Source: Geothermobacter ehrlichii
GTDB taxonomy: Bacteria > Desulfobacterota > Desulfuromonadia > Desulfuromonadales > Geothermobacteraceae
Assembly (NCBI RefSeq): GCF_008124615.1
Contig: NZ_VNIB01000002.1
Coordinates: 1 to 64,000, forward strand
Reading direction: 5' to 3'
Length of the DNA stretch: 64,000 nt
Translations under genes and position numbers: made by a program
In this document: piece by piece, positions 1-64,000 of the stretch
Position numbering within the stretch: position 1 is the first letter of the stretch
Layout: each line of letters opens with the position of its first letter
The notes under the pieces: generated by a model
Seen by the model: only the letters and a program-made list of their open reading frames with translations
Told to the model about the DNA's origin: nothing
Database searches by the model: none

Positions 1-66
1 GTTGTTTGGTCGTGCTTTCAACACTACCAGAAGCCCCATCATGTCCTGTCTCTTAACCCACCTCGA

Positions 67-97
67 AGGTGGTGCACTTATGAGTTGAATCTACCCC
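67..97. mobile_element. Possible terminal inverted repeat of an IS30-family element
   Basis: The homology of the neighbouring kinase remnant stops at about position 97. Read on the minus strand, the sequence beyond it begins GGTAGATTCAACTCATAAG. From memory, IS30-family ends carry a similar GTAGATTCAA start, so this is probably the end of an insertion sequence whose body lies to the left of the window. No transposase is visible in the 66 bases available, so the call rests on a short match plus the abrupt loss of kinase homology. Confidence 0.35.
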
Positions 98-516
98 GGC
101 TCTTGTTGAGCAGAATCTGGACATAGTTGAGCACGCCATTGATCGGATTGTTGATCTCGTGGGCGACTCCGGCCGCCAGCTCGCCGATGGCTGCGCCGAT
201 GGTTTTGAGCGCAGTGCGGTTGGCGTCCTCGAGGATGCCTTCCGGACTCAGGAGCCACAAGGACTGAAAGGCATTGTCCTGAATGGCCCGCAGCAGCCGC
301 AGGCTGAGCAGTCTGGAACTGTCTGGAATGCCAAAGACCTGCAGCGGCACGTTGTTGACGCAGAGCAGCGTCGCTGCCCGTTGAGGACGGCGAAGATACC
401 GCCGACCAGCTGGTTGTGACCGGCCCGGTGGATCTGCTGGTGCAGGACATCGGGATTTGCCCGTTAGGGGGGGGGAGAAACCAGGTTCCGGGCTGCTGTC
501 TGTCGATGATGGTCAT
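95..516 (-). pseudogene. Truncated, frameshifted sensor histidine kinase remnant
   Basis: The start at 516 (MTIIDRQQP, with a GAGGGG ribosome site just upstream) reads into a run of nine G on the plus strand (467-475). After it, kinase-like sequence continues in a second frame (NPDVLHQQIHRAGHNQLVGG), which is preceded by an in-frame stop. Near 380 it passes to a third frame (CVNNVPLQVFGIPD). That frame ends in a clear HisKA phosphoacceptor box, AAGVAHEINNPINGVLNY, and then stops at 78 after foreign-looking sequence. There is no ATPase domain. At least two lesions plus the truncation make this a dead PAS/HisKA kinase gene, probably disrupted by the element at its left. It does not resemble either intact kinase in the window closely enough to call it a duplicate. 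Confidence 0.7.
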
Positions 517-666
517 CGTCCCCTCTTCTTCAGGCATGATTCCGGACCATCCAATTTTTAAATCCCCATTTTATCCTGTGTTGGCACGGCAACAGGGGGG
601 AATGAGGGGAATTTTACCGGACCTGCACGACACGCCAGACGGGCGGCGTCGATCACTTTCCGTCTG

Positions 667-694
667 TTGCCTGCCTGTTCGGTCCCGTGATAAA
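667..694 (+). promoter_or_regulatory. Candidate sigma-70-type promoter of the acyl-CoA synthetase
   Basis: TTGCCT at 667-672 and GATAAA at 689-694 are separated by 16 bases and lie about 40 bases before the start at 736. The match is moderate only. Confidence 0.35.
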
Positions 695-735
695 AGGGGT
701 TGGCGCGGTGAAATCATCTTTTTATGGAGGTAAAG

Positions 736-2373
736 ATGCCCGATCTGACCATTCCCCGAGCCGAGTCTGCCTACAGTTACCCCCTGCTGATCAAAAATCT
801 GCTCGACGCTCCCGTTGTCAGCAATCCCGACCAGGAGATCGTCTACCGGGACCGGATGCGCTACAGCTACCGCACCTTCAGGGAACGGGTCTGCCGTCTG
901 GCCAACGCCCTGGAAAAGCTGAGGGTGAAGCCGGGGGATACGGTGGCGGTGATGGATTACGACAGTCACCGCTATCTCGAATGTTTCTACGCCGTGCCCA
1001 TGCTGGGAGCGGTGCTGCATACGGTCAATGTCAAGCTGTCGCCGGAGCAGATTCTCTACACCATCGATCATGCCGAGGACGACATCCTGCTGGTGCATGC
1101 CGATTTTCTGCCGTTACTGGCGCAGATTCGCGGCCGTATCGACACGGTACGGGCTATGGTGCTGCTGCAGGACGAGCCGGTGTCGCCGCCGGAAGGGCTG
1201 GAGTTCGCCGGCGAGTACGAGGCGTTGCTGGCAGAGGCGGACCGCCACTACGAGTTTCGCGATTTTGACGAGAACATCCGGGCGACGACCTTCTACACCA
1301 CCGGCACCACGGGGCTGCCCAAGGGGGTCTACTTCAGCCAGCGGCAGCTGGTGCTGCACACCCTCGGCACCATGGCCGCCCTGGCCTCGGCGCCCAGCCA
1401 GGGCCGGTTTCACACCGGCGACGTCTACATGCCGATCACGCCCATGTTTCACGTTCATGCCTGGGGCGTGCCCTACATCGCCACCTCCCTGGGGGTGAAG
1501 CAGGTCTATCCCGGTCGCTATGCGCCCGATGTTCTGCTCGACCTGATCGAGAAGGAGGGGGTTACCTTCTCCCACTGCGTGCCGACCATCCTGCACATGC
1601 TGCTGAACCATCCCGACATCGAGAAGCGGGACCTGTCGCGCTGGAAGGTGCTCATCGGCGGTTCGGCGTTGCCCAAGGCTTTGTGCGCCCGGGCGCTGGA
1701 GCTTGGCATCGACCTCTACTCCGGCTACGGCATGTCCGAAACCTGTCCGGTGCTGACCCTGGCCCAGGTGCCCGAGGCCGAGCTGGGCAGCGACAATGAA
1801 CTCGAGATCCGCTGCAAGACCGGTCGGCCCCTGCCGCTGGTCGATCTGCGGATCGTCGACGAGCAGATGCGGGATGTCCCCGCCGACGGCGAGAGTGTTG
1901 GCGAGATCGTGGTGCGGGCGCCCTGGCTGACCCAGGGCTACCTGAAGGACCAGCGCAATTCCGAACAGCTCTGGCGCGGCGGCTATCTGCACACCGGCGA
2001 TGTCGCCTGCCGGGACGCCAAAGGCTATGTCAAGATCACCGACCGGATCAAGGATGTGATCAAGATCGGCGGCGAGTGGATCTCCTCCCTCGAACTGGAG
2101 GATCTGCTCATCCAGCATCCGGCCGTAGCCGAAGTGGCGGTGATCGGCGATCCCGATCCGAAGTGGGGCGAACGGCCCCTGGCGCTGGTGGTGCCGCAGG
2201 GTGAACTGGACGAGAAGGCCCTGGTGACGCATCTGAAGGGCTTCATCGACCGCGGCCTGATGTCCAAGCAGGCCCTGCTGTTGAAGGTGAAGCTGGTGGA
2301 GCAGATCGACAAGACCAGCGTCGGCAAGATCAACAAGCGTCTTCTGCGGGAGAAACACGCCGGCAGGGTATGA
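736..2373 (+). CDS. AMP-forming fatty acyl-CoA synthetase (AlkK/FadD-like)
   Basis: This cytoplasmic enzyme activates a carboxylic acid, probably a medium- or long-chain fatty acid, to its acyl-CoA through an acyl-adenylate. The 545 residues fit the family. The AMP-binding motif YTTGTTGLPKG is near residue 187, the A5-type motif YGMSET near 331, the HTGD and DRIKDVIKIGGEW region at about 420-450, and the catalytic C-terminal lysine in VGKINK near 528. The start at 736 is set by GGAGGT at 726-731; an ATG at 724 overlaps that site and is unlikely. The gene stands alone, followed by a terminator. Overall pattern resembles medium-chain AlkK, but the substrate cannot be read from sequence. Confidence 0.88.
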   Translation: MPDLTIPRAESAYSYPLLIKNLLDAPVVSNPDQEIVYRDRMRYSYRTFRERVCRLANALEKLRVKPGDTVAVMDYDSHRYLECFYAVPMLGAVLHTVNVKLSPEQILYTIDHAEDDILLVHADFLPLLAQIRGRIDTVRAMVLLQDEPVSPPEGLEFAGEYEALLAEADRHYEFRDFDENIRATTFYTTGTTGLPKGVYFSQRQLVLHTLGTMAALASAPSQGRFHTGDVYMPITPMFHVHAWGVPYIATSLGVKQVYPGRYAPDVLLDLIEKEGVTFSHCVPTILHMLLNHPDIEKRDLSRWKVLIGGSALPKALCARALELGIDLYSGYGMSETCPVLTLAQVPEAELGSDNELEIRCKTGRPLPLVDLRIVDEQMRDVPADGESVGEIVVRAPWLTQGYLKDQRNSEQLWRGGYLHTGDVACRDAKGYVKITDRIKDVIKIGGEWISSLELEDLLIQHPAVAEVAVIGDPDPKWGERPLALVVPQGELDEKALVTHLKGFIDRGLMSKQALLLKVKLVEQIDKTSVGKINKRLLREKHAGRV

Positions 2374-2400
2374 GCCCTGCCGGCGGTGGACGGTTGCGGC

Positions 2401-2436
2401 GGCCCGGGCGTGCGAACGACCCGGGCCGTTTTTTTT
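2401..2436 (+). terminator. Rho-independent terminator of the acyl-CoA synthetase
   Basis: GGCCCGGG (2401-2408) pairs with CCCGGGCC (2420-2427) and is followed by eight T (2429-2436). It lies between convergent genes; the T run is on the plus-strand side. Confidence 0.85.
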
Positions 2437-3088
2437 ACTCGAATTCCTTTTTGAAGCGTTCGAATTCTGCTCGCAGTCCGGCCAGTTCGTTGCGCAGCTG
2501 TTCGACGGCCTGTTCCAGCCGGTCCAGTCTTTCCTGCCGCTCTCTGGCCGTGGCCACTGCCGCAGGTTCGGCGGCGGGAGCAGTTTCGACTTCCGGTTCG
2601 CCCGCCAGCAGGTGGGCGATGCGCTGCTCCTTGCGCCCGGGCTGGCGTGGCAGGCGGGTCAGGATCGGTTGCTGCCGCTGCAGCATCTCCTCGACGGATC
2701 GTTCCAGGCTTTCCAGGCTGTCGAAGGCGTGCATCCGCGCCGTACGCTGGCGCAGCTCGCCCGGTGTCTGCGGGCCGCGCAGCAGCAGTTCGGCCAGAAT
2801 CGCCAGTTCGGCCGGCACCAGATGCAGTTTGCCGCTCAGGTTGTGGGCGAACTTGGCTACCCGGCCGCCGTCGTTCGACTGCATGACCAGCCCCAGGGGA
2901 CGCAGGGCAGCGATGGCCTCGGCGACATCCTCCGCGGTCAACTGCATGACCGGATCGCGGTTCGATTTCTGGTTGCAGGCGTTGACCAGTGCGTTCAGGC
3001 TGAGCGGGTAGTATTCGGGGGTGGCCAGCTCCTTTTCCGCCAGGCAGCCGAGCACCCGGACTTCCGTGGCGGTCAGCGGTCTTAGCAT
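2435..3088 (-). CDS. yceH: YceH family protein (DUF480/UPF0502)
   Basis: A 217-residue member of the YceH family. It opens with LTATEVRVLGCLAEKE and NACNQKSNRDPVM, which are family hallmarks. The family consists of two winged-helix domains (about residues 1-150). The C-terminal 60 residues here are charged and look coiled-coil (repeated R/E/L heptads from about 160). The family's molecular role is not established; DNA or nucleoprotein binding is suggested by the fold only. It is divergent from the hybrid kinase at 3275, with a palindrome in the intergenic region. Confidence 0.88.
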   Translation of the reverse strand: MLRPLTATEVRVLGCLAEKELATPEYYPLSLNALVNACNQKSNRDPVMQLTAEDVAEAIAALRPLGLVMQSNDGGRVAKFAHNLSGKLHLVPAELAILAELLLRGPQTPGELRQRTARMHAFDSLESLERSVEEMLQRQQPILTRLPRQPGRKEQRIAHLLAGEPEVETAPAAEPAAVATARERQERLDRLEQAVEQLRNELAGLRAEFERFKKEFE

Positions 3089-3150
3089 GCCTCGCTCCTG
3101 TCGGGTTCAGATCGGGTTGGTTGGCAGATCGCGGGTGAAAAATGATCTTC

Positions 3151-3171
3151 GAAATTGCGCCGTGCAATTTC
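3151..3171. promoter_or_regulatory. Palindrome between divergent genes, possible operator
   Basis: GAAATTGC and GCAATTTC form a perfect 8-bp inverted repeat around a 5-base centre, 63 bases upstream of yceH and 104 upstream of the hybrid kinase. There is no T run, so it is more likely a protein-binding site than a terminator. The binder is unknown. Confidence 0.4.
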
Positions 3172-3274
3172 AGCCATTAAACTTGGAAGACCGGTCCGGG
3201 TCAAGTCGCCGGTCGGCGGATTTTGTCATCTTGAATTTTCGTTGCCGTGGCAGGCCGTTGCCAACGAGGGATGC

Positions 3275-6200
3275 ATGAAGCACCAACCGGGCCGGCGGGG
3301 GAGCGAAAAACGTTATCAGGCCCTCTTCAACAGTACGTTTCAGCTGGTTTTCACGCTCGATCTTCAGGGACGCCTGACCGATGTCAACAGGACCGCCCTG
3401 GGGCTGGTCGGTTGTTCAGCCGAGGAGGTAATTGGCCTGCCCTTTGTCGAAACGCCCTGGTGGGAGCGGGCCGATCTTTCCCGGCAGCGCCTCGCAGAGC
3501 TCATCGCCGCCGCCCGCGGCGAGTTCGTCCGTTTCGACATCTGTATTCGGCATCGGACGAGCGAGCGCTGCATCGATTTTTCCATCAAGCCGATCTTCGT
3601 TGACGACGGGGTCGACTTTCTGCTGGTCGAGGGGCGGGACATCACCGACTACGAGGCGGCCGCGCGGAAAAACATCCAGCTGAAGAATCTCTACGATACC
3701 CTGTCGCGGATCAACGCGACCATCCTGCACGCCCGGGACGAAGAACTGCTGCTGCAGCAGATTTGCGATATCGCCGCTTCACTGGAGGAGGTCCGCCTGG
3801 CCTGGATCGGATTTGTCGAGCCCCTGGACAATCGCGTGCGGCCTGTCGCCTGGGCCGGCGAGGCGCTGGCGGCAATCCAGGATTTTTCGCTGCATCCGGT
3901 CGAGGCGTGTGATGTCGGCGGCAATGCGCTGCAGGCCGACAGCCGCCCCATGGTGATCGACGATCTCGGTGAAGAAAATGTCCTGCGGCCCTTGCACGAC
4001 ATTCTGACGGAACGGCAGTTGCGCTCCCTGGCAGCCTTTCCGCTCTTTCGCGATGGCGAGCCCTGCGGCCTGTTCGTAGTTTATGCTTCCCTGTCCTGCT
4101 ATTTTCGCGGCGGTCGGCTCGGCCTGTTCGAGGAACTGGCGGCCAACACCTCCTTCGCTCTCGGCAATCTGGCCCGGGAAAGAAAGCGGCTGGCCGCGGA
4201 GAGGGCGTTGCGTGAAAGCGAAACCCGCTACCGGGATCTGGTGGAGAATGCCCGCAGCATCATAACGCGCGTATCGCCGACAGGGGAAATTACCTATTTC
4301 AATCGTTATGCCGAAGAAATTTTCGGTTTCGATCGTGAAGAAGTCCTCGATCGCCCGTTGTGGGAGACGATTCTGCCGGAAGTGGAAGAATGCGGCCGCA
4401 ACCTGCGGTCGATGATCGAGGGGATTCTGCATTCTCCCGACGATTACCAGCATAACGTCAATCAGAACGTCTGTCGCGACGGCCGTCGCCTCTGGATCGC
4501 CTGGCACAACCGGGGAATGCGGGACGATCAGGGGAGACTGGTCGAGATTCTCAGTATCGGCCATGACATCACCGAACAGCGTCGCCAGGCCGAACTGATC
4601 GAGCGCAAGGCCAGCGAAGAAGAACTGCGCGGCAATCTGCTGCGGCTGGTTCTCGAGCCCCTGACCATGGAGAAATTCCTGAAGCAGGGACTCAGGCTCA
4701 TTCTCGATACCCCCTGGCTGGGACTGATCCAGCGGGGAGGGGTTTTTCTGGCCGATGCCGCAGCAGAACAGCTGCAGCTCGAAGCCGAGGTCAATCTGCC
4801 GCGGCGGCAGGTCGAGGCCTGCAGGACGGTTCCTTTCGGTACCTGCCTGTGCGGCCGGGTCGCGATGCAGATGCGTCCTTTCATCGGCGAGAACAATCCG
4901 GATATCGATCTGCGGGCCGGGCATCTGGGACTGCACGGACATTGCGTTCTGCCGCTCGTTTCCGGCAAGGAGCTGGTCGGTGTCCTCTGTCTCTACACCG
5001 TTCCCGGTCAGGAGAGTGACGGCCAGATCCGGCGATTGCTGGAGAGCGTGGCCGACATTTTCGCCGTCGGCATCAGCCGCCGGCAGGCGGAAGCCGCCCT
5101 GCGCAAGCAGGAGACCCTGCTGCGCAGGCTGATCGACACCATCCCCCTGCCGATTTTCTACAAGGATACCGACCTGGTCTTCCAGGAATGCAACGATGCT
5201 TTCGCCCGCGAGGTGATCGGCCTGCCGAAAGAGCAGATCGTCGGTCGCAACATGTATGACATCGCCCCTCTCGATCTGGCCCGGTTGTACGAGGATGCCG
5301 ACCGTGATGTCCTGCGGAGCGGCGGTTCCCAGGTCTACCAGACCGAGGTTCGCTATGCCGACGGATCGCGGCGCAGTGTCCTGCTGCACAGGGCGGTACT
5401 GACCCGTGATGACGGTACGCCCTTCGGCATCGTCGGCGCCATTCTCGACCTGTCGGAGCACGAGCGGCTCGAGGAACAACTGCGCCACGCCCAGAAGGTC
5501 GAGGCGCTGGGAACACTCACCGGCGGTGTCGCCCATGATTTCAACAACTTTCTCACCGCAATCATGGGTTATGCCAGCATTCTCAAGTTGAAGTCGCCTC
5601 CGGCGAGCGAACAGGAACAGATCGTCGACCAGATTCTGCAGACCACCGAAAGGGCGTCGAAGCTGACCTATTCGCTGCTCGCCTACAGCCGGCGGCAGGT
5701 CAGCCGGCCGATGCCGCTCGATATCAACCAGGTGGTGTGCGGTCTGGAGAAGATGCTGCGGCGGATTATTCCGGAAACCATCGAATTCGCCACCAGCCTC
5801 TGTGAATCGCCCCTGATGGTGCTGGCCGACGTGTCCCAGCTTGAGCAGGTGCTGATGAACCTGGTCACCAACGCCCGCGATGCCATGCCGTCGGGCGGAC
5901 CCCTGCGCATCGAAACCGGGATGACCGAGGTGGACGAGTCATTCGTCCGTCAGCACGGCTTCGGGGTGCCCGGTCCCTACGTCTACCTGCGGGTCGTCGA
6001 TACCGGCGAGGGAATGAGCCGGGAGGTGATGGAGCGGATTTTCGATCCCTTCTTTACCACCAAGCAGGTCGGCAAGGGGACGGGACTCGGCCTTTCGGTA
6101 AGCTACGGCATCGTGCGTCAGCACCGCGGCGGCATCGTGGTGGAGAGCGAGCAGGGCGGCGGAAGCGTCTTCACCGTCTATCTTCCCCGTACCGAACGGA

Positions 6201-6613
6201 TGCCGGGGACGGACGATCCGACGGTTTCGCACCTGGCCATCGGCGGCAGCGAACTGCTGCTGGTGGTCGAGGATGACCCCGCGGTGCGACAGGTGACCAG
6301 ATCGGTACTGGAGGAGGTCGGCTACCGGGTGCTGACGGCCAGTGACGGTGAAGAGGGGTTGAACGTCTACCGGCAGAACGCCGACCGGATCGCCATGGTG
6401 CTGACCGACATCATCATGCCGCGCAAGACCGGCCTGGAGATGTACGAGGAAATTCGTCGGATCGATTCTTCCGTCCGGACGATCTTTTTCAGCGGTTACA
6501 CCTTCGACGCTCTCGAGGACCACGGCATCGACCAGAGCCAGCTCGACATCATCTTCAAGCCGGTCACGCCGATGGAGATGCTGAACCGCATCCGCGAACT
6601 GCTCGACGCCTGA
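3275..6613 (+). CDS. Hybrid sensor histidine kinase, PAS-GAF-PAS-GAF-PAS-HisKA-HATPase-REC
   Basis: A soluble multisensor kinase of 1112 residues with no convincing membrane segment. In order: PAS (about 12-128), GAF (150-300), PAS (315-435), GAF (450-605), PAS (612-728), HisKA with the phosphoacceptor His near 754 in GGVAHDFNNF, HATPase with DTGEGMS and GTGLGLS, then a C-terminal receiver (about 992-1108) with Asp near 1045 in LTDIIMP. The start at 3275 follows GAGGG at 3266-3270; upstream ATGs at 3155 and 3271 lack this support or are out of frame. No DNA-binding partner is adjacent, so it is an orphan. The second GAF contains a Cys-rich CRTVPFGTCLCGR stretch, a pattern common in the family. 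The ligand cannot be inferred. Confidence 0.87.
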   Translation: MKHQPGRRGSEKRYQALFNSTFQLVFTLDLQGRLTDVNRTALGLVGCSAEEVIGLPFVETPWWERADLSRQRLAELIAAARGEFVRFDICIRHRTSERCIDFSIKPIFVDDGVDFLLVEGRDITDYEAAARKNIQLKNLYDTLSRINATILHARDEELLLQQICDIAASLEEVRLAWIGFVEPLDNRVRPVAWAGEALAAIQDFSLHPVEACDVGGNALQADSRPMVIDDLGEENVLRPLHDILTERQLRSLAAFPLFRDGEPCGLFVVYASLSCYFRGGRLGLFEELAANTSFALGNLARERKRLAAERALRESETRYRDLVENARSIITRVSPTGEITYFNRYAEEIFGFDREEVLDRPLWETILPEVEECGRNLRSMIEGILHSPDDYQHNVNQNVCRDGRRLWIAWHNRGMRDDQGRLVEILSIGHDITEQRRQAELIERKASEEELRGNLLRLVLEPLTMEKFLKQGLRLILDTPWLGLIQRGGVFLADAAAEQLQLEAEVNLPRRQVEACRTVPFGTCLCGRVAMQMRPFIGENNPDIDLRAGHLGLHGHCVLPLVSGKELVGVLCLYTVPGQESDGQIRRLLESVADIFAVGISRRQAEAALRKQETLLRRLIDTIPLPIFYKDTDLVFQECNDAFAREVIGLPKEQIVGRNMYDIAPLDLARLYEDADRDVLRSGGSQVYQTEVRYADGSRRSVLLHRAVLTRDDGTPFGIVGAILDLSEHERLEEQLRHAQKVEALGTLTGGVAHDFNNFLTAIMGYASILKLKSPPASEQEQIVDQILQTTERASKLTYSLLAYSRRQVSRPMPLDINQVVCGLEKMLRRIIPETIEFATSLCESPLMVLADVSQLEQVLMNLVTNARDAMPSGGPLRIETGMTEVDESFVRQHGFGVPGPYVYLRVVDTGEGMSREVMERIFDPFFTTKQVGKGTGLGLSVSYGIVRQHRGGIVVESEQGGGSVFTVYLPRTERMPGTDDPTVSHLAIGGSELLLVVEDDPAVRQVTRSVLEEVGYRVLTASDGEEGLNVYRQNADRIAMVLTDIIMPRKTGLEMYEEIRRIDSSVRTIFFSGYTFDALEDHGIDQSQLDIIFKPVTPMEMLNRIRELLDA

Positions 6614-6635
6614 GTCGATTCGCCGACGGGAGACT

Positions 6636-7211
6636 TCAGGGCTTCTGCACCAGCAGGGTGGCGAACTCCTCCAGCATCCGGCGTTTGAGCACCTGGCACC
6701 CCAGAGCCTCGAAGCGTCTGCGTACGTCGAAGTGGTATTCCCAGAGCATTCCCGACAGCAACAGTCGCCCCTTGGGGCGGGTGTGGGCCACTAGCCCGTC
6801 CGCCAGATCGAGCAGCAGGTCGCCGTAGATGTTGGCGAGTACCAGGTCGAAGCCGGTCCGGGGCGCCTCATCGAGGGTGCCGGCGATGTGTCGGATACGG
6901 CTGTCCAGTCCGTTCAGGGCGCAGTTGTGACGGCTGGTCCTGATCGCGTCGGGGCTGATGTCGACGCAGACCGCTTCGGCTGCGCCCAGCTTCAGTGCCG
7001 CGATGGCCAGAATGCCGGTGCCGCTGCCCAGATCGAGAACCCTGGCACCGGTGATCTCCGGCAGCTCTTCCAGAATTTCCAGGCAGCTTGCCGTGGTTTC
7101 GTGTTCACCCGAGCCGAAGGCCCCCTTGGCGATCACCAGCGGGATGCGGTCGTCGCCGGGAGCTTCTTCTTCAGGGGAGAGAATGCGGAATCGGTTGCCG
7201 ATGGTCAGCAT
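6636..7211 (-). CDS. PrmA-like methyltransferase lacking the N-terminal substrate domain
   Basis: A 191-residue SAM-dependent methyltransferase. Motif I is VLDLGSGTGILAIAALKLGA, followed by VCVDISPDA and the family motif LVLANIYGDLL, all typical of the catalytic half of ribosomal protein L11 methyltransferase. Full-length PrmA is about 290-300 residues and has an N-terminal L11-recognition domain that is missing here. The start at 7211 is supported by AGGAGG a few bases upstream. The frame stays open further upstream, but that region is occupied by the glycosyltransferase on the same strand. It is the last gene of the AEC-GT2 operon, 20 bases after its neighbour. Whether it still modifies L11 is uncertain. 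Confidence 0.75.
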   Translation of the reverse strand: MLTIGNRFRILSPEEEAPGDDRIPLVIAKGAFGSGEHETTASCLEILEELPEITGARVLDLGSGTGILAIAALKLGAAEAVCVDISPDAIRTSRHNCALNGLDSRIRHIAGTLDEAPRTGFDLVLANIYGDLLLDLADGLVAHTRPKGRLLLSGMLWEYHFDVRRRFEALGCQVLKRRMLEEFATLLVQKP

Positions 7212-7231
7212 GCTGGGGCCTCCTGTCGGGG

Positions 7232-8239
7232 TCAGGTGACGCAGAGATAGTCGCGTCCCTCGTTCAGGTTTTGGCGCGCGGCCCATCGCCGGACCTGCTC
7301 GCGGGCACCGCGGGCGCCGATGGTGATCAGGGTCGGCTGGCGGCGGATCCGGACCGCGTCGGGGGCGATGACCGGCGCGCCGTGGATAATCTGGCCGATC
7401 TTGCGCGGATCGATGTCGATCCAGAGAACGATTTCGAATCCCTGCCCGACCAGAAGCCGCCGCCAGGCCTTGCCTTCGATGCCGGCTCCCCACAGGGCGA
7501 TTTTGCGGGCACGAAGCAAAAAGCCCTGCCGCAGATGGTGCAGCCGGCAGGCGCGGAAGGCTTCGAGACTGCAGCGGGGGCTCCGCCGGGTCAGCCGGTC
7601 GGGCCGGTCGCGCCAGAACAGACGCGTGCCGGGCAGCCGGGCGAAGCGGCAGCCGGCCAGGTGCATGCGCAGCCAGAGGTCGTAGTCCTCGGCCCAGGGT
7701 CGCTCCAGGTAACCGCCGAGGTCGAGCACCCGCTGTCGCCGGTAGCAGACGCTCGGGTGGGCGAAGGGGCTTTCGACCCAGATGTCGGCGGCAATGGCCG
7801 CCGGCGCGAGATGGGCGTTCTGCCACTGTTCGTAGGCCAGCATCCCGGCGGTGATGCGCGGCCGTGGAAAGTGCCGGGCCCGGCAGGCGACCAGGTCGAT
7901 GTCGGGATGGGTGCGCAAAAAGGCGACCTGTTCTTCGAGCCGCAGCGGATGGCAGATGTCGTCGCCGTCCATGCGCGCGACCAGTTCGGCGCGGCAGGCG
8001 GCCAGGCCCCGGTTGAGGGCGGCGACCAGCCCGTCGGGCGGCTGCCGGATGACCCGGATGCGATCGTCCGCGGCCGCCGCCTGCTGCAGGATGTCGGTCG
8101 TGGCGTCGGTCGAACCGTCGTCGACCGCCACCAGTTCCCAGTCGCGAAGTGTCTGCCGCCGGATCGAGGCCAGGGCCGCTTCCAGGTAGCGGGCCTCGTC
8201 GCGTACCGCCATCAGGATCGAAACCGCCGGATCTCTCAT
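7232..8239 (-). CDS. Family 2 glycosyltransferase with C-terminal Rossmann-like domain
   Basis: A 335-residue protein. The first 240 residues are a GT2/GT-A glycosyltransferase: VSILMAVRDEARYLEAAL, VAVDDGSTDAT and the metal-binding ARMDGDDIC are present. Residues 245-335 form a second unit starting KIALWGAGIEGKAW and continuing with IDIDPRK and HGAPVIAP, which resembles a nucleotide-binding Rossmann half often seen attached to sugar-modifying enzymes. The start codon overlaps the stop of the upstream transporter gene by four bases, so the two are translationally coupled. The acceptor is unknown; lipid- or surface-glycan assembly is an inference from the family. Confidence 0.8.
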   Translation of the reverse strand: MRDPAVSILMAVRDEARYLEAALASIRRQTLRDWELVAVDDGSTDATTDILQQAAAADDRIRVIRQPPDGLVAALNRGLAACRAELVARMDGDDICHPLRLEEQVAFLRTHPDIDLVACRARHFPRPRITAGMLAYEQWQNAHLAPAAIAADIWVESPFAHPSVCYRRQRVLDLGGYLERPWAEDYDLWLRMHLAGCRFARLPGTRLFWRDRPDRLTRRSPRCSLEAFRACRLHHLRQGFLLRARKIALWGAGIEGKAWRRLLVGQGFEIVLWIDIDPRKIGQIIHGAPVIAPDAVRIRRQPTLITIGARGAREQVRRWAARQNLNEGRDYLCVT

Positions 8240-9180
8240 GTTCCGAACGAACGCAGAAGCAGGAGCATCAGGGTGTAGCTTGCGGCCGAGGCCAGGGTCG
8301 ACAGCATGACGATGGTGCCGGCCAGCTCGGCATCACCTTTCAGTTCGGCGGCCATGATGTAGTTGGCGGTTGCCGCCGGCGCGCCGGCCAGCAGCAGGCC
8401 GACGGTCAGGTCGAGCCCGCCGACGTTCAGCGCCACCAGCACGGCGGCGGTGACCAGCGGCATGATCAGCAGCTTGCACAGGCTGGCCAGGGCCGCCAGC
8501 CGCAGATCGCCGCGCAGCCGTTCGAGAGAGAAGGAGCCGCCGATCGCCAGCAGGGCCAGCGGCAGGGTCATGCCGCTGGCGATGCGCAGGCCGCGGTCGA
8601 GAACGACGGGCAGCGGCAGGTCGAGCAGGCTCCAGACGATCCCCGCCGCCGAGGCGAGGATGAGAGGGTTGAGGAGGAACTGTCTCATCCACGAGCGCAG
8701 TTCGAGGTTGTCACCGTCCTGTCGCCGGGCGAGGGTGAGAACGGTGATCGAGCCGACGTTGTAGACCGGCACCAGAAATCCCATCAGGATGCCGGCGCGG
8801 GTCAGCCCTTCGTCGCCGCAGGCGTTGAGGGCGAGAGCCAGGCCCATGTAGGCCAGGTTGCCGCGGCAGGCGCCCTGGCTGCAGACCCCCCGGGCTGGGC
8901 CGGGCAGGCTCATGGCGCCGGCAAGAAGCCAGGTCAGGACGAAGAGGACGAGGGTGACGGCGATGCTCCCCACCACCAGGCGTGGATTGAAGTTGCTGCC
9001 GAAATCGGCGGTGCCGATACGGTGAAACAGCAGCATCGGCAGGGCGACGTAATAGACCAGGCGGTTGGTGGTGGCGAGAAAGCTGCCGTCGATCAGGCCG
9101 GTTCGCCGCAGCAGCCAGCCCAGGGCGATGACCAGGAAGACGGGAAGGACGATGGTGACGATGTCGAAAAAGAGCTGCAT
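8236..9180 (-). CDS. AEC-family (auxin efflux carrier-like) transporter
   Basis: An inner-membrane protein of 314 residues with about ten hydrophobic segments. The start MQLFFDIVTIVLPVFLVIAL and the segments ending in a GDAELAGTIVMLSTLAS motif fit the AEC/PIN-like family, whose bacterial members carry small organic anions or amino-acid-like compounds. The ATG at 9180 follows GGAGGG; upstream ATGs in the same frame would add a non-hydrophobic extension and have no ribosome site. It is the first gene of a three-gene leftward operon. Substrate unknown. Confidence 0.83.
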   Translation of the reverse strand: MQLFFDIVTIVLPVFLVIALGWLLRRTGLIDGSFLATTNRLVYYVALPMLLFHRIGTADFGSNFNPRLVVGSIAVTLVLFVLTWLLAGAMSLPGPARGVCSQGACRGNLAYMGLALALNACGDEGLTRAGILMGFLVPVYNVGSITVLTLARRQDGDNLELRSWMRQFLLNPLILASAAGIVWSLLDLPLPVVLDRGLRIASGMTLPLALLAIGGSFSLERLRGDLRLAALASLCKLLIMPLVTAAVLVALNVGGLDLTVGLLLAGAPAATANYIMAAELKGDAELAGTIVMLSTLASAASYTLMLLLLRSFGT

Positions 9181-9332
9181 GTGGCTGCTTTCCCTCCGGA
9201 TTCGGTAGTGTCGGCGCGCAGGATAACCCATCTCGGCGGCAAAATCCACGAACGGTGAGTCCTGTCGTTGTCGGCAGGCAGAAGAGGGTGAAAAGACTTG
9301 AACTTTCATCCTGTATCGGGAACAATCAGAAC

Positions 9333-10466
9333 ATGCGTCGACAGCTGGTCATTCGGGTCTTTCTGCTTGCTCTCATGGTGCTGGGAATTACCCTGCTGCA
9401 CTACCTGACCACGACCCAGAAGGATCAGTTTCACGACATCTATCGCCGCCTCTACTATCTGCCCATCGTTCTGTCAGGGCTCTGGTTCGGGTTGCGTGGT
9501 GGCCTGGGAAGCTCGCTGGCTGTCTCCATTCTCTACGCGCCGCACGTCGTCTTTCAGTGGGGGCACCGCCCCGCAACCAACCTGGAACAATACCTGGAGA
9601 TCATGCTCTACAACGTCATCGGGCTGCTGACCGGCGTTCTCAGTTCGCGGGAGCAGGCGCAGACCCGACGCTACCAGCGCGCCGCCGAACGGCTCGAGGA
9701 GAGCTACGAACGCCTGCGGCAGCAGGCCGACCAGCTTCTGGCCGCCGAAGAGCAACTGCGGCGCGCCGACCGCCTGTCGGCGCTGGGGGAACTTTCCGCG
9801 GGCCTGGCGCACGAAGTGCGCAACCCTCTGGGGTCGATCCGCGGCACGGCGGAGATCCTGCGCGACGCCATCCCCGCCGACAGCCCGCACCGGGAATTCG
9901 CCGACATTCTGGTGCACGAGGTCGACCGGCTGAACAGGGTGGTTCAGGATTTCCTCGATTTCGCCCGTCCGGGCCGGGGAGGTGAAGATGCGGTCGATCT
10001 GAATCGTGTCGTCGACGAGGTGCTCACCCTGAGCGGCCGGATGCTGGAAAAGGAGGGGATCGACCTTTGCTTCCAGGCCGGCGACATTCCGCCCTGCAGC
10101 GGACGGGCCGAACAGCTGAAACAGGCGCTGCTCAACCTGGTGATCAATGCCATGCAGGCCATGCCGCAAGGGGGCAGCCTGCGCATCGTCACCGCCGCCG
10201 CCGACGGGGGAACGGTCATCACCCTGAGCGATACCGGTATTGGAATTGCTCCGGAAAAACTGGAGAAGATCTTCGATCCCTTCTACACCAGCCGGGCAGA
10301 GGGAACGGGGCTGGGGCTGGCGATCACCGCCCGCATCATCCGCGGCCATCGGGGCAGGATCGAGGTGGACAGCGAGCCAGGGCGGGGGACGACCTTCCGT
10401 ATCTATCTGCCCGGGCAGAAACCTGAACCAGCGCGCTCATCACCGGCGGATAGCACAAGTCATTGA
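9333..10466 (+). CDS. Membrane sensor histidine kinase of a sigma-54 two-component system
   Basis: A 377-residue kinase. About four membrane segments occupy residues 5-110 with no large periplasmic domain. A coiled-coil linker (about 110-150) leads to HisKA with ELSAGLAHEVRNPLGSIRG, then an HATPase domain with DTGIGIAP and GTGLGLAI. Kinases of this type (AtoS/ZraS/GlnL-like) pair with NtrC-type regulators, and exactly such a regulator follows at 10593. The start at 9333 (MRRQLVIRVF) gives the hydrophobic N-terminus. The ribosome site is weak, and TTGAAC at 9298 with AACAAT at 9321 hints at a very short leader. Signal unknown; coupling to htrA suggests envelope stress. Confidence 0.85.
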   Translation: MRRQLVIRVFLLALMVLGITLLHYLTTTQKDQFHDIYRRLYYLPIVLSGLWFGLRGGLGSSLAVSILYAPHVVFQWGHRPATNLEQYLEIMLYNVIGLLTGVLSSREQAQTRRYQRAAERLEESYERLRQQADQLLAAEEQLRRADRLSALGELSAGLAHEVRNPLGSIRGTAEILRDAIPADSPHREFADILVHEVDRLNRVVQDFLDFARPGRGGEDAVDLNRVVDEVLTLSGRMLEKEGIDLCFQAGDIPPCSGRAEQLKQALLNLVINAMQAMPQGGSLRIVTAAADGGTVITLSDTGIGIAPEKLEKIFDPFYTSRAEGTGLGLAITARIIRGHRGRIEVDSEPGRGTTFRIYLPGQKPEPARSSPADSTSH

Positions 10467-10536
10467 CCTGTCTGCGTTTCCCAAAAATCACCGGCGAACC
10501 TATGGGCGCGCCACAGATTTTTTGAAAACTCATTCA

Positions 10537-10550
10537 GGCCAAGTACTTGC
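10537..10550 (+). promoter_or_regulatory. Candidate sigma-54 promoter upstream of the NtrC-type regulator
   Basis: GG at 10537-10538 and GC at 10549-10550 are separated by exactly ten bases, and the downstream half is CTTGCA, close to the sigma-54 -12 element TTGCA. The -24 half (AGGCCA against TGGCAC) is weaker. A start near 10562 would leave a leader of about 30 bases. It would allow the regulator to drive itself and htrA. Confidence 0.5.
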
Positions 10551-10592
10551 ACTCTCCATCCGGCATGAACTCACTGATTCAGGTGAAGGAAA

Positions 10593-11971
<1,379 letters not shown>

Positions 11972-11975
<4 letters not shown>

Positions 11976-13318
11976 AGTTTTTGTGGAGAAACGGCTTGAA
12001 ACGAAAGGCTTTTTTGTCTGTTGCAACAGTCCTGCTCGTTCTTGTTTCCGCTTCCGGATCCCTGGCTTCGTTGCGGCGAACGCCGGTGGTCGAGGCGGTG
12101 GAAAAGGCGGGTCCGGCGGTCGTCAACATCCGCACCGAGCAGATCGTCCAACGGCGCGGCTCGCCCTTTTTCGGTTTCGGCGGTTCCTTCTTCGAGGATT
12201 TTTTCCGCGAATTCGCCCCTCCGCGCCTCTACACCACCGAGTCCCTCGGTTCGGGCGTGCTCATCGATCCCGGCGGGCTGATTCTGACCAACGCCCACGT
12301 CATCAGCCGGGCGTCGAAAATCTTTGTCGCCCTGGCCGGCCGGCACCGGGAGATCGAGGCGAAGCTGGTCGGCAGGGACGACAATCTCGATCTGGCGCTG
12401 ATCCGCATCCCAGCGCCGAAAGGCAGATCCTATCCGTTTCTGCGGCTCGGCCGGTCGGACGATCTGATGATCGGCGAACCGGTGATCGCCATCGGCAATC
12501 CGCTCGGGCTCGGCAGCTCCATCACTACTGGTGTGGTCAGCGGTCCGTTGCGCGCCCTGACTCTCGACAAGGAATTTATGGCGGTCTTCATCCAGACCGA
12601 CGCCCTGATCAACCCGGGTAATTCGGGAGGCCCCCTGATCAACCTGGAAGGGAAGGTCATTGGCATCAATACCGCCATAGCCAGGCAGGCGCAGGGAATA
12701 GGTTTCGCCATACCGGCGGATGTCATTCGCCGGGTGCTGCCCGATCTGAAGAAGTACGGTCATCTGCGCCGCAGCTTCTTCGGCGTGGTTCCAGGTGCCA
12801 CCGGCGAACAGTTCGCCGCCGCCAGGGGATACGGCGGTGTGCTGGTGACCGAGGTGATTCCCGGTTCGCCCGCCGACAGGGCGGGACTGGAATTGGCCGA
12901 CGTGATTCTCGAGATCGACGATATCCCGGTGGAGACGCCGGGGGAATTTCTCAACATCCTCGGCGCCTACATTCCGGGCAACCGGGTGAGCGTGCGTTTC
13001 CTGCGCGGGATCGAAAGCCGAACCGCCGACCTGCGGCTGGAAGAGTTCCCTCCCGGATTCGCCCTGCGGTATGCCGCCGACACCTTCGGATTTTCCCTGG
13101 AGGAATGGCGTGGCAAGCTTCGGGTCGCCGACCTGGCCCGCGGCGGCCCGGCCGAACGGGTCGGCATGCGCCGCGGCGATCTGGTGATCCAGGCCGCAGG
13201 TCAGGAGGTGTCGAGCCTGAAGGACTATGCCCGGGTCATCGAAGAGACCTTCGGTCGGCTGCCGCTGCAGTTTCTCGTCGTGCGCGGCAACCAGGGATAC
13301 TACATCGATCTTCCCTGA
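11972..13318 (+). CDS. HtrA/DegP-family periplasmic serine protease
   Basis: A 448-residue S1C protease. An N-terminal signal sequence (about 1-32) exports it. The catalytic triad is His109 (TNAHVI), Asp140 (NLDLALIRI) and Ser218 (NPGNSGGPL). Two PDZ domains follow, from about 262 and about 365. The Q-linker region after the signal is short and Gly/Phe-rich (FFGFGGSFFEDFF), as in DegQ/DegP. The gene starts on an ATGA overlap with the NtrC-type regulator, so protease and regulator are made together. The family degrades or chaperones misfolded envelope proteins; the coupling suggests a dedicated envelope stress response. Confidence 0.92.
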
Positions 13319-13343
13319 CAGTCCGGAACGTCCTGGTCCGCCC

Positions 13344-13372
13344 TTGACTTTTGTTGGAAGGCGGGGCTAAAA
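13344..13372 (+). promoter_or_regulatory. Weak candidate promoter of the thioredoxin gene
   Basis: TTGACT at 13344-13349 and TAAAAC at 13368-13373 are about 18 bases apart, roughly 30 bases before the start at 13405. The -10 match is partial. Confidence 0.35.
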
Positions 13373-13404
13373 CGAAGCGTCGAAAGAAACGGAAAGGATT
13401 GTCC

Positions 13405-13938
13405 ATGCGTTCTCTTCTTACGTTGCTGGTTTCAGCGATCGTTCTGCTTTCTCCCCTGACCGCCGTTGCTGGCAGCCCGCGACCCGACAAAGCCCCCGGC
13501 GGCGCCGTTCTGGTCGGCCGGACTGCCCCCGAGATCGACCTGGAAACAGTGGACGGCGGGCGGATGTCCCTGTCCAGCCTGCGCGGCAAGGTGGTGCTGG
13601 TTAACTTCTGGGCCACCTGGTGTCCTCCCTGCAAGCAGGAGATGCCCTCCATGGAGCGCCTGTACGCCCGGCTGCACGACCGGGGGCTGGAAATACTCGC
13701 CGTCAACATCGAGGCCGACGGCAAAGACGTTCTGCCCGGATTTCTGCGCAAGCATCCGCACACCTTTCCGGTGCTGATGGATGTCGACGGCGAGGCCCAG
13801 TCGGCCTACGGCGTGTTCCGCTTTCCCGAGACTTTCGTCGTCGACAAGCAGGGAAAGATCGTCCAGCACATCATCGGCGGCCGGGACTGGGCTGCCCGGT
13901 CGATGGTGACCTTCCTGACTTCACTGCTGGAGAAATAG
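13405..13938 (+). CDS. TlpA/ResA-like periplasmic thioredoxin
   Basis: A 177-residue exported thioredoxin-fold protein. A signal sequence or N-terminal anchor (MRSLLTLLVSAIVLLSPLT) precedes an AhpC/TSA-like redoxin domain with the active site WATWCPPCKQEMPS. CPPC proteins of this type reduce disulfides in the periplasm, for example apocytochrome c haem-binding cysteines, taking electrons from CcdA. CcdA is encoded directly after it. The ATG at 13405 follows AAAGGA; the frame is open upstream but would put charged residues before the signal sequence. Partner choice is inferred from the context. Confidence 0.88.
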   Translation: MRSLLTLLVSAIVLLSPLTAVAGSPRPDKAPGGAVLVGRTAPEIDLETVDGGRMSLSSLRGKVVLVNFWATWCPPCKQEMPSMERLYARLHDRGLEILAVNIEADGKDVLPGFLRKHPHTFPVLMDVDGEAQSAYGVFRFPETFVVDKQGKIVQHIIGGRDWAARSMVTFLTSLLEK

Positions 13939-13942
13939 GGTG

Positions 13943-14692
13943 ATGGGGCAGGAGACCGACATCACGGCCTGGATCGCCTTCAGCGCCGGGGTTCTTTCCT
14001 TCTTTTCCCCCTGCGTCCTGCCGCTGATTCCCTCGTACCTGACCTATATCACCGGTCTGTCCTTCGGCCAGCTGGAGCAGGCGCATCCCGGTGCCCGGGT
14101 GCGGGTCACCGTCATGCTTCACTCCCTGGTTTTCATCCTCGGTTTCTCGACCGTCTTCATCGCTCTCGGGGCTCTGGCGGGGCTGGCCTCGAGCGCCTTT
14201 CAGGTCCATCTGCGCGAGGGACTGATCTGGGTTCAGCGGATCGGCGGCGTTCTCATCTTCCTTTTCGGAATCCATCTGACGGGACTCTTTCATTTCGGCG
14301 TGCTGTTGGGTGAGAAGAGGGTGCAGATTCATGACAAGCCGAGTGGTTTCGCCGGCACCTTCCTGGTCGGACTGGCCTTTGCCGCCGGCTGGACTCCCTG
14401 CATCGGCCCCATTCTCGGCGCCATTCTCGCCATGGCGGCCGGGACCACCGGCGGCACCGGGCGCGGCATCTTCCTGCTGACCCTCTATTCGGCCGGTCTT
14501 GGCGTCCCCTTTCTGGTCTCCGGCCTGCTCTTTCACGGTTTTCTCGGTTTCTTCAACCGGTTCCGCAAGCACATCCGTCTGGTCGAGATCGGCACCGGCC
14601 TGCTGCTGATGGTGGTGGGCGCGATGCTCTTCTTCAACCTCTTCGGTTCGCTGACCGGCTGGCTCTACCGCGTGCTGCCGGCCGCCGGCTGA
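13943..14692 (+). CDS. ccdA: CcdA-type thiol:disulfide interchange membrane protein
   Basis: An inner-membrane protein of 249 residues with about six membrane segments. The two conserved redox cysteines lie in FFSPCVLPLIPSY (near residue 22) and GWTPCIGPILG (near 152). CcdA carries reducing power from cytoplasmic thioredoxin to periplasmic thioredoxins such as the TlpA-like protein four bases upstream, in support of cytochrome c maturation. Starts at GTG 13940 and ATG 13943 are both possible and differ by one residue. The gene is convergent with hyuB. Confidence 0.9.
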   Translation: MGQETDITAWIAFSAGVLSFFSPCVLPLIPSYLTYITGLSFGQLEQAHPGARVRVTVMLHSLVFILGFSTVFIALGALAGLASSAFQVHLREGLIWVQRIGGVLIFLFGIHLTGLFHFGVLLGEKRVQIHDKPSGFAGTFLVGLAFAAGWTPCIGPILGAILAMAAGTTGGTGRGIFLLTLYSAGLGVPFLVSGLLFHGFLGFFNRFRKHIRLVEIGTGLLLMVVGAMLFFNLFGSLTGWLYRVLPAAG

Positions 14693-14774
14693 CACCGTCC
14701 ATTGCCTGTTTTTTTTGTATCCGCACTTTAACTGGTGGGATTGGCGACCATGGGCCCATATCTCCGCCGCACTG

Positions 14775-16337
<1,563 letters not shown>

Positions 16338-16370
16338 GAGGGTTGTTTTTCCTTTGATGATGAAAACCCG

Positions 16371-16449
16371 CCACGAAGGGGCGAAGAGAATACGAAGGGG
16401 AAAACAAAGTTTCTGTACCCTCGTTCAGCCTTTCTTCTTGCCTTCGTGG
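16371..16449. repeat. Extragenic palindromic repeat between hyuA and hyuB
   Basis: CCACGAAGG (16371-16379) and CCTTCGTGG (16441-16449) form a perfect inverted pair enclosing another ACGAAGGG at 16392-16399. Similar CACGAAGG-rich intergenic repeats are common in Desulfuromonadales and other genomes, from memory. It sits inside an operon and could form an RNA hairpin that sets the hyuA:hyuB ratio. Confidence 0.5.
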
Positions 16450-16465
16450 TTGGCTCTTTTCAGAT

Positions 16466-18439
16466 TTATTCCTTTATCTCCAGCAGCAGATTCCCGAACC
16501 TGTCGACCTGCGCTTCGGCGAAGGGGGGCACGATGATGGTCGACGAATATTCGATGACGATCGCCGGTCCGGGGATGCGGTTGCCGGCCAGAAGTTTTTC
16601 CCGCTGCAGCAAAATGGTGCCTCTGCTCCTGCCGTCGAAGATGACGTCCTTTTCTCCGAGGAAAGCTTCCGCCGGCGGCGTTGGACCGCCGGCGGCGATC
16701 TGTGGCAGCGATGGCCGCTGCGGGCGCCCGGTGGAGCGCAGGCGCAGGTTGACGACTTCGACCGCCTTGTCCCGGTTGGCGTAGCCGTAGGTCGTTTCGT
16801 GCAGGCGGTGGAAGGCCTCGCGGATATCGCCCGTTCCCGGAGCCATCAGTTCGAAGGACTGTCCCCGGTAGCGCATGTCGAGGAAACGCTGGTGGACGAT
16901 GGCCTGGCGCGGCATCCCTTCGCCCAGCAGGTCGGCCGTTCCCTGGGCCTCCATCGGGGCGAAGAGTTCGTCGAGAATTTCAGGCGTGAGCTCTTCGGCG
17001 CCGCGCATGATGGTGCGCGAATAGTCCTTGATGACGTCGGCCATCAGCATGCCGGCGGCCGACAGGATGCCCGGATTGCGTGGCACCAGTACGCGCGGCA
17101 TCTGCAGCAGGCGGGCGAGGAAGGCCGCGTGCATGCCGCCGGCGCCGCCGAAAGAGAAGAGGGTGAATTCGCGCGGATCGTGTCCTCGTTCGACGGAGAT
17201 GACCTTGATGGCGCGTTCCATGGTGGCGTTGGCGATGTCGAGGATGCCCTCGGCCAGCTCGACGAGGGGCAGGCCGAGCCGGTCCGCCAGTTCGGTGAAA
17301 GGTCGCTGCAGCCGTTCCGGCCGCAGGCGCATGGCGCCGCCTAGAAAGTGTTCCGGCACAAGCCGGCCGAGAAAGAGATTGGCGTCGGTAACGGTGATCC
17401 CTTCGCCTTTGCCGTAGCAGATCGGACCCGGGTCGGCGCCAGCACTCTGGGGGCCGACCTGGAGCGAACCGCCGGTGTCGATCGAGGCCAGCGAACCACC
17501 GCCGGCACCGACGGTATGGATGTCGATCATCGGCACCTTGACCGGATAGCTGGCGATCTCCGATTCGGTGGTCAGCGGCAGCTCGCCGTCGATCAGGCAG
17601 ACGTCGGTCGAGGTTCCGCCCATGTCGAAGGTGATCAGGCGGTCGAAGCCCGACTGCCTGCCGATCTCGCGGGCGCCGACGGCACCACCGGCCGGTCCAG
17701 AGAGGATGGTGCGGACCGATTCGTTCATCGCCGTCTCGGCCGAGATGCTGCCGCCGTTGCTCTGCATGATGCGAAAACGGCTGCCGCCGGTCTGTTCGCG
17801 CAGGTAGGTGAGGTAGCGCCGCATCTTCGGGGCGACGTAGGCGTTGATGACGGTAGTCGAGGTCCGTTCGTATTCGCGGAATTCGGCCAGGGTTTCGTGG
17901 GACAGGGAGACCGGCACGCCGAGAGTCGCGAGGCCCGCGCCGACACGTCGTTCATGTTCGGGATTGGCGAATGAGAAGAGCAGGCAGACGGCGACCGATT
18001 CCACCTGGGCCTTCTGCAACTTTTCTTTCAATTCCTCAAGGGCCGGATCGGGCAGGGCGGCGATTTCCCGTCCTTCCTGGTCGATCCGGCCGGGCAGGCC
18101 GAACCGGTAGCCGGCGGGAACGATCGGCGGATTGCGCCGGCAGTGGAGGCTGTAGAGATCGGGGCGGTTCTGCCGGCCGATCTCGATGATGTCCTCGAAA
18201 CCGCGATTGGTCACCAGGGCGGTCAGGGCCCCTTTCTTTTCCAGGATGGCATTGGTCGCCACCGTCGAGCCGTGAACCAGGTCGACCGGTCGGTCGCCGG
18301 CGATATGCCGCAGCCCCGACAGGACGGCTTCCGCCGGGTTGTGCGGCGTGGACAGCACCTTGTATTCACCCCAGGCGCTTCCGTCGTGCCAGATGAAGTC
18401 GGTAAAGGTTCCACCAGTATCGACACCGACGATCAGCAT
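16466..18439 (-). CDS. hyuA: Hydantoinase A/oxoprolinase family protein (ATP-binding subunit)
   Basis: A 657-residue protein of the HyuA family. The actin-like ATP-binding signature opens it (VGVDTGGTFTDF), followed by HGSTVATNAILEKKG near residue 58, FDMGGTSTDVCL near 269 and SFGGAGGMHA near 430, in the family order. It supplies ATP-dependent activation of the ring substrate for HyuB. Its start overlaps the end of the regulator gene by seven bases, so regulator, hyuA and hyuB form one operon. Length is normal for a stand-alone A subunit. Confidence 0.9.
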   Translation of the reverse strand: MLIVGVDTGGTFTDFIWHDGSAWGEYKVLSTPHNPAEAVLSGLRHIAGDRPVDLVHGSTVATNAILEKKGALTALVTNRGFEDIIEIGRQNRPDLYSLHCRRNPPIVPAGYRFGLPGRIDQEGREIAALPDPALEELKEKLQKAQVESVAVCLLFSFANPEHERRVGAGLATLGVPVSLSHETLAEFREYERTSTTVINAYVAPKMRRYLTYLREQTGGSRFRIMQSNGGSISAETAMNESVRTILSGPAGGAVGAREIGRQSGFDRLITFDMGGTSTDVCLIDGELPLTTESEIASYPVKVPMIDIHTVGAGGGSLASIDTGGSLQVGPQSAGADPGPICYGKGEGITVTDANLFLGRLVPEHFLGGAMRLRPERLQRPFTELADRLGLPLVELAEGILDIANATMERAIKVISVERGHDPREFTLFSFGGAGGMHAAFLARLLQMPRVLVPRNPGILSAAGMLMADVIKDYSRTIMRGAEELTPEILDELFAPMEAQGTADLLGEGMPRQAIVHQRFLDMRYRGQSFELMAPGTGDIREAFHRLHETTYGYANRDKAVEVVNLRLRSTGRPQRPSLPQIAAGGPTPPAEAFLGEKDVIFDGRSRGTILLQREKLLAGNRIPGPAIVIEYSSTIIVPPFAEAQVDRFGNLLLEIKE

Positions 18440-19377
18440 GTCTGCTCCTTGTTGCGGTTGCCGGTCAGGGTTCGGATGTAGTCGAGTCCCTCGTCATCCT
18501 GGAAACGGTTGTAGCTGATGATTCTCGGGATGCTGCGGAACAGTGCCGCGTGTTCTTCCGCGACCAGCTTATGGGTCAGCAGAATGTGGGTCTTGTCCAG
18601 CCGCGTCCGGTCTCTCCGGATCTCTTCGAGTGTCATGATGGCGAAGCCCGGAAAATCCTTTTGGATGTGCGGATAGTGTTGCCGGATACGCTGGCGGATC
18701 GATTCCGACAGGACAACCAGGGTGATGACCGTATCACGTGGGAGAAGGCTGAAATTGAGCAGATGTTCCAAAGGCGGCGTGGTGCGCAGGGCGACCAGGG
18801 GAATGCCCTTGTGGATACAGAGGTCGCGAATGCGGCTCTCGCAGAAGAAGGTGGTCACGATCAGATCGGCGGTGATCCAGCCTTCAGTCAGCTGTCTTGC
18901 CAGCTCTTCGACCTGGACCGGCTGTACGGGCTGTCCGCAGGTTTGTTCCAGCTCGCGCCGGCCGAGCAGCAGTTCGTTGAACTCGAGGTCGGCATAGATG
19001 ATCCGCGGCTGGCGCTGTTCCTGCTCGCGATAGGCCGCCAGCAGGGCGGCGGATATTTCCAGACGGTTGAAGCCGGCCGCCGCCAGTTCGCGCAGCAGCG
19101 ATGCGATGCGCCGGCGCGTGGCGTGATAGATTTCTGCCTGTTCGCTGCTCAGTCGGCGGACGACCCTGTTGCCGGCCCGGCGACGGGCCTGGATCATTCC
19201 CGCCTGGCCCAGGAGCGACAGCGCCTTTTTCGCCGTATTGATGTTGGCCCGGTAGGTTTCGGCGATCAGCTCGGTGCGTGGCAGGCGTTCCCGGGGCTCC
19301 TGCAGCAGGTCGTCGAGAACGCCGAGCAGGATCAGGTGCTGTTTGGGCAGCAGTTCTGGCAGACCGGCATCGTCCAT
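18433..19377 (-). CDS. GntR-like winged-helix regulator with a periplasmic-binding-like C-terminal domain
   Basis: A 314-residue predicted transcription regulator. Residues 12-75 look like a GntR winged helix (LPRTELIAETYRANINTAKKALSLLGQAGMI covers its recognition helix and turn). Residues about 95-300 do not look like FadR or UTRA effector domains. They contain alternating beta/alpha segments (RIIYADLEF, ADLIVTTFFCE, IPLVALRTTP, VITLVVLSES, HILLTHKLV), which suggests a small-molecule-binding fold similar to periplasmic-binding proteins. As first gene of the hyuAB operon it probably controls ring-compound degradation and its own expression. A matching inverted repeat overlaps its promoter. 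Confidence 0.7.
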   Translation of the reverse strand: MDDAGLPELLPKQHLILLGVLDDLLQEPRERLPRTELIAETYRANINTAKKALSLLGQAGMIQARRRAGNRVVRRLSSEQAEIYHATRRRIASLLRELAAAGFNRLEISAALLAAYREQEQRQPRIIYADLEFNELLLGRRELEQTCGQPVQPVQVEELARQLTEGWITADLIVTTFFCESRIRDLCIHKGIPLVALRTTPPLEHLLNFSLLPRDTVITLVVLSESIRQRIRQHYPHIQKDFPGFAIMTLEEIRRDRTRLDKTHILLTHKLVAEEHAALFRSIPRIISYNRFQDDEGLDYIRTLTGNRNKEQTC

Positions 19378-19431
19378 GGTGTCATCTTTTCGGCTCTGGC
19401 GGTGGCTCGCAAGAAAAAAGAACAGGATTTC

Positions 19432-19459
19432 AGTATTGCATGTGAAAAAAAATCGTCAA
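19432..19459 (-). promoter_or_regulatory. Candidate promoter of the regulator-hyuA-hyuB operon
   Basis: On the minus strand TTGACG (19459-19454) and AATACT (19437-19432) are 16 bases apart, about 55 bases upstream of the regulator start. The -10 is a partial match. Confidence 0.45.
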
Positions 19460-19474
19460 CCCCGTTTCGTTGAC
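19455..19474. promoter_or_regulatory. Inverted repeat overlapping the hyu promoter, possible operator
   Basis: GTCAAC and GTTGAC form a perfect 6-bp inverted repeat separated by eight bases. It covers the -35 region of the candidate promoter, the position expected of a repressor site for the regulator encoded downstream. Confidence 0.42.
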
Positions 19475-19776
19475 CCAATGGCCGGCCATTTAAGAATAGA
19501 AATATAGTCCAATGCATCGGCGCCGTGGCGTCTGGTTGAACGGGTCGTTTTTCCGAAGTGAGTATCCATGGACGGGTCGGAAACGATCACAGCGCGGAAA
19601 AAGGCGTCGGAGGCAGCTGCCAGTCTTGCCGGAGAACGGTGCGGAAGGGTCGGTGTCGCGGACGCGGGGGCCTGAATTCGGCCCGGATTGTCGAATCCGG
19701 TGTGTCCCGTACGGGTAAGCGGAGAGGGACCCCGGCCTCCGCCGGGGCCCCCGAGACGGGTCGTTGGTGAACGGCG
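19475..19776. other. Non-coding stretch between the hyu regulator and uraA
   Basis: No reading frame here has a ribosome site or recognisable protein. The stretch holds two GC-rich hairpins (19684-19701 and 19730-19747) and nothing else that I can name. Confidence 0.5.
19730..19747 (-). terminator. GC-rich hairpin after uraA, terminator-like without a U tract
   Basis: CCCCGGC (19730-19736) and GCCGGGG (19741-19747) pair around a CTCC loop about 30 bases beyond the uraA stop. No T run follows on the minus strand, so termination here would need Rho or be weak. Confidence 0.3.
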
Positions 19777-21090
19777 TCAGCGTTCCTGCGGCAGCAGGAG
19801 GTTGAGAATGACGCCGACGATTCCGGCCAGGCCGATGCCGCCCAGCTTGACCACGGTCAGGTCGAAACTCATGCCGCCGATGCCGAAGACCAGGATGACG
19901 GCGGCGATGGTCAGGTTGCGCGGCCGCATGAGGTCGATCTGCGCCTTGATCAGGGTGTTGATGCCGATGACGGAGATGGCGCCGAACAGCAGCACCATGA
20001 TACCGCCCATGACGGGGACCGGAATGGTGCCGAGAAAGGCGCCGAGCTTGCCGACGAAGGCGAGCAGGATGGCGCTGATGGCGGCCCAGGTCATGATCGC
20101 CGGGTTGAAGGAACGGGTCAGGGCAACGGCGCCGGAGACCTCGGAATAGGTGGTGTTGGGCGGGCCGCCGAGCAGGGCGGCCAGGCTGGTGGCCAGGCCG
20201 TCGCCGAGCAGGGTGCGGTGAATGCCGGGATCGTCCACGTAGTCGCGGCCGGTGATGCCGCCGATGGCCAGCACGTCGCCGAAATGCTCGATGGCCGGCG
20301 CGATTGCGACCGGGACGATGAAGAGAACGGCTTCCAGGTTCCAGGTCGGAAAGGTGAAGTCGGGCATGGCGATCCAGGGGGCCTCGGCGACCTTCTGCAT
20401 GGAGATCAGGGTCGGGGCGGTCCAGTTCTTCAGGCTGCCGGGATCGAACCCGGCCTGAATCGAGGCGGAGATGCCGGCCAGGTCGAGAAGCAGCGAGGTG
20501 GCGTAACCGGAGGCGATGCCACAGAGAATGGGAATCAGGCGGAACAGTCCCTTGCCGAGCAGGGAAACGAGGACGGTGACCGCCAGGGAGACGCCGGCGA
20601 TGATGAAGGCGGTCGGTTGCGGCACCAGCCAGGCGGCGCCGTCTCCGGTCCGTCCCGAGGCCATGTGGACGGCCACCGGGGCCAGGACCAGGCCGATGAC
20701 CATGATCACCGGTCCGGTCACCACCGGCGGCAGAATCCGGTGCAGGATGCCGGACCCGAACAGGCGGATGGCCAGGCTGAAGAGCACGTAGAGCAGGCCG
20801 GCGGCGGCCAGGCCGCAGAGCGTTCCCGGAATCCCCCATTGCTGGACGCCGTAGATGATCGGAGCGATGAAGGCGAAACTGGAGGCGAGAAAGACCGGAA
20901 CCTTGCCACCGGTGATCAGCTGGAAGAGCAGGGTGCCGGCCCCGGCCGTAAACAGGGCGACGTTGGGATTCAGTCCGGTCAGCAGGGGGACCAGGACCAG
21001 GGCGCCGAAGGCGACGAAAAGCATCTGGGCGCCGAGCAGGCAGTCCTTGAGACGGAAGTTGTAGCTGCTTTCGGAAAGATTCTTCTCCAT
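19777..21090 (-). CDS. uraA: Uracil/xanthine permease (NCS2 family)
   Basis: An inner-membrane transporter of 437 residues with 12-14 predicted segments. Family landmarks include the N-terminal region [25 protein letters not shown], the Gln-rich substrate loop near [16 protein letters not shown] and [18 protein letters not shown]2 carriers import uracil or purine bases with protons; the upstream upp gene favours uracil. The start at 21090 is preceded by AAGGGAA; the upstream in-frame ATG has no such site and adds a polar extension. It follows upp by 237 bases on the same strand. Confidence 0.9.
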
Positions 21091-21327
21091 ACCGAGTTCC
21101 CTTCTGTCAGGATGTTGAAGCTGAACCTGTGAACCTGTCACCTATCCCATGCAGAACGGGCTCACCGATCCAGGCTGAAAAAATGGCCGGGTCTGGTTTT
21201 CACGGGGCCGTCTGCCCGCCGTTACCGGAGCCGGTGCCTCATGAAACCGGACCTCGTCTCCATGCTGTGCCGGAGCTCTCTTGCCTTGTAGCTGGTGGTC
21301 AGCCTCCCGCCGGCAGGCCTGTCTGCC

Positions 21328-21954
21328 TTATTTCGTCCCGAAGATCTTGTCGCCGGCATCTCCCAGTCCCGGCAGGATGTAGCCGTTGTCGTTGAGCCGT
21401 TCATCGATGGCGGCGGTATAGATGTCGACATCCGGATGGACTTCCTGCAACCGGCTGATTCCCTCGGGAGCGGCGACCAGGAACAGTCCCTTGATCCGGC
21501 TGCAGCCGGCCTGCTTGAGCATGTCGATGCAGGCGACGACGCTGCCGCCGGTGGCCAGCATCGGGTCGAGGATAAGGGCGGTGCGATCTTCCATGCGGCT
21601 GGTGAATTTCTGGTAGTAGGTGACCGGTTCCAGGGTCTCCTCGTTGCGGTAGAGACCGACCACGCTCACCCGGGCGCTGGGAATCAGGTCGAGAACGCCG
21701 TTCATCATGCCGAGGCCGGCGCGCAGGATCGGTACGACGGTGATCTTCTTGCCCTTGATCTGCTCGATGCGGACCGGTCCCGCCCAGCTTTCGATGGTGT
21801 GGCCTTCGGTTTCGAGATCCTTGGTCGCCTCGTAGGTCAACAGGCAGGCGATTTCGGATGCCAGTTCGCGAAAGTTCTTGGTGGAAATGTCCTTCTCCCG
21901 CATCAGTCCGATCTTGTGCCGGACCAGGGGATGGTCGACGAGATGAACGGCCAT
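21328..21954 (-). CDS. upp: Uracil phosphoribosyltransferase
   Basis: A 208-residue enzyme converting uracil and PRPP into UMP (pyrimidine salvage). Motifs: [10 protein letters not shown], the PRPP-binding loop [11 protein letters not shown], and the uracil-binding end [16 protein letters not shown]. Length is standard. The start at 21954 is fixed by GGGAGG. It is followed by uraA, so uptake and salvage are encoded together. Confidence 0.95.
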
Positions 21955-22014
21955 GGTGCCTCCCTTTGGGGGTTTTGGGTTGCCGAGAATCGGGCAGGTT
22001 TGCAAAATCACCAA

Positions 22015-22043
22015 AAAATAGCCGTTTGTCGACAGCGGGTCAA
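22015..22043 (-). promoter_or_regulatory. Promoter of upp
   Basis: On the minus strand TTGACC (22043-22038) and TATTTT (22020-22015) are 17 bases apart, giving a leader of about 55 bases before upp. Confidence 0.6.
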
Positions 22044-22122
22044 GCCCGACGAAACCCGGATTTGGCACGAATAATCATGCCGGGATATCCGGAGAGGGGA
22101 CCTGGGCGGGATTTTTTTTTTC

Positions 22123-22151
22123 TTGACAGGAACACCCGTCTTTTTTAAATT
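22123..22151 (+). promoter_or_regulatory. Promoter of fur, overlapped by a Fur box
   Basis: TTGACA (22123-22128) and TAAATT (22146-22151) are 17 bases apart. The -10 element runs into the Fur-type palindrome beginning at 22149, which fits autorepression. Confidence 0.68.
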
Positions 22152-22167
22152 GAAATCCATTTTCAAT
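22149..22167. promoter_or_regulatory. Fur box upstream of fur
   Basis: ATTGAAATCCATTTTCAAT is a 7-5-7 inverted repeat (ATTGAAA/TTTCAAT) ending 15 bases before the fur start. It matches the TTGAAAA-type Fur sites described for Geobacter relatives. Confidence 0.72.
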
Positions 22168-22182
22168 GAATGTCGAGGTGAG

Positions 22183-22632
22183 ATGCGGCAAAGCAAGGAA
22201 CAGTTCAGGCGTTTTCTGTTGCAGAAGGGGCTGAAGTCGACCCGGCAGCGGGAGATTGTGCTCGATGCCTTTTTGCGTTCGTCGACCCATCTTTCCACCG
22301 AAGATCTCTATCAGAAGGTGCGCCGCCGGCATCCGAACATCGGCTATGCGACCGTTCACCGGACCCTGAAGCTTTTTACAGAGTGCGGTCTGGCCGAGGA
22401 GCGCAATTTCGGCGACGGGCAGATCCGTTACGAGTGGACGGGCGACAAGAGCCATCACGATCACCTGGTCTGCATCTCCTGCGGGGTCATCAGCGAATTC
22501 GAGGACAGCCGGATCGAGCAGCTTCAGCGGGATATAGCCGCCCGGCACGGATTCGTCATGACCAGTCACCGCCATGACCTGTACGGTCTGTGCGCCAAGT
22601 GCCAGGAAGAAAAAGTAAGAAAGGGCTGCTGA
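22183..22632 (+). CDS. fur: Fur-family metalloregulator
   Basis: A 149-residue ferric-uptake-type repressor. The N-terminal winged helix includes STRQREIVLDAFL and the recognition region YATVHRTLKLF. The C-terminal half carries the metal sites KSHHDHLVCISCG, EFEDSRIE and the second zinc pair CAKC near the end. A start at 22183 is supported by GAGGTG. With iron it should repress its own gene and feoB, both preceded by matching 19-bp palindromes. PerR or Zur function cannot be excluded by sequence alone, but the feo context favours iron. Confidence 0.87.
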   Translation: MRQSKEQFRRFLLQKGLKSTRQREIVLDAFLRSSTHLSTEDLYQKVRRRHPNIGYATVHRTLKLFTECGLAEERNFGDGQIRYEWTGDKSHHDHLVCISCGVISEFEDSRIEQLQRDIAARHGFVMTSHRHDLYGLCAKCQEEKVRKGC

Positions 22633-22705
22633 AAAAGGCTCGCCCGCGTTGTTGTTCCATGCTCCGCAATCGTCGGTAAATTCCGAACCCGTTTTCTGCC
22701 GGACT

Positions 22706-22724
22706 ATTGAAAACGGTTTTCAAT
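22706..22724. promoter_or_regulatory. Near-perfect Fur box upstream of feoB
   Basis: ATTGAAAACGGTTTTCAAT is a 9-1-9 palindrome, perfect apart from its central base, ending 31 bases before the feoB start. Its outer half-sites equal those of the site upstream of fur, so one regulator probably binds both. Confidence 0.78.
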
Positions 22725-22755
22725 AGAGGGGTGTTTCCCTGACGGAGTCATTTTG

Positions 22756-24732
22756 ATGAAGTGTGCAGTCGAAAACCCGGTACAGGCCGATCAGAACCTT
22801 CGCCGCATCTTTCTGGTCGGCAACCCCAATGTCGGCAAGAGCGTTCTGTTCAATGCCCTGACGGGGGCCTATACCACGGTTTCCAACTATCCCGGCACCA
22901 GCGTCGAGGTCTTTCGCGGCACCTGTGAAATTCATGGCGTCCGCTACGAGGTGCTGGACACGCCGGGCATGTATTCGTTGCTGCCGATCACCGAGGAGGA
23001 GAGGGTGGCGCGTGACATGCTGCTGAACGAGCGGCCGGATGTGGTACTGCACGTCATCGATGCCCGCAACATCGAGCGCATGCTGCCCATGACCCTGCAG
23101 CTGATCGAGGCCGGCCTGCCGGTCATCCTGGTGGTCAACATTCTGGACGAGGCCGAACGGCTCGGTCTGCGTTTCGACCTGCATCTTCTGGAGGAGAAGC
23201 TCGGCATTCCCGTGGTCGGGGCGGCGGTTCGCCGGCGTCGGGGACTGAAGGAGATCCGGGCCGCCATTGTCGGCTTCGATCCGAGCCAGAAGGCGGTCTT
23301 CGGTTACGCCGTCGATCTCGAGCGCGACATTTCACGCGTCACTTCCTGCTTGAGCGGGCAGTACGGTCTGGATGCCCGCGCCATGGCGCTGCTGTTGATG
23401 CAGCGTGACGAGTCGCTGACCGAACTGGTCCGTTCGGTCGAAAAGGACAATTTTGCGGTGGTCGAGGGGGCGATCAACGAAATCGCCTTCGATCGCCGGG
23501 TCGATCTGCATTTGCGCATCAGCCTGGAGCGCAAGCGGGTCTGCAAGGGGGTTCTCGAAGGCGTTATCAGCGAGGACGGACAGAGAGCAATCGACTGGGC
23601 GGGGAAGCTCTCCGAGCTGACCATGAATCCTTGGACGGGGGTTCCCCTGTTGCTGCTGGTGCTCTATTTCGGCCTCTATCAGTTTGTCGGCAACTTCGGT
23701 GCCGGCACCATCGTCGACTTTCTCGAGGGGGGACTGTTTGAAAAAAATCTCAACCCCTGGTTTATCGATTTCTGCCGCACCTATCTGCCTTGGAACTGGC
23801 TGTTTGAGCTGTTGGCCGGCGAGTACGGCATCTTCACCCTGGGCGTCCGTTATGCCGTGGCCATCGTCTTGCCCATCGTCGGCACCTTTTTCATCGCTTT
23901 TTCGGTAATCGAGGACTCTGGCTACTTCCCCCGGCTGGCCATGCTGGTCGACCGGGTCTTCAAGCAGATCGGTCTCAATGGCCGGGCGGTCATTCCCATC
24001 GTCCTCGGCTTTGGCTGCGACACCATGGCGACCATCGTCACCCGAACCTTGGAGACCCGCAGGGAGCGGCTGATCGCCACCCTGCTGCTGGCGCTCGCCA
24101 TCCCCTGCAGCGCCCAGCTCGGCGTTATTCTTGGCTTGCTCTCCGCCGTGCCGGGGGCGCTGGTCATCTGGGGCGGCAGCATGGCCGGACTCTTTCTGTT
24201 CATCGGCTTTCTCTCGGCCCGGCTGATGCCGGGCGAAAAGCCGATGTTCTACATGGAAATTCCGCCCATGCGCCTGCCGCAGCCGCGCAACGTGCTGGTC
24301 AAGACCCTGACCCGGATGCAGTGGTATTTCCTTGAAATCTTCCCCCTGTTCATTCTGGCGTCGGTCATTCTCTGGGCGGGCAAGATGACCGGGGCCTTGC
24401 AATGGCTGGTTGAGGTCATGCAGCCGGTGATGCGTCTGCTGGGATTGCCGGGCCAGACCGCCGCCGCCTTCATCTTTGGCTTTTTCCGGCGGGATTTTGG
24501 TGCCGCTGGTCTCTACGATCTGCAGACGAAGGGGATTCTCTCCCCAGCCCAGTTGACGGTGGCGGCGGTGACGCTGACCCTTTTCGTGCCCTGCGTCGCC
24601 CAGTTTTTGATCATGAAGAAGGAGCGTGGCTGGAAGGCGTCGCTGGCCATTTTCGCGGTTGTGACCCTGCTGGCGTTCAGTGTCGGTTTCGGCCTGAACC
24701 GCTTGCTGCTGCTGACTGGGGTGCCAGGATGA
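22756..24732 (+). CDS. feoB: Ferrous iron transporter FeoB
   Basis: A 658-residue inner-membrane Fe(II) transporter. The N-terminal G domain has G1 GNPNVGKS (22-29), the switch region YTTVSNYPGTSVE, G3 DTPG (68-71) and NILD as G4. The membrane half contains two Gate repeats, with conserved GFGCDT and IPCSAQLG, the latter holding the transport-linked cysteine. The length is near the lower end for FeoB because no extra N-terminal FeoA domain is present. ATG 22756 follows GGAG with nine bases between. The stop overlaps the start of the small Cys-rich gene by two bases. A Fur box lies just upstream. Confidence 0.94.
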   Translation: MKCAVENPVQADQNLRRIFLVGNPNVGKSVLFNALTGAYTTVSNYPGTSVEVFRGTCEIHGVRYEVLDTPGMYSLLPITEEERVARDMLLNERPDVVLHVIDARNIERMLPMTLQLIEAGLPVILVVNILDEAERLGLRFDLHLLEEKLGIPVVGAAVRRRRGLKEIRAAIVGFDPSQKAVFGYAVDLERDISRVTSCLSGQYGLDARAMALLLMQRDESLTELVRSVEKDNFAVVEGAINEIAFDRRVDLHLRISLERKRVCKGVLEGVISEDGQRAIDWAGKLSELTMNPWTGVPLLLLVLYFGLYQFVGNFGAGTIVDFLEGGLFEKNLNPWFIDFCRTYLPWNWLFELLAGEYGIFTLGVRYAVAIVLPIVGTFFIAFSVIEDSGYFPRLAMLVDRVFKQIGLNGRAVIPIVLGFGCDTMATIVTRTLETRRERLIATLLLALAIPCSAQLGVILGLLSAVPGALVIWGGSMAGLFLFIGFLSARLMPGEKPMFYMEIPPMRLPQPRNVLVKTLTRMQWYFLEIFPLFILASVILWAGKMTGALQWLVEVMQPVMRLLGLPGQTAAAFIFGFFRRDFGAAGLYDLQTKGILSPAQLTVAAVTLTLFVPCVAQFLIMKKERGWKASLAIFAVVTLLAFSVGFGLNRLLLLTGVPG

Positions 24733-24899
24733 TCTGCGGTTTCTGTCACCGGGAGATTCCCGAAGAAACGCCCGAGAAGGGTTGCGGCCGCTGCGGAGGC
24801 GGTTGTCGCAAGGTACACTGTCCCTATTGCGGTTACGAAAATCCCCTGCCGTCGCCTCTTCTCGAGCGGTTGCTGGGGCGCAAGGAGAAGAAGAAATGA
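24729..24899 (+). CDS. Small Cys-rich (zinc-ribbon-like) protein coupled to feoB
   Basis: A 56-residue protein, starting MICGFCHREIPEETPEKG and ending LLERLLGRKEKKK. Seven cysteines at 3, 6, 19, 22, 26, 31 and 34 form three CxxC pairs plus one extra, with histidines at 7 and 30: a double zinc-knuckle or rubredoxin-like metal-binding pattern. Its start overlaps the feoB stop (ATGA) and its stop overlaps the ideR start (ATGA), so it is translationally locked into the operon. The basic tail could reach the membrane or RNA. It is not the hydrophobic Firmicute FeoB-associated Cys-rich membrane protein, nor typical FeoC. A role in iron delivery or FeoB control is inference. Confidence 0.72.
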   Translation: MICGFCHREIPEETPEKGCGRCGGGCRKVHCPYCGYENPLPSPLLERLLGRKEKKK

Positions 24900-25543
24900 A
24901 CGTATCGGAAAAGGCGGAAGAGATTCTCGAGACGCTCTGGATCGCCACCGAAGAAGAGGGGGAGAACGCCGCCCATTTCGAGCGGCTGCGCATCGGTTCC
25001 GATGACGAGGGGCTGGAAGAGCTGAAGAAGCTGGCCTATGTTGAGGTCAAAGGGGAGCGGGTCTACCTGCGGCCCGAGGGACGGGAGGAGGCCCGGATGA
25101 CGGTGCGTCGGCATCGCCTGGCCGAGAGGCTGATGATGGACGTTCTCGACTTCAAGGGAGAGGCCGGCAACGCCAAAGCTTGCGAATTTGAGCACCTGCT
25201 GCATCACGGTGTCGATACCAAGCTCTGCACGCTGCTCAACCATCCGACCACCTGCCCGCACGGCAAGCCGATTCCGCCCGGTAGCTGCTGCGAGCAGGCC
25301 CGCCGCGAGGGAACCCCCGGTGTTGTCGCCCTGACTGAGCTGAAGGCGGGCGAGCGGGGCGAGATCGCCTACCTGTCGACGGACAACGAGAAGAAGATGC
25401 AGAAGCTGATGAGCATGGGGGTGTTGCCGGGCAACGAAATCCTGCTCAGCCGGACCTTCCCCAGCTATGTCTTCAAGGTCGGTTATTCGGAGTTTGCCGT
25501 CGACGATGAACTCGCCCGCGAGATTTTTGTCCGCAGGAGCTAG
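24896..25543 (+). CDS. DtxR/IdeR-type metalloregulator with C-terminal FeoA (SH3) domain
   Basis: A 215-residue regulator. Residues 1-75 form a winged helix of the DtxR/MntR type (MNVSEKAEEILETLW, LEELKKLAYVEVKGERV). Residues 80-145 form the dimerisation and metal-binding part (RRHRLAERLMMDVLDF, ACEFEHLLHHGVDTKL, HPTTCPHGKPIP). Residues 150-215 form the FeoA-like SH3 domain (LTELKAGERGEIAYLS, LMSMGVLPGNEILLSR). No separate feoA is present in the operon, so this domain may act on FeoB as well as in repression. The start is the ATGA overlap at 24896. Geobacter has an IdeR-like regulator of this kind. Confidence 0.83.
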   Translation: MNVSEKAEEILETLWIATEEEGENAAHFERLRIGSDDEGLEELKKLAYVEVKGERVYLRPEGREEARMTVRRHRLAERLMMDVLDFKGEAGNAKACEFEHLLHHGVDTKLCTLLNHPTTCPHGKPIPPGSCCEQARREGTPGVVALTELKAGERGEIAYLSTDNEKKMQKLMSMGVLPGNEILLSRTFPSYVFKVGYSEFAVDDELAREIFVRRS

Positions 25544-25685
25544 GCCCCCTCGCCGCCACGGTCTGTCCGGCCGCGCCAAGGTGCTTGAACTGTGCATGAC
25601 GCCGGTGTAAGGTAGGGCGTGATTCACGAGCGACGCGCCCGGGCCCGGCCGGTCGCCAATCATTGCTCCAAGAGGGGTTTGCTTC

Positions 25686-27677
25686 ATGCCTCCTGCCTGG
25701 TTCAGCCGCATCCGTCTGGCTGCCGGCCTCCGCCGTCTTTTTCTGTTTTCACTTGTCGTGCTCTCCTTCTCGCCGTCCCCGGCACAGGCGAAAGATCTTG
25801 TTTTCGGCTATACCCCTGAAGTTTGCGACCTGATTCGGACGACGGATCAGGCCGATGCCCTGGCCGCCTATCTGTCCGAACAGCTGGGACGCAGGGTAGT
25901 GCCCAGGGCGTTCCGCTCGGAAAGGAATCTCCACTACTGGCTCGACAGATTCCGTGAGGTCGATCTGGCGGTGGTCAGCGCCGGTTATCTCTCCCGCAAT
26001 GGCAGGGGGGGGCTCATTCCGGTCGCCGGCTACGTTCGAAAATCGGATGGCCGTGACGGACAGGGTATGGTCGTTGCCAGGCGGGGATTTTCTCCGGCTC
26101 TTTTCGTTCGGACCGGCAATGCCCTTGCCGGGTTGTCGTCCGGCGAGCTGCTCGGTGTCCTCGATGTCCTGACTTTCTATCGGCCCGGCGAAAAGCCGGA
26201 CATGGTCGTGAGGGGCACCGATGAGCACGGCCGGACATCCCGGCCGGCAAACGACAATGGGACAGACCTGCCTGCCGAGGTTGACGTCGGTTTGCCAAGG
26301 GTTGTCATCGATTCTCCGGCCGACCGGGCGGTTCTCAACCGGACGCCCCGGCTTGTCTACGATGCCGACGGGGGAGACGTCGACATTCTGCTCGACGGCA
26401 AAAAGGTTGGGGATGTCGACGAGGCCCTCAAGAAACTTGGCGACGGGCTGCATCGTATCGTGGTCCGGGTGCGTGACGAGCGGGGACAAAGTGCCGAAGA
26501 CATGGTGAGCTTTACTCTCGATCGCACCCCGCCGCAACTGGTTCTGCTCAGTCCGCCGGAGGTGAGCCTCGAGTCGGAGCCGGTCATCGACTGGCGTTGT
26601 GAAGGGAACGGGATCAATGTTTTTCTCGACGGCGAAGCCGTTCAGGTCGCGGCAAAAGAACGTCTGCCGAGTCTGTCCGACGGAACCCATCATCTGCGGC
26701 TGGAATGTGTCGACGCTGCCGGCAATATCGCCTGGCTTGAGCGGGAATTCGTCATCGATACCCTGCCCCCGGTCTTTACCGTTGCCCCCCTGCCTGCGAC
26801 TGTCGGCGGTGGTCGCCTGACCGTGCACGGCACCAGGGAGCCGGGTTCTTTCATCGACCTTGTCACGGTTCCGGGAGCAAGGGTGTCCGAAGCCCGTTAT
26901 CCGGCCGGCGACCGTTGGGAGATCGATGTAGACGGCCTGGAGAATGGTCATTATTTTCTGGTCGTGTCGGCGCGTGATGCGCATGGCAATTCCGGTCGCC
27001 TGCGGTTCGAACTGCAGGTTGAACGGAAGGCTCCCCGCGTTCGCATCCTGGCCCCGGCCGTCGGCCTGACCTACGACAACACTCCGTTGCTGCAGTTTCA
27101 GGTCGAGCGGGGAAAGGTCAGAGTCCTGGTGGATGGCGAGGTGGTCGACAAGTATTCCGGCATGGCTCTTGATCCCCTTGCTCCCGGCGAGCATGTCGTG
27201 CGGGTTGAAGCGGTTGACGATTTCGGCAACCGGGGGTATGCCGAGTGCCATCTGGTGATTGTCGAGTCTGAACCGCCGCCGGTGCGGACGGATACCGGTC
27301 CCTGGTTCGAACTGTTTTCCGCCCGTCTCGACCGGCCGCTGCTCGAAAATGGTTCCGACCGGCCTCTGGTTCTGTCGATCGGCCCGCTCAGCTTCCCCGG
27401 CGAGACGGTCTATATCGAGCAGTGGGCCGACAGCAACGGCAACGGTGTCGCCGATGCAGGCGAACAGGTGATTCGCACCTTCCGTCTGGTCGATGGTCTG
27501 GCATCGCCGAGCTCGCTGGTCCCGGGGGACAGTGACGGTGTCGCCGATGGCCGCATCCGGGCGGAACTTTCGCCGCGGGTTCTCCATGACCGCATGGACG
27601 GGGCGAAGCACTACGTGCTGCTGATCATGGCCGAGCACGACCTGGCCGAGGTTGCCTTCCGGGTGGCGACCGACTAG
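25686..27677 (+). CDS. Exported protein with PhnD-like N-terminus and Ig-like repeats
   Basis: A 663-residue secreted or surface protein. After a signal peptide (about 1-37, ending AQA), residues 38-165 resemble the first lobe of a PhnD-type periplasmic binding protein (LVFGYTPEVCDL, LAAYLSEQLGRRVVPR, VDLAVVSAGYLSR). From about 195 come four Ig-like or bacterial beta-sandwich repeats of 80-100 residues with phrases such as DRTPPQLVLLSPP, IDTLPPVFTV and ERKAPRVRILAP. The C-terminus (about 540-663) holds DSNGNGVADAGE, a calcium-loop-like motif. The start at 25686 is supported by GAGGGG. Role unknown: a binding protein turned into an adhesin or envelope sensor is one reading. Confidence 0.65.
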   Translation: MPPAWFSRIRLAAGLRRLFLFSLVVLSFSPSPAQAKDLVFGYTPEVCDLIRTTDQADALAAYLSEQLGRRVVPRAFRSERNLHYWLDRFREVDLAVVSAGYLSRNGRGGLIPVAGYVRKSDGRDGQGMVVARRGFSPALFVRTGNALAGLSSGELLGVLDVLTFYRPGEKPDMVVRGTDEHGRTSRPANDNGTDLPAEVDVGLPRVVIDSPADRAVLNRTPRLVYDADGGDVDILLDGKKVGDVDEALKKLGDGLHRIVVRVRDERGQSAEDMVSFTLDRTPPQLVLLSPPEVSLESEPVIDWRCEGNGINVFLDGEAVQVAAKERLPSLSDGTHHLRLECVDAAGNIAWLEREFVIDTLPPVFTVAPLPATVGGGRLTVHGTREPGSFIDLVTVPGARVSEARYPAGDRWEIDVDGLENGHYFLVVSARDAHGNSGRLRFELQVERKAPRVRILAPAVGLTYDNTPLLQFQVERGKVRVLVDGEVVDKYSGMALDPLAPGEHVVRVEAVDDFGNRGYAECHLVIVESEPPPVRTDTGPWFELFSARLDRPLLENGSDRPLVLSIGPLSFPGETVYIEQWADSNGNGVADAGEQVIRTFRLVDGLASPSSLVPGDSDGVADGRIRAELSPRVLHDRMDGAKHYVLLIMAEHDLAEVAFRVATD

Positions 27678-27694
27678 CCCCGGCTTCGGGGCGG

Positions 27695-27723
27695 TTGACA
27701 GCCGTTCGGCCTTTCTTTACAGT
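27695..27723 (+). promoter_or_regulatory. Promoter of kdsB and the KDO operon
   Basis: TTGACA (27695-27700) and TACAGT (27718-27723) are 17 bases apart, about 40 bases before the kdsB start. A short CCCCG/CGGGG hairpin (27679-27692) that could end the preceding gene sits just upstream. Confidence 0.6.
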
Positions 27724-27769
27724 ACGCCGCTGTTTGTCGTGCCACCGGCCGCTTTACTGGAGGGTTTGC

Positions 27770-28528
27770 ATGGATATCACCATCGTCATTCCGGCCCGTT
27801 ACGCTTCGACCCGGTTTCCGGGCAAGCCGCTTGCCGATCTTCTCGGCAAGCCGATGATCCAGTGGGTCTACGAGAGGTGCCGCGACTCCCGGCTGGCCCG
27901 CCGGGTGCTGGTGGCGACCGATGACGGCCGCATCGCCGATGCCGTCCGGGCCTTCGGTGGCGAGGTGATGATGACCCGGTCCGACCATCCGACCGGCACC
28001 GACCGCCTGGCCGAGGTTGCCGAGTCGCTTGCCGGCGACCTGATCATCAACGTGCAGGGCGATGAGCCGCTGATCGATCCGCAAAGCATCGATTTGGCGG
28101 CCGAGCCCCTGCTCGAAGACGAAAGTGTCGCCATGGGCACGCTCTGCACGCCGCTGGCCTCGGCCGACGAGTTCATGAACCCCAATGTGGTCAAGGTGGT
28201 CTGCGACGGACGGGGGCGGGCGCTCTACTTCTCCCGCGCGCCCATTCCCTGGCCCCGAGACATGGCCGAACGCATGGACGAGGTCCTGCGGGTGACGCCC
28301 GCCCGCAGGCATATCGGTCTTTACGTCTACCGGCGGGACTTCCTGCGGCGTTTCCCGTCTCTGCCCAGGACGCCGCTGGAGCAGCTCGAATCGCTGGAGC
28401 AGCTCAGGGCGCTGGAGCACGGATACGCCATAATGGTCCGTCAGGTAGCCGATCACTCCCTCGGGGTCGATACCCCGGAGGATCTGGAACAGGTTCGTTC
28501 CCTGCTTGCGGGCAAGGCGGAGCTTTAG
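27770..28528 (+). CDS. kdsB: 3-deoxy-manno-octulosonate cytidylyltransferase
   Basis: A 252-residue cytoplasmic enzyme activating KDO to CMP-KDO with CTP, the committed step for KDO addition to lipid A. Motifs: IPARYASTRFPGKPL at the nucleotide-binding start, QGDEPLI for the magnesium-binding region, and RRHIGLYVYRRDFL. Length matches the family. The start at 27770 follows CTGGAGGG. It heads a gene set that also makes CTP (pyrG) and KDO (kdsA, kdsD, kdsC). Confidence 0.94.
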   Translation: MDITIVIPARYASTRFPGKPLADLLGKPMIQWVYERCRDSRLARRVLVATDDGRIADAVRAFGGEVMMTRSDHPTGTDRLAEVAESLAGDLIINVQGDEPLIDPQSIDLAAEPLLEDESVAMGTLCTPLASADEFMNPNVVKVVCDGRGRALYFSRAPIPWPRDMAERMDEVLRVTPARRHIGLYVYRRDFLRRFPSLPRTPLEQLESLEQLRALEHGYAIMVRQVADHSLGVDTPEDLEQVRSLLAGKAEL

Positions 28529-28582
28529 TCTTTTCCCCGGTCGCAAGGCCATTGTATGATACGCGGCTGGTCGGAGTGCTGA

Positions 28583-31097
<2,515 letters not shown>

Positions 31098-31101
<4 letters not shown>

Positions 31102-32060
31102 TCGAAAAAGCCAGACGCGTGCTCGAAATCGAGGCCGAAGCCGTTCTGGCCCTGCGTGACCGGATCGACGGAGCGTTCAGCCGGGCCGTACGGATGATTC
31201 TCGACTGCAAGGGCCGGGTGGTCATCACCGGCATGGGCAAATCGGGGCTGATCTGCCAGAAAATAGCCGCCACCATGGCCTCGACCGGGACGCCGGCGCT
31301 CTTTCTGCATCCGGCCGAAGGGATTCACGGCGATCTCGGCATGCTGATGAAGGGGGATGTGGTGATCGCCGTCTCCAATTCGGGCGAGACGGAAGAGGTG
31401 GTGCGCATCCTGCCCGTCATCAAGCGGATGGGGCTGCCGCTGATCGCCATGTCGGGACAGCCGAACAGCACCCTGGCCCGGGCCGGCGACGTCTTTCTTG
31501 ACATTTCGGTGGCCGAGGAGGCCTGTCCGCTGGGGCTGGCGCCGACGGCGAGTACCACCGCCACCCTGGCCATGGGGGATGCTCTGGCCGTGACCCTGCT
31601 GGCGGAGCGTGGTTTCAGCGAAGAGGACTTTGCCCTGTTTCATCCCGGCGGAGCTCTCGGCAAGCGGCTGCTGCTTCGGGTCGAGGACATGATGCATACC
31701 GGTGAGGATGTCCCCCTGGTTTCCGAGGAGACCCTGCTGCGTGACGGTCTGTTCGAGATAACCAGCAAGAAACTCGGCATCACCGGCGTGGTGAACGGGC
31801 GGGGCGAACTGGTCGGCGTCTTTACCGACGGCGATCTGCGCCGGGCGCTGGAGAGGGGCTACGAGGTTCTCGAGCGGCCGATGCGCGAGGTCATGACCTG
31901 CCATCCGAAACGGATTCTGCGTTCGAACCTGGCGGCCAAGGCCCTGCAGCGGATGGAAGAGTTTTCCATCACTTCCCTGTTCGTTTTCGAGGACGACCAG
32001 GCCAGGGTCCCGGTCGGCATCGTCCATTTGCACGATCTGCTCAAGGCCGGAGTCATCTGA
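31098..32060 (+). CDS. kdsD: Arabinose-5-phosphate isomerase (KpsF/GutQ family)
   Basis: A 320-residue enzyme converting ribulose 5-phosphate to arabinose 5-phosphate, the first step of KDO synthesis. An N-terminal SIS domain contains [38 protein letters not shown] and [16 protein letters not shown]. Two CBS domains fill the C-terminal 120 residues. The start overlaps the kdsA stop by four bases, and kdsC starts at the base after its stop, so the three enzymes of the pathway are co-translated. Confidence 0.95.
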
Positions 32061-32588
32061 ATGAAGGAAATGGAAGACAGACTGCGGAAAATACGGCTGT
32101 TGTTGCTCGACGTCGATGGCGTTCTGACCGACGGCCGTATCATCATCAACGATCGCGGCGAGGAGACCAAGGCCTTCCATGTGCGCGACGGACACGGTAT
32201 GAAGCTGCTGCAGCGCTCCGGGGTGCGCATCGGCATCATCACCGGCCGCCAGTCCCGGGTGGTTGCCCACCGGATGCGGGAACTCGGGGTCGATCTGGTC
32301 GTTCAGGGCAGCAAGAACAAGCTGCTTCCTTTCCGCCGCATTCTCGAGCAGGAGGGGTTGGGGGAGGACGAAGTCGCCTACGTTGGTGACGACCTGGTCG
32401 ATCTGCCGATCCTGCGCCGGGTCGGGTTCGCTGCGACGGTGGCGGACGCCTGCGAGGATCTGGTTTCGCACGTCCATTACGTGGCCTCCAGACGGGGAGG
32501 TGACGGTGCGGTTCGGGAGATCTGCGAGATGATTCTCAAGGCCCGCGGCGACTGGGAGGAGGTCACGGCCCGCTACTGGCAGGATTGA
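32061..32588 (+). CDS. kdsC: KDO-8-phosphate phosphatase
   Basis: A 175-residue HAD-superfamily phosphatase (class C0, without a cap domain) that releases KDO from its phosphate. The nucleophile motif is LLLLDVDGVLTDGRI, followed by the family phrase KAFHVRDGHGMKLL, the motif II threonine in IITGR and the late acidic motif YVGDDLVDLPIL. It directly follows kdsD with no gap. Confidence 0.94.
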   Translation: MKEMEDRLRKIRLLLLDVDGVLTDGRIIINDRGEETKAFHVRDGHGMKLLQRSGVRIGIITGRQSRVVAHRMRELGVDLVVQGSKNKLLPFRRILEQEGLGEDEVAYVGDDLVDLPILRRVGFAATVADACEDLVSHVHYVASRRGGDGAVREICEMILKARGDWEEVTARYWQD

Positions 32589-32621
32589 ATACAAAAGTTG
32601 TGCCAAGAGTCTTCGGGTGGC

Positions 32622-32650
32622 TTTACTCGCACTGTCGCCGATGCTATACT
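32622..32650 (+). promoter_or_regulatory. Candidate internal promoter for the lptCAB genes
   Basis: TTTACT (32622-32627) and TATACT (32645-32650), 17 bases apart, with TGC before the -10 as an extended element. The start predicted near 32657 would give lptC a very short leader if its ATG at 32662 is used. Confidence 0.5.
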
Positions 32651-32661
32651 GCCTCCCGCCT

Positions 32662-33246
32662 ATGAAAGCCCTTCTGTCGTTCCGAAATATGCTTCTGGTC
32701 GCCTTTGTCGTACTCGCCGTGCTGCTGGCCTTCGTTGTCGGCCGGCGTTACCAGCCGGTCGAGGAGGCGATCACGACGGCACAGCCCGCCGGAGACGCCG
32801 ATCTTTCCCTGGACAACATCGACTATACCGAAACCCGCAACGGCCGTGCCGTCTGGCGGCTGCGGGCCGTCGGTGGCAGTCACGACCTGCAGGCCGGGGT
32901 GACCCGGCTGCGGCAGGTCGACCTGGTCTTCTATGGCCGGGAGGGGCGCGGTGATCTGCGCCTGACCGCCGATCGCGGCGTCTGGGACAGCCGTTCAGGG
33001 CGGCTCGAGGCTTTCGGCCACGTGCGGGCCAGTGACGACAGAGGCTATGTCCTGACGTCGGAGCGCATGTTCTACGACCAGAACCGACGGCTGGTCTGGA
33101 CGGATGGTCCGGTGCGCCTGACCTCGACGGCGATGGAAGTGCGCGGGCGCGGATTGCGCCTGTTTGTCGATCAACGCAGGCTGCGGCTGCTTTCGGACGT
33201 CTGGTCACGCTGGCAGCTCGGGCCGCTTGCCGAGGAGCGGGGATGA
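32662..33246 (+). CDS. lptC: LPS export protein LptC
   Basis: A 194-residue single-pass membrane protein. A membrane anchor (about 5-25, LLSFRNMLLVAFVVLAVLLAF) is followed by a periplasmic beta-jellyroll with the repeated strand pattern of the family (VDLVFYGREGRGDLRLTADRG, SGRLEAFGHVRA). LptC passes LPS from LptBFG to LptA. Starts at GTG 32617 and ATG 32641 are also open; I chose 32662 because it places the anchor at the N-terminus as usual. It overlaps lptA by four bases. Confidence 0.85.
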   Translation: MKALLSFRNMLLVAFVVLAVLLAFVVGRRYQPVEEAITTAQPAGDADLSLDNIDYTETRNGRAVWRLRAVGGSHDLQAGVTRLRQVDLVFYGREGRGDLRLTADRGVWDSRSGRLEAFGHVRASDDRGYVLTSERMFYDQNRRLVWTDGPVRLTSTAMEVRGRGLRLFVDQRRLRLLSDVWSRWQLGPLAEERG

Positions 33247-33743
33247 AACGACGGTTCTGTCTTATCTTTCTTGTCTGTCTGCTGGCCGTGCCCTGTCCAG
33301 TGCCGGCGGCCGATGCTTTCAACCGGGACGCGCCGCTCGAGATCACCTCCGACCGGCTCGAAGCGGACGATGTCAGCAAGACGGTCGTTTTCATCGGCCA
33401 CGTTGTCGGCAGGCAGGACGATCTGACCATCCACGCCGGACGGCTGACCGTCCATTATCGGCAGGGACGGCAGATTCGCACCATCGTTGCCGAAGAGGAT
33501 GTGCGCATCATCCAGGGTGAGAGGGTGGCGACGGGGCAGAAGGCCGTCTTCGACCGGCAGGAGGCGACGATCGTTCTGACCGGCGACCCGCGGGTGAACC
33601 AGGGCAAGGATTTCGTGGCCGGCGAGCGGATAACAGTCTTTCTGGACGAAAAGCGCAGCCTGGTCGAAGGAGGAGAGAAGGAACGGGTCAGGGCGCTTTT
33701 CCATCCACGGAGCAAGGATAATGGCCAAAACCCTGCGCGCTGA
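33243..33743 (+). CDS. lptA: Periplasmic LPS-binding protein LptA (OstA-like)
   Basis: A 166-residue periplasmic bridge protein. A signal peptide (about 1-23, ending PAA) precedes an OstA beta-jellyroll: [60 protein letters not shown]. It relays LPS between LptC and LptD. Its last 23 bases overlap lptB, and its start overlaps lptC. Confidence 0.92.
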
Positions 33744-34446
33744 AAAGCTCTGCAAGACCTACCAGAGGCGGCAGGTGGTCAAAAATGTCGATCTCGAGGT
33801 CTCTTCGGGACAGGTGATCGGTCTTCTCGGCCCGAACGGTGCCGGCAAGACCACGTCATTCTACATGGTCGTCGGCCTGGTCAAGCCCGACAGCGGCCGG
33901 GTCTTTCTCGACGACAGGGAGTTGACCGAGATGCCCATGTATCGACGCGCCCGGTCAGGCATTTCCTACCTCCCTCAGGAGGCCTCGGTTTTCCGCAAGC
34001 TGACGGTCGAGGAGAATCTGCTGGCCATTCTCGAAACTCTTGATCTGAGTCGGGAGCAGCAGCAGCAGCGCAAGCGGCAGTTGCTTGAGGATCTGCGGTT
34101 GACGCACGTAGCCGCCAGTTATGGATATGCCCTGTCGGGCGGCGAGAGACGGCGGCTGGAAATCGCGCGGGCGCTGGTCATCGAACCCGACTTCATTCTG
34201 CTCGACGAACCCTTCGCCGGCATCGATCCGCTGGCGGTCATCGATATTCAGAACATCATCAGGCATCTCAGGGAGAACGGGATCGGCATTCTGATTTCCG
34301 ATCACAATGTACGTGAAACCCTCGGTGTCTGCGATCGGGCCTACATCCTCAACGAAGGGGAGGTTCTCGAGTACGGAACCCCCGAGGAGATCGCGGCCAG
34401 CGAGAGGGCGCGGGAGATCTATCTCGGCGACAAGTTTCGTCTTTAG
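33721..34446 (+). CDS. lptB: LPS export ABC ATPase LptB
   Basis: A 241-residue cytoplasmic ATPase powering LPS extraction. Walker [16 protein letters not shown]-loop [13 protein letters not shown], signature [16 protein letters not shown], Walker [17 protein letters not shown] and the switch His in ISDHNV are all intact. It works with LptF and LptG, encoded separately at 47.5-49.7 kb, and with LptC and LptA encoded just upstream. rpoN follows 56 bases later, the classical order. Confidence 0.96.
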
Positions 34447-34502
34447 AAAAGTGCGGTGCGATGGTATTCTCTCGGCAATACCGACCGTGAATGGGAGTTT
34501 GA

Positions 34503-35984
34503 ATGGCACTGGAAATACGCCAGCAGCTTAAACTCAGTCAACAGCTTGTCATGACCCCGCAGCTGCAGCAGGCGATCAAGCTGCTGCAGCTCTCCAGGAT
34601 GGAGCTCATCGACGTCGTCCGTCAGGAACTGGAAGAAAATCCGGTTCTGGAAGAGAGCTCGGACCTGCCCGAGGAAAAGGGGATCGAGGCCGAGGCCGGC
34701 GAGGGAATCGACGGTCCGGAAGCGGCGGAAGATGTACCGGAAGCGGCTCCCGAGGCCGAAATCGCGGAGGAGATGCCCCAGGAACCTTCCGCGCTCAGGG
34801 ACGAAGTCGACTGGCAGGCCTATCTCGAGGGGTACACCCAGTCGAGCACGGCGCCCGACATCTACGAGGATGACGAAGACCGCCCCTCGTACGAGAACCT
34901 GCTGACCCGCAAGAGCACCCTGGCCGAACATCTCATGTGGCAGCTCAACCTGAGCAGGGTGGACGACCGCATCCGGGCCATCGCCGCCGAAATCATCGGC
35001 AACCTGGGTGGTGACGGCTATCTGCAGGCGAGTCTGGAGGAGATCGCCGAAAGTTCGGGTGCCCCGCTGCAGGACGTGGAGAAGGCGCTGGAGGTGGTCC
35101 AGGATTTCGATCCGCCCGGCGTCGCCTGCCGCAACCTGCAGGAATGTCTGCTCAGGCAGGTGCGACATCTCGGCATGGAGGGTTCGCTGGTCGAGACCAT
35201 CCTCCGCGATCACATCGCCGAGCTCGAATCACGCAAGTACCAGGCGATCGCCCGCGCCCTCGGTGTCAGCCTGGACGAGGTCCTGGGGGCGGCAAAGATC
35301 ATTTCCAACCTCGATCCCCGGCCGGGCAGCGCCTACGACAGTGACGACATCCATTACATCACCCCCGACATCTTCGTGCACAAGATCGGCGACGAATATG
35401 TTGTCGTTCTCAACGACGAGGGGCTGCCCAACCTGAAGATCAACTCCTTCTACCGGACCGCCCTGTCAGGCAACAGCAACATCGATCCGAAGGCGGGCGA
35501 GTACATCCAGGAAAAGATGCGCGGTGCCCTGTGGCTGATCAAGAGCATTCACCAGCGGCAGCGCACCATCTACAAGGTGACCAAGAGCATCGTCAAGTTC
35601 CAGCGCGAATTTTTCGACAAGGGGATCGAATATCTCAAGCCTCTGGTTCTGCGCGACGTGGCCGAGGATATCGAGATGCACGAATCGACCATCAGCCGGG
35701 TCACCACCAACAAGTACGTACAGACGCCGCAGGGGCTTTTTGAGTTGAAGTTCTTCTTCAACAGCGGTATAAGCACCACCCGGGGCGAGACCATTGCTTC
35801 GGAGAGCGTCAAGAGCAAGATCAAGGAGATCATCGCCGGAGAGGATCCCAAGAAACCCTACTCCGATCAGAAGATCGTCGAGATTCTGCGCCAATACAAT
35901 ATCGACATCGCCCGCCGTACGGTAACCAAATACAGAGAGATGCTGGGCATCGGCTCGTCAACGGAACGTAAAAGGCTCTTTTAA
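34503..35984 (+). CDS. rpoN: RNA polymerase sigma-54 factor
   Basis: A 493-residue sigma factor. Region I is the Gln/Leu-rich start (IRQQLKLSQQLVMTPQLQQA), an acidic linker spans about 45-120, and the core-binding and DNA-binding regions follow. The RpoN box ARRTVTKYREMLGI lies at the C-terminus, recognising the -24 element. It serves the NtrC-type regulator at 10593 and, from the genomic pairing, probably the nearby nitrogen-PTS genes. Confidence 0.96.
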   Translation: MALEIRQQLKLSQQLVMTPQLQQAIKLLQLSRMELIDVVRQELEENPVLEESSDLPEEKGIEAEAGEGIDGPEAAEDVPEAAPEAEIAEEMPQEPSALRDEVDWQAYLEGYTQSSTAPDIYEDDEDRPSYENLLTRKSTLAEHLMWQLNLSRVDDRIRAIAAEIIGNLGGDGYLQASLEEIAESSGAPLQDVEKALEVVQDFDPPGVACRNLQECLLRQVRHLGMEGSLVETILRDHIAELESRKYQAIARALGVSLDEVLGAAKIISNLDPRPGSAYDSDDIHYITPDIFVHKIGDEYVVVLNDEGLPNLKINSFYRTALSGNSNIDPKAGEYIQEKMRGALWLIKSIHQRQRTIYKVTKSIVKFQREFFDKGIEYLKPLVLRDVAEDIEMHESTISRVTTNKYVQTPQGLFELKFFFNSGISTTRGETIASESVKSKIKEIIAGEDPKKPYSDQKIVEILRQYNIDIARRTVTKYREMLGIGSSTERKRLF

Positions 35985-36059
35985 CTGGCCAATCGCCCCG
36001 CAAAGGCTATACTTTTTCACACAGGTTACCCTAACTGGCTGGTTGATCAGGAGGTTTGC

Positions 36060-36611
36060 ATGCAAGTTACCACGACATTCAGGCACATGGAAGTCAGCGC
36101 GCCGATCCGCGAATATCTCGAGGAGAAGCTTGCCCGGGTCAAGAAGTACATCGACGAACCGATCGACGCCCAGGCCGTTCTGTCGGTCGAGAAGAAGATC
36201 AGGCACTGCGTCGAGGTGACGCTGGTGGCCAAGGGCATCATCATCAAGGGAACCGAAACCACCAACGACATGTACGCCGCCATCGATTCGGCCGTCGACA
36301 AGATAGAGCGGCAGCTGCGCCGTTACAAGGAGCGCATCAAGCGGCACAAGCCGTTGTCGGGCCGCGAGCGGCAGGTGCGCAAGGCGATCGTTCAGGCAGA
36401 GAGCCTCGAGGAGGTCGATGCCGAGCCGGTGATCATCAGGACCGAGACCTTTTTCGTCAAGCCGATGTCGGTTGAGGAGGCGGTCATGCAGATGGATCTG
36501 CTGGAAAAGAATTTTCTTGTCTTCACCGATGCCGACACCGAGGAGCTCAATGTCGTCTACCGTCGCAGTGACGGCAACTACGGCCTGATCACTTCGCAAC
36601 AGAAAGACTGA
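36060..36611 (+). CDS. hpf: Long-form ribosome hibernation promoting factor
   Basis: A 183-residue protein. Residues 1-100 form the S30AE domain binding the 30S decoding site (MQVTTTFRHMEVSAPIREYLEEKL, ETTNDMYAAIDSAVDKIERQLRRYKER). Residues 125-183 form the C-terminal dimerisation domain typical of the long form (SVEEAVMQMDLLEKNFLVFTDADTEE begins it), which drives 100S dimers. AGGAGG precedes the start. TATACT at 36008-36013 could be its -10, but I see no good -35. Confidence 0.93.
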   Translation: MQVTTTFRHMEVSAPIREYLEEKLARVKKYIDEPIDAQAVLSVEKKIRHCVEVTLVAKGIIIKGTETTNDMYAAIDSAVDKIERQLRRYKERIKRHKPLSGRERQVRKAIVQAESLEEVDAEPVIIRTETFFVKPMSVEEAVMQMDLLEKNFLVFTDADTEELNVVYRRSDGNYGLITSQQKD

Positions 36612-36626
36612 AAAATTCATTCAAAC

Positions 36627-36658
36627 GCAGGGGAAGGGGGGGACACCTCTTCCCCTGC
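36627..36658 (+). terminator. Hairpin between hpf and ptsN
   Basis: GCAGGGGAAG (36627-36636) and CTTCCCCTGC (36649-36658) form a perfect 10-bp stem 16 bases after the hpf stop. Only a weak T tract (CGTCTATTC) follows, so it may attenuate, stabilise mRNA or end transcription partly. Confidence 0.45.
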
Positions 36659-36682
36659 CGTCTATTCGGTGTGTGACCAGTG

Positions 36683-37144
36683 ATGAAACTGACTGAACTG
36701 TTGAATCCGGAAGCGATCAATCCCGAACTGAAGGCCGCCAGCAAAAACGATGTCCTTGTCGAGTTGACCGATGCCCTGCTCAGGGTCGAACCCGGGCTCA
36801 ACCGGGACGAGGTCGTGGATGTGCTCAAGGAGCGCGAGCGACTGGGCAGCACCGGCATCGGCGACGGCGTGGCTATTCCCCACGGCAAGCTCAAGCATCT
36901 CGACAAGTTGCTCCTTTCCTTCGGCCGCAGCCGCAGCGGGGTCGACTTCGACTCCATGGACGGCCAGCCGGCCCGGCTCTTTTTTCTGCTGGTCGCACCC
37001 GAGGATTCGGTCGGAGTTCATCTCAAGACCTTGGCCCGCATTTCCAAGCTGCTGAAAAACGCCGAAGTGCGGCAATCCCTGATTGATGCCGAGGACGCGG
37101 GGGCGATTTATGACATCATTGCCCGCCAGGAGGAGCAGCTCTAG
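36683..37144 (+). CDS. ptsN: Nitrogen-PTS enzyme IIA
   Basis: A 153-residue EIIA(Ntr) of the fructose-IIA fold. The phosphorylatable histidine sits in GVAIPHGKLKHLDKLLLSFGRS near residue 68, and the later part (LFFLLVAPEDSVGVHLKTLARISKLL) is typical. It receives phosphate via HPr-type proteins and regulates rather than transports. The ATG at 36683 has a poor ribosome site; a GTG at 36680 is the alternative. It precedes hprK by about 40 bases. Confidence 0.93.
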   Translation: MKLTELLNPEAINPELKAASKNDVLVELTDALLRVEPGLNRDEVVDVLKERERLGSTGIGDGVAIPHGKLKHLDKLLLSFGRSRSGVDFDSMDGQPARLFFLLVAPEDSVGVHLKTLARISKLLKNAEVRQSLIDAEDAGAIYDIIARQEEQL

Positions 37145-37185
37145 CCCGGGGGCGACAGTAGGCTGGCCCTTTCCAGCCAGCCGGG

Positions 37186-38169
37186 ATGCGTGGAATGCCT
37201 GGAATCACCATCGAAGAAATACTGAGCGAAAAGGAGGCCGGACTTGATCTGGAGCTTCTTTCCGGGGAAGGGGGGTTGCGCCGGCAGGTCAGGGTGCCGC
37301 GCATCCAGAAACCGGGTCTGGCTCTGGCCGGTTATGTCGAGAACCTGCATGCCGACCGACTGCAGGTTCTCGGTTCGACCGAACTCACCTATCTGGCGCA
37401 GCTTCCTGCCGAAAAGGTCGAACAGAACCTGCGCAAGCTTTTTGCCGTTGAAATTTGCGGTTTCATCATAACCAAGGGGCAGCAGGTTCCCGAGCTGCTG
37501 GTCAAGCTGGCGGAAGAACGCAGGATTCCCCTGCTTCGCACTCACCACCAAAGCTCCACATTCATTTCCCTCGTCACCAATTTTCTGGAAGAGCGTCTGC
37601 TGCCGTCGACCACCATTCACGGCGTGCTGGTCGACGTGCTGGGCGTTGGCGTGCTGCTGCTGGGAAAGAGCGGCATCGGCAAGAGTGAGTGCGCCCTCGA
37701 CCTGGTGCTGCGCGGACACCGTCTGGTGGCCGACGATGTGGTCAAGGTGCGCAAGAAGCTGCCCGCGGTCCTGTTCGGCGAGGGAATGGACCTGCTTCAC
37801 TATCACATGGAGATCCGGGGGCTCGGCATCATCAACATCAAGCACCTGTTCGGGGTGGCTGCCATCCGCGAGCGCAAGAAGATCGATCTGGCTCTGGAGC
37901 TGGTGGCCTGGGAAGACGGCCGGGCCTACGACCGGCTCGGTCTTGAGGAGGAGACTCACAGCATTCTCGACATCGAGATTCCGCTGCTGAAGATTCCGGT
38001 GCGGCCCGGACGCAACATCACCAGCATCGTCGAGGTGGCGGCGAGAAACCAGCTGCTCAAGGAGATGGGCTACAACAGCGCCGTCGAATTTCAGGATCGA
38101 CTCGAAAAACGGATGGCCGAAGTGGCCTGGCAGCATGCTCACCGGATCATCGGAGACGATCTCGAATGA
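37186..38169 (+). CDS. hprK: HPr kinase/phosphorylase
   Basis: A 327-residue bifunctional enzyme that phosphorylates or dephosphorylates a serine of HPr. The N-terminal domain (1-130) precedes the catalytic core with Walker A LLGKSGIGKSECALDLV, the signature region LEIRGLGIINI-like text around 210 (here MEIRGLGIINIKHLFGV) and the capping GH-DDVV segment. The HPr encoded in the same cluster has Ser46, its expected target. ATG 37195 (MPGITIEEIL) is an equally good start, three codons shorter. The end overlaps rapZ by four bases. Confidence 0.93.
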   Translation: MRGMPGITIEEILSEKEAGLDLELLSGEGGLRRQVRVPRIQKPGLALAGYVENLHADRLQVLGSTELTYLAQLPAEKVEQNLRKLFAVEICGFIITKGQQVPELLVKLAEERRIPLLRTHHQSSTFISLVTNFLEERLLPSTTIHGVLVDVLGVGVLLLGKSGIGKSECALDLVLRGHRLVADDVVKVRKKLPAVLFGEGMDLLHYHMEIRGLGIINIKHLFGVAAIRERKKIDLALELVAWEDGRAYDRLGLEEETHSILDIEIPLLKIPVRPGRNITSIVEVAARNQLLKEMGYNSAVEFQDRLEKRMAEVAWQHAHRIIGDDLE

Positions 38170-39029
38170 GCGGACGCAGGGTGGTCATCATCACCGGCCT
38201 TTCGGGGTCGGGCAAGAGCTGTGCCGCACGCGCCCTCGAGGATGCCGGATTTTTCGTTGTCGACAATCTTCCCCTGCCCCTTCTGCCCCAGTGCCTCGGC
38301 CTGACCGGCACGGGCGGTGTGAACGTTTCCGAACTGGCGGTCGTGATCGATGTCCGCAGCCGCGAATTTCTCAGTGATCTCGAAAATGTCTTCGCTGCGG
38401 TCCGCCGGGCCGGCTATCGCCTCGACATCCTGTTTCTCGACGCCAACGACGAGGTGATCGTCCGGCGTTTTTCCGAGACCCGCCGCCGGCATCCCCTGGC
38501 CGGTTCGAGTCAGGTTCTCGACGGGGTGGCCCGCGAGCGGGAGTGTCTGCAGCAGTTGCAGCAAATGGCGACGCTGCAGATCGACTCGTCCTGGCTGACT
38601 CCGCATCAGCTGCGCGACCAGGTGGTGCAGGCCGTCTGCGGCGCCGGAGCGGGGGCCATGTCGGTGCTGCTGCAATCTTTCGGTTTCCGTTTCGGGGTGC
38701 CGAAGGAGTCCGATCTGGTATTTGATGTCCGCTTTCTGCCCAATCCGCATTTCATTTCCGAACTGAAGCATCTGACCGGCATGGATCCCGATGTCCGCCG
38801 GTTCGCCCTCGAAAATCCCCTGGGCAGGACATTTCTTGACAAGCTCAGCGGTTTGCTGGCATTTCTGCTTCCTGAATACCAGCGGGAAGGGAAGAGCTAC
38901 CTGACCCTGTCGATCGGCTGCACCGGCGGCCGCCACCGCAGCGTCGCCGTTGTCGAGACCCTGCGCCACACCCTTTCGGGGCGGAAGCTGAAGGTCGATG
39001 TTTTGCACCGGGACGTAACCAAGAAATAG
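38166..39029 (+). CDS. rapZ: RapZ-type nucleotide-binding protein (YvcJ family)
   Basis: A 287-residue P-loop protein. Walker A is VIITGLSGSGKSCAARALED at the N-terminus; the conserved FVVDNLP, FLDANDEVIVRRFSETRRRHPL and C-terminal GCTGGRHRSVAVVE are all present. In enterobacteria RapZ guides RNase E to small RNAs controlling amino-sugar synthesis; elsewhere the role is less clear. It overlaps hprK by four bases and is followed by the mannose-family PTS genes. Confidence 0.94.
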   Translation: MSGRRVVIITGLSGSGKSCAARALEDAGFFVVDNLPLPLLPQCLGLTGTGGVNVSELAVVIDVRSREFLSDLENVFAAVRRAGYRLDILFLDANDEVIVRRFSETRRRHPLAGSSQVLDGVARERECLQQLQQMATLQIDSSWLTPHQLRDQVVQAVCGAGAGAMSVLLQSFGFRFGVPKESDLVFDVRFLPNPHFISELKHLTGMDPDVRRFALENPLGRTFLDKLSGLLAFLLPEYQREGKSYLTLSIGCTGGRHRSVAVVETLRHTLSGRKLKVDVLHRDVTKK

Positions 39030-39034
39030 GATCG

Positions 39035-39433
39035 ATGATCGGACTTGTCATCGCCACCCATTCGCGCCTCGCTCACGAACTGCTCGCCGCTGCCGAGATG
39101 ATCATCGGTCCCTGCCGCAATGCCCGGGCGGTCGCCATCATGCGCGAACATTCGCTGGACGACATCCAGCGCGAGATCGGAGCGGCAGTCGAGGCGGTCA
39201 GCCAGGACGGCGGGGGGGTGGTGATCATGACCGACATGTTCGGGGGGACGCCTTCCAACGTCAGCCTCACTTTTCTGAAGCCGGAGAGCGTCGAGGTGGT
39301 GACCGGCGTCAATCTCCCGATGGTGATCAAATTCTTCAACAGCCACGACAGATTGGGGTTGAAAGAGCTGTGCGACATGCTCAAGGCCTATGGCCAGCAG
39401 AGTATCGTACTGGCCAGTGAATTCCTTCGTTGA
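39035..39433 (+). CDS. Mannose-family PTS EIIA domain protein
   Basis: A 132-residue stand-alone IIA of the mannose/fructose/sorbose family. The phosphorylation site is His9 in LVIATHSRLAHELL; the Gly-rich VIMTDMFGGTPSNVSL and GVNLPMVIKF regions define the family. It accepts phosphate from HPr and passes it to IIB. It starts six bases after rapZ. Confidence 0.92.
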   Translation: MIGLVIATHSRLAHELLAAAEMIIGPCRNARAVAIMREHSLDDIQREIGAAVEAVSQDGGGVVIMTDMFGGTPSNVSLTFLKPESVEVVTGVNLPMVIKFFNSHDRLGLKELCDMLKAYGQQSIVLASEFLR

Positions 39434-39461
39434 TTCTGATCGTCGGGATGGAGCAGGTGAC

Positions 39462-39941
39462 ATGGCAGTTGTTCTCGCCCGCATAGACAACCGGCTGATT
39501 CATGGGCAGGTACTCGAGGCCTGGGTTCCGCATACCCGGGCCGACTGCATCGTGGTGGCTAACGACCGGGTTGCGGCCGAACCTCTGCGGCGAACGATGA
39601 TGGCGGCCGCCGTGCCCCGGAACATCCAGGTCATTATCGGCTCGGTGGAGGAACTGCAGGAGCAGTTCAGCAACGGTCGGCTTTTGGAGCGCCGGGTGCT
39701 GCTGCTGTTCGAGACCTCGGATGACGCTCTCAGGGCCCATCAGCTCGGTTTTCCCTTCGATACCCTCAACCTCGGTAACATGCATGCCGGCGAGGGAAAA
39801 CTGCGCTACAGCTGCACCATCGCCCTCGACGAACAGGACATCGGCAATCTGGACCGGCTGGAGAAGGAAGAAGGCGTCCGCATCGTTTCCCAGTGTGTGC
39901 CGGGGGATCGGGCGCGGCCCTGGAGGAAGCTGATTCCGTGA
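39462..39941 (+). CDS. Mannose-family PTS EIIB protein
   Basis: A 159-residue IIB. The phosphorylation site is His14 in ARIDNRLIHGQVLEAWVP, and LGNMHAGEGKLRYSCTIALDEQDI fits the rest of the family. Start 39462 follows GGAGCAGGT; an upstream in-frame ATG at 39390 lies within the IIA gene. It overlaps the IIC gene (GTGA). The sugar cannot be inferred. Confidence 0.9.
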   Translation: MAVVLARIDNRLIHGQVLEAWVPHTRADCIVVANDRVAAEPLRRTMMAAAVPRNIQVIIGSVEELQEQFSNGRLLERRVLLLFETSDDALRAHQLGFPFDTLNLGNMHAGEGKLRYSCTIALDEQDIGNLDRLEKEEGVRIVSQCVPGDRARPWRKLIP

Positions 39942-40642
39942 GTTTTTCGTCTTTCGAACTCTGGCCGCTGCTGCCGGGGGCGGCGGTGGCGCTGGTCGCC
40001 GGACTGGATCGCATGGCCCTCGGGCAGGTGATGCTCTGCCGACCGCTGGTCTGTGCCCCCGTCGCCGGCTGGCTGCTTGGGGTGCCGGAGGCGGGACTGC
40101 TCGTCGGCGCCCTGACCGAGCTGGTCTGGCTCGGTCGGCTGCCGGTCGGGGCGGCGATTCCGCCCGACGATACCCAGGTCGCCATCGGCGCGACCACCCT
40201 GACGGCTCTGCTGGCCGACGGCGGAGACACGCTAGGCGCGCTTCCTCTGTTCTGTCTGCTGCTGGCGATTCCCCTGGGCAAGGTGGGGCAGTGGTTCGAT
40301 CACTGGGCGCGAAGGCGCAATGACCGGCTGCCGGGTCGGGTGGAGGCGGCTTTGAAAGCCGGCCGGGACAGGCAGATCGAACGCCTCCACCTGCGCGGAC
40401 TGGTTCATTTTGCCCAGGCCGGACTGATGACTTACCTGGTGATCGCCCTGGGTGGCTATCTTGTCGCCATCGTTTTGTTGCCCATCGGCATGCCGCTGGT
40501 CGGCAGCGTGAGGTTGCCGGTCGAACTGGCCCTGCCACTGGTAGGTGCGGCGGTACTGATCGCGACTCTGAATGTCAGTCGGGCGCTGACCCTGTTCGGA
40601 GCCTCGTTTTTGGCCGTCTATCTTGCGGCATGGGTGTTCTGA
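39938..40642 (+). CDS. Mannose-family PTS EIIC membrane protein
   Basis: A 234-residue membrane subunit of a mannose-type PTS transporter, shorter than E. coli ManY. Features include GLDRMALGQVMLCRPLVCAP in the first segments and GALTELVWLGRLPVGAAIPPDDT, the conserved substrate-loop region. It begins at GTG 39938, overlapping the IIB stop, with GGAGG seven bases before. Together with IID it would form the membrane channel. Confidence 0.88.
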   Translation: MSFSSFELWPLLPGAAVALVAGLDRMALGQVMLCRPLVCAPVAGWLLGVPEAGLLVGALTELVWLGRLPVGAAIPPDDTQVAIGATTLTALLADGGDTLGALPLFCLLLAIPLGKVGQWFDHWARRRNDRLPGRVEAALKAGRDRQIERLHLRGLVHFAQAGLMTYLVIALGGYLVAIVLLPIGMPLVGSVRLPVELALPLVGAAVLIATLNVSRALTLFGASFLAVYLAAWVF

Positions 40643-41394
40643 TGACCGGAGCAGCATTGTCGAAGGCTGTTCTGCGTCGCTGTGCCTGGCGAACCTTTCT
40701 GCTGCAGGCCAGCTGGAGTTTCGAAAAGATGCAGGGGCTGGGGGTCCTGTTCGTCATGGCGCCGGCCATTCGTTCCCTCTATCGGGGTGAAGAACGCATC
40801 GCCGTCTTGCGTCGTTTTTTGGGCTATTTCAACACCCACCCCTTTCTGGCCTCGCCGGTTCTGGGGGGAATGCTCCGGTTCGGGGAGGATGGTGGAAAGT
40901 CTCGTTCCGGGATGGCCGGGACCGATTTCGGCAACATGCTGATGGCTCCCTACGCCGCCATGGGCGATGCCCTGTTCTGGGGCGGTTTGCGGCCGCTGGC
41001 GGCGGTCATGGGCCTCTTCTTTGCCGTTCGGGGTTCGTTCTGGGGCGCGGCGGTGCTGCTGGTGGTCTTCAATCTGCCGGCCATCTATTTTCGGCTCGTC
41101 TGCTTTTATCGCGGCTATCGGGAAGGTGGCGGCATGGTCGAAACCATTCAGCGCTGGCGGCTGCCGGATCTGGCCATCCGGATCAAGGAGGCGACGGTCG
41201 TGCTGCTCGGCGGTCTCTGTGCCACCTGGATGGTCAGTGGCCTCGAACGGGAAGGGGCGGCGCCTGCCTGGGGGCTGCTGGCGCTGCCGGCGGTCTGCGT
41301 TTTTGGCTGGCTGGTGCGCATCGGCGTATCGCCGTTGATGATCATTTTCAGTGTGGTTGCATTGATGATACCGCTGGCGATGTTCCTGCAGTGA
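40642..41394 (+). CDS. Mannose-family PTS EIID membrane protein
   Basis: A 250-residue IID subunit. The family core runs through ASWSFEKMQGLG, FFNTHP-like LGYFNTHPFLASPVLGGML and GTDFGNMLMAPYAAMGDALFW. Several membrane segments fill the C-terminal half. ATG 40642 overlaps the IIC stop (TGATG); an ATG at 40630 is possible. It is followed closely by ptsH, so the whole PTS cascade is encoded in order IIA, IIB, IIC, IID, HPr, EI. Confidence 0.88.
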   Translation: MTGAALSKAVLRRCAWRTFLLQASWSFEKMQGLGVLFVMAPAIRSLYRGEERIAVLRRFLGYFNTHPFLASPVLGGMLRFGEDGGKSRSGMAGTDFGNMLMAPYAAMGDALFWGGLRPLAAVMGLFFAVRGSFWGAAVLLVVFNLPAIYFRLVCFYRGYREGGGMVETIQRWRLPDLAIRIKEATVVLLGGLCATWMVSGLEREGAAPAWGLLALPAVCVFGWLVRIGVSPLMIIFSVVALMIPLAMFLQ

Positions 41395-41440
41395 GGTTTT
41401 CCCTGCTGGTGGAGTTGCTGTCGAAAGGATTCTTTGGGGG

Positions 41441-41707
41441 ATGATTGAAAGGACTTTCACCATTGTCAACCGTCTCGGACTGCATGCTCGCGCCGCTGCA
41501 CAACTGGTGCAGACGGCCACGAAGTTCAAGGCGGACATTCTGGTCGGCAAGGACGATCTGGAGGTGAACGGCAAGAGCATCATGGGGATTCTCATGCTTG
41601 CCGCGCCGAAGGGATCGGTTATCCGCATATCCATCAATGGAGAGGATGAGGCCGAGGCGATGGAGACTCTCGGCGGACTGATCGAAGATGGTTTCGGCGA
41701 AGACTGA
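41441..41707 (+). CDS. ptsH: Phosphocarrier protein HPr
   Basis: An 88-residue HPr. His15 in GLHARAAA carries the energy-linked phosphate; Ser46 in NGKSIMGIL is the regulatory site for HPr kinase, which is encoded 3.5 kb upstream. It hands phosphate from EI to the IIA proteins. The ptsI start lies inside its last 20 bases. Confidence 0.96.
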   Translation: MIERTFTIVNRLGLHARAAAQLVQTATKFKADILVGKDDLEVNGKSIMGILMLAAPKGSVIRISINGEDEAEAMETLGGLIEDGFGED

Positions 41708-43472
41708 AATAGTTCCCGACACCTTTCTGGTCGGAATCGGCGTCTCGCCGGGGATCGCCATCGGACAGGCGCATCTGCTCAGCCGTGCCCGCATGGCCGC
41801 CATCGAACGTTCGATCGATCCGAGCGACGTCGATGCCGAAGTCGCCGCCTTCGAGGAGGCGGTCGAACAGTCTCGGCGCCAGCTCGAGGAAGTCAAGCGC
41901 AAGATCGCGGTACAGCATCCCGAGGAGCATCTCTACATCATCGACACCCACCTGATGATGCTCAACGACCAGATGCTCCACGACGAGACGGTGCATGGCA
42001 TCCGCGACCGGCTGCTCAACGCCGAAGGCGCCCTCAAGCGGGCCCTCGACCGGTTCCGCTCGGTCTTCGCCAACATCGAGGACGAGTATCTGCGCGACCG
42101 GGCCGGCGATGTCGAGTCGATCGGCGAACGGCTGCTGCGCAACCTGATGGGCGAGTCGCGCCAGGAGCTGTCGCAGCTCGATCACAAGGCCATCGTCGTG
42201 GCGCATGACCTTTCGCCGGCCGAGACCATGCAGATCGACCGGGACAAGGTGCTCGGTTTCGTTACCGATGTCGGCGGCCGCACCTCCCATACCGCCATTG
42301 TCGCCCGGTCGCTGGGCATACCGGCCGTCGTCGGTCTCGAGAACGTGACGGCCATGGTTCCAGGCGGCACCCCGATGATTATCGATGGCGGCGCCGGCAC
42401 GGTCATTCTCAACCCGACCGAATCGACCTTCAGGGAGTACCTGCAGAAGAAGCAGCGCTACGAGTATTTCGAGAAGGAGCTGCTCAGCTACCGCACCCTG
42501 CCGGCCGAGACGCCGGACGGCCACCGGCTGATTCTGCGCGGCAATGTCGAGTTGCCCATCGAGGTCGACCAGGTCAGGGAACAGGGCGCCGAGGGGATCG
42601 GACTCTATCGGTCGGAGTTCCTCTTTTTCGGCCGGCTGACGCCTCCGGACGAAGAAGAGCAGTACCAGGCCTACCGGCAGCTGATCGAAAGTGTTGCCCC
42701 GCACGAGGTCACCATCCGCACCCTCGATGTTGGCGGTGACAAGTTCGTTCCCGACATCAACCTTGCGGACGAGGCCAACCCGGCTCTCGGCCTGCGGGGT
42801 GTTCGTTTTTCGCTCGCCGATCGCAGTCTGTTCAAGACGCAGTTGCGGGCGATTCTGCGGGCCTCGGTCCACGGTCCGGTGCGGGTCATGTTCCCCATGG
42901 TGAGCGGAGTGGCCGAGGTGCGGGGTTGCCGCGCCATGCTCGAGGAGGCGAAGGACGAACTCAAATCCGAGGGCCTGCTGTTCGACGATCGTCTGGCGGC
43001 CGGCATCATGGTCGAAACCCCGGCAGCGGCCTTCATCGCCGACCAGCTTGCCGAGGAGGTCGATTTCTTTTCGGTCGGCACCAACGATCTGGTGCAGTAC
43101 TGTCTGGCGGTTGATCGCGGCAACGAGCACGTCGCCTATCTGTACGAACCGCTGCATCCGGCCATTCTCAGGGCGTTGCGGATGGTTTGCGAGGCGGGGA
43201 GAAGGGCCGGCATCAGTGTTGCCATGTGCGGTGAGATGGCGTCCGAATCCCTCTACCTGCCGATTCTGCTCGGGCTTGGATTTACCGAGCTGTCGATGAA
43301 CGCGCCCTGCATTCCACGGGTCAAACGCATCGTCCGGCAGGTCCGCAGAAGCGAGGCCGAGGAGCTGTTGGCGGCGGCGCTCGAGATGAAGACCGCGACC
43401 GAGGTCGCCGCTTTTCTCGAACAGGAGATGGCCAGTCGCTTTCCCGGTATATACGGTACAACCAACATCTGA
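41688..43472 (+). CDS. ptsI: PTS enzyme I (phosphoenolpyruvate-protein phosphotransferase)
   Basis: A 594-residue enzyme that starts the PTS cascade with PEP. The active His is near residue 201 in GGRTSHTAIVARSLGIPAVVG. The C-terminal PEP-binding barrel includes GIGLYRSEFLF, EVTIRTLDVGGDK, MVETPAAAFIAD and the catalytic Cys in AMCGEMASES. Length is normal, with no extra GAF domain (so not the PtsP type). Overlaps ptsH by 20 bases. Confidence 0.96.
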   Translation: MVSAKTEIVPDTFLVGIGVSPGIAIGQAHLLSRARMAAIERSIDPSDVDAEVAAFEEAVEQSRRQLEEVKRKIAVQHPEEHLYIIDTHLMMLNDQMLHDETVHGIRDRLLNAEGALKRALDRFRSVFANIEDEYLRDRAGDVESIGERLLRNLMGESRQELSQLDHKAIVVAHDLSPAETMQIDRDKVLGFVTDVGGRTSHTAIVARSLGIPAVVGLENVTAMVPGGTPMIIDGGAGTVILNPTESTFREYLQKKQRYEYFEKELLSYRTLPAETPDGHRLILRGNVELPIEVDQVREQGAEGIGLYRSEFLFFGRLTPPDEEEQYQAYRQLIESVAPHEVTIRTLDVGGDKFVPDINLADEANPALGLRGVRFSLADRSLFKTQLRAILRASVHGPVRVMFPMVSGVAEVRGCRAMLEEAKDELKSEGLLFDDRLAAGIMVETPAAAFIADQLAEEVDFFSVGTNDLVQYCLAVDRGNEHVAYLYEPLHPAILRALRMVCEAGRRAGISVAMCGEMASESLYLPILLGLGFTELSMNAPCIPRVKRIVRQVRRSEAEELLAAALEMKTATEVAAFLEQEMASRFPGIYGTTNI

Positions 43473-43491
43473 GACGGTTGCAACGCGCTGC

Positions 43492-43521
43492 TTGACACGG
43501 CAGGGCACTCATCCCTAGAAT
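43492..43521 (+). promoter_or_regulatory. Promoter of metK
   Basis: TTGACA (43492-43497) and TAGAAT (43516-43521) with an 18-base spacer, about 45 bases before the start. The leader is too short for a SAM riboswitch and shows none. Confidence 0.7.
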
Positions 43522-43566
43522 AGCGCGCCTGTTTTCCGGCACAGCAATGAAGGAGGAATTCCGTCC

Positions 43567-44736
43567 ATGGCCATGACCGACTTTCTGTTTACCTCGGAAT
43601 CCGTGAGTGAAGGGCATCCCGACAAGGTTGCCGACCAGATTTCCGACGCCATTCTCGACGCCATCCTCGAGCAGGACACCAAGGCGCGCGTCGCCTGTGA
43701 GACGCTGGTGACCACCGGCATGGCCATCATCGCCGGCGAGATTACTACCTCGGCCTATGTCGACATGCCCGACATCGTGCGCAGGACGATCAAGGAGATC
43801 GGTTACGATGACTCGTCGATGGGCTTCGATTACGAGACCTGCGCCGTGCTGACCAGCATCGACCGGCAGTCGCCCGATATCGCCCAGGGGGTGACTGAGG
43901 GCGAGGGGCTGTTCAAGGAGCAGGGCGCCGGCGACCAGGGGCTGATGTTCGGCTATGCCTGCAACGAGACTCCCGAGCTGATGCCGATGCCGATCATGTT
44001 CGCCCACAAACTGACCAAGCGGCTGGCCGATGTTCGCAAGAGCGGGCTGCTCACTTTTCTGCGTCCCGACAGCAAGTCGCAGGTTTCGATCCAGTACATC
44101 AACGATCGGCCGGTGCGGGTCGATACCGTGGTCGTCTCCACGCAGCATACGCCCGACGTCACCTACGAGACGCTCAAGGAAGGGATCATCGAGGAGGTGG
44201 TGAAGAGGGTCATCCCCGCTGATCTGCTCGACGAAAAGACCAAGTTCTTCATCAATCCGACGGGGCGCTTCGTCGTCGGCGGCCCGATGGGCGATTGCGG
44301 CCTGACCGGTCGCAAGATCATTGTTGACACCTATGGCGGTCAGGGATCGCACGGCGGCGGCGCCTTTTCCGGAAAGGATCCTTCCAAGGTCGACCGCAGC
44401 GCGTCCTACATGGCGCGCTACGTGGCCAAGAACATTGTTGCCGCCGGTCTGGCCGACAAGTGCGAGGTCCAGGTCGCCTACGCCATTGGCGTCGCCAAGC
44501 CGGTTTCGGTGATGATCAACACTTTCGGTACCGGCAAGATTCCGTCCAACGAAATCGCCCGCATCGCCCTGGACGAGTTCGACATGACGCCGCGGGGGAT
44601 CATCGAAACCCTCGATCTGCTCCGTCCCATCTACCACAAGACGGCGGCCTACGGGCATTTCGGCCGGGAACTGCCGGAATTCACCTGGGAACGGACCGAC
44701 CGGGTCGAGTCCCTGCGCAGCAGGGCAGGTCTCTGA
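43567..44736 (+). CDS. metK: S-adenosylmethionine synthetase
   Basis: A 389-residue cytoplasmic enzyme making SAM from methionine and ATP. Motifs: [20 protein letters not shown] at the N-terminus, [12 protein letters not shown], and the P-loop-like [24 protein letters not shown] precedes the start; ATG 43573 is a less likely alternative. A terminator follows. ahcY, which recycles the by-product S-adenosylhomocysteine, is 1.2 kb downstream. Confidence 0.97.
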
Positions 44737-44743
44737 CCAAAAA

Positions 44744-44769
44744 GGCGGACCGTACGGCCCGCCTTTTTT
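44744..44769 (+). terminator. Rho-independent terminator of metK
   Basis: GGCGG-A-CCG pairs with CGG-C-CCGCC around a TA turn (44744-44763), followed by six T. It lies eight bases after the metK stop. Confidence 0.85.
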
Positions 44770-44802
44770 CTCACCTGCGGGAGACACCACGGGGAAGCCT
44801 GG

Positions 44803-45849
44803 ATGGAGCTGTCCATTGTCGTTCCCGTCCTCAACGAGGCGGCCATCCTGACGCAGTTCGTCGACCGGCTTCGCCGGCAGCGGGGAATCGCCTTCGAACT
44901 GCTGCTCTGCGACGGCGGCTCGACGGACGGAACGCCACAGCTCGCCGCGCGGCTGGCCGCGGAAGTCTCCTGGCCCTGCCGGCTGATCCGCAGCCCCAGA
45001 GGGCGGGGATTTCAGCTCAACGCCGGTGCCGACGCCGCCCGGGGAGAACTGCTGCTCTTTCTGCACGTCGACAGCGCCTTCGCATCGGACGACGCCCTGC
45101 GCCGGGCCTGCGATGTCTATTGCGCGGCGCGGGCGGCATCGCCGTGGCCTGTCGGCGGGCATTTCCGGCTTCGCTTCACCGACGCGCCAGCGGAGTTTCT
45201 GGTGCGGATGCGCTACTGGGAGATCAAGGCCGGCCTGGACCGCCCCGGCTGCACACACGGCGACCAGGGTTTTCTGCTCGACCGGGCGGTCTTCGCGCGG
45301 TTCGGTCCCTTCGACACCGATCTGCCGGTCTTCGAGGATACCCGGTTCGCCGAGCGGCTGCGTCGCCAGGGACGCTGGCTGCTGCTGCCGGTCCCCCTGC
45401 TGACCTCGGCCAGGCGATTCGTCAGCGAAGGGCTGAGCGAACGCCAGACCCTGAACGCCCTGCTCATGGCCTGCCACGCCATCGGCTGGCATGACTTTTT
45501 CGCGCTCGCCGGTGATGTCTACCGCCAGCAGGCGGCCACGGACCGGCTGCGACTCGGCCCCTACGTCGAACTGATCCGGCACCGGTTCGCCGCCATGCCC
45601 CGGCGACAGCGGTGGCGGCTGTGGTATCGCACCGGCCGCTTCGTTCGCGCCAACGCCTGGCAGCTGCTGCTGGCCTGGAACGTCCGCCGCGGCCGCTGGA
45701 CCCGTGCCACGGCCGTCGACGCGATCGAGTCGGCCCTGCGTCGCTTCGACCGCGTTTTCGATGTCCTAACCGATCATGGTGCCGGGCATCTTCTGGCGGC
45801 ACTCGCAACCCGCATCTGGCTGGCGCGGGTCGGTGCGCGCTGCCGCTGA
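44803..45849 (+). CDS. GT2 glycosyltransferase, TIGR04283-like, with C-terminal extension
   Basis: A 348-residue protein. Residues 1-230 match the TIGR04283 group of GT-A transferases: LSIVVPVLNEAAIL, DGGSTDGTP, the marker SPRGRGFQLNAGA, LLFLHVDSAF and THGDQGFLLDR. This group has been linked to arsenosugar or selenium/radical-SAM gene clusters, but no such genes are adjacent here. Residues 235-348 form an Arg/Trp-rich helical extension (RRQRWRLWYRTGRFVRANAWQ is in it) not usual for the family. It sits between metK and ahcY, separated from metK by a terminator. Substrate unknown. Confidence 0.72.
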   Translation: MELSIVVPVLNEAAILTQFVDRLRRQRGIAFELLLCDGGSTDGTPQLAARLAAEVSWPCRLIRSPRGRGFQLNAGADAARGELLLFLHVDSAFASDDALRRACDVYCAARAASPWPVGGHFRLRFTDAPAEFLVRMRYWEIKAGLDRPGCTHGDQGFLLDRAVFARFGPFDTDLPVFEDTRFAERLRRQGRWLLLPVPLLTSARRFVSEGLSERQTLNALLMACHAIGWHDFFALAGDVYRQQAATDRLRLGPYVELIRHRFAAMPRRQRWRLWYRTGRFVRANAWQLLLAWNVRRGRWTRATAVDAIESALRRFDRVFDVLTDHGAGHLLAALATRIWLARVGARCR

Positions 45850-45982
45850 GGCAACGTCCGGCCGGCGACGGCGGGAAGCCCGGATGTCCTGTCCGGCGAA
45901 AGCTGTTATGATTCATTCCGATGCCGCACGGCTCCTTGCGAGACGTGCGCGATGTGTCCAGAGCTGAACAAGGAGAGACCCG

Positions 45983-47416
45983 ATGGCAAGCGGAAATCAG
46001 GATTTCAAGGTCAAGGATCTTTCACTGGCCGATTTCGGTCGACGCGAGATCGAGCTGGCCGAAGTCGAAATGCCGGGCCTGATGGCCCTGCGCGAGGAGT
46101 ACGCGGCCAGCAGGCCGCTTGAGGGAGCCCGGATCACCGGCTCGTTGCACATGACCATTCAGACGGCCGTGCTGATCGAGACCCTGGTGGCGCTGGGGGC
46201 CGAGGTGCGCTGGGCGTCCTGCAACATCTTCTCGACCCAGGACCATGCCGCGGCCGCCATCGCCGCCGCCGGCATACCGGTCTTCGCCTGGAAAGGGGAG
46301 ACCCTCGAGGAGTACTGGTGGTGCACCGAACGGGCTCTGAGCTGGCCGGACGGCAGGCTGCCCAACATGATTCTCGATGACGGCGGCGACGCCACCATGA
46401 TGGTTCTCAACGGCGCCCGCTGGCAGAGCGAAGGCGTTCCCGAGATCAGGCCGGACGATCCCGAGGACTGGGTCGAACTGATCCGGTGCCTGCGCGCTTC
46501 CATCGCCGAGAAGCGCAACGACTGGCAGGCGATTCGCGATGCCATTCGCGGCGTGACCGAGGAGACCACCACCGGCGTCCACCGGCTCTACCAGCTGGAG
46601 AAGGAGGGGCAGCTCCCCTTCCCGGCGATGAACGTCAACGACTCGGTGACCAAGAGCAAGTTCGACAACATCTACGGCTGTCGGCACAGCCTGGTCGACG
46701 GCATCATGCGGGCCACCGACGTGATGATTTCCGGCAAGGTGGCCGTGGTCTGCGGTTATGGCGATGTCGGCAAGGGGTGCTGCCAGTCGCTGCGCGGCCA
46801 GGGAGCCCGGGTGATCGTGACCGAAATCGACCCGATCTGCGCCCTGCAGGCGCTGATGGAAGGCTACGAGGTGCGCACCCTGGAGGAGGTGGTCGAGCAG
46901 GCGGACATCTTCATCACCGCCACCGGCAACTTCAACATCATCCGCCCCGAGCACATGGCGCGCATGAAGCACAACGCCATCGTCGGCAACATCGGCCATT
47001 TCGACAACGAGATCGATATGGCCGGACTGGCCAGGGTGCCGGGAATCCGCAAGATCAACCTGAAAAATCCGGTCGAACACGGCAACCAGGTCGACCAGTG
47101 GATCTTCCCCGACGGTCATGCCGTCATCGTGCTGGCCGAAGGACGGCTGCTCAATCTCGGCTGTGCCACCGGCCATCCCTCCTTTGTCATGTCCAACAGC
47201 TTCAGCAACCAGGTCATCGCCCAGGTCGAGCTCTTTCAGCACCGGGAAAGGTACGAAAACCGGGTCTACGTGCTGCCGAAAAAGCTGGACGAGAAAGTGG
47301 CGCGGCTGCATCTGGACAAGCTTGGGGCCAGGTTGACCAGGCTGACGCCGGAACAGGCGGACTACATCGGCGTCCCGGTCGACGGTCCCTACAAGCCCGA
47401 TCACTACCGGTACTGA
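45983..47416 (+). CDS. ahcY: Adenosylhomocysteinase
   Basis: A 477-residue NAD-dependent enzyme splitting S-adenosylhomocysteine into adenosine and homocysteine. Motifs: [40 protein letters not shown], the NAD-binding [19 protein letters not shown], and the C-terminal [10 protein letters not shown]. Length matches the bacterial long form with its internal insertion. AAGGAG precedes the start. With metK it covers both ends of the methyl cycle. A terminator follows. Confidence 0.97.
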
Positions 47417-47448
47417 GCGCAAAGGCGGTCCGGTATCGGCGAGCTGGG

Positions 47449-47476
47449 AAAGCCCCGCATCAAGCGGGGCTTTTTT
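47449..47476. terminator. Terminator between convergent ahcY and lptG
   Basis: AAGCCCCGC and GCGGGGCTT pair around ATCAA, followed by six T on the plus strand. It sits in the 64-base gap between convergent genes and could serve both, more strongly ahcY. Confidence 0.88.
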
Positions 47477-47480
47477 ATGT

Positions 47481-48563
47481 CTAGCGGGCGCGGGTGAGGA
47501 TGAGCCAGGCCGCCAGCAGGCCGGTCAGGATGTTGCCCGACCAGGCCGCGGCCCAGGGAGGCAGGACGCCGGCGTAGCCAAAGGCGATCATGGTCGACTG
47601 CAGCAGGAAGTAGACCATGCCGATGCCGACGCTGATGGCTATGCCCAGTGCCAGGTGGCTGCCCCGTCCCCGCTGCAGGGCGAAGGGGATACCGAGGCAG
47701 GCCATGATGAAGCAGGTCGCCGAGTAGGCCAGCCGGTTGTGCAGGTCGACCCGGTAGCGGGTGGTGTCGTAGCCCTCGGCGGTCAGCCTGCGGCTGAGGG
47801 AGAGAAGCTCGGCGAAGCCGAGTTCCCTGTTGTCGAGCTGGTTGGCCTGGAAGTCGCCGGGCGACTTGTCGAGGGGGTAGGGCATGCTCGCCCGCTTCTC
47901 CTTCTGGGTGACTTCTCCCTCGGGGGAGAAGCGGTGGAGAACCAGGTCGCGAAGGACCCAGCCCCTTTCGGGACTGTAGCGGGCCGAGGCGGCGTCGATC
48001 CGCTGCCTGAGGTGGAAGGACTTGTCCACCTGGTAGATGGTTACCCCTTTCAACAGCCCCTTCTGCGGCAGAATCAGCTTGACGAAGACGACGGCGTCTC
48101 CCTCCCGGAACCAGACCATGTTCTGCCTGCGGGCGAACATCGGCCGTCCGACCAGTTCGTGTTTGAGGATGTGGCGGGTTACGCGCACTCCGTGCGGGAC
48201 CAGCATGTCGCCGGCCAGAAAATGCGCCGTGCTGATCAGCAACGCGGCCAGCAGCAGGGGGCGGGATATCCGGGCCAGGCTCAGACCGCAGGCGCGCATC
48301 GCCGTCAGTTCGCCGTGGCGGGTGAAGCTTCCCAGGGTGAGAAAAACCGAAAGCAGCACCGCCAGGGGGGCGATGTCGACGAAGATGACCGGCAGCTTCC
48401 AGCCGAAATAGCGCAGATACTGCGACAGGGTACCGTGGTGCTCGATGAAATCGTCGACCCGCTCGAAGAATTCGATCAGCAGGTAGATGCCGGCAAACGC
48501 GCCGGCCGTCAGGCCGAACATGCGGCCGAAGGTGCGCAGCAGGTAGCGGTCGAGAATGCGCAT
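47481..48563 (-). CDS. lptG: LPS export permease LptG
   Basis: A 360-residue inner-membrane permease of the YjgP/YjgQ family. Three N-terminal and three C-terminal membrane segments flank a periplasmic beta-jellyroll (about 130-260). ILDRYLLRTFGRMFGLTAGAF, ELTAMRACGLSLARI and LHNRLAYSATCFIMACLGIPFAL are family regions. Assignment to G rather than F rests on order (F then G) and length. It follows lptF closely on the minus strand. Partner ATPase LptB is at 33.7 kb. Confidence 0.9.
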   Translation of the reverse strand: MRILDRYLLRTFGRMFGLTAGAFAGIYLLIEFFERVDDFIEHHGTLSQYLRYFGWKLPVIFVDIAPLAVLLSVFLTLGSFTRHGELTAMRACGLSLARISRPLLLAALLISTAHFLAGDMLVPHGVRVTRHILKHELVGRPMFARRQNMVWFREGDAVVFVKLILPQKGLLKGVTIYQVDKSFHLRQRIDAASARYSPERGWVLRDLVLHRFSPEGEVTQKEKRASMPYPLDKSPGDFQANQLDNRELGFAELLSLSRRLTAEGYDTTRYRVDLHNRLAYSATCFIMACLGIPFALQRGRGSHLALGIAISVGIGMVYFLLQSTMIAFGYAGVLPPWAAAWSGNILTGLLAAWLILTRAR

Positions 48564-48566
48564 GGC

Positions 48567-49742
48567 TCAGACCTCTTTGCGGTGCGGGCGCCAGATGCCG
48601 GAGAGCCGCCGCTGCAGCACGGCCAGCAGCCGCAGTTCCTTTTCCTGCCGGGCCCGCTGGAACAGGACCAGGCCGCAGGCGAGCAGGATGGCGGCCGGGG
48701 CCCAGAGTGTCGGGATGACCGGCCAGCCCGATTCGATGGCCAGGGTGTTGGCCAGGGAGACCAGCATGTAGTAGCAGAGAAAGACCACCAGGCCGATGGC
48801 GAACCCGCCCCCCCGCCCGGAGCGGTTCGACTGGATGCCCAGCGGCAGAGCCAGCAGGGCGAGCAGCAGGGGAGTCAGGGGCCTGCTGAAGCGGCTGTGA
48901 ATCTCGGCGGCGGCATGCCGGCCTCTGGCCGTGGAGTCAGCCTTTGCCAGCCGGAAAAGCTGCCGCAGGGGAATTTCCTTCATCTTGGGTTGCCTCTTTT
49001 CGCCGCCGCCCCCGGCATCGACCGGCAGGTTGACGACGTAGCGTGAAAAGCCGACGACCTGGTAGGGCGTTTCTTTCCTGTGCGGTGCATAGCGGTGGAT
49101 CTGCCCCCGGCTCAGGGCGAGGGTCAGGCGACGTCCCTCCGGGTCGGACAGCAGCCGGCCGCTGTCGGCGAAAATGGTGACGGGAACCTGGCTGTTGCGC
49201 TGATCCGAGATCATGACCCCGTTCAGTTCGCCGGTGCGCTCCTTCATTCTGTCTGCGTAGATGACCATCCCCGGGATTTCGGCCATGAAGACCCGCGGCT
49301 TGAGGGCGACGCGGGCCTGCCGGCTCGCCATGCTGTAGACCTGGCTGCGGAAGGCGTGGTTGGCCTGCGGTTCGAAAAAAAGAACCAGCGCCGAGGTGCC
49401 CAGAGTGGCCAGTGCCGCCAGCAGCAGGGTTGGTTTCAACAGCCGCGTAAGACTGATGCCGGCGGCCTTCATGGCGATGATTTCGGCATCGGCGGAGAGA
49501 CGCGAAAAGGCGAGCAGGGTGCCGAGCAGGACCGACAGGGGGATGGTGATGGTGAAAAAGGAGGGGAGCAGGAAGCCCAGTAGGCGGACGACGTCGGCGA
49601 AGGGAACGCCCTTGCTGATGACCAGGTCGGCCAGTTTCAGTGTGCGTCCCGCCAGCAGGACAAACGTGAAGATCCCCAGCGAAAGGAGCGTGGGGACCAG
49701 GATTTCCCTGAAAATATAGCGTTCGATGCGGGTATAGGCCAT
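48567..49742 (-). CDS. lptF: LPS export permease LptF
   Basis: A 391-residue inner-membrane permease. YTRIERYIFREILVPTLLSLG starts the first segment; LSADAEIIAMKAAGISL is the coupling-helix region touching LptB; the periplasmic jellyroll is at about 130-270; SRFSRPLTPLLLALLALPLGI begins the C-terminal bundle. With LptG it forms the gate that pulls LPS out of the inner membrane. It is divergent from rpsB. Confidence 0.9.
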   Translation of the reverse strand: MAYTRIERYIFREILVPTLLSLGIFTFVLLAGRTLKLADLVISKGVPFADVVRLLGFLLPSFFTITIPLSVLLGTLLAFSRLSADAEIIAMKAAGISLTRLLKPTLLLAALATLGTSALVLFFEPQANHAFRSQVYSMASRQARVALKPRVFMAEIPGMVIYADRMKERTGELNGVMISDQRNSQVPVTIFADSGRLLSDPEGRRLTLALSRGQIHRYAPHRKETPYQVVGFSRYVVNLPVDAGGGGEKRQPKMKEIPLRQLFRLAKADSTARGRHAAAEIHSRFSRPLTPLLLALLALPLGIQSNRSGRGGGFAIGLVVFLCYYMLVSLANTLAIESGWPVIPTLWAPAAILLACGLVLFQRARQEKELRLLAVLQRRLSGIWRPHRKEV

Positions 49743-49798
49743 GGCCGGAGCATCTTATTACAGTGCCCGGAACTTGTAAATGAAAGAGATTTTTTCCC

Positions 49799-49827
49799 TT
49801 GCCTGCCCCGGGGGCACATGTTATAGA
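49799..49827 (+). promoter_or_regulatory. Promoter of rpsB
   Basis: TTGCCT (49799-49804) and TATAGA (49822-49827) are 17 bases apart. The resulting leader of about 110 bases could hold an S2 autoregulatory structure, but I cannot define one. Confidence 0.58.
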
Positions 49828-49944
49828 AACGCGTTACCCGACCACACACGTCTCCCGATCCGGATTTGGGTCTTCCGGCGGTTCGGGGAGTCGATCCGGA
49901 GACGACGGGGGCGGAGGAAAAAACCCGAAAAGGAGAAGTCGCAC

Positions 49945-50748
49945 ATGTCCCAGATCACCATGAAGCAGTTGCTGGAGGCCGGTGTCCATTTCGGCCACCA
50001 GACCCGCCGCTGGAATCCGAAGATGAAGCCCTACATCTTCGGTGCCCGTAACGGCATCTACATCATCGACCTGCAGAAGACGGTTCGCTATTTCAAGGTC
50101 GCCTACGCTTTCGTCCGCGACACCGTTGCCAGCGGCCAGAAGGTGCTGTTCGTCGGCACCAAGAAGCAGGCCCAGGACGCCATCGTCGAGGAAGCGACGC
50201 GCGCCGACCAGTTCTATGTCAATCATCGCTGGCTGGGCGGCATGCTGACCAACTATGCGACCATCAAGGCCAGCATCGAGCGGCTGAAGAAGATCGAGGC
50301 CATGGCCGAAGACGGTACCTTCGAGCTGCTGACCAAGAAAGAGGTGCTGCAGCTGCAGCGCGAGAAGGAAAAGCTGGAGAAGAACCTGGGCGGCATCAAG
50401 GGAATGAACAAGCTGCCCGGTGCCGTGTTCGTCGTCGATCCCAAGAAGGAGCAGATCGCCGTCAAGGAGGCTCGCAAGCTGAAGATTCCGGTTGTTGCCG
50501 TGGTCGACACCAACTGCGATCCCGACGAAATCGATTACATCATTCCGGGCAACGACGACGCCATTCGCGCCATCCGGCTCTTCACCTCCAAGATGGCCGA
50601 CGCCTGCCTCGAAGGGGTTCAGCTGCGCGAGGCACAGCTGCGCACCGAGGCCGAAGGCGGTGAGGGCGAAGAAGCCGCCGAGGCGGCACCGCAGGGACCC
50701 GAGGTTGTCGAGAAGCCTGCCGCCACCGAGGCTACCAAGGAGGGCTGA
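49945..50748 (+). CDS. rpsB: 30S ribosomal protein S2
   Basis: A 267-residue S2. [37 protein letters not shown] and [13 protein letters not shown] are hallmarks. The last 35 residues are an acidic Glu/Ala-rich tail (from about 235), longer than in E. coli but common in relatives. AAGGAG precedes the start. It heads the rpsB-tsf-pyrH-frr group. Confidence 0.97.
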
Positions 50749-50771
50749 TCCGACATTGACAGTGGTCGAGA

Positions 50772-50800
50772 GGCGGTCGGGGATCCTGGCCGCCTTTTTT
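50772..50800 (+). terminator. Terminator or attenuator between rpsB and tsf
   Basis: GGCGGTC and GGCCGCC (one weak pair) enclose nine bases, followed by six T. Placed between co-directional ribosomal genes, it probably lowers tsf relative to rpsB instead of ending the operon completely. Confidence 0.65.
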
Positions 50801-50880
50801 CCGGACCGTCAGATAGACAGGAAAACTGAAAATCCAAGCATGACAGGCCACCCTCTGGAGGGTTGGCCGGGGAGGTAGAT

Positions 50881-52534
<1,654 letters not shown>

Positions 52535-52537
52535 GGC

Positions 52538-53095
52538 ATGTTGGACGACGTGAAAAAAAAGGCTGCAGCCGCCATGGAGAAGGCGATCGAGGCCCTCAAG
52601 CGTGACCTTGGCAAGGTCAGGACAGGACGTGCCTCCCTGTCCCTGCTCGACGATGTCCGTGTCGATTACTACGGCACACCGACGCCGCTCAACCAGGTGG
52701 GGACTCTGGCCGTTCCCGAGCCGCGGCTGATCACTATCCAGCCTTGGGAGAAGAACCTGATTCCCGAAATCGAAAAGGCCATTCTCAAGTCCGATCTCGG
52801 GCTCAATCCGAGCTCCGACGGCCAGGTGGTGCGCATCGCCATCCCGGCCCTGACCGAGGAGCGGCGCAAGGAGATGGTCAAGGTGGTTCGGCGGATGGGG
52901 GAGGACACCAAGATCGCCGTCCGCACCGCCCGGCGGGACGCCAATGACAGTCTGAAGAAACTGCTCAAGGACAAGGAAATCACCGAGGACGGGCAGAAAC
53001 GTGGAGAGAAGGATATCCAGGATCTGACCGACTCCTATGTCAAAAAGGTCGACGAGATCCTTGAGGCCAAGGAGAAGGAGGTCATGGAGATCTGA
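52538..53095 (+). CDS. frr: Ribosome recycling factor
   Basis: A 185-residue factor that splits post-termination ribosomes with [31 protein letters not shown] and the C-terminal [14 protein letters not shown] with [13 protein letters not shown] identify it. Length is exact for the family. Confidence 0.97.
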
Positions 53096-53133
53096 CCTCC
53101 AGACTAACCACAAAGAAAAAGGAGAAATGAACC

Positions 53134-53298
53134 ATGCACGTCATTAATGATGAATGTATCGCCTGTGGTGCCTGTGCTGATTCCTGCCCTGTCGGGGCCA
53201 TCGAAGAGGGTGATCCCAAGTACACCATCACCGAAGAGTGCACCGACTGTGGTTCCTGCGTTGACACCTGCCCGGTTTCCGCTATTTCCGAAGCCTGA
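53134..53298 (+). CDS. 2[4Fe-4S] ferredoxin (clostridial type)
   Basis: A 54-residue ferredoxin with two complete CxxCxxCxxxCP motifs: Cys 8, 11, 14, 18 (CIACGACADSCP) and 36, 39, 42, 46 (CTDCGSCVDTCP). It is a low-potential electron carrier of anaerobes. AAGGAG lies nine bases before the start at 53134. It is inserted between frr and uppS, which are usually neighbours, and has its own downstream hairpin. Confidence 0.93.
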   Translation: MHVINDECIACGACADSCPVGAIEEGDPKYTITEECTDCGSCVDTCPVSAISEA

Positions 53299-53327
53299 TC
53301 CAGGTAAAGCCTGACAGTTACGCAAGC

Positions 53328-53368
53328 ATGAAGAGCGCTTCTGGAGGTTGTCCGGAAGCGCTTTTCAT
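53328..53368 (+). terminator. Hairpin terminator after the ferredoxin gene
   Basis: ATGAAGAGCGCTTC and GAAGCGCTTTTCAT form a long stem (one mismatch) around about a dozen bases, 30 bases after the ferredoxin stop. The downstream T tract is interrupted (CTTTTCATGTTAATTT), so strength is uncertain. Confidence 0.6.
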
Positions 53369-53434
53369 GTTAATTTCCAGGGGCACCAGTTCCAGAAGAA
53401 CTTGCCCGCAAGTACGGCAGATCAGGTTGTTTTC

Positions 53435-54181
53435 ATGCACATTCCGCGACATCTGGCGATCATCATGGACGGCAACGGCCGCTGGGCCGAGCAGCGGCAT
53501 CTGCCGCGCATCTCCGGCCACCGCCAGGGGGTGCGGGTCGTGCGTGACATTGTCAAGGAGTGTCATCGTCTCGGCATCGACTATCTTACCCTGTATGCCT
53601 TCAGTTCCGAAAACTGGGGGCGTCCGGAAGAAGAGGTGTCGGCGCTCATGGACCTGCTCGGCCGCTATCTGCAGTCCGAGCTCGAGCTGATGCTCAAAAA
53701 CAGGATCAGCCTGCGGGTTATCGGCGAACTCGATCGTCTGCCACCGGGGGTGCGGTCGGCTCTTAAAGAGACGGTCGAGCGAACCCGGAACAACGGCGAC
53801 ATGGTGTTGACCCTGGCTCTTTCCTACGGGGCCCGAAACGAGCTGGTTCGGGCGGTGCGGAAGATCGCCGCCAAGGTCCAGGCCGGATTGCTGCTGCCCG
53901 GCGAGATTACGGAAAGAACGTTCGCCGACTGTCTCGATACCGCTGGGATGCCCGATCCCGACCTGCTCATCCGGACCAGTGGGGAAATGCGGGTCAGCAA
54001 CTTTCTTCTCTGGCAGCTTGCCTATGCCGAGATGGTTTTCACTCCGGTGCTCTGGCCGGATTTCAACGAGGACGAATTGCACAGATGCCTCGAAGAATAC
54101 AGCTCTCGGGAACGTCGTTTCGGCTTGACCCACGACCAGGTGGCCGGTTTGCGGCCCGAGGGCAGGAGGGTGAACCATTAA
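53435..54181 (+). CDS. uppS: Undecaprenyl diphosphate synthase (cis-prenyltransferase)
   Basis: A 248-residue enzyme adding isoprene units to farnesyl diphosphate to make the C55 carrier for peptidoglycan and LPS O-units. AIIMDGNGRWAEQR holds the catalytic Asp, YAFSSENWGRP and the C-terminal DLLIRTSGEMRVSNFLLWQ with W-P-D-F complete the signature. The start at 53435 (MHIPRHLAI) has only a weak AGG upstream. The stop overlaps the start of cdsA. Confidence 0.95.
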   Translation: MHIPRHLAIIMDGNGRWAEQRHLPRISGHRQGVRVVRDIVKECHRLGIDYLTLYAFSSENWGRPEEEVSALMDLLGRYLQSELELMLKNRISLRVIGELDRLPPGVRSALKETVERTRNNGDMVLTLALSYGARNELVRAVRKIAAKVQAGLLLPGEITERTFADCLDTAGMPDPDLLIRTSGEMRVSNFLLWQLAYAEMVFTPVLWPDFNEDELHRCLEEYSSRERRFGLTHDQVAGLRPEGRRVNH

Positions 54182-54983
54182 GCAGCGCATCATTACCGGG
54201 GCCGTTGCACTGCCCCTGATCATACTCTTTCTGGCCTATACCGGGCCGGGGCTCCTTCTCGTTCTCGTCTGCACGATCAGCATCCTCGGGCAGTTCGAAT
54301 TTCAGAAGATGGCGCAGGGGGCGTCGCTGGCGGCGGCCAACCTGGTCGCTGTCGTCGGCGGTTCGCTCTTTGTCCTGCTGGCCGGGCTGCAGCTGTACGT
54401 CTGGTCCCTGCTGGCGCTGACCCTGCTGTCCTTTCTGCTTTTCAGCCTCTTTCTCTTCCAGCGACGCGACCTGCGGCAGATCGCTCATGACTGTGCCGTC
54501 ACGCTGATGGGAGTCGTCTATCTCGCTTTTCCCCTCGCCTTGATGGTCGAGCTGTTTCGTCAGCCGAACGGTCGGCAGTGGATCTTCTTTGTCCTGCTGA
54601 CCGTCATGCTTTCCGACACCTGCGCCTACTTCGTCGGCTCCAGGTGGGGGAGAAAACCTCTCTATCCCAGTGTCAGCCCCAACAAGAGCGTCGAAGGCGC
54701 CGTTGGCGGACTGCTGGGGGCGCTGGTCGGTGGCGGCGTGGCAGTAGCAACCTTTTTCCCCTCGCTCGGTCTGCTTGCCCTGCCGGTAGCCCTTTTTCTC
54801 AGCGTCTGCGGGCAGGTTGGCGATCTGTTCGAATCCCTGCTCAAGCGCAGTTTCGGGGTCAAGGATTCCGGCACCATGATACCCGGCCACGGCGGCCTGC
54901 TCGACCGGCTCGACAGCCTGCTGTTCGCCTTTCCCGGCGCCCTTTTCTGCGCCTTGACCGGTAGCGCCCTCGGAGTCTGGTAA
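54177..54983 (+). CDS. cdsA: Phosphatidate cytidylyltransferase, apparent ATT start codon
   Basis: A 268-residue membrane enzyme making CDP-diacylglycerol from phosphatidate and CTP. The signature at the C-terminus is [20 protein letters not shown]; about eight membrane segments are present, and [16 protein letters not shown] is conserved. An ATG exists only at 54309, which would remove 44 residues including the first membrane segments. Upstream, the frame is open as [17 protein letters not shown] back to a stop at 54171, leaving only ACC and ATT before it. ATT at 54177 lies seven bases after AGGAGGGT, so ATT initiation is the best reading. The stop overlaps dxr by one base. Confidence 0.85.
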
Positions 54984-56155
54984 TGAGCAGGGGACTGGCC
55001 ATACTCGGCGCGACAGGCTCCATCGGTTGTTCGACCTTGGAGATTGTCGATGCCTATCCCGACCGCTTCCGGGTGGTCAGCCTCACCGGTGGCAGGAACC
55101 TGCGGCGTCTGGCCGAGCAGGTGCGTCGCTACCGTCCCCGCATGGTGGCGGTTCTGGGGATGGAGGATGCGGATCGTCTGAGGGCCGAACTTGGCGGCGA
55201 TTGCCCAGAAATCGGCTACGGCGAGGAGGGAATGGTGCGCTGCGCGACCGCTGACGAGGCCGACCTTGTGGTTTCCGCCATTGTCGGTTCGGCCGGCCTG
55301 GTGCCGACGCTCAGGGCGATCGAGGCCGGCAAGGACGTGGCCCTGGCCAACAAGGAGACCCTGGTTGCGGCCGGTCCGGTGGTGATGCGGGCCGTGCGGG
55401 AGAACGGGGTCAGGCTCTACCCGGTCGACAGCGAGCATTCAGCGATCTTTCAGGCTCTGCAGGGCCAGCAGGGAAACACCATCCGCCGCATCATCCTGAC
55501 AGCCTCCGGAGGACCGTTCCGCGACTGGCCGCTCGAGAAACTGCGGCAGGTGACGCGCGAGCAGGCCCTCGACCATCCCAACTGGTCGATGGGGCCGAAG
55601 ATCACCATCGATTCGGCCACCATGATGAACAAGGGCCTCGAGGTGATCGAGGCGAGCTGGCTTTTCGGTCTGGAAGCGGACCGTATCGCCGTTCACATCC
55701 ATCCGCAGAGCATCGTCCATTCGATGGTCGAATATCTGGATGGGTCGGTGATCGCCCAGATGGGGGTTCCCGACATGAAGGCCCCCATCGCCTATGCTCT
55801 GGCCTATCCCGAGCGGCTGGAGCTGCCCATGCCGCATCTCGATCTCTGCCGGCTCGGTCAGCTGACCTTCCAGCAGCCCGATCCCGACAGGTTCGCCTGT
55901 CTCGCCCTGGCCTACCGGGCCCTGGAGCTGGGCGGGACGGCTCCAGCAGTGCTGAACGCGGCGAACGAAGTCGCCGTTGCGGCCTTTCTGCGGGAAGAGG
56001 TCGGCTTCCTCGACATTCCGGAGCTGATTCGCGAGGCACTCGAGCGGCACGAGGTCGGCAGGCTCACGACAGTTGATGATGCACTGGCCGCCGATCGCTG
56101 GGGGCGTCAGGAGGTGCGCAAACTGATGCTGGAAAGGGGTTCTGAACGCCTATGA
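54983..56155 (+). CDS. dxr: 1-deoxy-D-xylulose 5-phosphate reductoisomerase
   Basis: A 390-residue NADPH enzyme of the MEP isoprenoid pathway. [18 protein letters not shown] binds NADPH, and [23 protein letters not shown] and [10 protein letters not shown] with [22 protein letters not shown] form the active site. It supplies isoprenoid precursors for UppS. It overlaps cdsA by one base and rseP by four. Confidence 0.96.
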
Positions 56156-57507
56156 TCTACCTCGTCTCCGGAATCATCATGCTCGGGATTCTGATCTTTG
56201 TTCATGAATTCGGGCATTTCTGCGTCGCCAAGTGGAGCGGTGTCAAGGTTCTGAAGTTTTCCCTCGGTTTCGGACCGAAGATCGTCTCCCGGCAATGGGG
56301 CGAGACGGTCTACCAGCTCAGTCTGATTCCTTTGGGCGGCTACGTGCAGATGCTCGGCGAGGGGAGCGGGCAGGGGGACGAGCAGCCCGTCGATCCGGCC
56401 GACCGCGGCCGCTCGTTCGCCGAAAAGCCGCTGGCCAGGCGGACCGCCATCGTCGCCGCCGGGCCGCTGATGAACCTTCTGCTCCCCTTCGTGCTGCTGC
56501 CGGTCGCCTACATGATCGGCGTCAATGTCCCGGCCTTTCTCGACCGCAAGCCCTGCGCCGGCTACGTCTATCAGGAAAGTCCCGCTGCCCGGGCCGGCTT
56601 CCGCGCCGGCGACTGCATCCTGGCCATCGACGGCAAGAAGGTGGAGAGCTGGAACGAGGCCAACCAGGCGCTGGTGGGAGCCGCCGGCGGTCATGTCGAG
56701 GTTCGCATTCTGCGCGCCGGTGAAGAGAAGGTTCTTGCTCTTTCGGCGGATGTGGCCAATGTCGAGGACCTGCAGCTGCGCAACCTCGGCATCTTCCCCG
56801 TGCGCGAGGCCGTTGTCGGTGCCGTCATGAAGGGACTTCCCGCCGAGGAGGCCGGGCTGCGCGCCGGAGACCGGATTCTTGCCATCGACGGAACCCCGGT
56901 GCGCTCCTGGTACGATCTGACGACCCTGATTCAGCAGGGCGGAGGCCAGACGCTCAGCATCCGTCTGCAGCGCGGCGATCGGGAATTTACTGTCGAACTG
57001 AAGCCGGAAAAACAGCCGGAGCAGGGGCGCTTTTTGATCGGTATCGAGCCGCAGGTCGATACCGTCTTCAAGAAATATGGTCCCGTCGACGCCATCGACG
57101 CCGGTTTTGATCAGGCGATGGAAATCATCTCCCTGACCCTGGTCTTCATTCAGAAGCTGTTCAGCGGCCAGGTTTCGACCCAGAATATCGGCGGTCCCAT
57201 CATGGTCTTCCAGATGGCGGGGCAGGCGGCCCAGACGGGGGTGACCACGGTTCTCACCATGCTGGCCTTCCTCAGCATCCAGCTCGGCATTCTCAACCTG
57301 CTGCCCATTCCGATTCTCGATGGCGGCCACCTCTTCTTCTACTTCTGCGAATTCGTCTTTCGCAAGCCGCTGTCGATGCGGGCGCGCGAACTGGCCCAGC
57401 AGATCGGTCTGGCCCTGCTGATCATGCTGATGATTCTGGCCTTTTACAACGACATCAATCGCATGGACTGGGTGCAGAAGTTCTTCGGCCTGGTTTTTGG
57501 AGGCTGA
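56152..57507 (+). CDS. rseP: Site-2 metalloprotease RseP
   Basis: A 451-residue intramembrane zinc protease. HEFGH at residues 21-25 and LDGGH near residue 390 supply the metal ligands. Two periplasmic PDZ domains lie at about 128-200 and 215-285. [15 protein letters not shown] and the terminal segments match the family. In E. coli it releases sigma-E from its anti-sigma factor; the target here is unknown. It overlaps dxr by four bases. Confidence 0.95.
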
Positions 57508-57508
57508 G

Positions 57509-58210
57509 ATGGGGGGCAGGGTTCTGGTCGTCGACACCTCGACGCCGGCCGGCAGCGTCGCCCTGTGCGAAGACGGCCGGGTGCTGGCCGAGTATTTCCG
57601 GCGTCTGCCCGGCACCCATACCGACTGGCTGCTGGCGGCCGTCGATCGCCTTCTCGCCGACGCCGGCACGACACTGGGGGAACTGTCGCTGCTCGCCGTG
57701 GTGCAGGGACCGGGGTCGTTCACCGGCCTGAGGGTCGGCATTGCGACGGTCAAGGGACTGGCCATGGCCGCCGGTCTGCCGGTGATCGGGCTGTCGTCCC
57801 TGGAGCTGCTCGCGGCTGCTGTCCCCTTTGCCCGCATGCCGGTCTGCGCTCTGCTGGATGCCCGCAAGAAAGAGGTCTATGCGGCGCTGTTCGATACCGC
57901 CAATGGACTGCCCGTGCCCCTGGGAGTCGAGCGGGTTCTGCCGCCGGAACGGCTGGCCGGAGAACTGGACGGCGATATCCTCTTTGTCGGCGAAGGGGCC
58001 GAGGTCTACCGTGCTTTTCTTGCGAAGCGGCTCGGCGCGCGCGCTCATTTCGCCGGGGCGGCGTTCCAGCTGCCGCGGGCGTCTTTCGGCGGTCGGCTGG
58101 CCCTGGCGAAGGAGGCCGCCGGCGAGGCGGTGTCGGCGGCAGTTCTCAGGCCGGTCTACATCCGGTCGTCGGAGGCAGAACTGGCGCGAAAGGGGGGTGT
58201 TGCCTGTTGA
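57509..58210 (+). CDS. tsaB: tRNA threonylcarbamoyladenosine synthesis protein TsaB
   Basis: A 233-residue ASKHA-fold partner of TsaD in making t6A at tRNA position 37. ILVVDTST-like VLVVDTSTPAGSVAL, the HTDWLLAAVDRLL helix and VVQGPGSFTGLRVGIATVKGLA are characteristic; the metal- and nucleotide-binding residues of TsaD are naturally absent. ATG 57509 lies after GGAGG, two bases beyond the rseP stop. Confidence 0.93.
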   Translation: MGGRVLVVDTSTPAGSVALCEDGRVLAEYFRRLPGTHTDWLLAAVDRLLADAGTTLGELSLLAVVQGPGSFTGLRVGIATVKGLAMAAGLPVIGLSSLELLAAAVPFARMPVCALLDARKKEVYAALFDTANGLPVPLGVERVLPPERLAGELDGDILFVGEGAEVYRAFLAKRLGARAHFAGAAFQLPRASFGGRLALAKEAAGEAVSAAVLRPVYIRSSEAELARKGGVAC

Positions 58211-58279
58211 CAAGGTCTTGGCGGTTCGTTATTTTGGACCTGACCTGTCAACCCAGCACAAACACATCAGGAGGTGCCC

Positions 58280-58501
58280 ATGCCGGTGAGCGATGAGGTT
58301 CTGGTTGAAAAGCTCTGCAACGAAAATCCCAGGTTCAGAAAGCTTTACGAAGAACATCAGTTGCTGGAAAAACAGCTTGCCGAATTGGATCAAAAAGCCT
58401 ACCTGACAGCGGACGAAGAGATGGAAAGAAAAAAGGTACAGAAGCTCAAACTCGCCGGCAAGGATGAGATGGAAGCCATCCTCCGAAGCTACCGTTCCTG
58501 A
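58280..58501 (+). CDS. DUF465/YdcH family small protein
   Basis: A 73-residue all-helical protein with the DUF465 pattern: FRKLYEEHQLLEKQLAELDQKAYLTADEEMERKKVQKLKLAGKDEMEAIL. The family is widespread in Proteobacteria, small and coiled-coil; its function is not established. AGGAGG lies six bases before the ATG at 58280. A strong terminator follows. Confidence 0.87.
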   Translation: MPVSDEVLVEKLCNENPRFRKLYEEHQLLEKQLAELDQKAYLTADEEMERKKVQKLKLAGKDEMEAILRSYRS

Positions 58502-58524
58502 CCCATCCCAGATAAAGGTTGCCG

Positions 58525-58564
58525 GCAAAGGGTTTAAGCCAAAAGGCTTGAACCCTTTGCTTTT
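58525..58564 (+). terminator. Strong Rho-independent terminator after the DUF465 gene
   Basis: GCAAAGGGTTTAAGCC (58525-58540) and GGCTTGAACCCTTTGC (58545-58560) form a 16-bp stem with one G-T pair, an AAAA loop and TTTT after it; a second T run starts at 58571. Confidence 0.9.
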
Positions 58565-58636
58565 ATGGGGTTTTTTAGATTTTTCAAATCAATGTTTGAT
58601 CCGGCCGAAGCCGGCCAGAGGGAGTGGCAAAAGAAT

Positions 58637-60301
58637 ATGAGCGAAAAACGCAGCGACGCGATCACCAGCGGTTTTGAACGGACGCCTCACCGCGCCCTGC
58701 TCAAGAGCACGGGAGTGCCGGAAGGCCAGATGGATCGGCCGTTCATCGGCATCGCTTCTTCCTTTACCGACCTGATACCGGGCCATACCGGGATGCGGGA
58801 TCTGGAGCGCTTCATCGAAAAGGGGGTTCATTCCGGCGGCGGCTATTCCTTTATTTTCGGCATCCCCGGCGTGTGCGACGGTATTGCCATGGGGCACCGG
58901 GGCATGCATTATTCGCTGCCGACCCGCGAGCTGATCGCCGACATGATCGAGTCGATCGCTGAAGCGCATCGACTCGACGGTCTGGTTCTGCTCACCAACT
59001 GCGACAAGATCACCCCCGGCATGCTGATGGCGGCGGCGCGGCTCAACATTCCGGCCATCGTCGTGACCGCCGGGCCGTCGCTGACCGGCGCCGGCAGGGG
59101 AGGCAAGCGCTATTCCTTCGTGACCGATACCTTCGAGGCCATGGGACAGTACAAGGCCGGTGTGATCGATGAGCAACAACTCAAGGTCTGCGAGGACCAT
59201 GCCTGCCCGACGGCCGGTTCCTGCCAGGGGCTTTTCACCGCCAACACCATGGCCATCCTGACCGAAACCATGGGCATGAGCCTGCCCCGGTGCGGTACGG
59301 CGGTGGCGGTTTCTTCACTGAAGCGGCGCATCGCCTTCGCCTCAGGCGAAAAGATCGTCGATCTCGTCCGCAACGAGGTCAGGCCGCGGGACATTCTGAC
59401 CCGTGCCGCTTTCGAAAACGCCATTCGGGTCGATCTCGCCCTGGGCGGGTCGTCCAACACCGTCCTGCACCTGCTCGCTATCGCCAGGGAAGCCGGCGTC
59501 GAACTTCCCTTGACCCTGTTCGACGAGCTGGGACGCACCACGCCGCAGCTGGCCTCGATGAATCCTGGCGGAAAGCATTTCATGGAAGACCTCGATGCAG
59601 CCGGCGGAGTTCCCGGCGTGCTGAAACAGCTCGGTGAGTTGATCAGGGACTGCCCGACGCTGCTCGGTCCTTCCACCCGCCAGATCGCCGCCAGCATCGC
59701 CGAGGTCGACGAAGAGGTGATCCACCCGCTTTCCGATCCGGTTCGGCCGGAGGGCGGCATCGCCATCCTGCATGGCAATCTGGCGCCGAAAGGGGCAGTG
59801 GTCAAGCAGTCGGGAGTGTCGGAGACGATGATGACCTTCGAGGGTACGGCCCGCTGTTTCGATTCCGAAGAGGCCGCCATGGAGGCCCTGATGGGGGGGC
59901 GGATCAAAGCCGGCGATGTCGTCGTCATCCGCTACGAGGGGCCCCGGGGAGGACCCGGAATGCGCGAGATGCTGGCGCCGACGGCGACTCTGATGGGCCT
60001 GGGCCTGGGCGAGTCGGTGGCCCTGATCACCGACGGCCGTTTCTCCGGCGGCACCCGCGGCCCCTGCATCGGTCATATCTCGCCCGAAGCGGCCGAGGGC
60101 GGTCCCATCGCCCTGGTCGAGGACGGTGACCGGATCCGGCTCGACATTCCCGGTCGGACCCTTGAGCTGCTGGTCGGCGATGAGGAACTGGCGGCGCGGC
60201 GGGCGAAATGGACCCGTCCCGAACCGAAAATCGCCTCGGGCTGGCTGGCCCGCTATGCCAAGGTTGTGACTTCGGCCCATACCGGGGCGATTTGCGAATA
60301 G
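58637..60301 (+). CDS. ilvD: Dihydroxy-acid dehydratase
   Basis: A 554-residue iron-sulfur enzyme of valine and isoleucine synthesis. NCDKITPGM and [15 protein letters not shown] contain the cluster ligands, and [20 protein letters not shown] the C-terminal signature. The ATG at 58637 (MSEKRSD) gives a normal length; an in-frame ATG at 58565 overlaps the terminator and adds 24 unlikely residues. It leads the ilvD-ilvB-ilvN-ilvC row. Confidence 0.95.
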
Positions 60302-60423
60302 GATGTCAACGCCGGCGCGAACCTCAGCCCGGGGTTCGGCGGCCGGCACGGGGAAGCCTGAGGTGATGACAGGCCGCCAGGGTGCTGGCATCGCCCTCTA
60401 CAGTGCACGGGGAGGAGGTTTTT

Positions 60424-62124
60424 GTGAAGAAGACAGGTTCTCAGATTCTACTGGAATGTCTGCAGCTCGAGGGGGTCGACACGGTTTTCGGTTATCCCGG
60501 CGGAGCGGTCATCAACATCTATGACGATCTGGTCGACTATCCGTCGATCAAGCATGTCCTGACCCGCCACGAGCAGGCGGCCGTTCACGCCGCCGACGGT
60601 TACGCCCGGGCGACGGGCAAGGTCGGGGTCGCCATCGCCACCAGTGGACCCGGAGCGACCAATACCGTGACCGGCATCGCCACCGCCTACATGGATTCGA
60701 TCCCTCTGGTGGTCATCACCGGCCAGGTTCCGACCCCGCTGATCGGCAACGACGCCTTCCAGGAAGCCGACATGGTCGGCATCACCCGGCCGATCACCAA
60801 GCACAACTATCTGGTCAAGGATATTCGTGATCTGGCCCGCATCGTCAAGCAGGCCTTCTACATCGCCCGCACCGGCCGTCCGGGACCGGTGCTCATCGAT
60901 CTGCCCAAGGATGTCCAGGTCGCCTCCTGCAAGTTCGAATATCCCGAAAAGGTCGAACTGCGCGGCTACAAGCCGACCTATACCGGCAACCCGCGGCAGA
61001 TCGCCAAGGCGGCCAGAATGATTCTCGGCGCGAAAAAGCCGGTCATCTATGTCGGCGGCGGCGCGACCCTCGCTGACTGCGGTCCGGAGCTGCTCGAACT
61101 CTCCGAAGCTTTGCGCGCGCCGGTGACCACTACCCTGATGGGGATGGCGAGTTACCCCGGCAGTCACGATCTTTCGTTGGGGATGCTGGGCATGCACGGC
61201 ACCTACTACGCCAACATGGCGGTGACCCATGCCGACCTGCTGATCGCCGTTGGTGCCCGCTTTGACGACCGGGTCACCGGTAAGATCGATACCTTCGCGC
61301 CCAACGCCAAGATCATCCATGTCGATATCGATCCCACCTCCATCAAGAAGAATGTGCGGGTCGATCTGCCGATCGTCGGCGATCTTAAGCAAGTGCTGCA
61401 GGTGCTGATCCGCAAGCTTCACGAAGAGGGGGACGGCGTCAGGGAGCTGGCGCAGCGCAACGCCGAGTGGCTGGCGGAGATCGCTGCCTGGAAGGAGAAG
61501 CATCCGTTGACCTACACCCCCTCCGACAGCGAGATCAAGCCGCAGCTCGTCATCGAAAAACTGAGCGAGATGCTGCGCGAGGACGCCATCATCACCACAG
61601 AGGTGGGGCAACACCAGATGTGGACCGCCCAGTTCTTCCGTTTCAAACAGCCCCGCACCTTCCTGACCTCCGGCGGCCTGGGCACCATGGGCTACGGCCT
61701 GCCTGCCGCCCTCGGCGCCCAGATGGCCTTTTCCGACCGGCAGGTGATCGACATCTCCGGCGACGGGTCCTTCCAGATGAACTCCCAGGAGCTGGCCACC
61801 CTGGTGCAGTACCAGCTGCCGGTGAAGATCATCATCCTCAACAACAACTACCTGGGCATGGTGCGCCAGTGGCAGCAGCTCTTCTTCGAGCGGAACTACA
61901 GCCAGACACCCCTCGAGGTGCCGATCGATTTCGTCAAGCTGGCCGAGGCCTACGGCGCCCGGGGCTTTCAGGCTTCCCGCCCGGAGGAGGTTGAGGCCGT
62001 CCTCCGGCAGGGACTGGAGACGCCCGGTCCGGTGATCATGGAATTCAAGGTCGCCAGGGAAGAGAACGTCCTCCCCATGGTTCCCGCCGGCCGCAGCATC
62101 CATGAGATGGTGCTGGCATCCTGA
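60424..62124 (+). CDS. ilvB: Acetolactate synthase, large subunit
   Basis: A 566-residue ThDP enzyme making acetolactate or acetohydroxybutyrate. [12 protein letters not shown] and the catalytic Glu in [17 protein letters not shown] are at the N-terminus; the ThDP motif [20 protein letters not shown] is near residue 445. Biosynthetic type, as the regulatory subunit follows. The start is GTG 60424, six bases after GGAGGAGG; an upstream ATG at 60382 would cover that site. Confidence 0.95.
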
Positions 62125-62156
62125 TCCGTCTGCATTGTGACCAAGGAGGATAGAGC

Positions 62157-62654
62157 ATGAGACATACCATTTCCGTTCTGGTTGAAAACGAATTCGGCGT
62201 TCTGGCGCGCGTCGCCGGGCTCTTCTCCGGACGCGGATTCAATATCGAGAGCCTGTCGGTCGCGCCGACCCTCGATCCGAGCCTTTCGCGCATGACCATC
62301 GTCACCACCGGTGATGACCGGATTCTCGAGCAGATCAACAAGCAGCTCAACAAGCTGATCGACACGGTGAAAGTGATCGATTTCACCAGCGAGGACTACG
62401 TTGAACGGGAGCTGGCGATGATCAAGGTCAATGCCGACGAGTCGGTGCGGGCCGAGGTGCTGCGCATCGCCGACATCTTCCGCAGCAAGGTGGTCGATGT
62501 CACACCCCGTTCCTATACTCTAGAGGTGACCGGCGCCCCGACCAAGATCGACGCCATCATCGAGCTGTTGCGGCCGATCGGCATCAAGGAACTGGTGCGT
62601 ACCGGCCCGGTCGTTCTCGGCCGCGGCCCCAAGGGCTGGCGGCAGGCCGAATAG
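62157..62654 (+). CDS. ilvN: Acetolactate synthase, small (regulatory) subunit
   Basis: A 165-residue subunit with an N-terminal ACT domain (RHTISVLVENEFGVLARVAGLFSGRGFNIESL) and the C-terminal ALS_ss_C half (ELAMIKVNADESVRAEVLRIADIF). It confers valine feedback on IlvB. AAGGAGGA precedes the start, 32 bases after ilvB. The ilvH name is equally in use. Confidence 0.96.
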   Translation: MRHTISVLVENEFGVLARVAGLFSGRGFNIESLSVAPTLDPSLSRMTIVTTGDDRILEQINKQLNKLIDTVKVIDFTSEDYVERELAMIKVNADESVRAEVLRIADIFRSKVVDVTPRSYTLEVTGAPTKIDAIIELLRPIGIKELVRTGPVVLGRGPKGWRQAE

Positions 62655-62683
62655 GTTTCGGCCCGGCTGCCGGCGAAAGAATT

Positions 62684-62712
62684 TTGCACGCCCTGTATGG
62701 CTGTGCTATAAG
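62684..62712 (+). promoter_or_regulatory. Promoter of ilvC
   Basis: TTGCAC (62684-62689) and TATAAG (62707-62712) are 17 bases apart with a leader of about 40 bases. It gives ilvC a source of transcription separate from ilvBN. Confidence 0.7.
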
Positions 62713-62738
62713 TCGCCCTGCGACTGAGCAACCACTAG

Positions 62739-63770
<1,032 letters not shown>

Positions 63771-63779
63771 AATTGACCG

Positions 63780-63819
63780 GGCCGGGCCGACCGGAATGGC
63801 GGCCCGGCCGTTTCCCTTT
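63780..63819 (+). terminator. Terminator-like hairpin after ilvC
   Basis: GGCCGGGCC (63780-63788) and GGCCCGGCC (63801-63809) form a perfect 9-bp stem, followed by the interrupted T tract GTTTCCCTTTC. Confidence 0.6.
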
Positions 63820-63835
63820 CGAGGTTGTGCCCAAG

Positions 63836-64000
63836 GTGCTAGACCGGAATCAGCCGATAGCCGATGAAGGCTATCCCTTCATTGTCGTTCCCGCATTTCT
63901 GACCCTGATCTGCGCCCTGCTGGGCTGGAATCTGCCCACCCTGCTGCTGTTGGGGCTGACCCTGTTCATCATCTACTTCTTCCGCAACCCTGAGCGGGTC
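63836..64000 (+). CDS. psd: Phosphatidylserine decarboxylase, 5' part, cut by the window edge
   Basis: The first 55 codons read VLDRNQPIADEGYPFIVV and later FFRNPERV, with a hydrophobic stretch between. This is the N-terminus of the short archaeal/bacterial type of phosphatidylserine decarboxylase, a membrane-associated enzyme making phosphatidylethanolamine. The start is uncertain: GTG 63836 has GAGG ten bases upstream; GTG 63827 is in the same frame but too close to it. The catalytic LGST-type self-cleavage site lies beyond the window. Placement after ilvC is common in Geobacter relatives. Confidence 0.82.
   Translation, partial: MLDRNQPIADEGYPFIVVPAFLTLICALLGWNLPTLLLLGLTLFIIYFFRNPERV

Follow-up and report, generated by a model that had tools for sequence, protein, structure and literature searches.

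A strongly conserved seven-cysteine protein encoded between feoB and a DtxR-like/FeoA gene in Geothermobacter ehrlichii and its relatives

What is the product of a very short open reading frame doing between the gene for an iron transporter and one that looks like the gene for an iron regulator? The question is raised by a 56-residue frame at 24729-24899 (+) of a 64,000-nucleotide stretch of Geothermobacter ehrlichii DNA (contig NZ_VNIB01000002.1 of assembly GCF_008124615.1, positions 1-64,000, forward strand; hereafter the window), which we call crp as a working name only. Its product, MICGFCHREIPEETPEKGCGRCGGGCRKVHCPYCGYENPLPSPLLERLLGRKEKKK, is a zinc-ribbon-like protein that carries seven cysteines in exactly the spacing claimed by a previous reading of the DNA letters (hereafter the sequence-only reading), C-x2-C-x12-C-x2-C-x3-C-x4-C-x2-C, together with the two histidines (His7 and His30) and the basic tail that it had described. 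The ATGA junctions attributed to the frame are likewise present on either side: at 24729-24732 (+) the start of crp overlaps the stop of feoB, and at 24896-24899 (+) its stop overlaps the start of the next frame, which encodes a DtxR-like domain fused to FeoA (DtxR-FeoA in what follows). The first of these 4-nt overlaps is found in 92 of 106 distinct relatives and the second in 26 of 106, other short gaps or overlaps being common at the crp-to-DtxR-FeoA junction and gaps of more than 100 nt occurring in some.

The same-strand order is fur (22183-22632, +), feoB (22756-24732, +), crp and DtxR-FeoA (24896-25543, +). The first gene of this cluster encodes a Fur family regulator (PF01475, 123.1 bits), and the 658-residue feoB product, of a subclass here called FeoB-1, scores 438.8 bits against TIGR00437 (cut-off 315.65) and also matches PF02421, PF07670 and PF07664. 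Since it is the sole FeoB match of the genome at E≤1e-15, the cluster is probably the main Fe(II) importer of the organism. FUR-box-like palindromes, each with 2 mismatches to the delta-proteobacterial consensus given in the available part of PMC545781, lie upstream of fur (22150-22166) and of feoB (22707-22723); they are the only sites with two or fewer mismatches in the 64 kb, and 100 shuffles yielded none. A promoter-like site runs from 22123 to 22151, where its end touches the first of these palindromes, and no Rfam match was found within 22000-25800. Downstream of the cluster, a 663-aa frame (25686-27677) looks secreted, with an N-terminal part that by eye resembles a substrate-binding protein, followed by Ig-like repeats (PF19077, PF06832).

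So short a frame could have arisen by chance, and this reading was ruled out by the way in which the sequence has changed. Differences between the window crp and its relatives fall 2262, 1631 and 3782 times at codon positions 1, 2 and 3, respectively (112 comparisons); over 41 close pairs the median dN/dS is 0.079 and the maximum 0.255. Because changes are mainly at third positions and the median dN/dS is this low, crp is more than a chance frame; judged by its pattern of substitution, it is a real gene under strong purifying selection. The sequence-only reading had also called it uncatalogued, and indeed the window protein falls in no Pfam or NCBIfam family, while the open-licence literature searched yielded no description of it. 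In the available parts of three papers on this system the small frame goes unnamed, whether the text lists feoB1 - R operons in Geobacter and Desulfuromonas (PMC545781), describes FeoB-1 (PMC2700814) or treats feoB expression only (PMC11934962), and the gene seems to be undescribed so far.

Conservation of the frame and its cysteines, on which the sequence-only reading had staked the gene, was found beside feoB in the order, in the class and in other families of the phylum. A search with the crp protein (E≤0.01) gave matches in 116 of 147 genomes, ranging from the same genus to the same class. We read loci from 107 of these 116 genomes, leaving out nine (among them G038, with a weak match) and taking one of the two copies in G101. 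Of the resulting 109 loci, 107 have feoB immediately before crp and 108 have DtxR-FeoA immediately after it; contig ends account for the three misses. Two genomes (G027 and G049) carry a second crp copy beside a second feoB. Where more than 2.7 kb of upstream sequence is available (71 loci), fur is found there in 67, and a FUR box (two or fewer mismatches, within 700 nt upstream of feoB) is present in 51 of 71 testable loci, as compared with 1 of 1420 mononucleotide-shuffled regions.

The crp profile matched 51 of 395 genomes of the phylum at E≤0.001 (those in G201 and G324 left unread, and that in G305 unread for feoB). Outside the class, 34 of the 36 loci fetched adjoin feoB; L175 and L177, phylum profile matches without feoB, were dropped as false positives. 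In four distant loci (L152, L153, L155 and L160) FeoA follows crp with too little room for a DtxR domain. One further locus (L147 of G318, 3312-5456) joins crp, FeoA and a porin-like sequence in one open 714-aa frame, a fusion that we set aside as weak evidence because in L188 and L189, from relatives of the same order, the genes are separate, and FeoA could be translated from an internal start. The crp protein found no plasmid match, and a scan of genome contigs with crp returned at least five loci, all with Desulfuromonadales-type titles among the matches listed.

The residues kept within the family point to metal binding. None of the seven cysteines varies among 106 distinct proteins of the order and class, in which Met1, Gly20, Pro32, Gly35, Asn38 and Pro39 are nearly invariant, and none varies among 139 distinct sequences once distant relatives are added; since the relatives were collected by similarity, this invariance is partly a selection effect. 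Two loci were retained in the synteny count but left out of the alignment: L111, which runs into a contig end, and L114, whose broken crp frame and fragmented feoB matches indicate either a decayed locus or sequencing errors. The full cysteine pattern that the sequence-only reading proposed to seek beside feoB in relatives held in its cysteines but not in its spacing: the first long spacer is 12 residues in 51 of 139 distinct relatives and 9 to 18 in the rest, so that a fixed x12 was rejected, while x3 between the fourth and fifth cysteines is seen in 99 of 139. At residue 30, which immediately precedes the last CPxC, the alignment column shows His in 96 of the 139 sequences, Cys in 20, Arg in 9, Lys in 9 and Tyr in 5, so that the seven invariant cysteines are joined by His or Cys in 116 of 139 and by other residues in 23. 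The exchange of His for Cys suggests a metal ligand here, and the presence of Arg, Lys or Tyr implies that this ligand is not always needed. The alignment thus suggests one complete and one variable predicted metal site.

Does this protein belong to a family that is already known? Its best profile match is to the double zinc ribbon family (DZR, PF12773), with E 0.0092 and 16.6 bits against a curated cut-off of 27.3, the best DZR E-value among the 105 other members of the crp family scanned being 0.00012. Like DZR proteins, crp has CxxC knuckles, the last of the CPxCGY kind, but it differs in its Gly-rich three-cysteine middle section and falls short of the cut-off, and membership was rejected on that score. 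An AlphaFold2 model of moderate confidence (pLDDT 77.6, pTM 0.54) has two short strands and one C-terminal helix (residues 43-54). Fold searches with this model gave, among the matches listed, only weak ones to assorted small zinc-binding domains, with a RING domain the best in Foldseek (E 0.79) and a ribosomal chain the best by VIA (Z 3.2), and a profile search of PDB sequences returned nothing better than E 0.029 for the family.

The sequence-only reading had further held crp to be distinct from FeoC and from the Firmicute Cys-rich FeoB partner, and profile tests bore out both distinctions. Against PF09012, the profile of the gammaproteobacterial Feo accessory FeoC, the crp protein gave no match at E≤1 (E. 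coli FeoC, as control, E 4.5e-13), the crp family profile met E. coli FeoC with a probability of 1.1% over 5 columns, and crp was rejected as a FeoC member. FeoC is a winged-helix protein; the crp model, at its moderate confidence, shows two short strands and one C-terminal helix. The two are nevertheless alike in setting, since E. coli feoC starts on the last base of feoB and crp likewise overlaps the feoB stop, each at the 3' end of feoB and clustered with feoA; FeoC is also a small protein, often described as having a Cys cluster (PMC8749426, available part).

For the Firmicute partner (PF12669), the crp protein again gave no match at E≤1, and membership was rejected. The Geothermobacter genome itself held no PF12669 match at E≤0.01 in an insensitive search, whose control rang in 1 of 14 genomes and below the cut-off. 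Both proteins are small, Cys-rich and encoded directly downstream of feoB, but crp has, by inspection of its sequence, no long hydrophobic run, and its Cys spacing is unlike the motif given in the available part of PMC8749426, where translation of the PF12669-type partner is treated as an open question. The same paper deals with small Cys-rich partners of FeoB in other groups; its feo loci were found with the Pfam profiles of FeoA and FeoC, a survey that, as far as the method is given there, we would expect to miss crp. We place crp as one more family of small, Cys-rich partners of FeoB, one that has no profile in the libraries searched. In four genomes (loci L263, L264, L265 and L267, at about nt 163-340) a different small Cys-rich, zinc-ribbon-like frame of 53 aa (CxxC...CPRC...CxGCxxCGxCK) directly follows another FeoB subclass, possibly an independent solution to the same need.

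The gene that follows crp bears on what crp might do. It encodes 215 residues, in which a DtxR-like metal-binding and dimerisation domain (PF02742) is fused to FeoA (PF04023), both over their cut-offs, behind a reduced, acidic, winged-helix-like N-terminal domain. The two Pfam domains are matched by all 74 DtxR-FeoA proteins scanned, our own choice from 134 distinct ones; at E≤0.01 no DtxR-type DNA-binding domain was listed in these 74 relatives, one of which matches the generic winged-helix family PF14947 (E 0.0044). Over residues 1-62 the mean net charge in the 134 distinct relatives is -7.7 (range -12 to 0). His73, Glu77, Cys96, Glu99 and His100, which we take to correspond to the metal ligands of DtxR, are invariant. 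A model of the protein (pLDDT 91.5) keeps a reduced winged-helix-like outline, and in Foldseek its best matches are IdeR chains, with FeoA 3e19 for the C-terminal part. The name ideR given to this gene in the sequence-only reading thus fits in that the DtxR metal domain is kept and is open to doubt in that no DtxR-type DNA-binding domain is recognised in the 74 relatives at that threshold; like IdeR and DtxR, the protein has the metal-binding and dimerisation domain, but its N-terminus is acidic. The label may be misleading for 24896-25543, and, from domain content and charge, DNA binding has probably been lost. The idea that the acidic N-domain arose together with crp was rejected, since proteins from loci with crp (mean net charge -7.8, n=15) and from loci without it (mean -8.1, n=21) are about equally acidic.

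We then asked how closely crp is tied to FeoB. Among the 31 of 147 genomes without crp, the profile adds one weak match only (G089, E 0.0033), which we took as chance, its locus being without feoB or DtxR-FeoA matches. DtxR-FeoA is matched in 2 of these 31 genomes: in one the contig ends 72 nt upstream; the other (L185:863-2039) has fur directly before DtxR-FeoA and neither feoB nor crp, as if these two had been lost together. Some FeoB (E≤1e-20) is present in 23 of the 31 non-carriers, mostly at 30-35% identity, which implies that crp belongs to one FeoB subclass and not to FeoB generally. Closer matches are few among the non-carriers: a 65% FeoB match in G133 is cut by a contig end, so that crp is not judgeable there, FeoB pieces in G035, G047 and G048 are 40-46% identical, and in G044 what follows a 42% FeoB is a CxxC piece of only 21 residues (E 0.003), rejected by the extended profile.

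A search for FeoB of the kind found in the window (E≤1e-85) gave matches in 111 of the 395 phylum genomes. Sixty further FeoB loci that had lacked a crp match, the part of these FeoB matches that was fetched, were read with the extended profile, which finds crp directly downstream in 25 of them; the remaining 35, of which L257 (contig end) and L215 (incomplete FeoB) are not judgeable, are without crp, and 25 of the 35 still have DtxR-FeoA. Plasmid pPRO1 of Pelobacter propionicus (L191:2953-5644) also carries feoB and DtxR-FeoA without crp, near genes for a heavy-metal P-type ATPase and a nickel transporter. From these 25 loci and the one plasmid it follows that crp is not needed by every such transporter. 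On a FeoB tree of 83 rows (of the quick kind, with hand-chosen rows and several long branches) the crp label needs 7 changes, as compared with a mean of 18.8 after shuffling (none of 500 as low), and the clade that holds the window has crp in 46 of 47 rows, the exception being the Pelobacter plasmid. Given its reach across the phylum and these label counts, crp seems to be old in the phylum, to have been passed on together with this FeoB, and to be lost or missing in certain lines.

What, then, does crp do? Its position, co-inheritance and thiol content make a FeoB accessory acting with FeoA the most likely answer, and we tentatively favour, at somewhat less than an even chance, a small, soluble, cytosolic metal-binding protein that works with DtxR-FeoA in the slot that FeoC fills elsewhere. 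On this proposal crp would fold as a zinc-ribbon-like unit in which Cys3 and Cys6 together with Cys31 and Cys34 would form one Cys4 site for Zn or Fe, while Cys19, Cys22 and Cys26 would make up another, more exposed site whose fourth ligand varies (His30 here, Cys in distant relatives). The basic C-terminal helix might dock the protein on FeoB or the membrane, and crp and the metal-sensing DtxR-FeoA would together set FeoB activity or stability by the metal state of the cytosol. The slot would be that of enterobacterial FeoC in function, homology to FeoC not being implied. Weighing against this proposal are the loci that have such a FeoB but no crp, the Arg, Lys or Tyr at the proposed eighth ligand in 23 of 139 sequences, and the moderate model with its weak fold matches. 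Elsewhere, Klebsiella NFeoB is known to bind its FeoC, and FeoA interacts with the FeoB G-domain, reportedly stabilising the GTP form in Bacteroides fragilis (both from the available part of PMC8980893).

The strongest rival holds that crp is a structural zinc protein, with Zn held permanently, that serves without any sensing as an assembly or stability factor, either as an adaptor between FeoB and DtxR-FeoA or as protection against proteolysis. We consider it unlikely but a serious contender. The sub-threshold matches to zinc-ribbon and double-zinc-ribbon families, DZR included, speak for it, as does the His/Cys exchange at residue 30, such exchange being usual at structural Zn sites. Protection of this kind is reported for Salmonella FeoC, which shields FeoB from proteolysis (PMC8749426, available part). 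The Arg, Lys or Tyr found at the eighth ligand in 23 of 139 sequences, however, fits a second complete Zn site poorly.

That crp is an iron chaperone, taking Fe(II) at the cytosolic exit of FeoB and handing it to client proteins, would suit a thiol-rich, basic protein encoded directly after feoB, but we think it quite improbable: there are loci with FeoB and DtxR-FeoA but without crp, the loci read show no linked client gene, and four-thiolate sites usually hold their metal tightly. A redox sensor, in which the exposed three-Cys cluster (Cys19-x2-Cys22-x3-Cys26, with its variable fourth ligand) responds to oxidation by forming a disulfide or losing an Fe-S cluster and so shuts FeoB off, has that three-Cys cluster in its favour; we regard it as very unlikely, and hold to be just as doubtful the associated idea that it would guard anaerobes from iron overload on exposure to air. 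It is a rival of detail to the accessory reading. Finally, that the frame serves only to couple feoB translation to the DtxR-FeoA gene, the peptide itself being idle, accords with the overlapping ATGA junctions of the window but is hardly credible, since selection acts on the amino acid sequence, as the invariant cysteines and low median dN/dS attest, and several relatives keep the protein across a downstream gap of more than 100 nt.

The accessory reading can be carried one step further, to a post-translational iron thermostat, in which a former DNA-binding iron repressor, no longer recognising DNA and fused to FeoA, would sense cytosolic iron on the transporter, and its seven-cysteine partner, responsive to metal or redox state, would complete the FeoB switch. 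This extension is speculative, and we would not expect it to hold in full; if true, an iron-sensor module would have moved from gene control to the direct gating of a transporter. The roles of FeoA, FeoC and the small Cys-rich FeoB partners are described as unclear in the available part of PMC8749426, and crp adds to them a strongly conserved family in a group that includes iron-reducing bacteria, suggesting that FeoB was given a small, thiol-rich partner in several lineages. The neighbouring gene carries a warning: despite its annotation as a metal-dependent regulator, its product may not act on DNA. Why FeoB needs a thiol-rich partner is a question that can be put to the test in relatives open to genetics, Geobacter among them.
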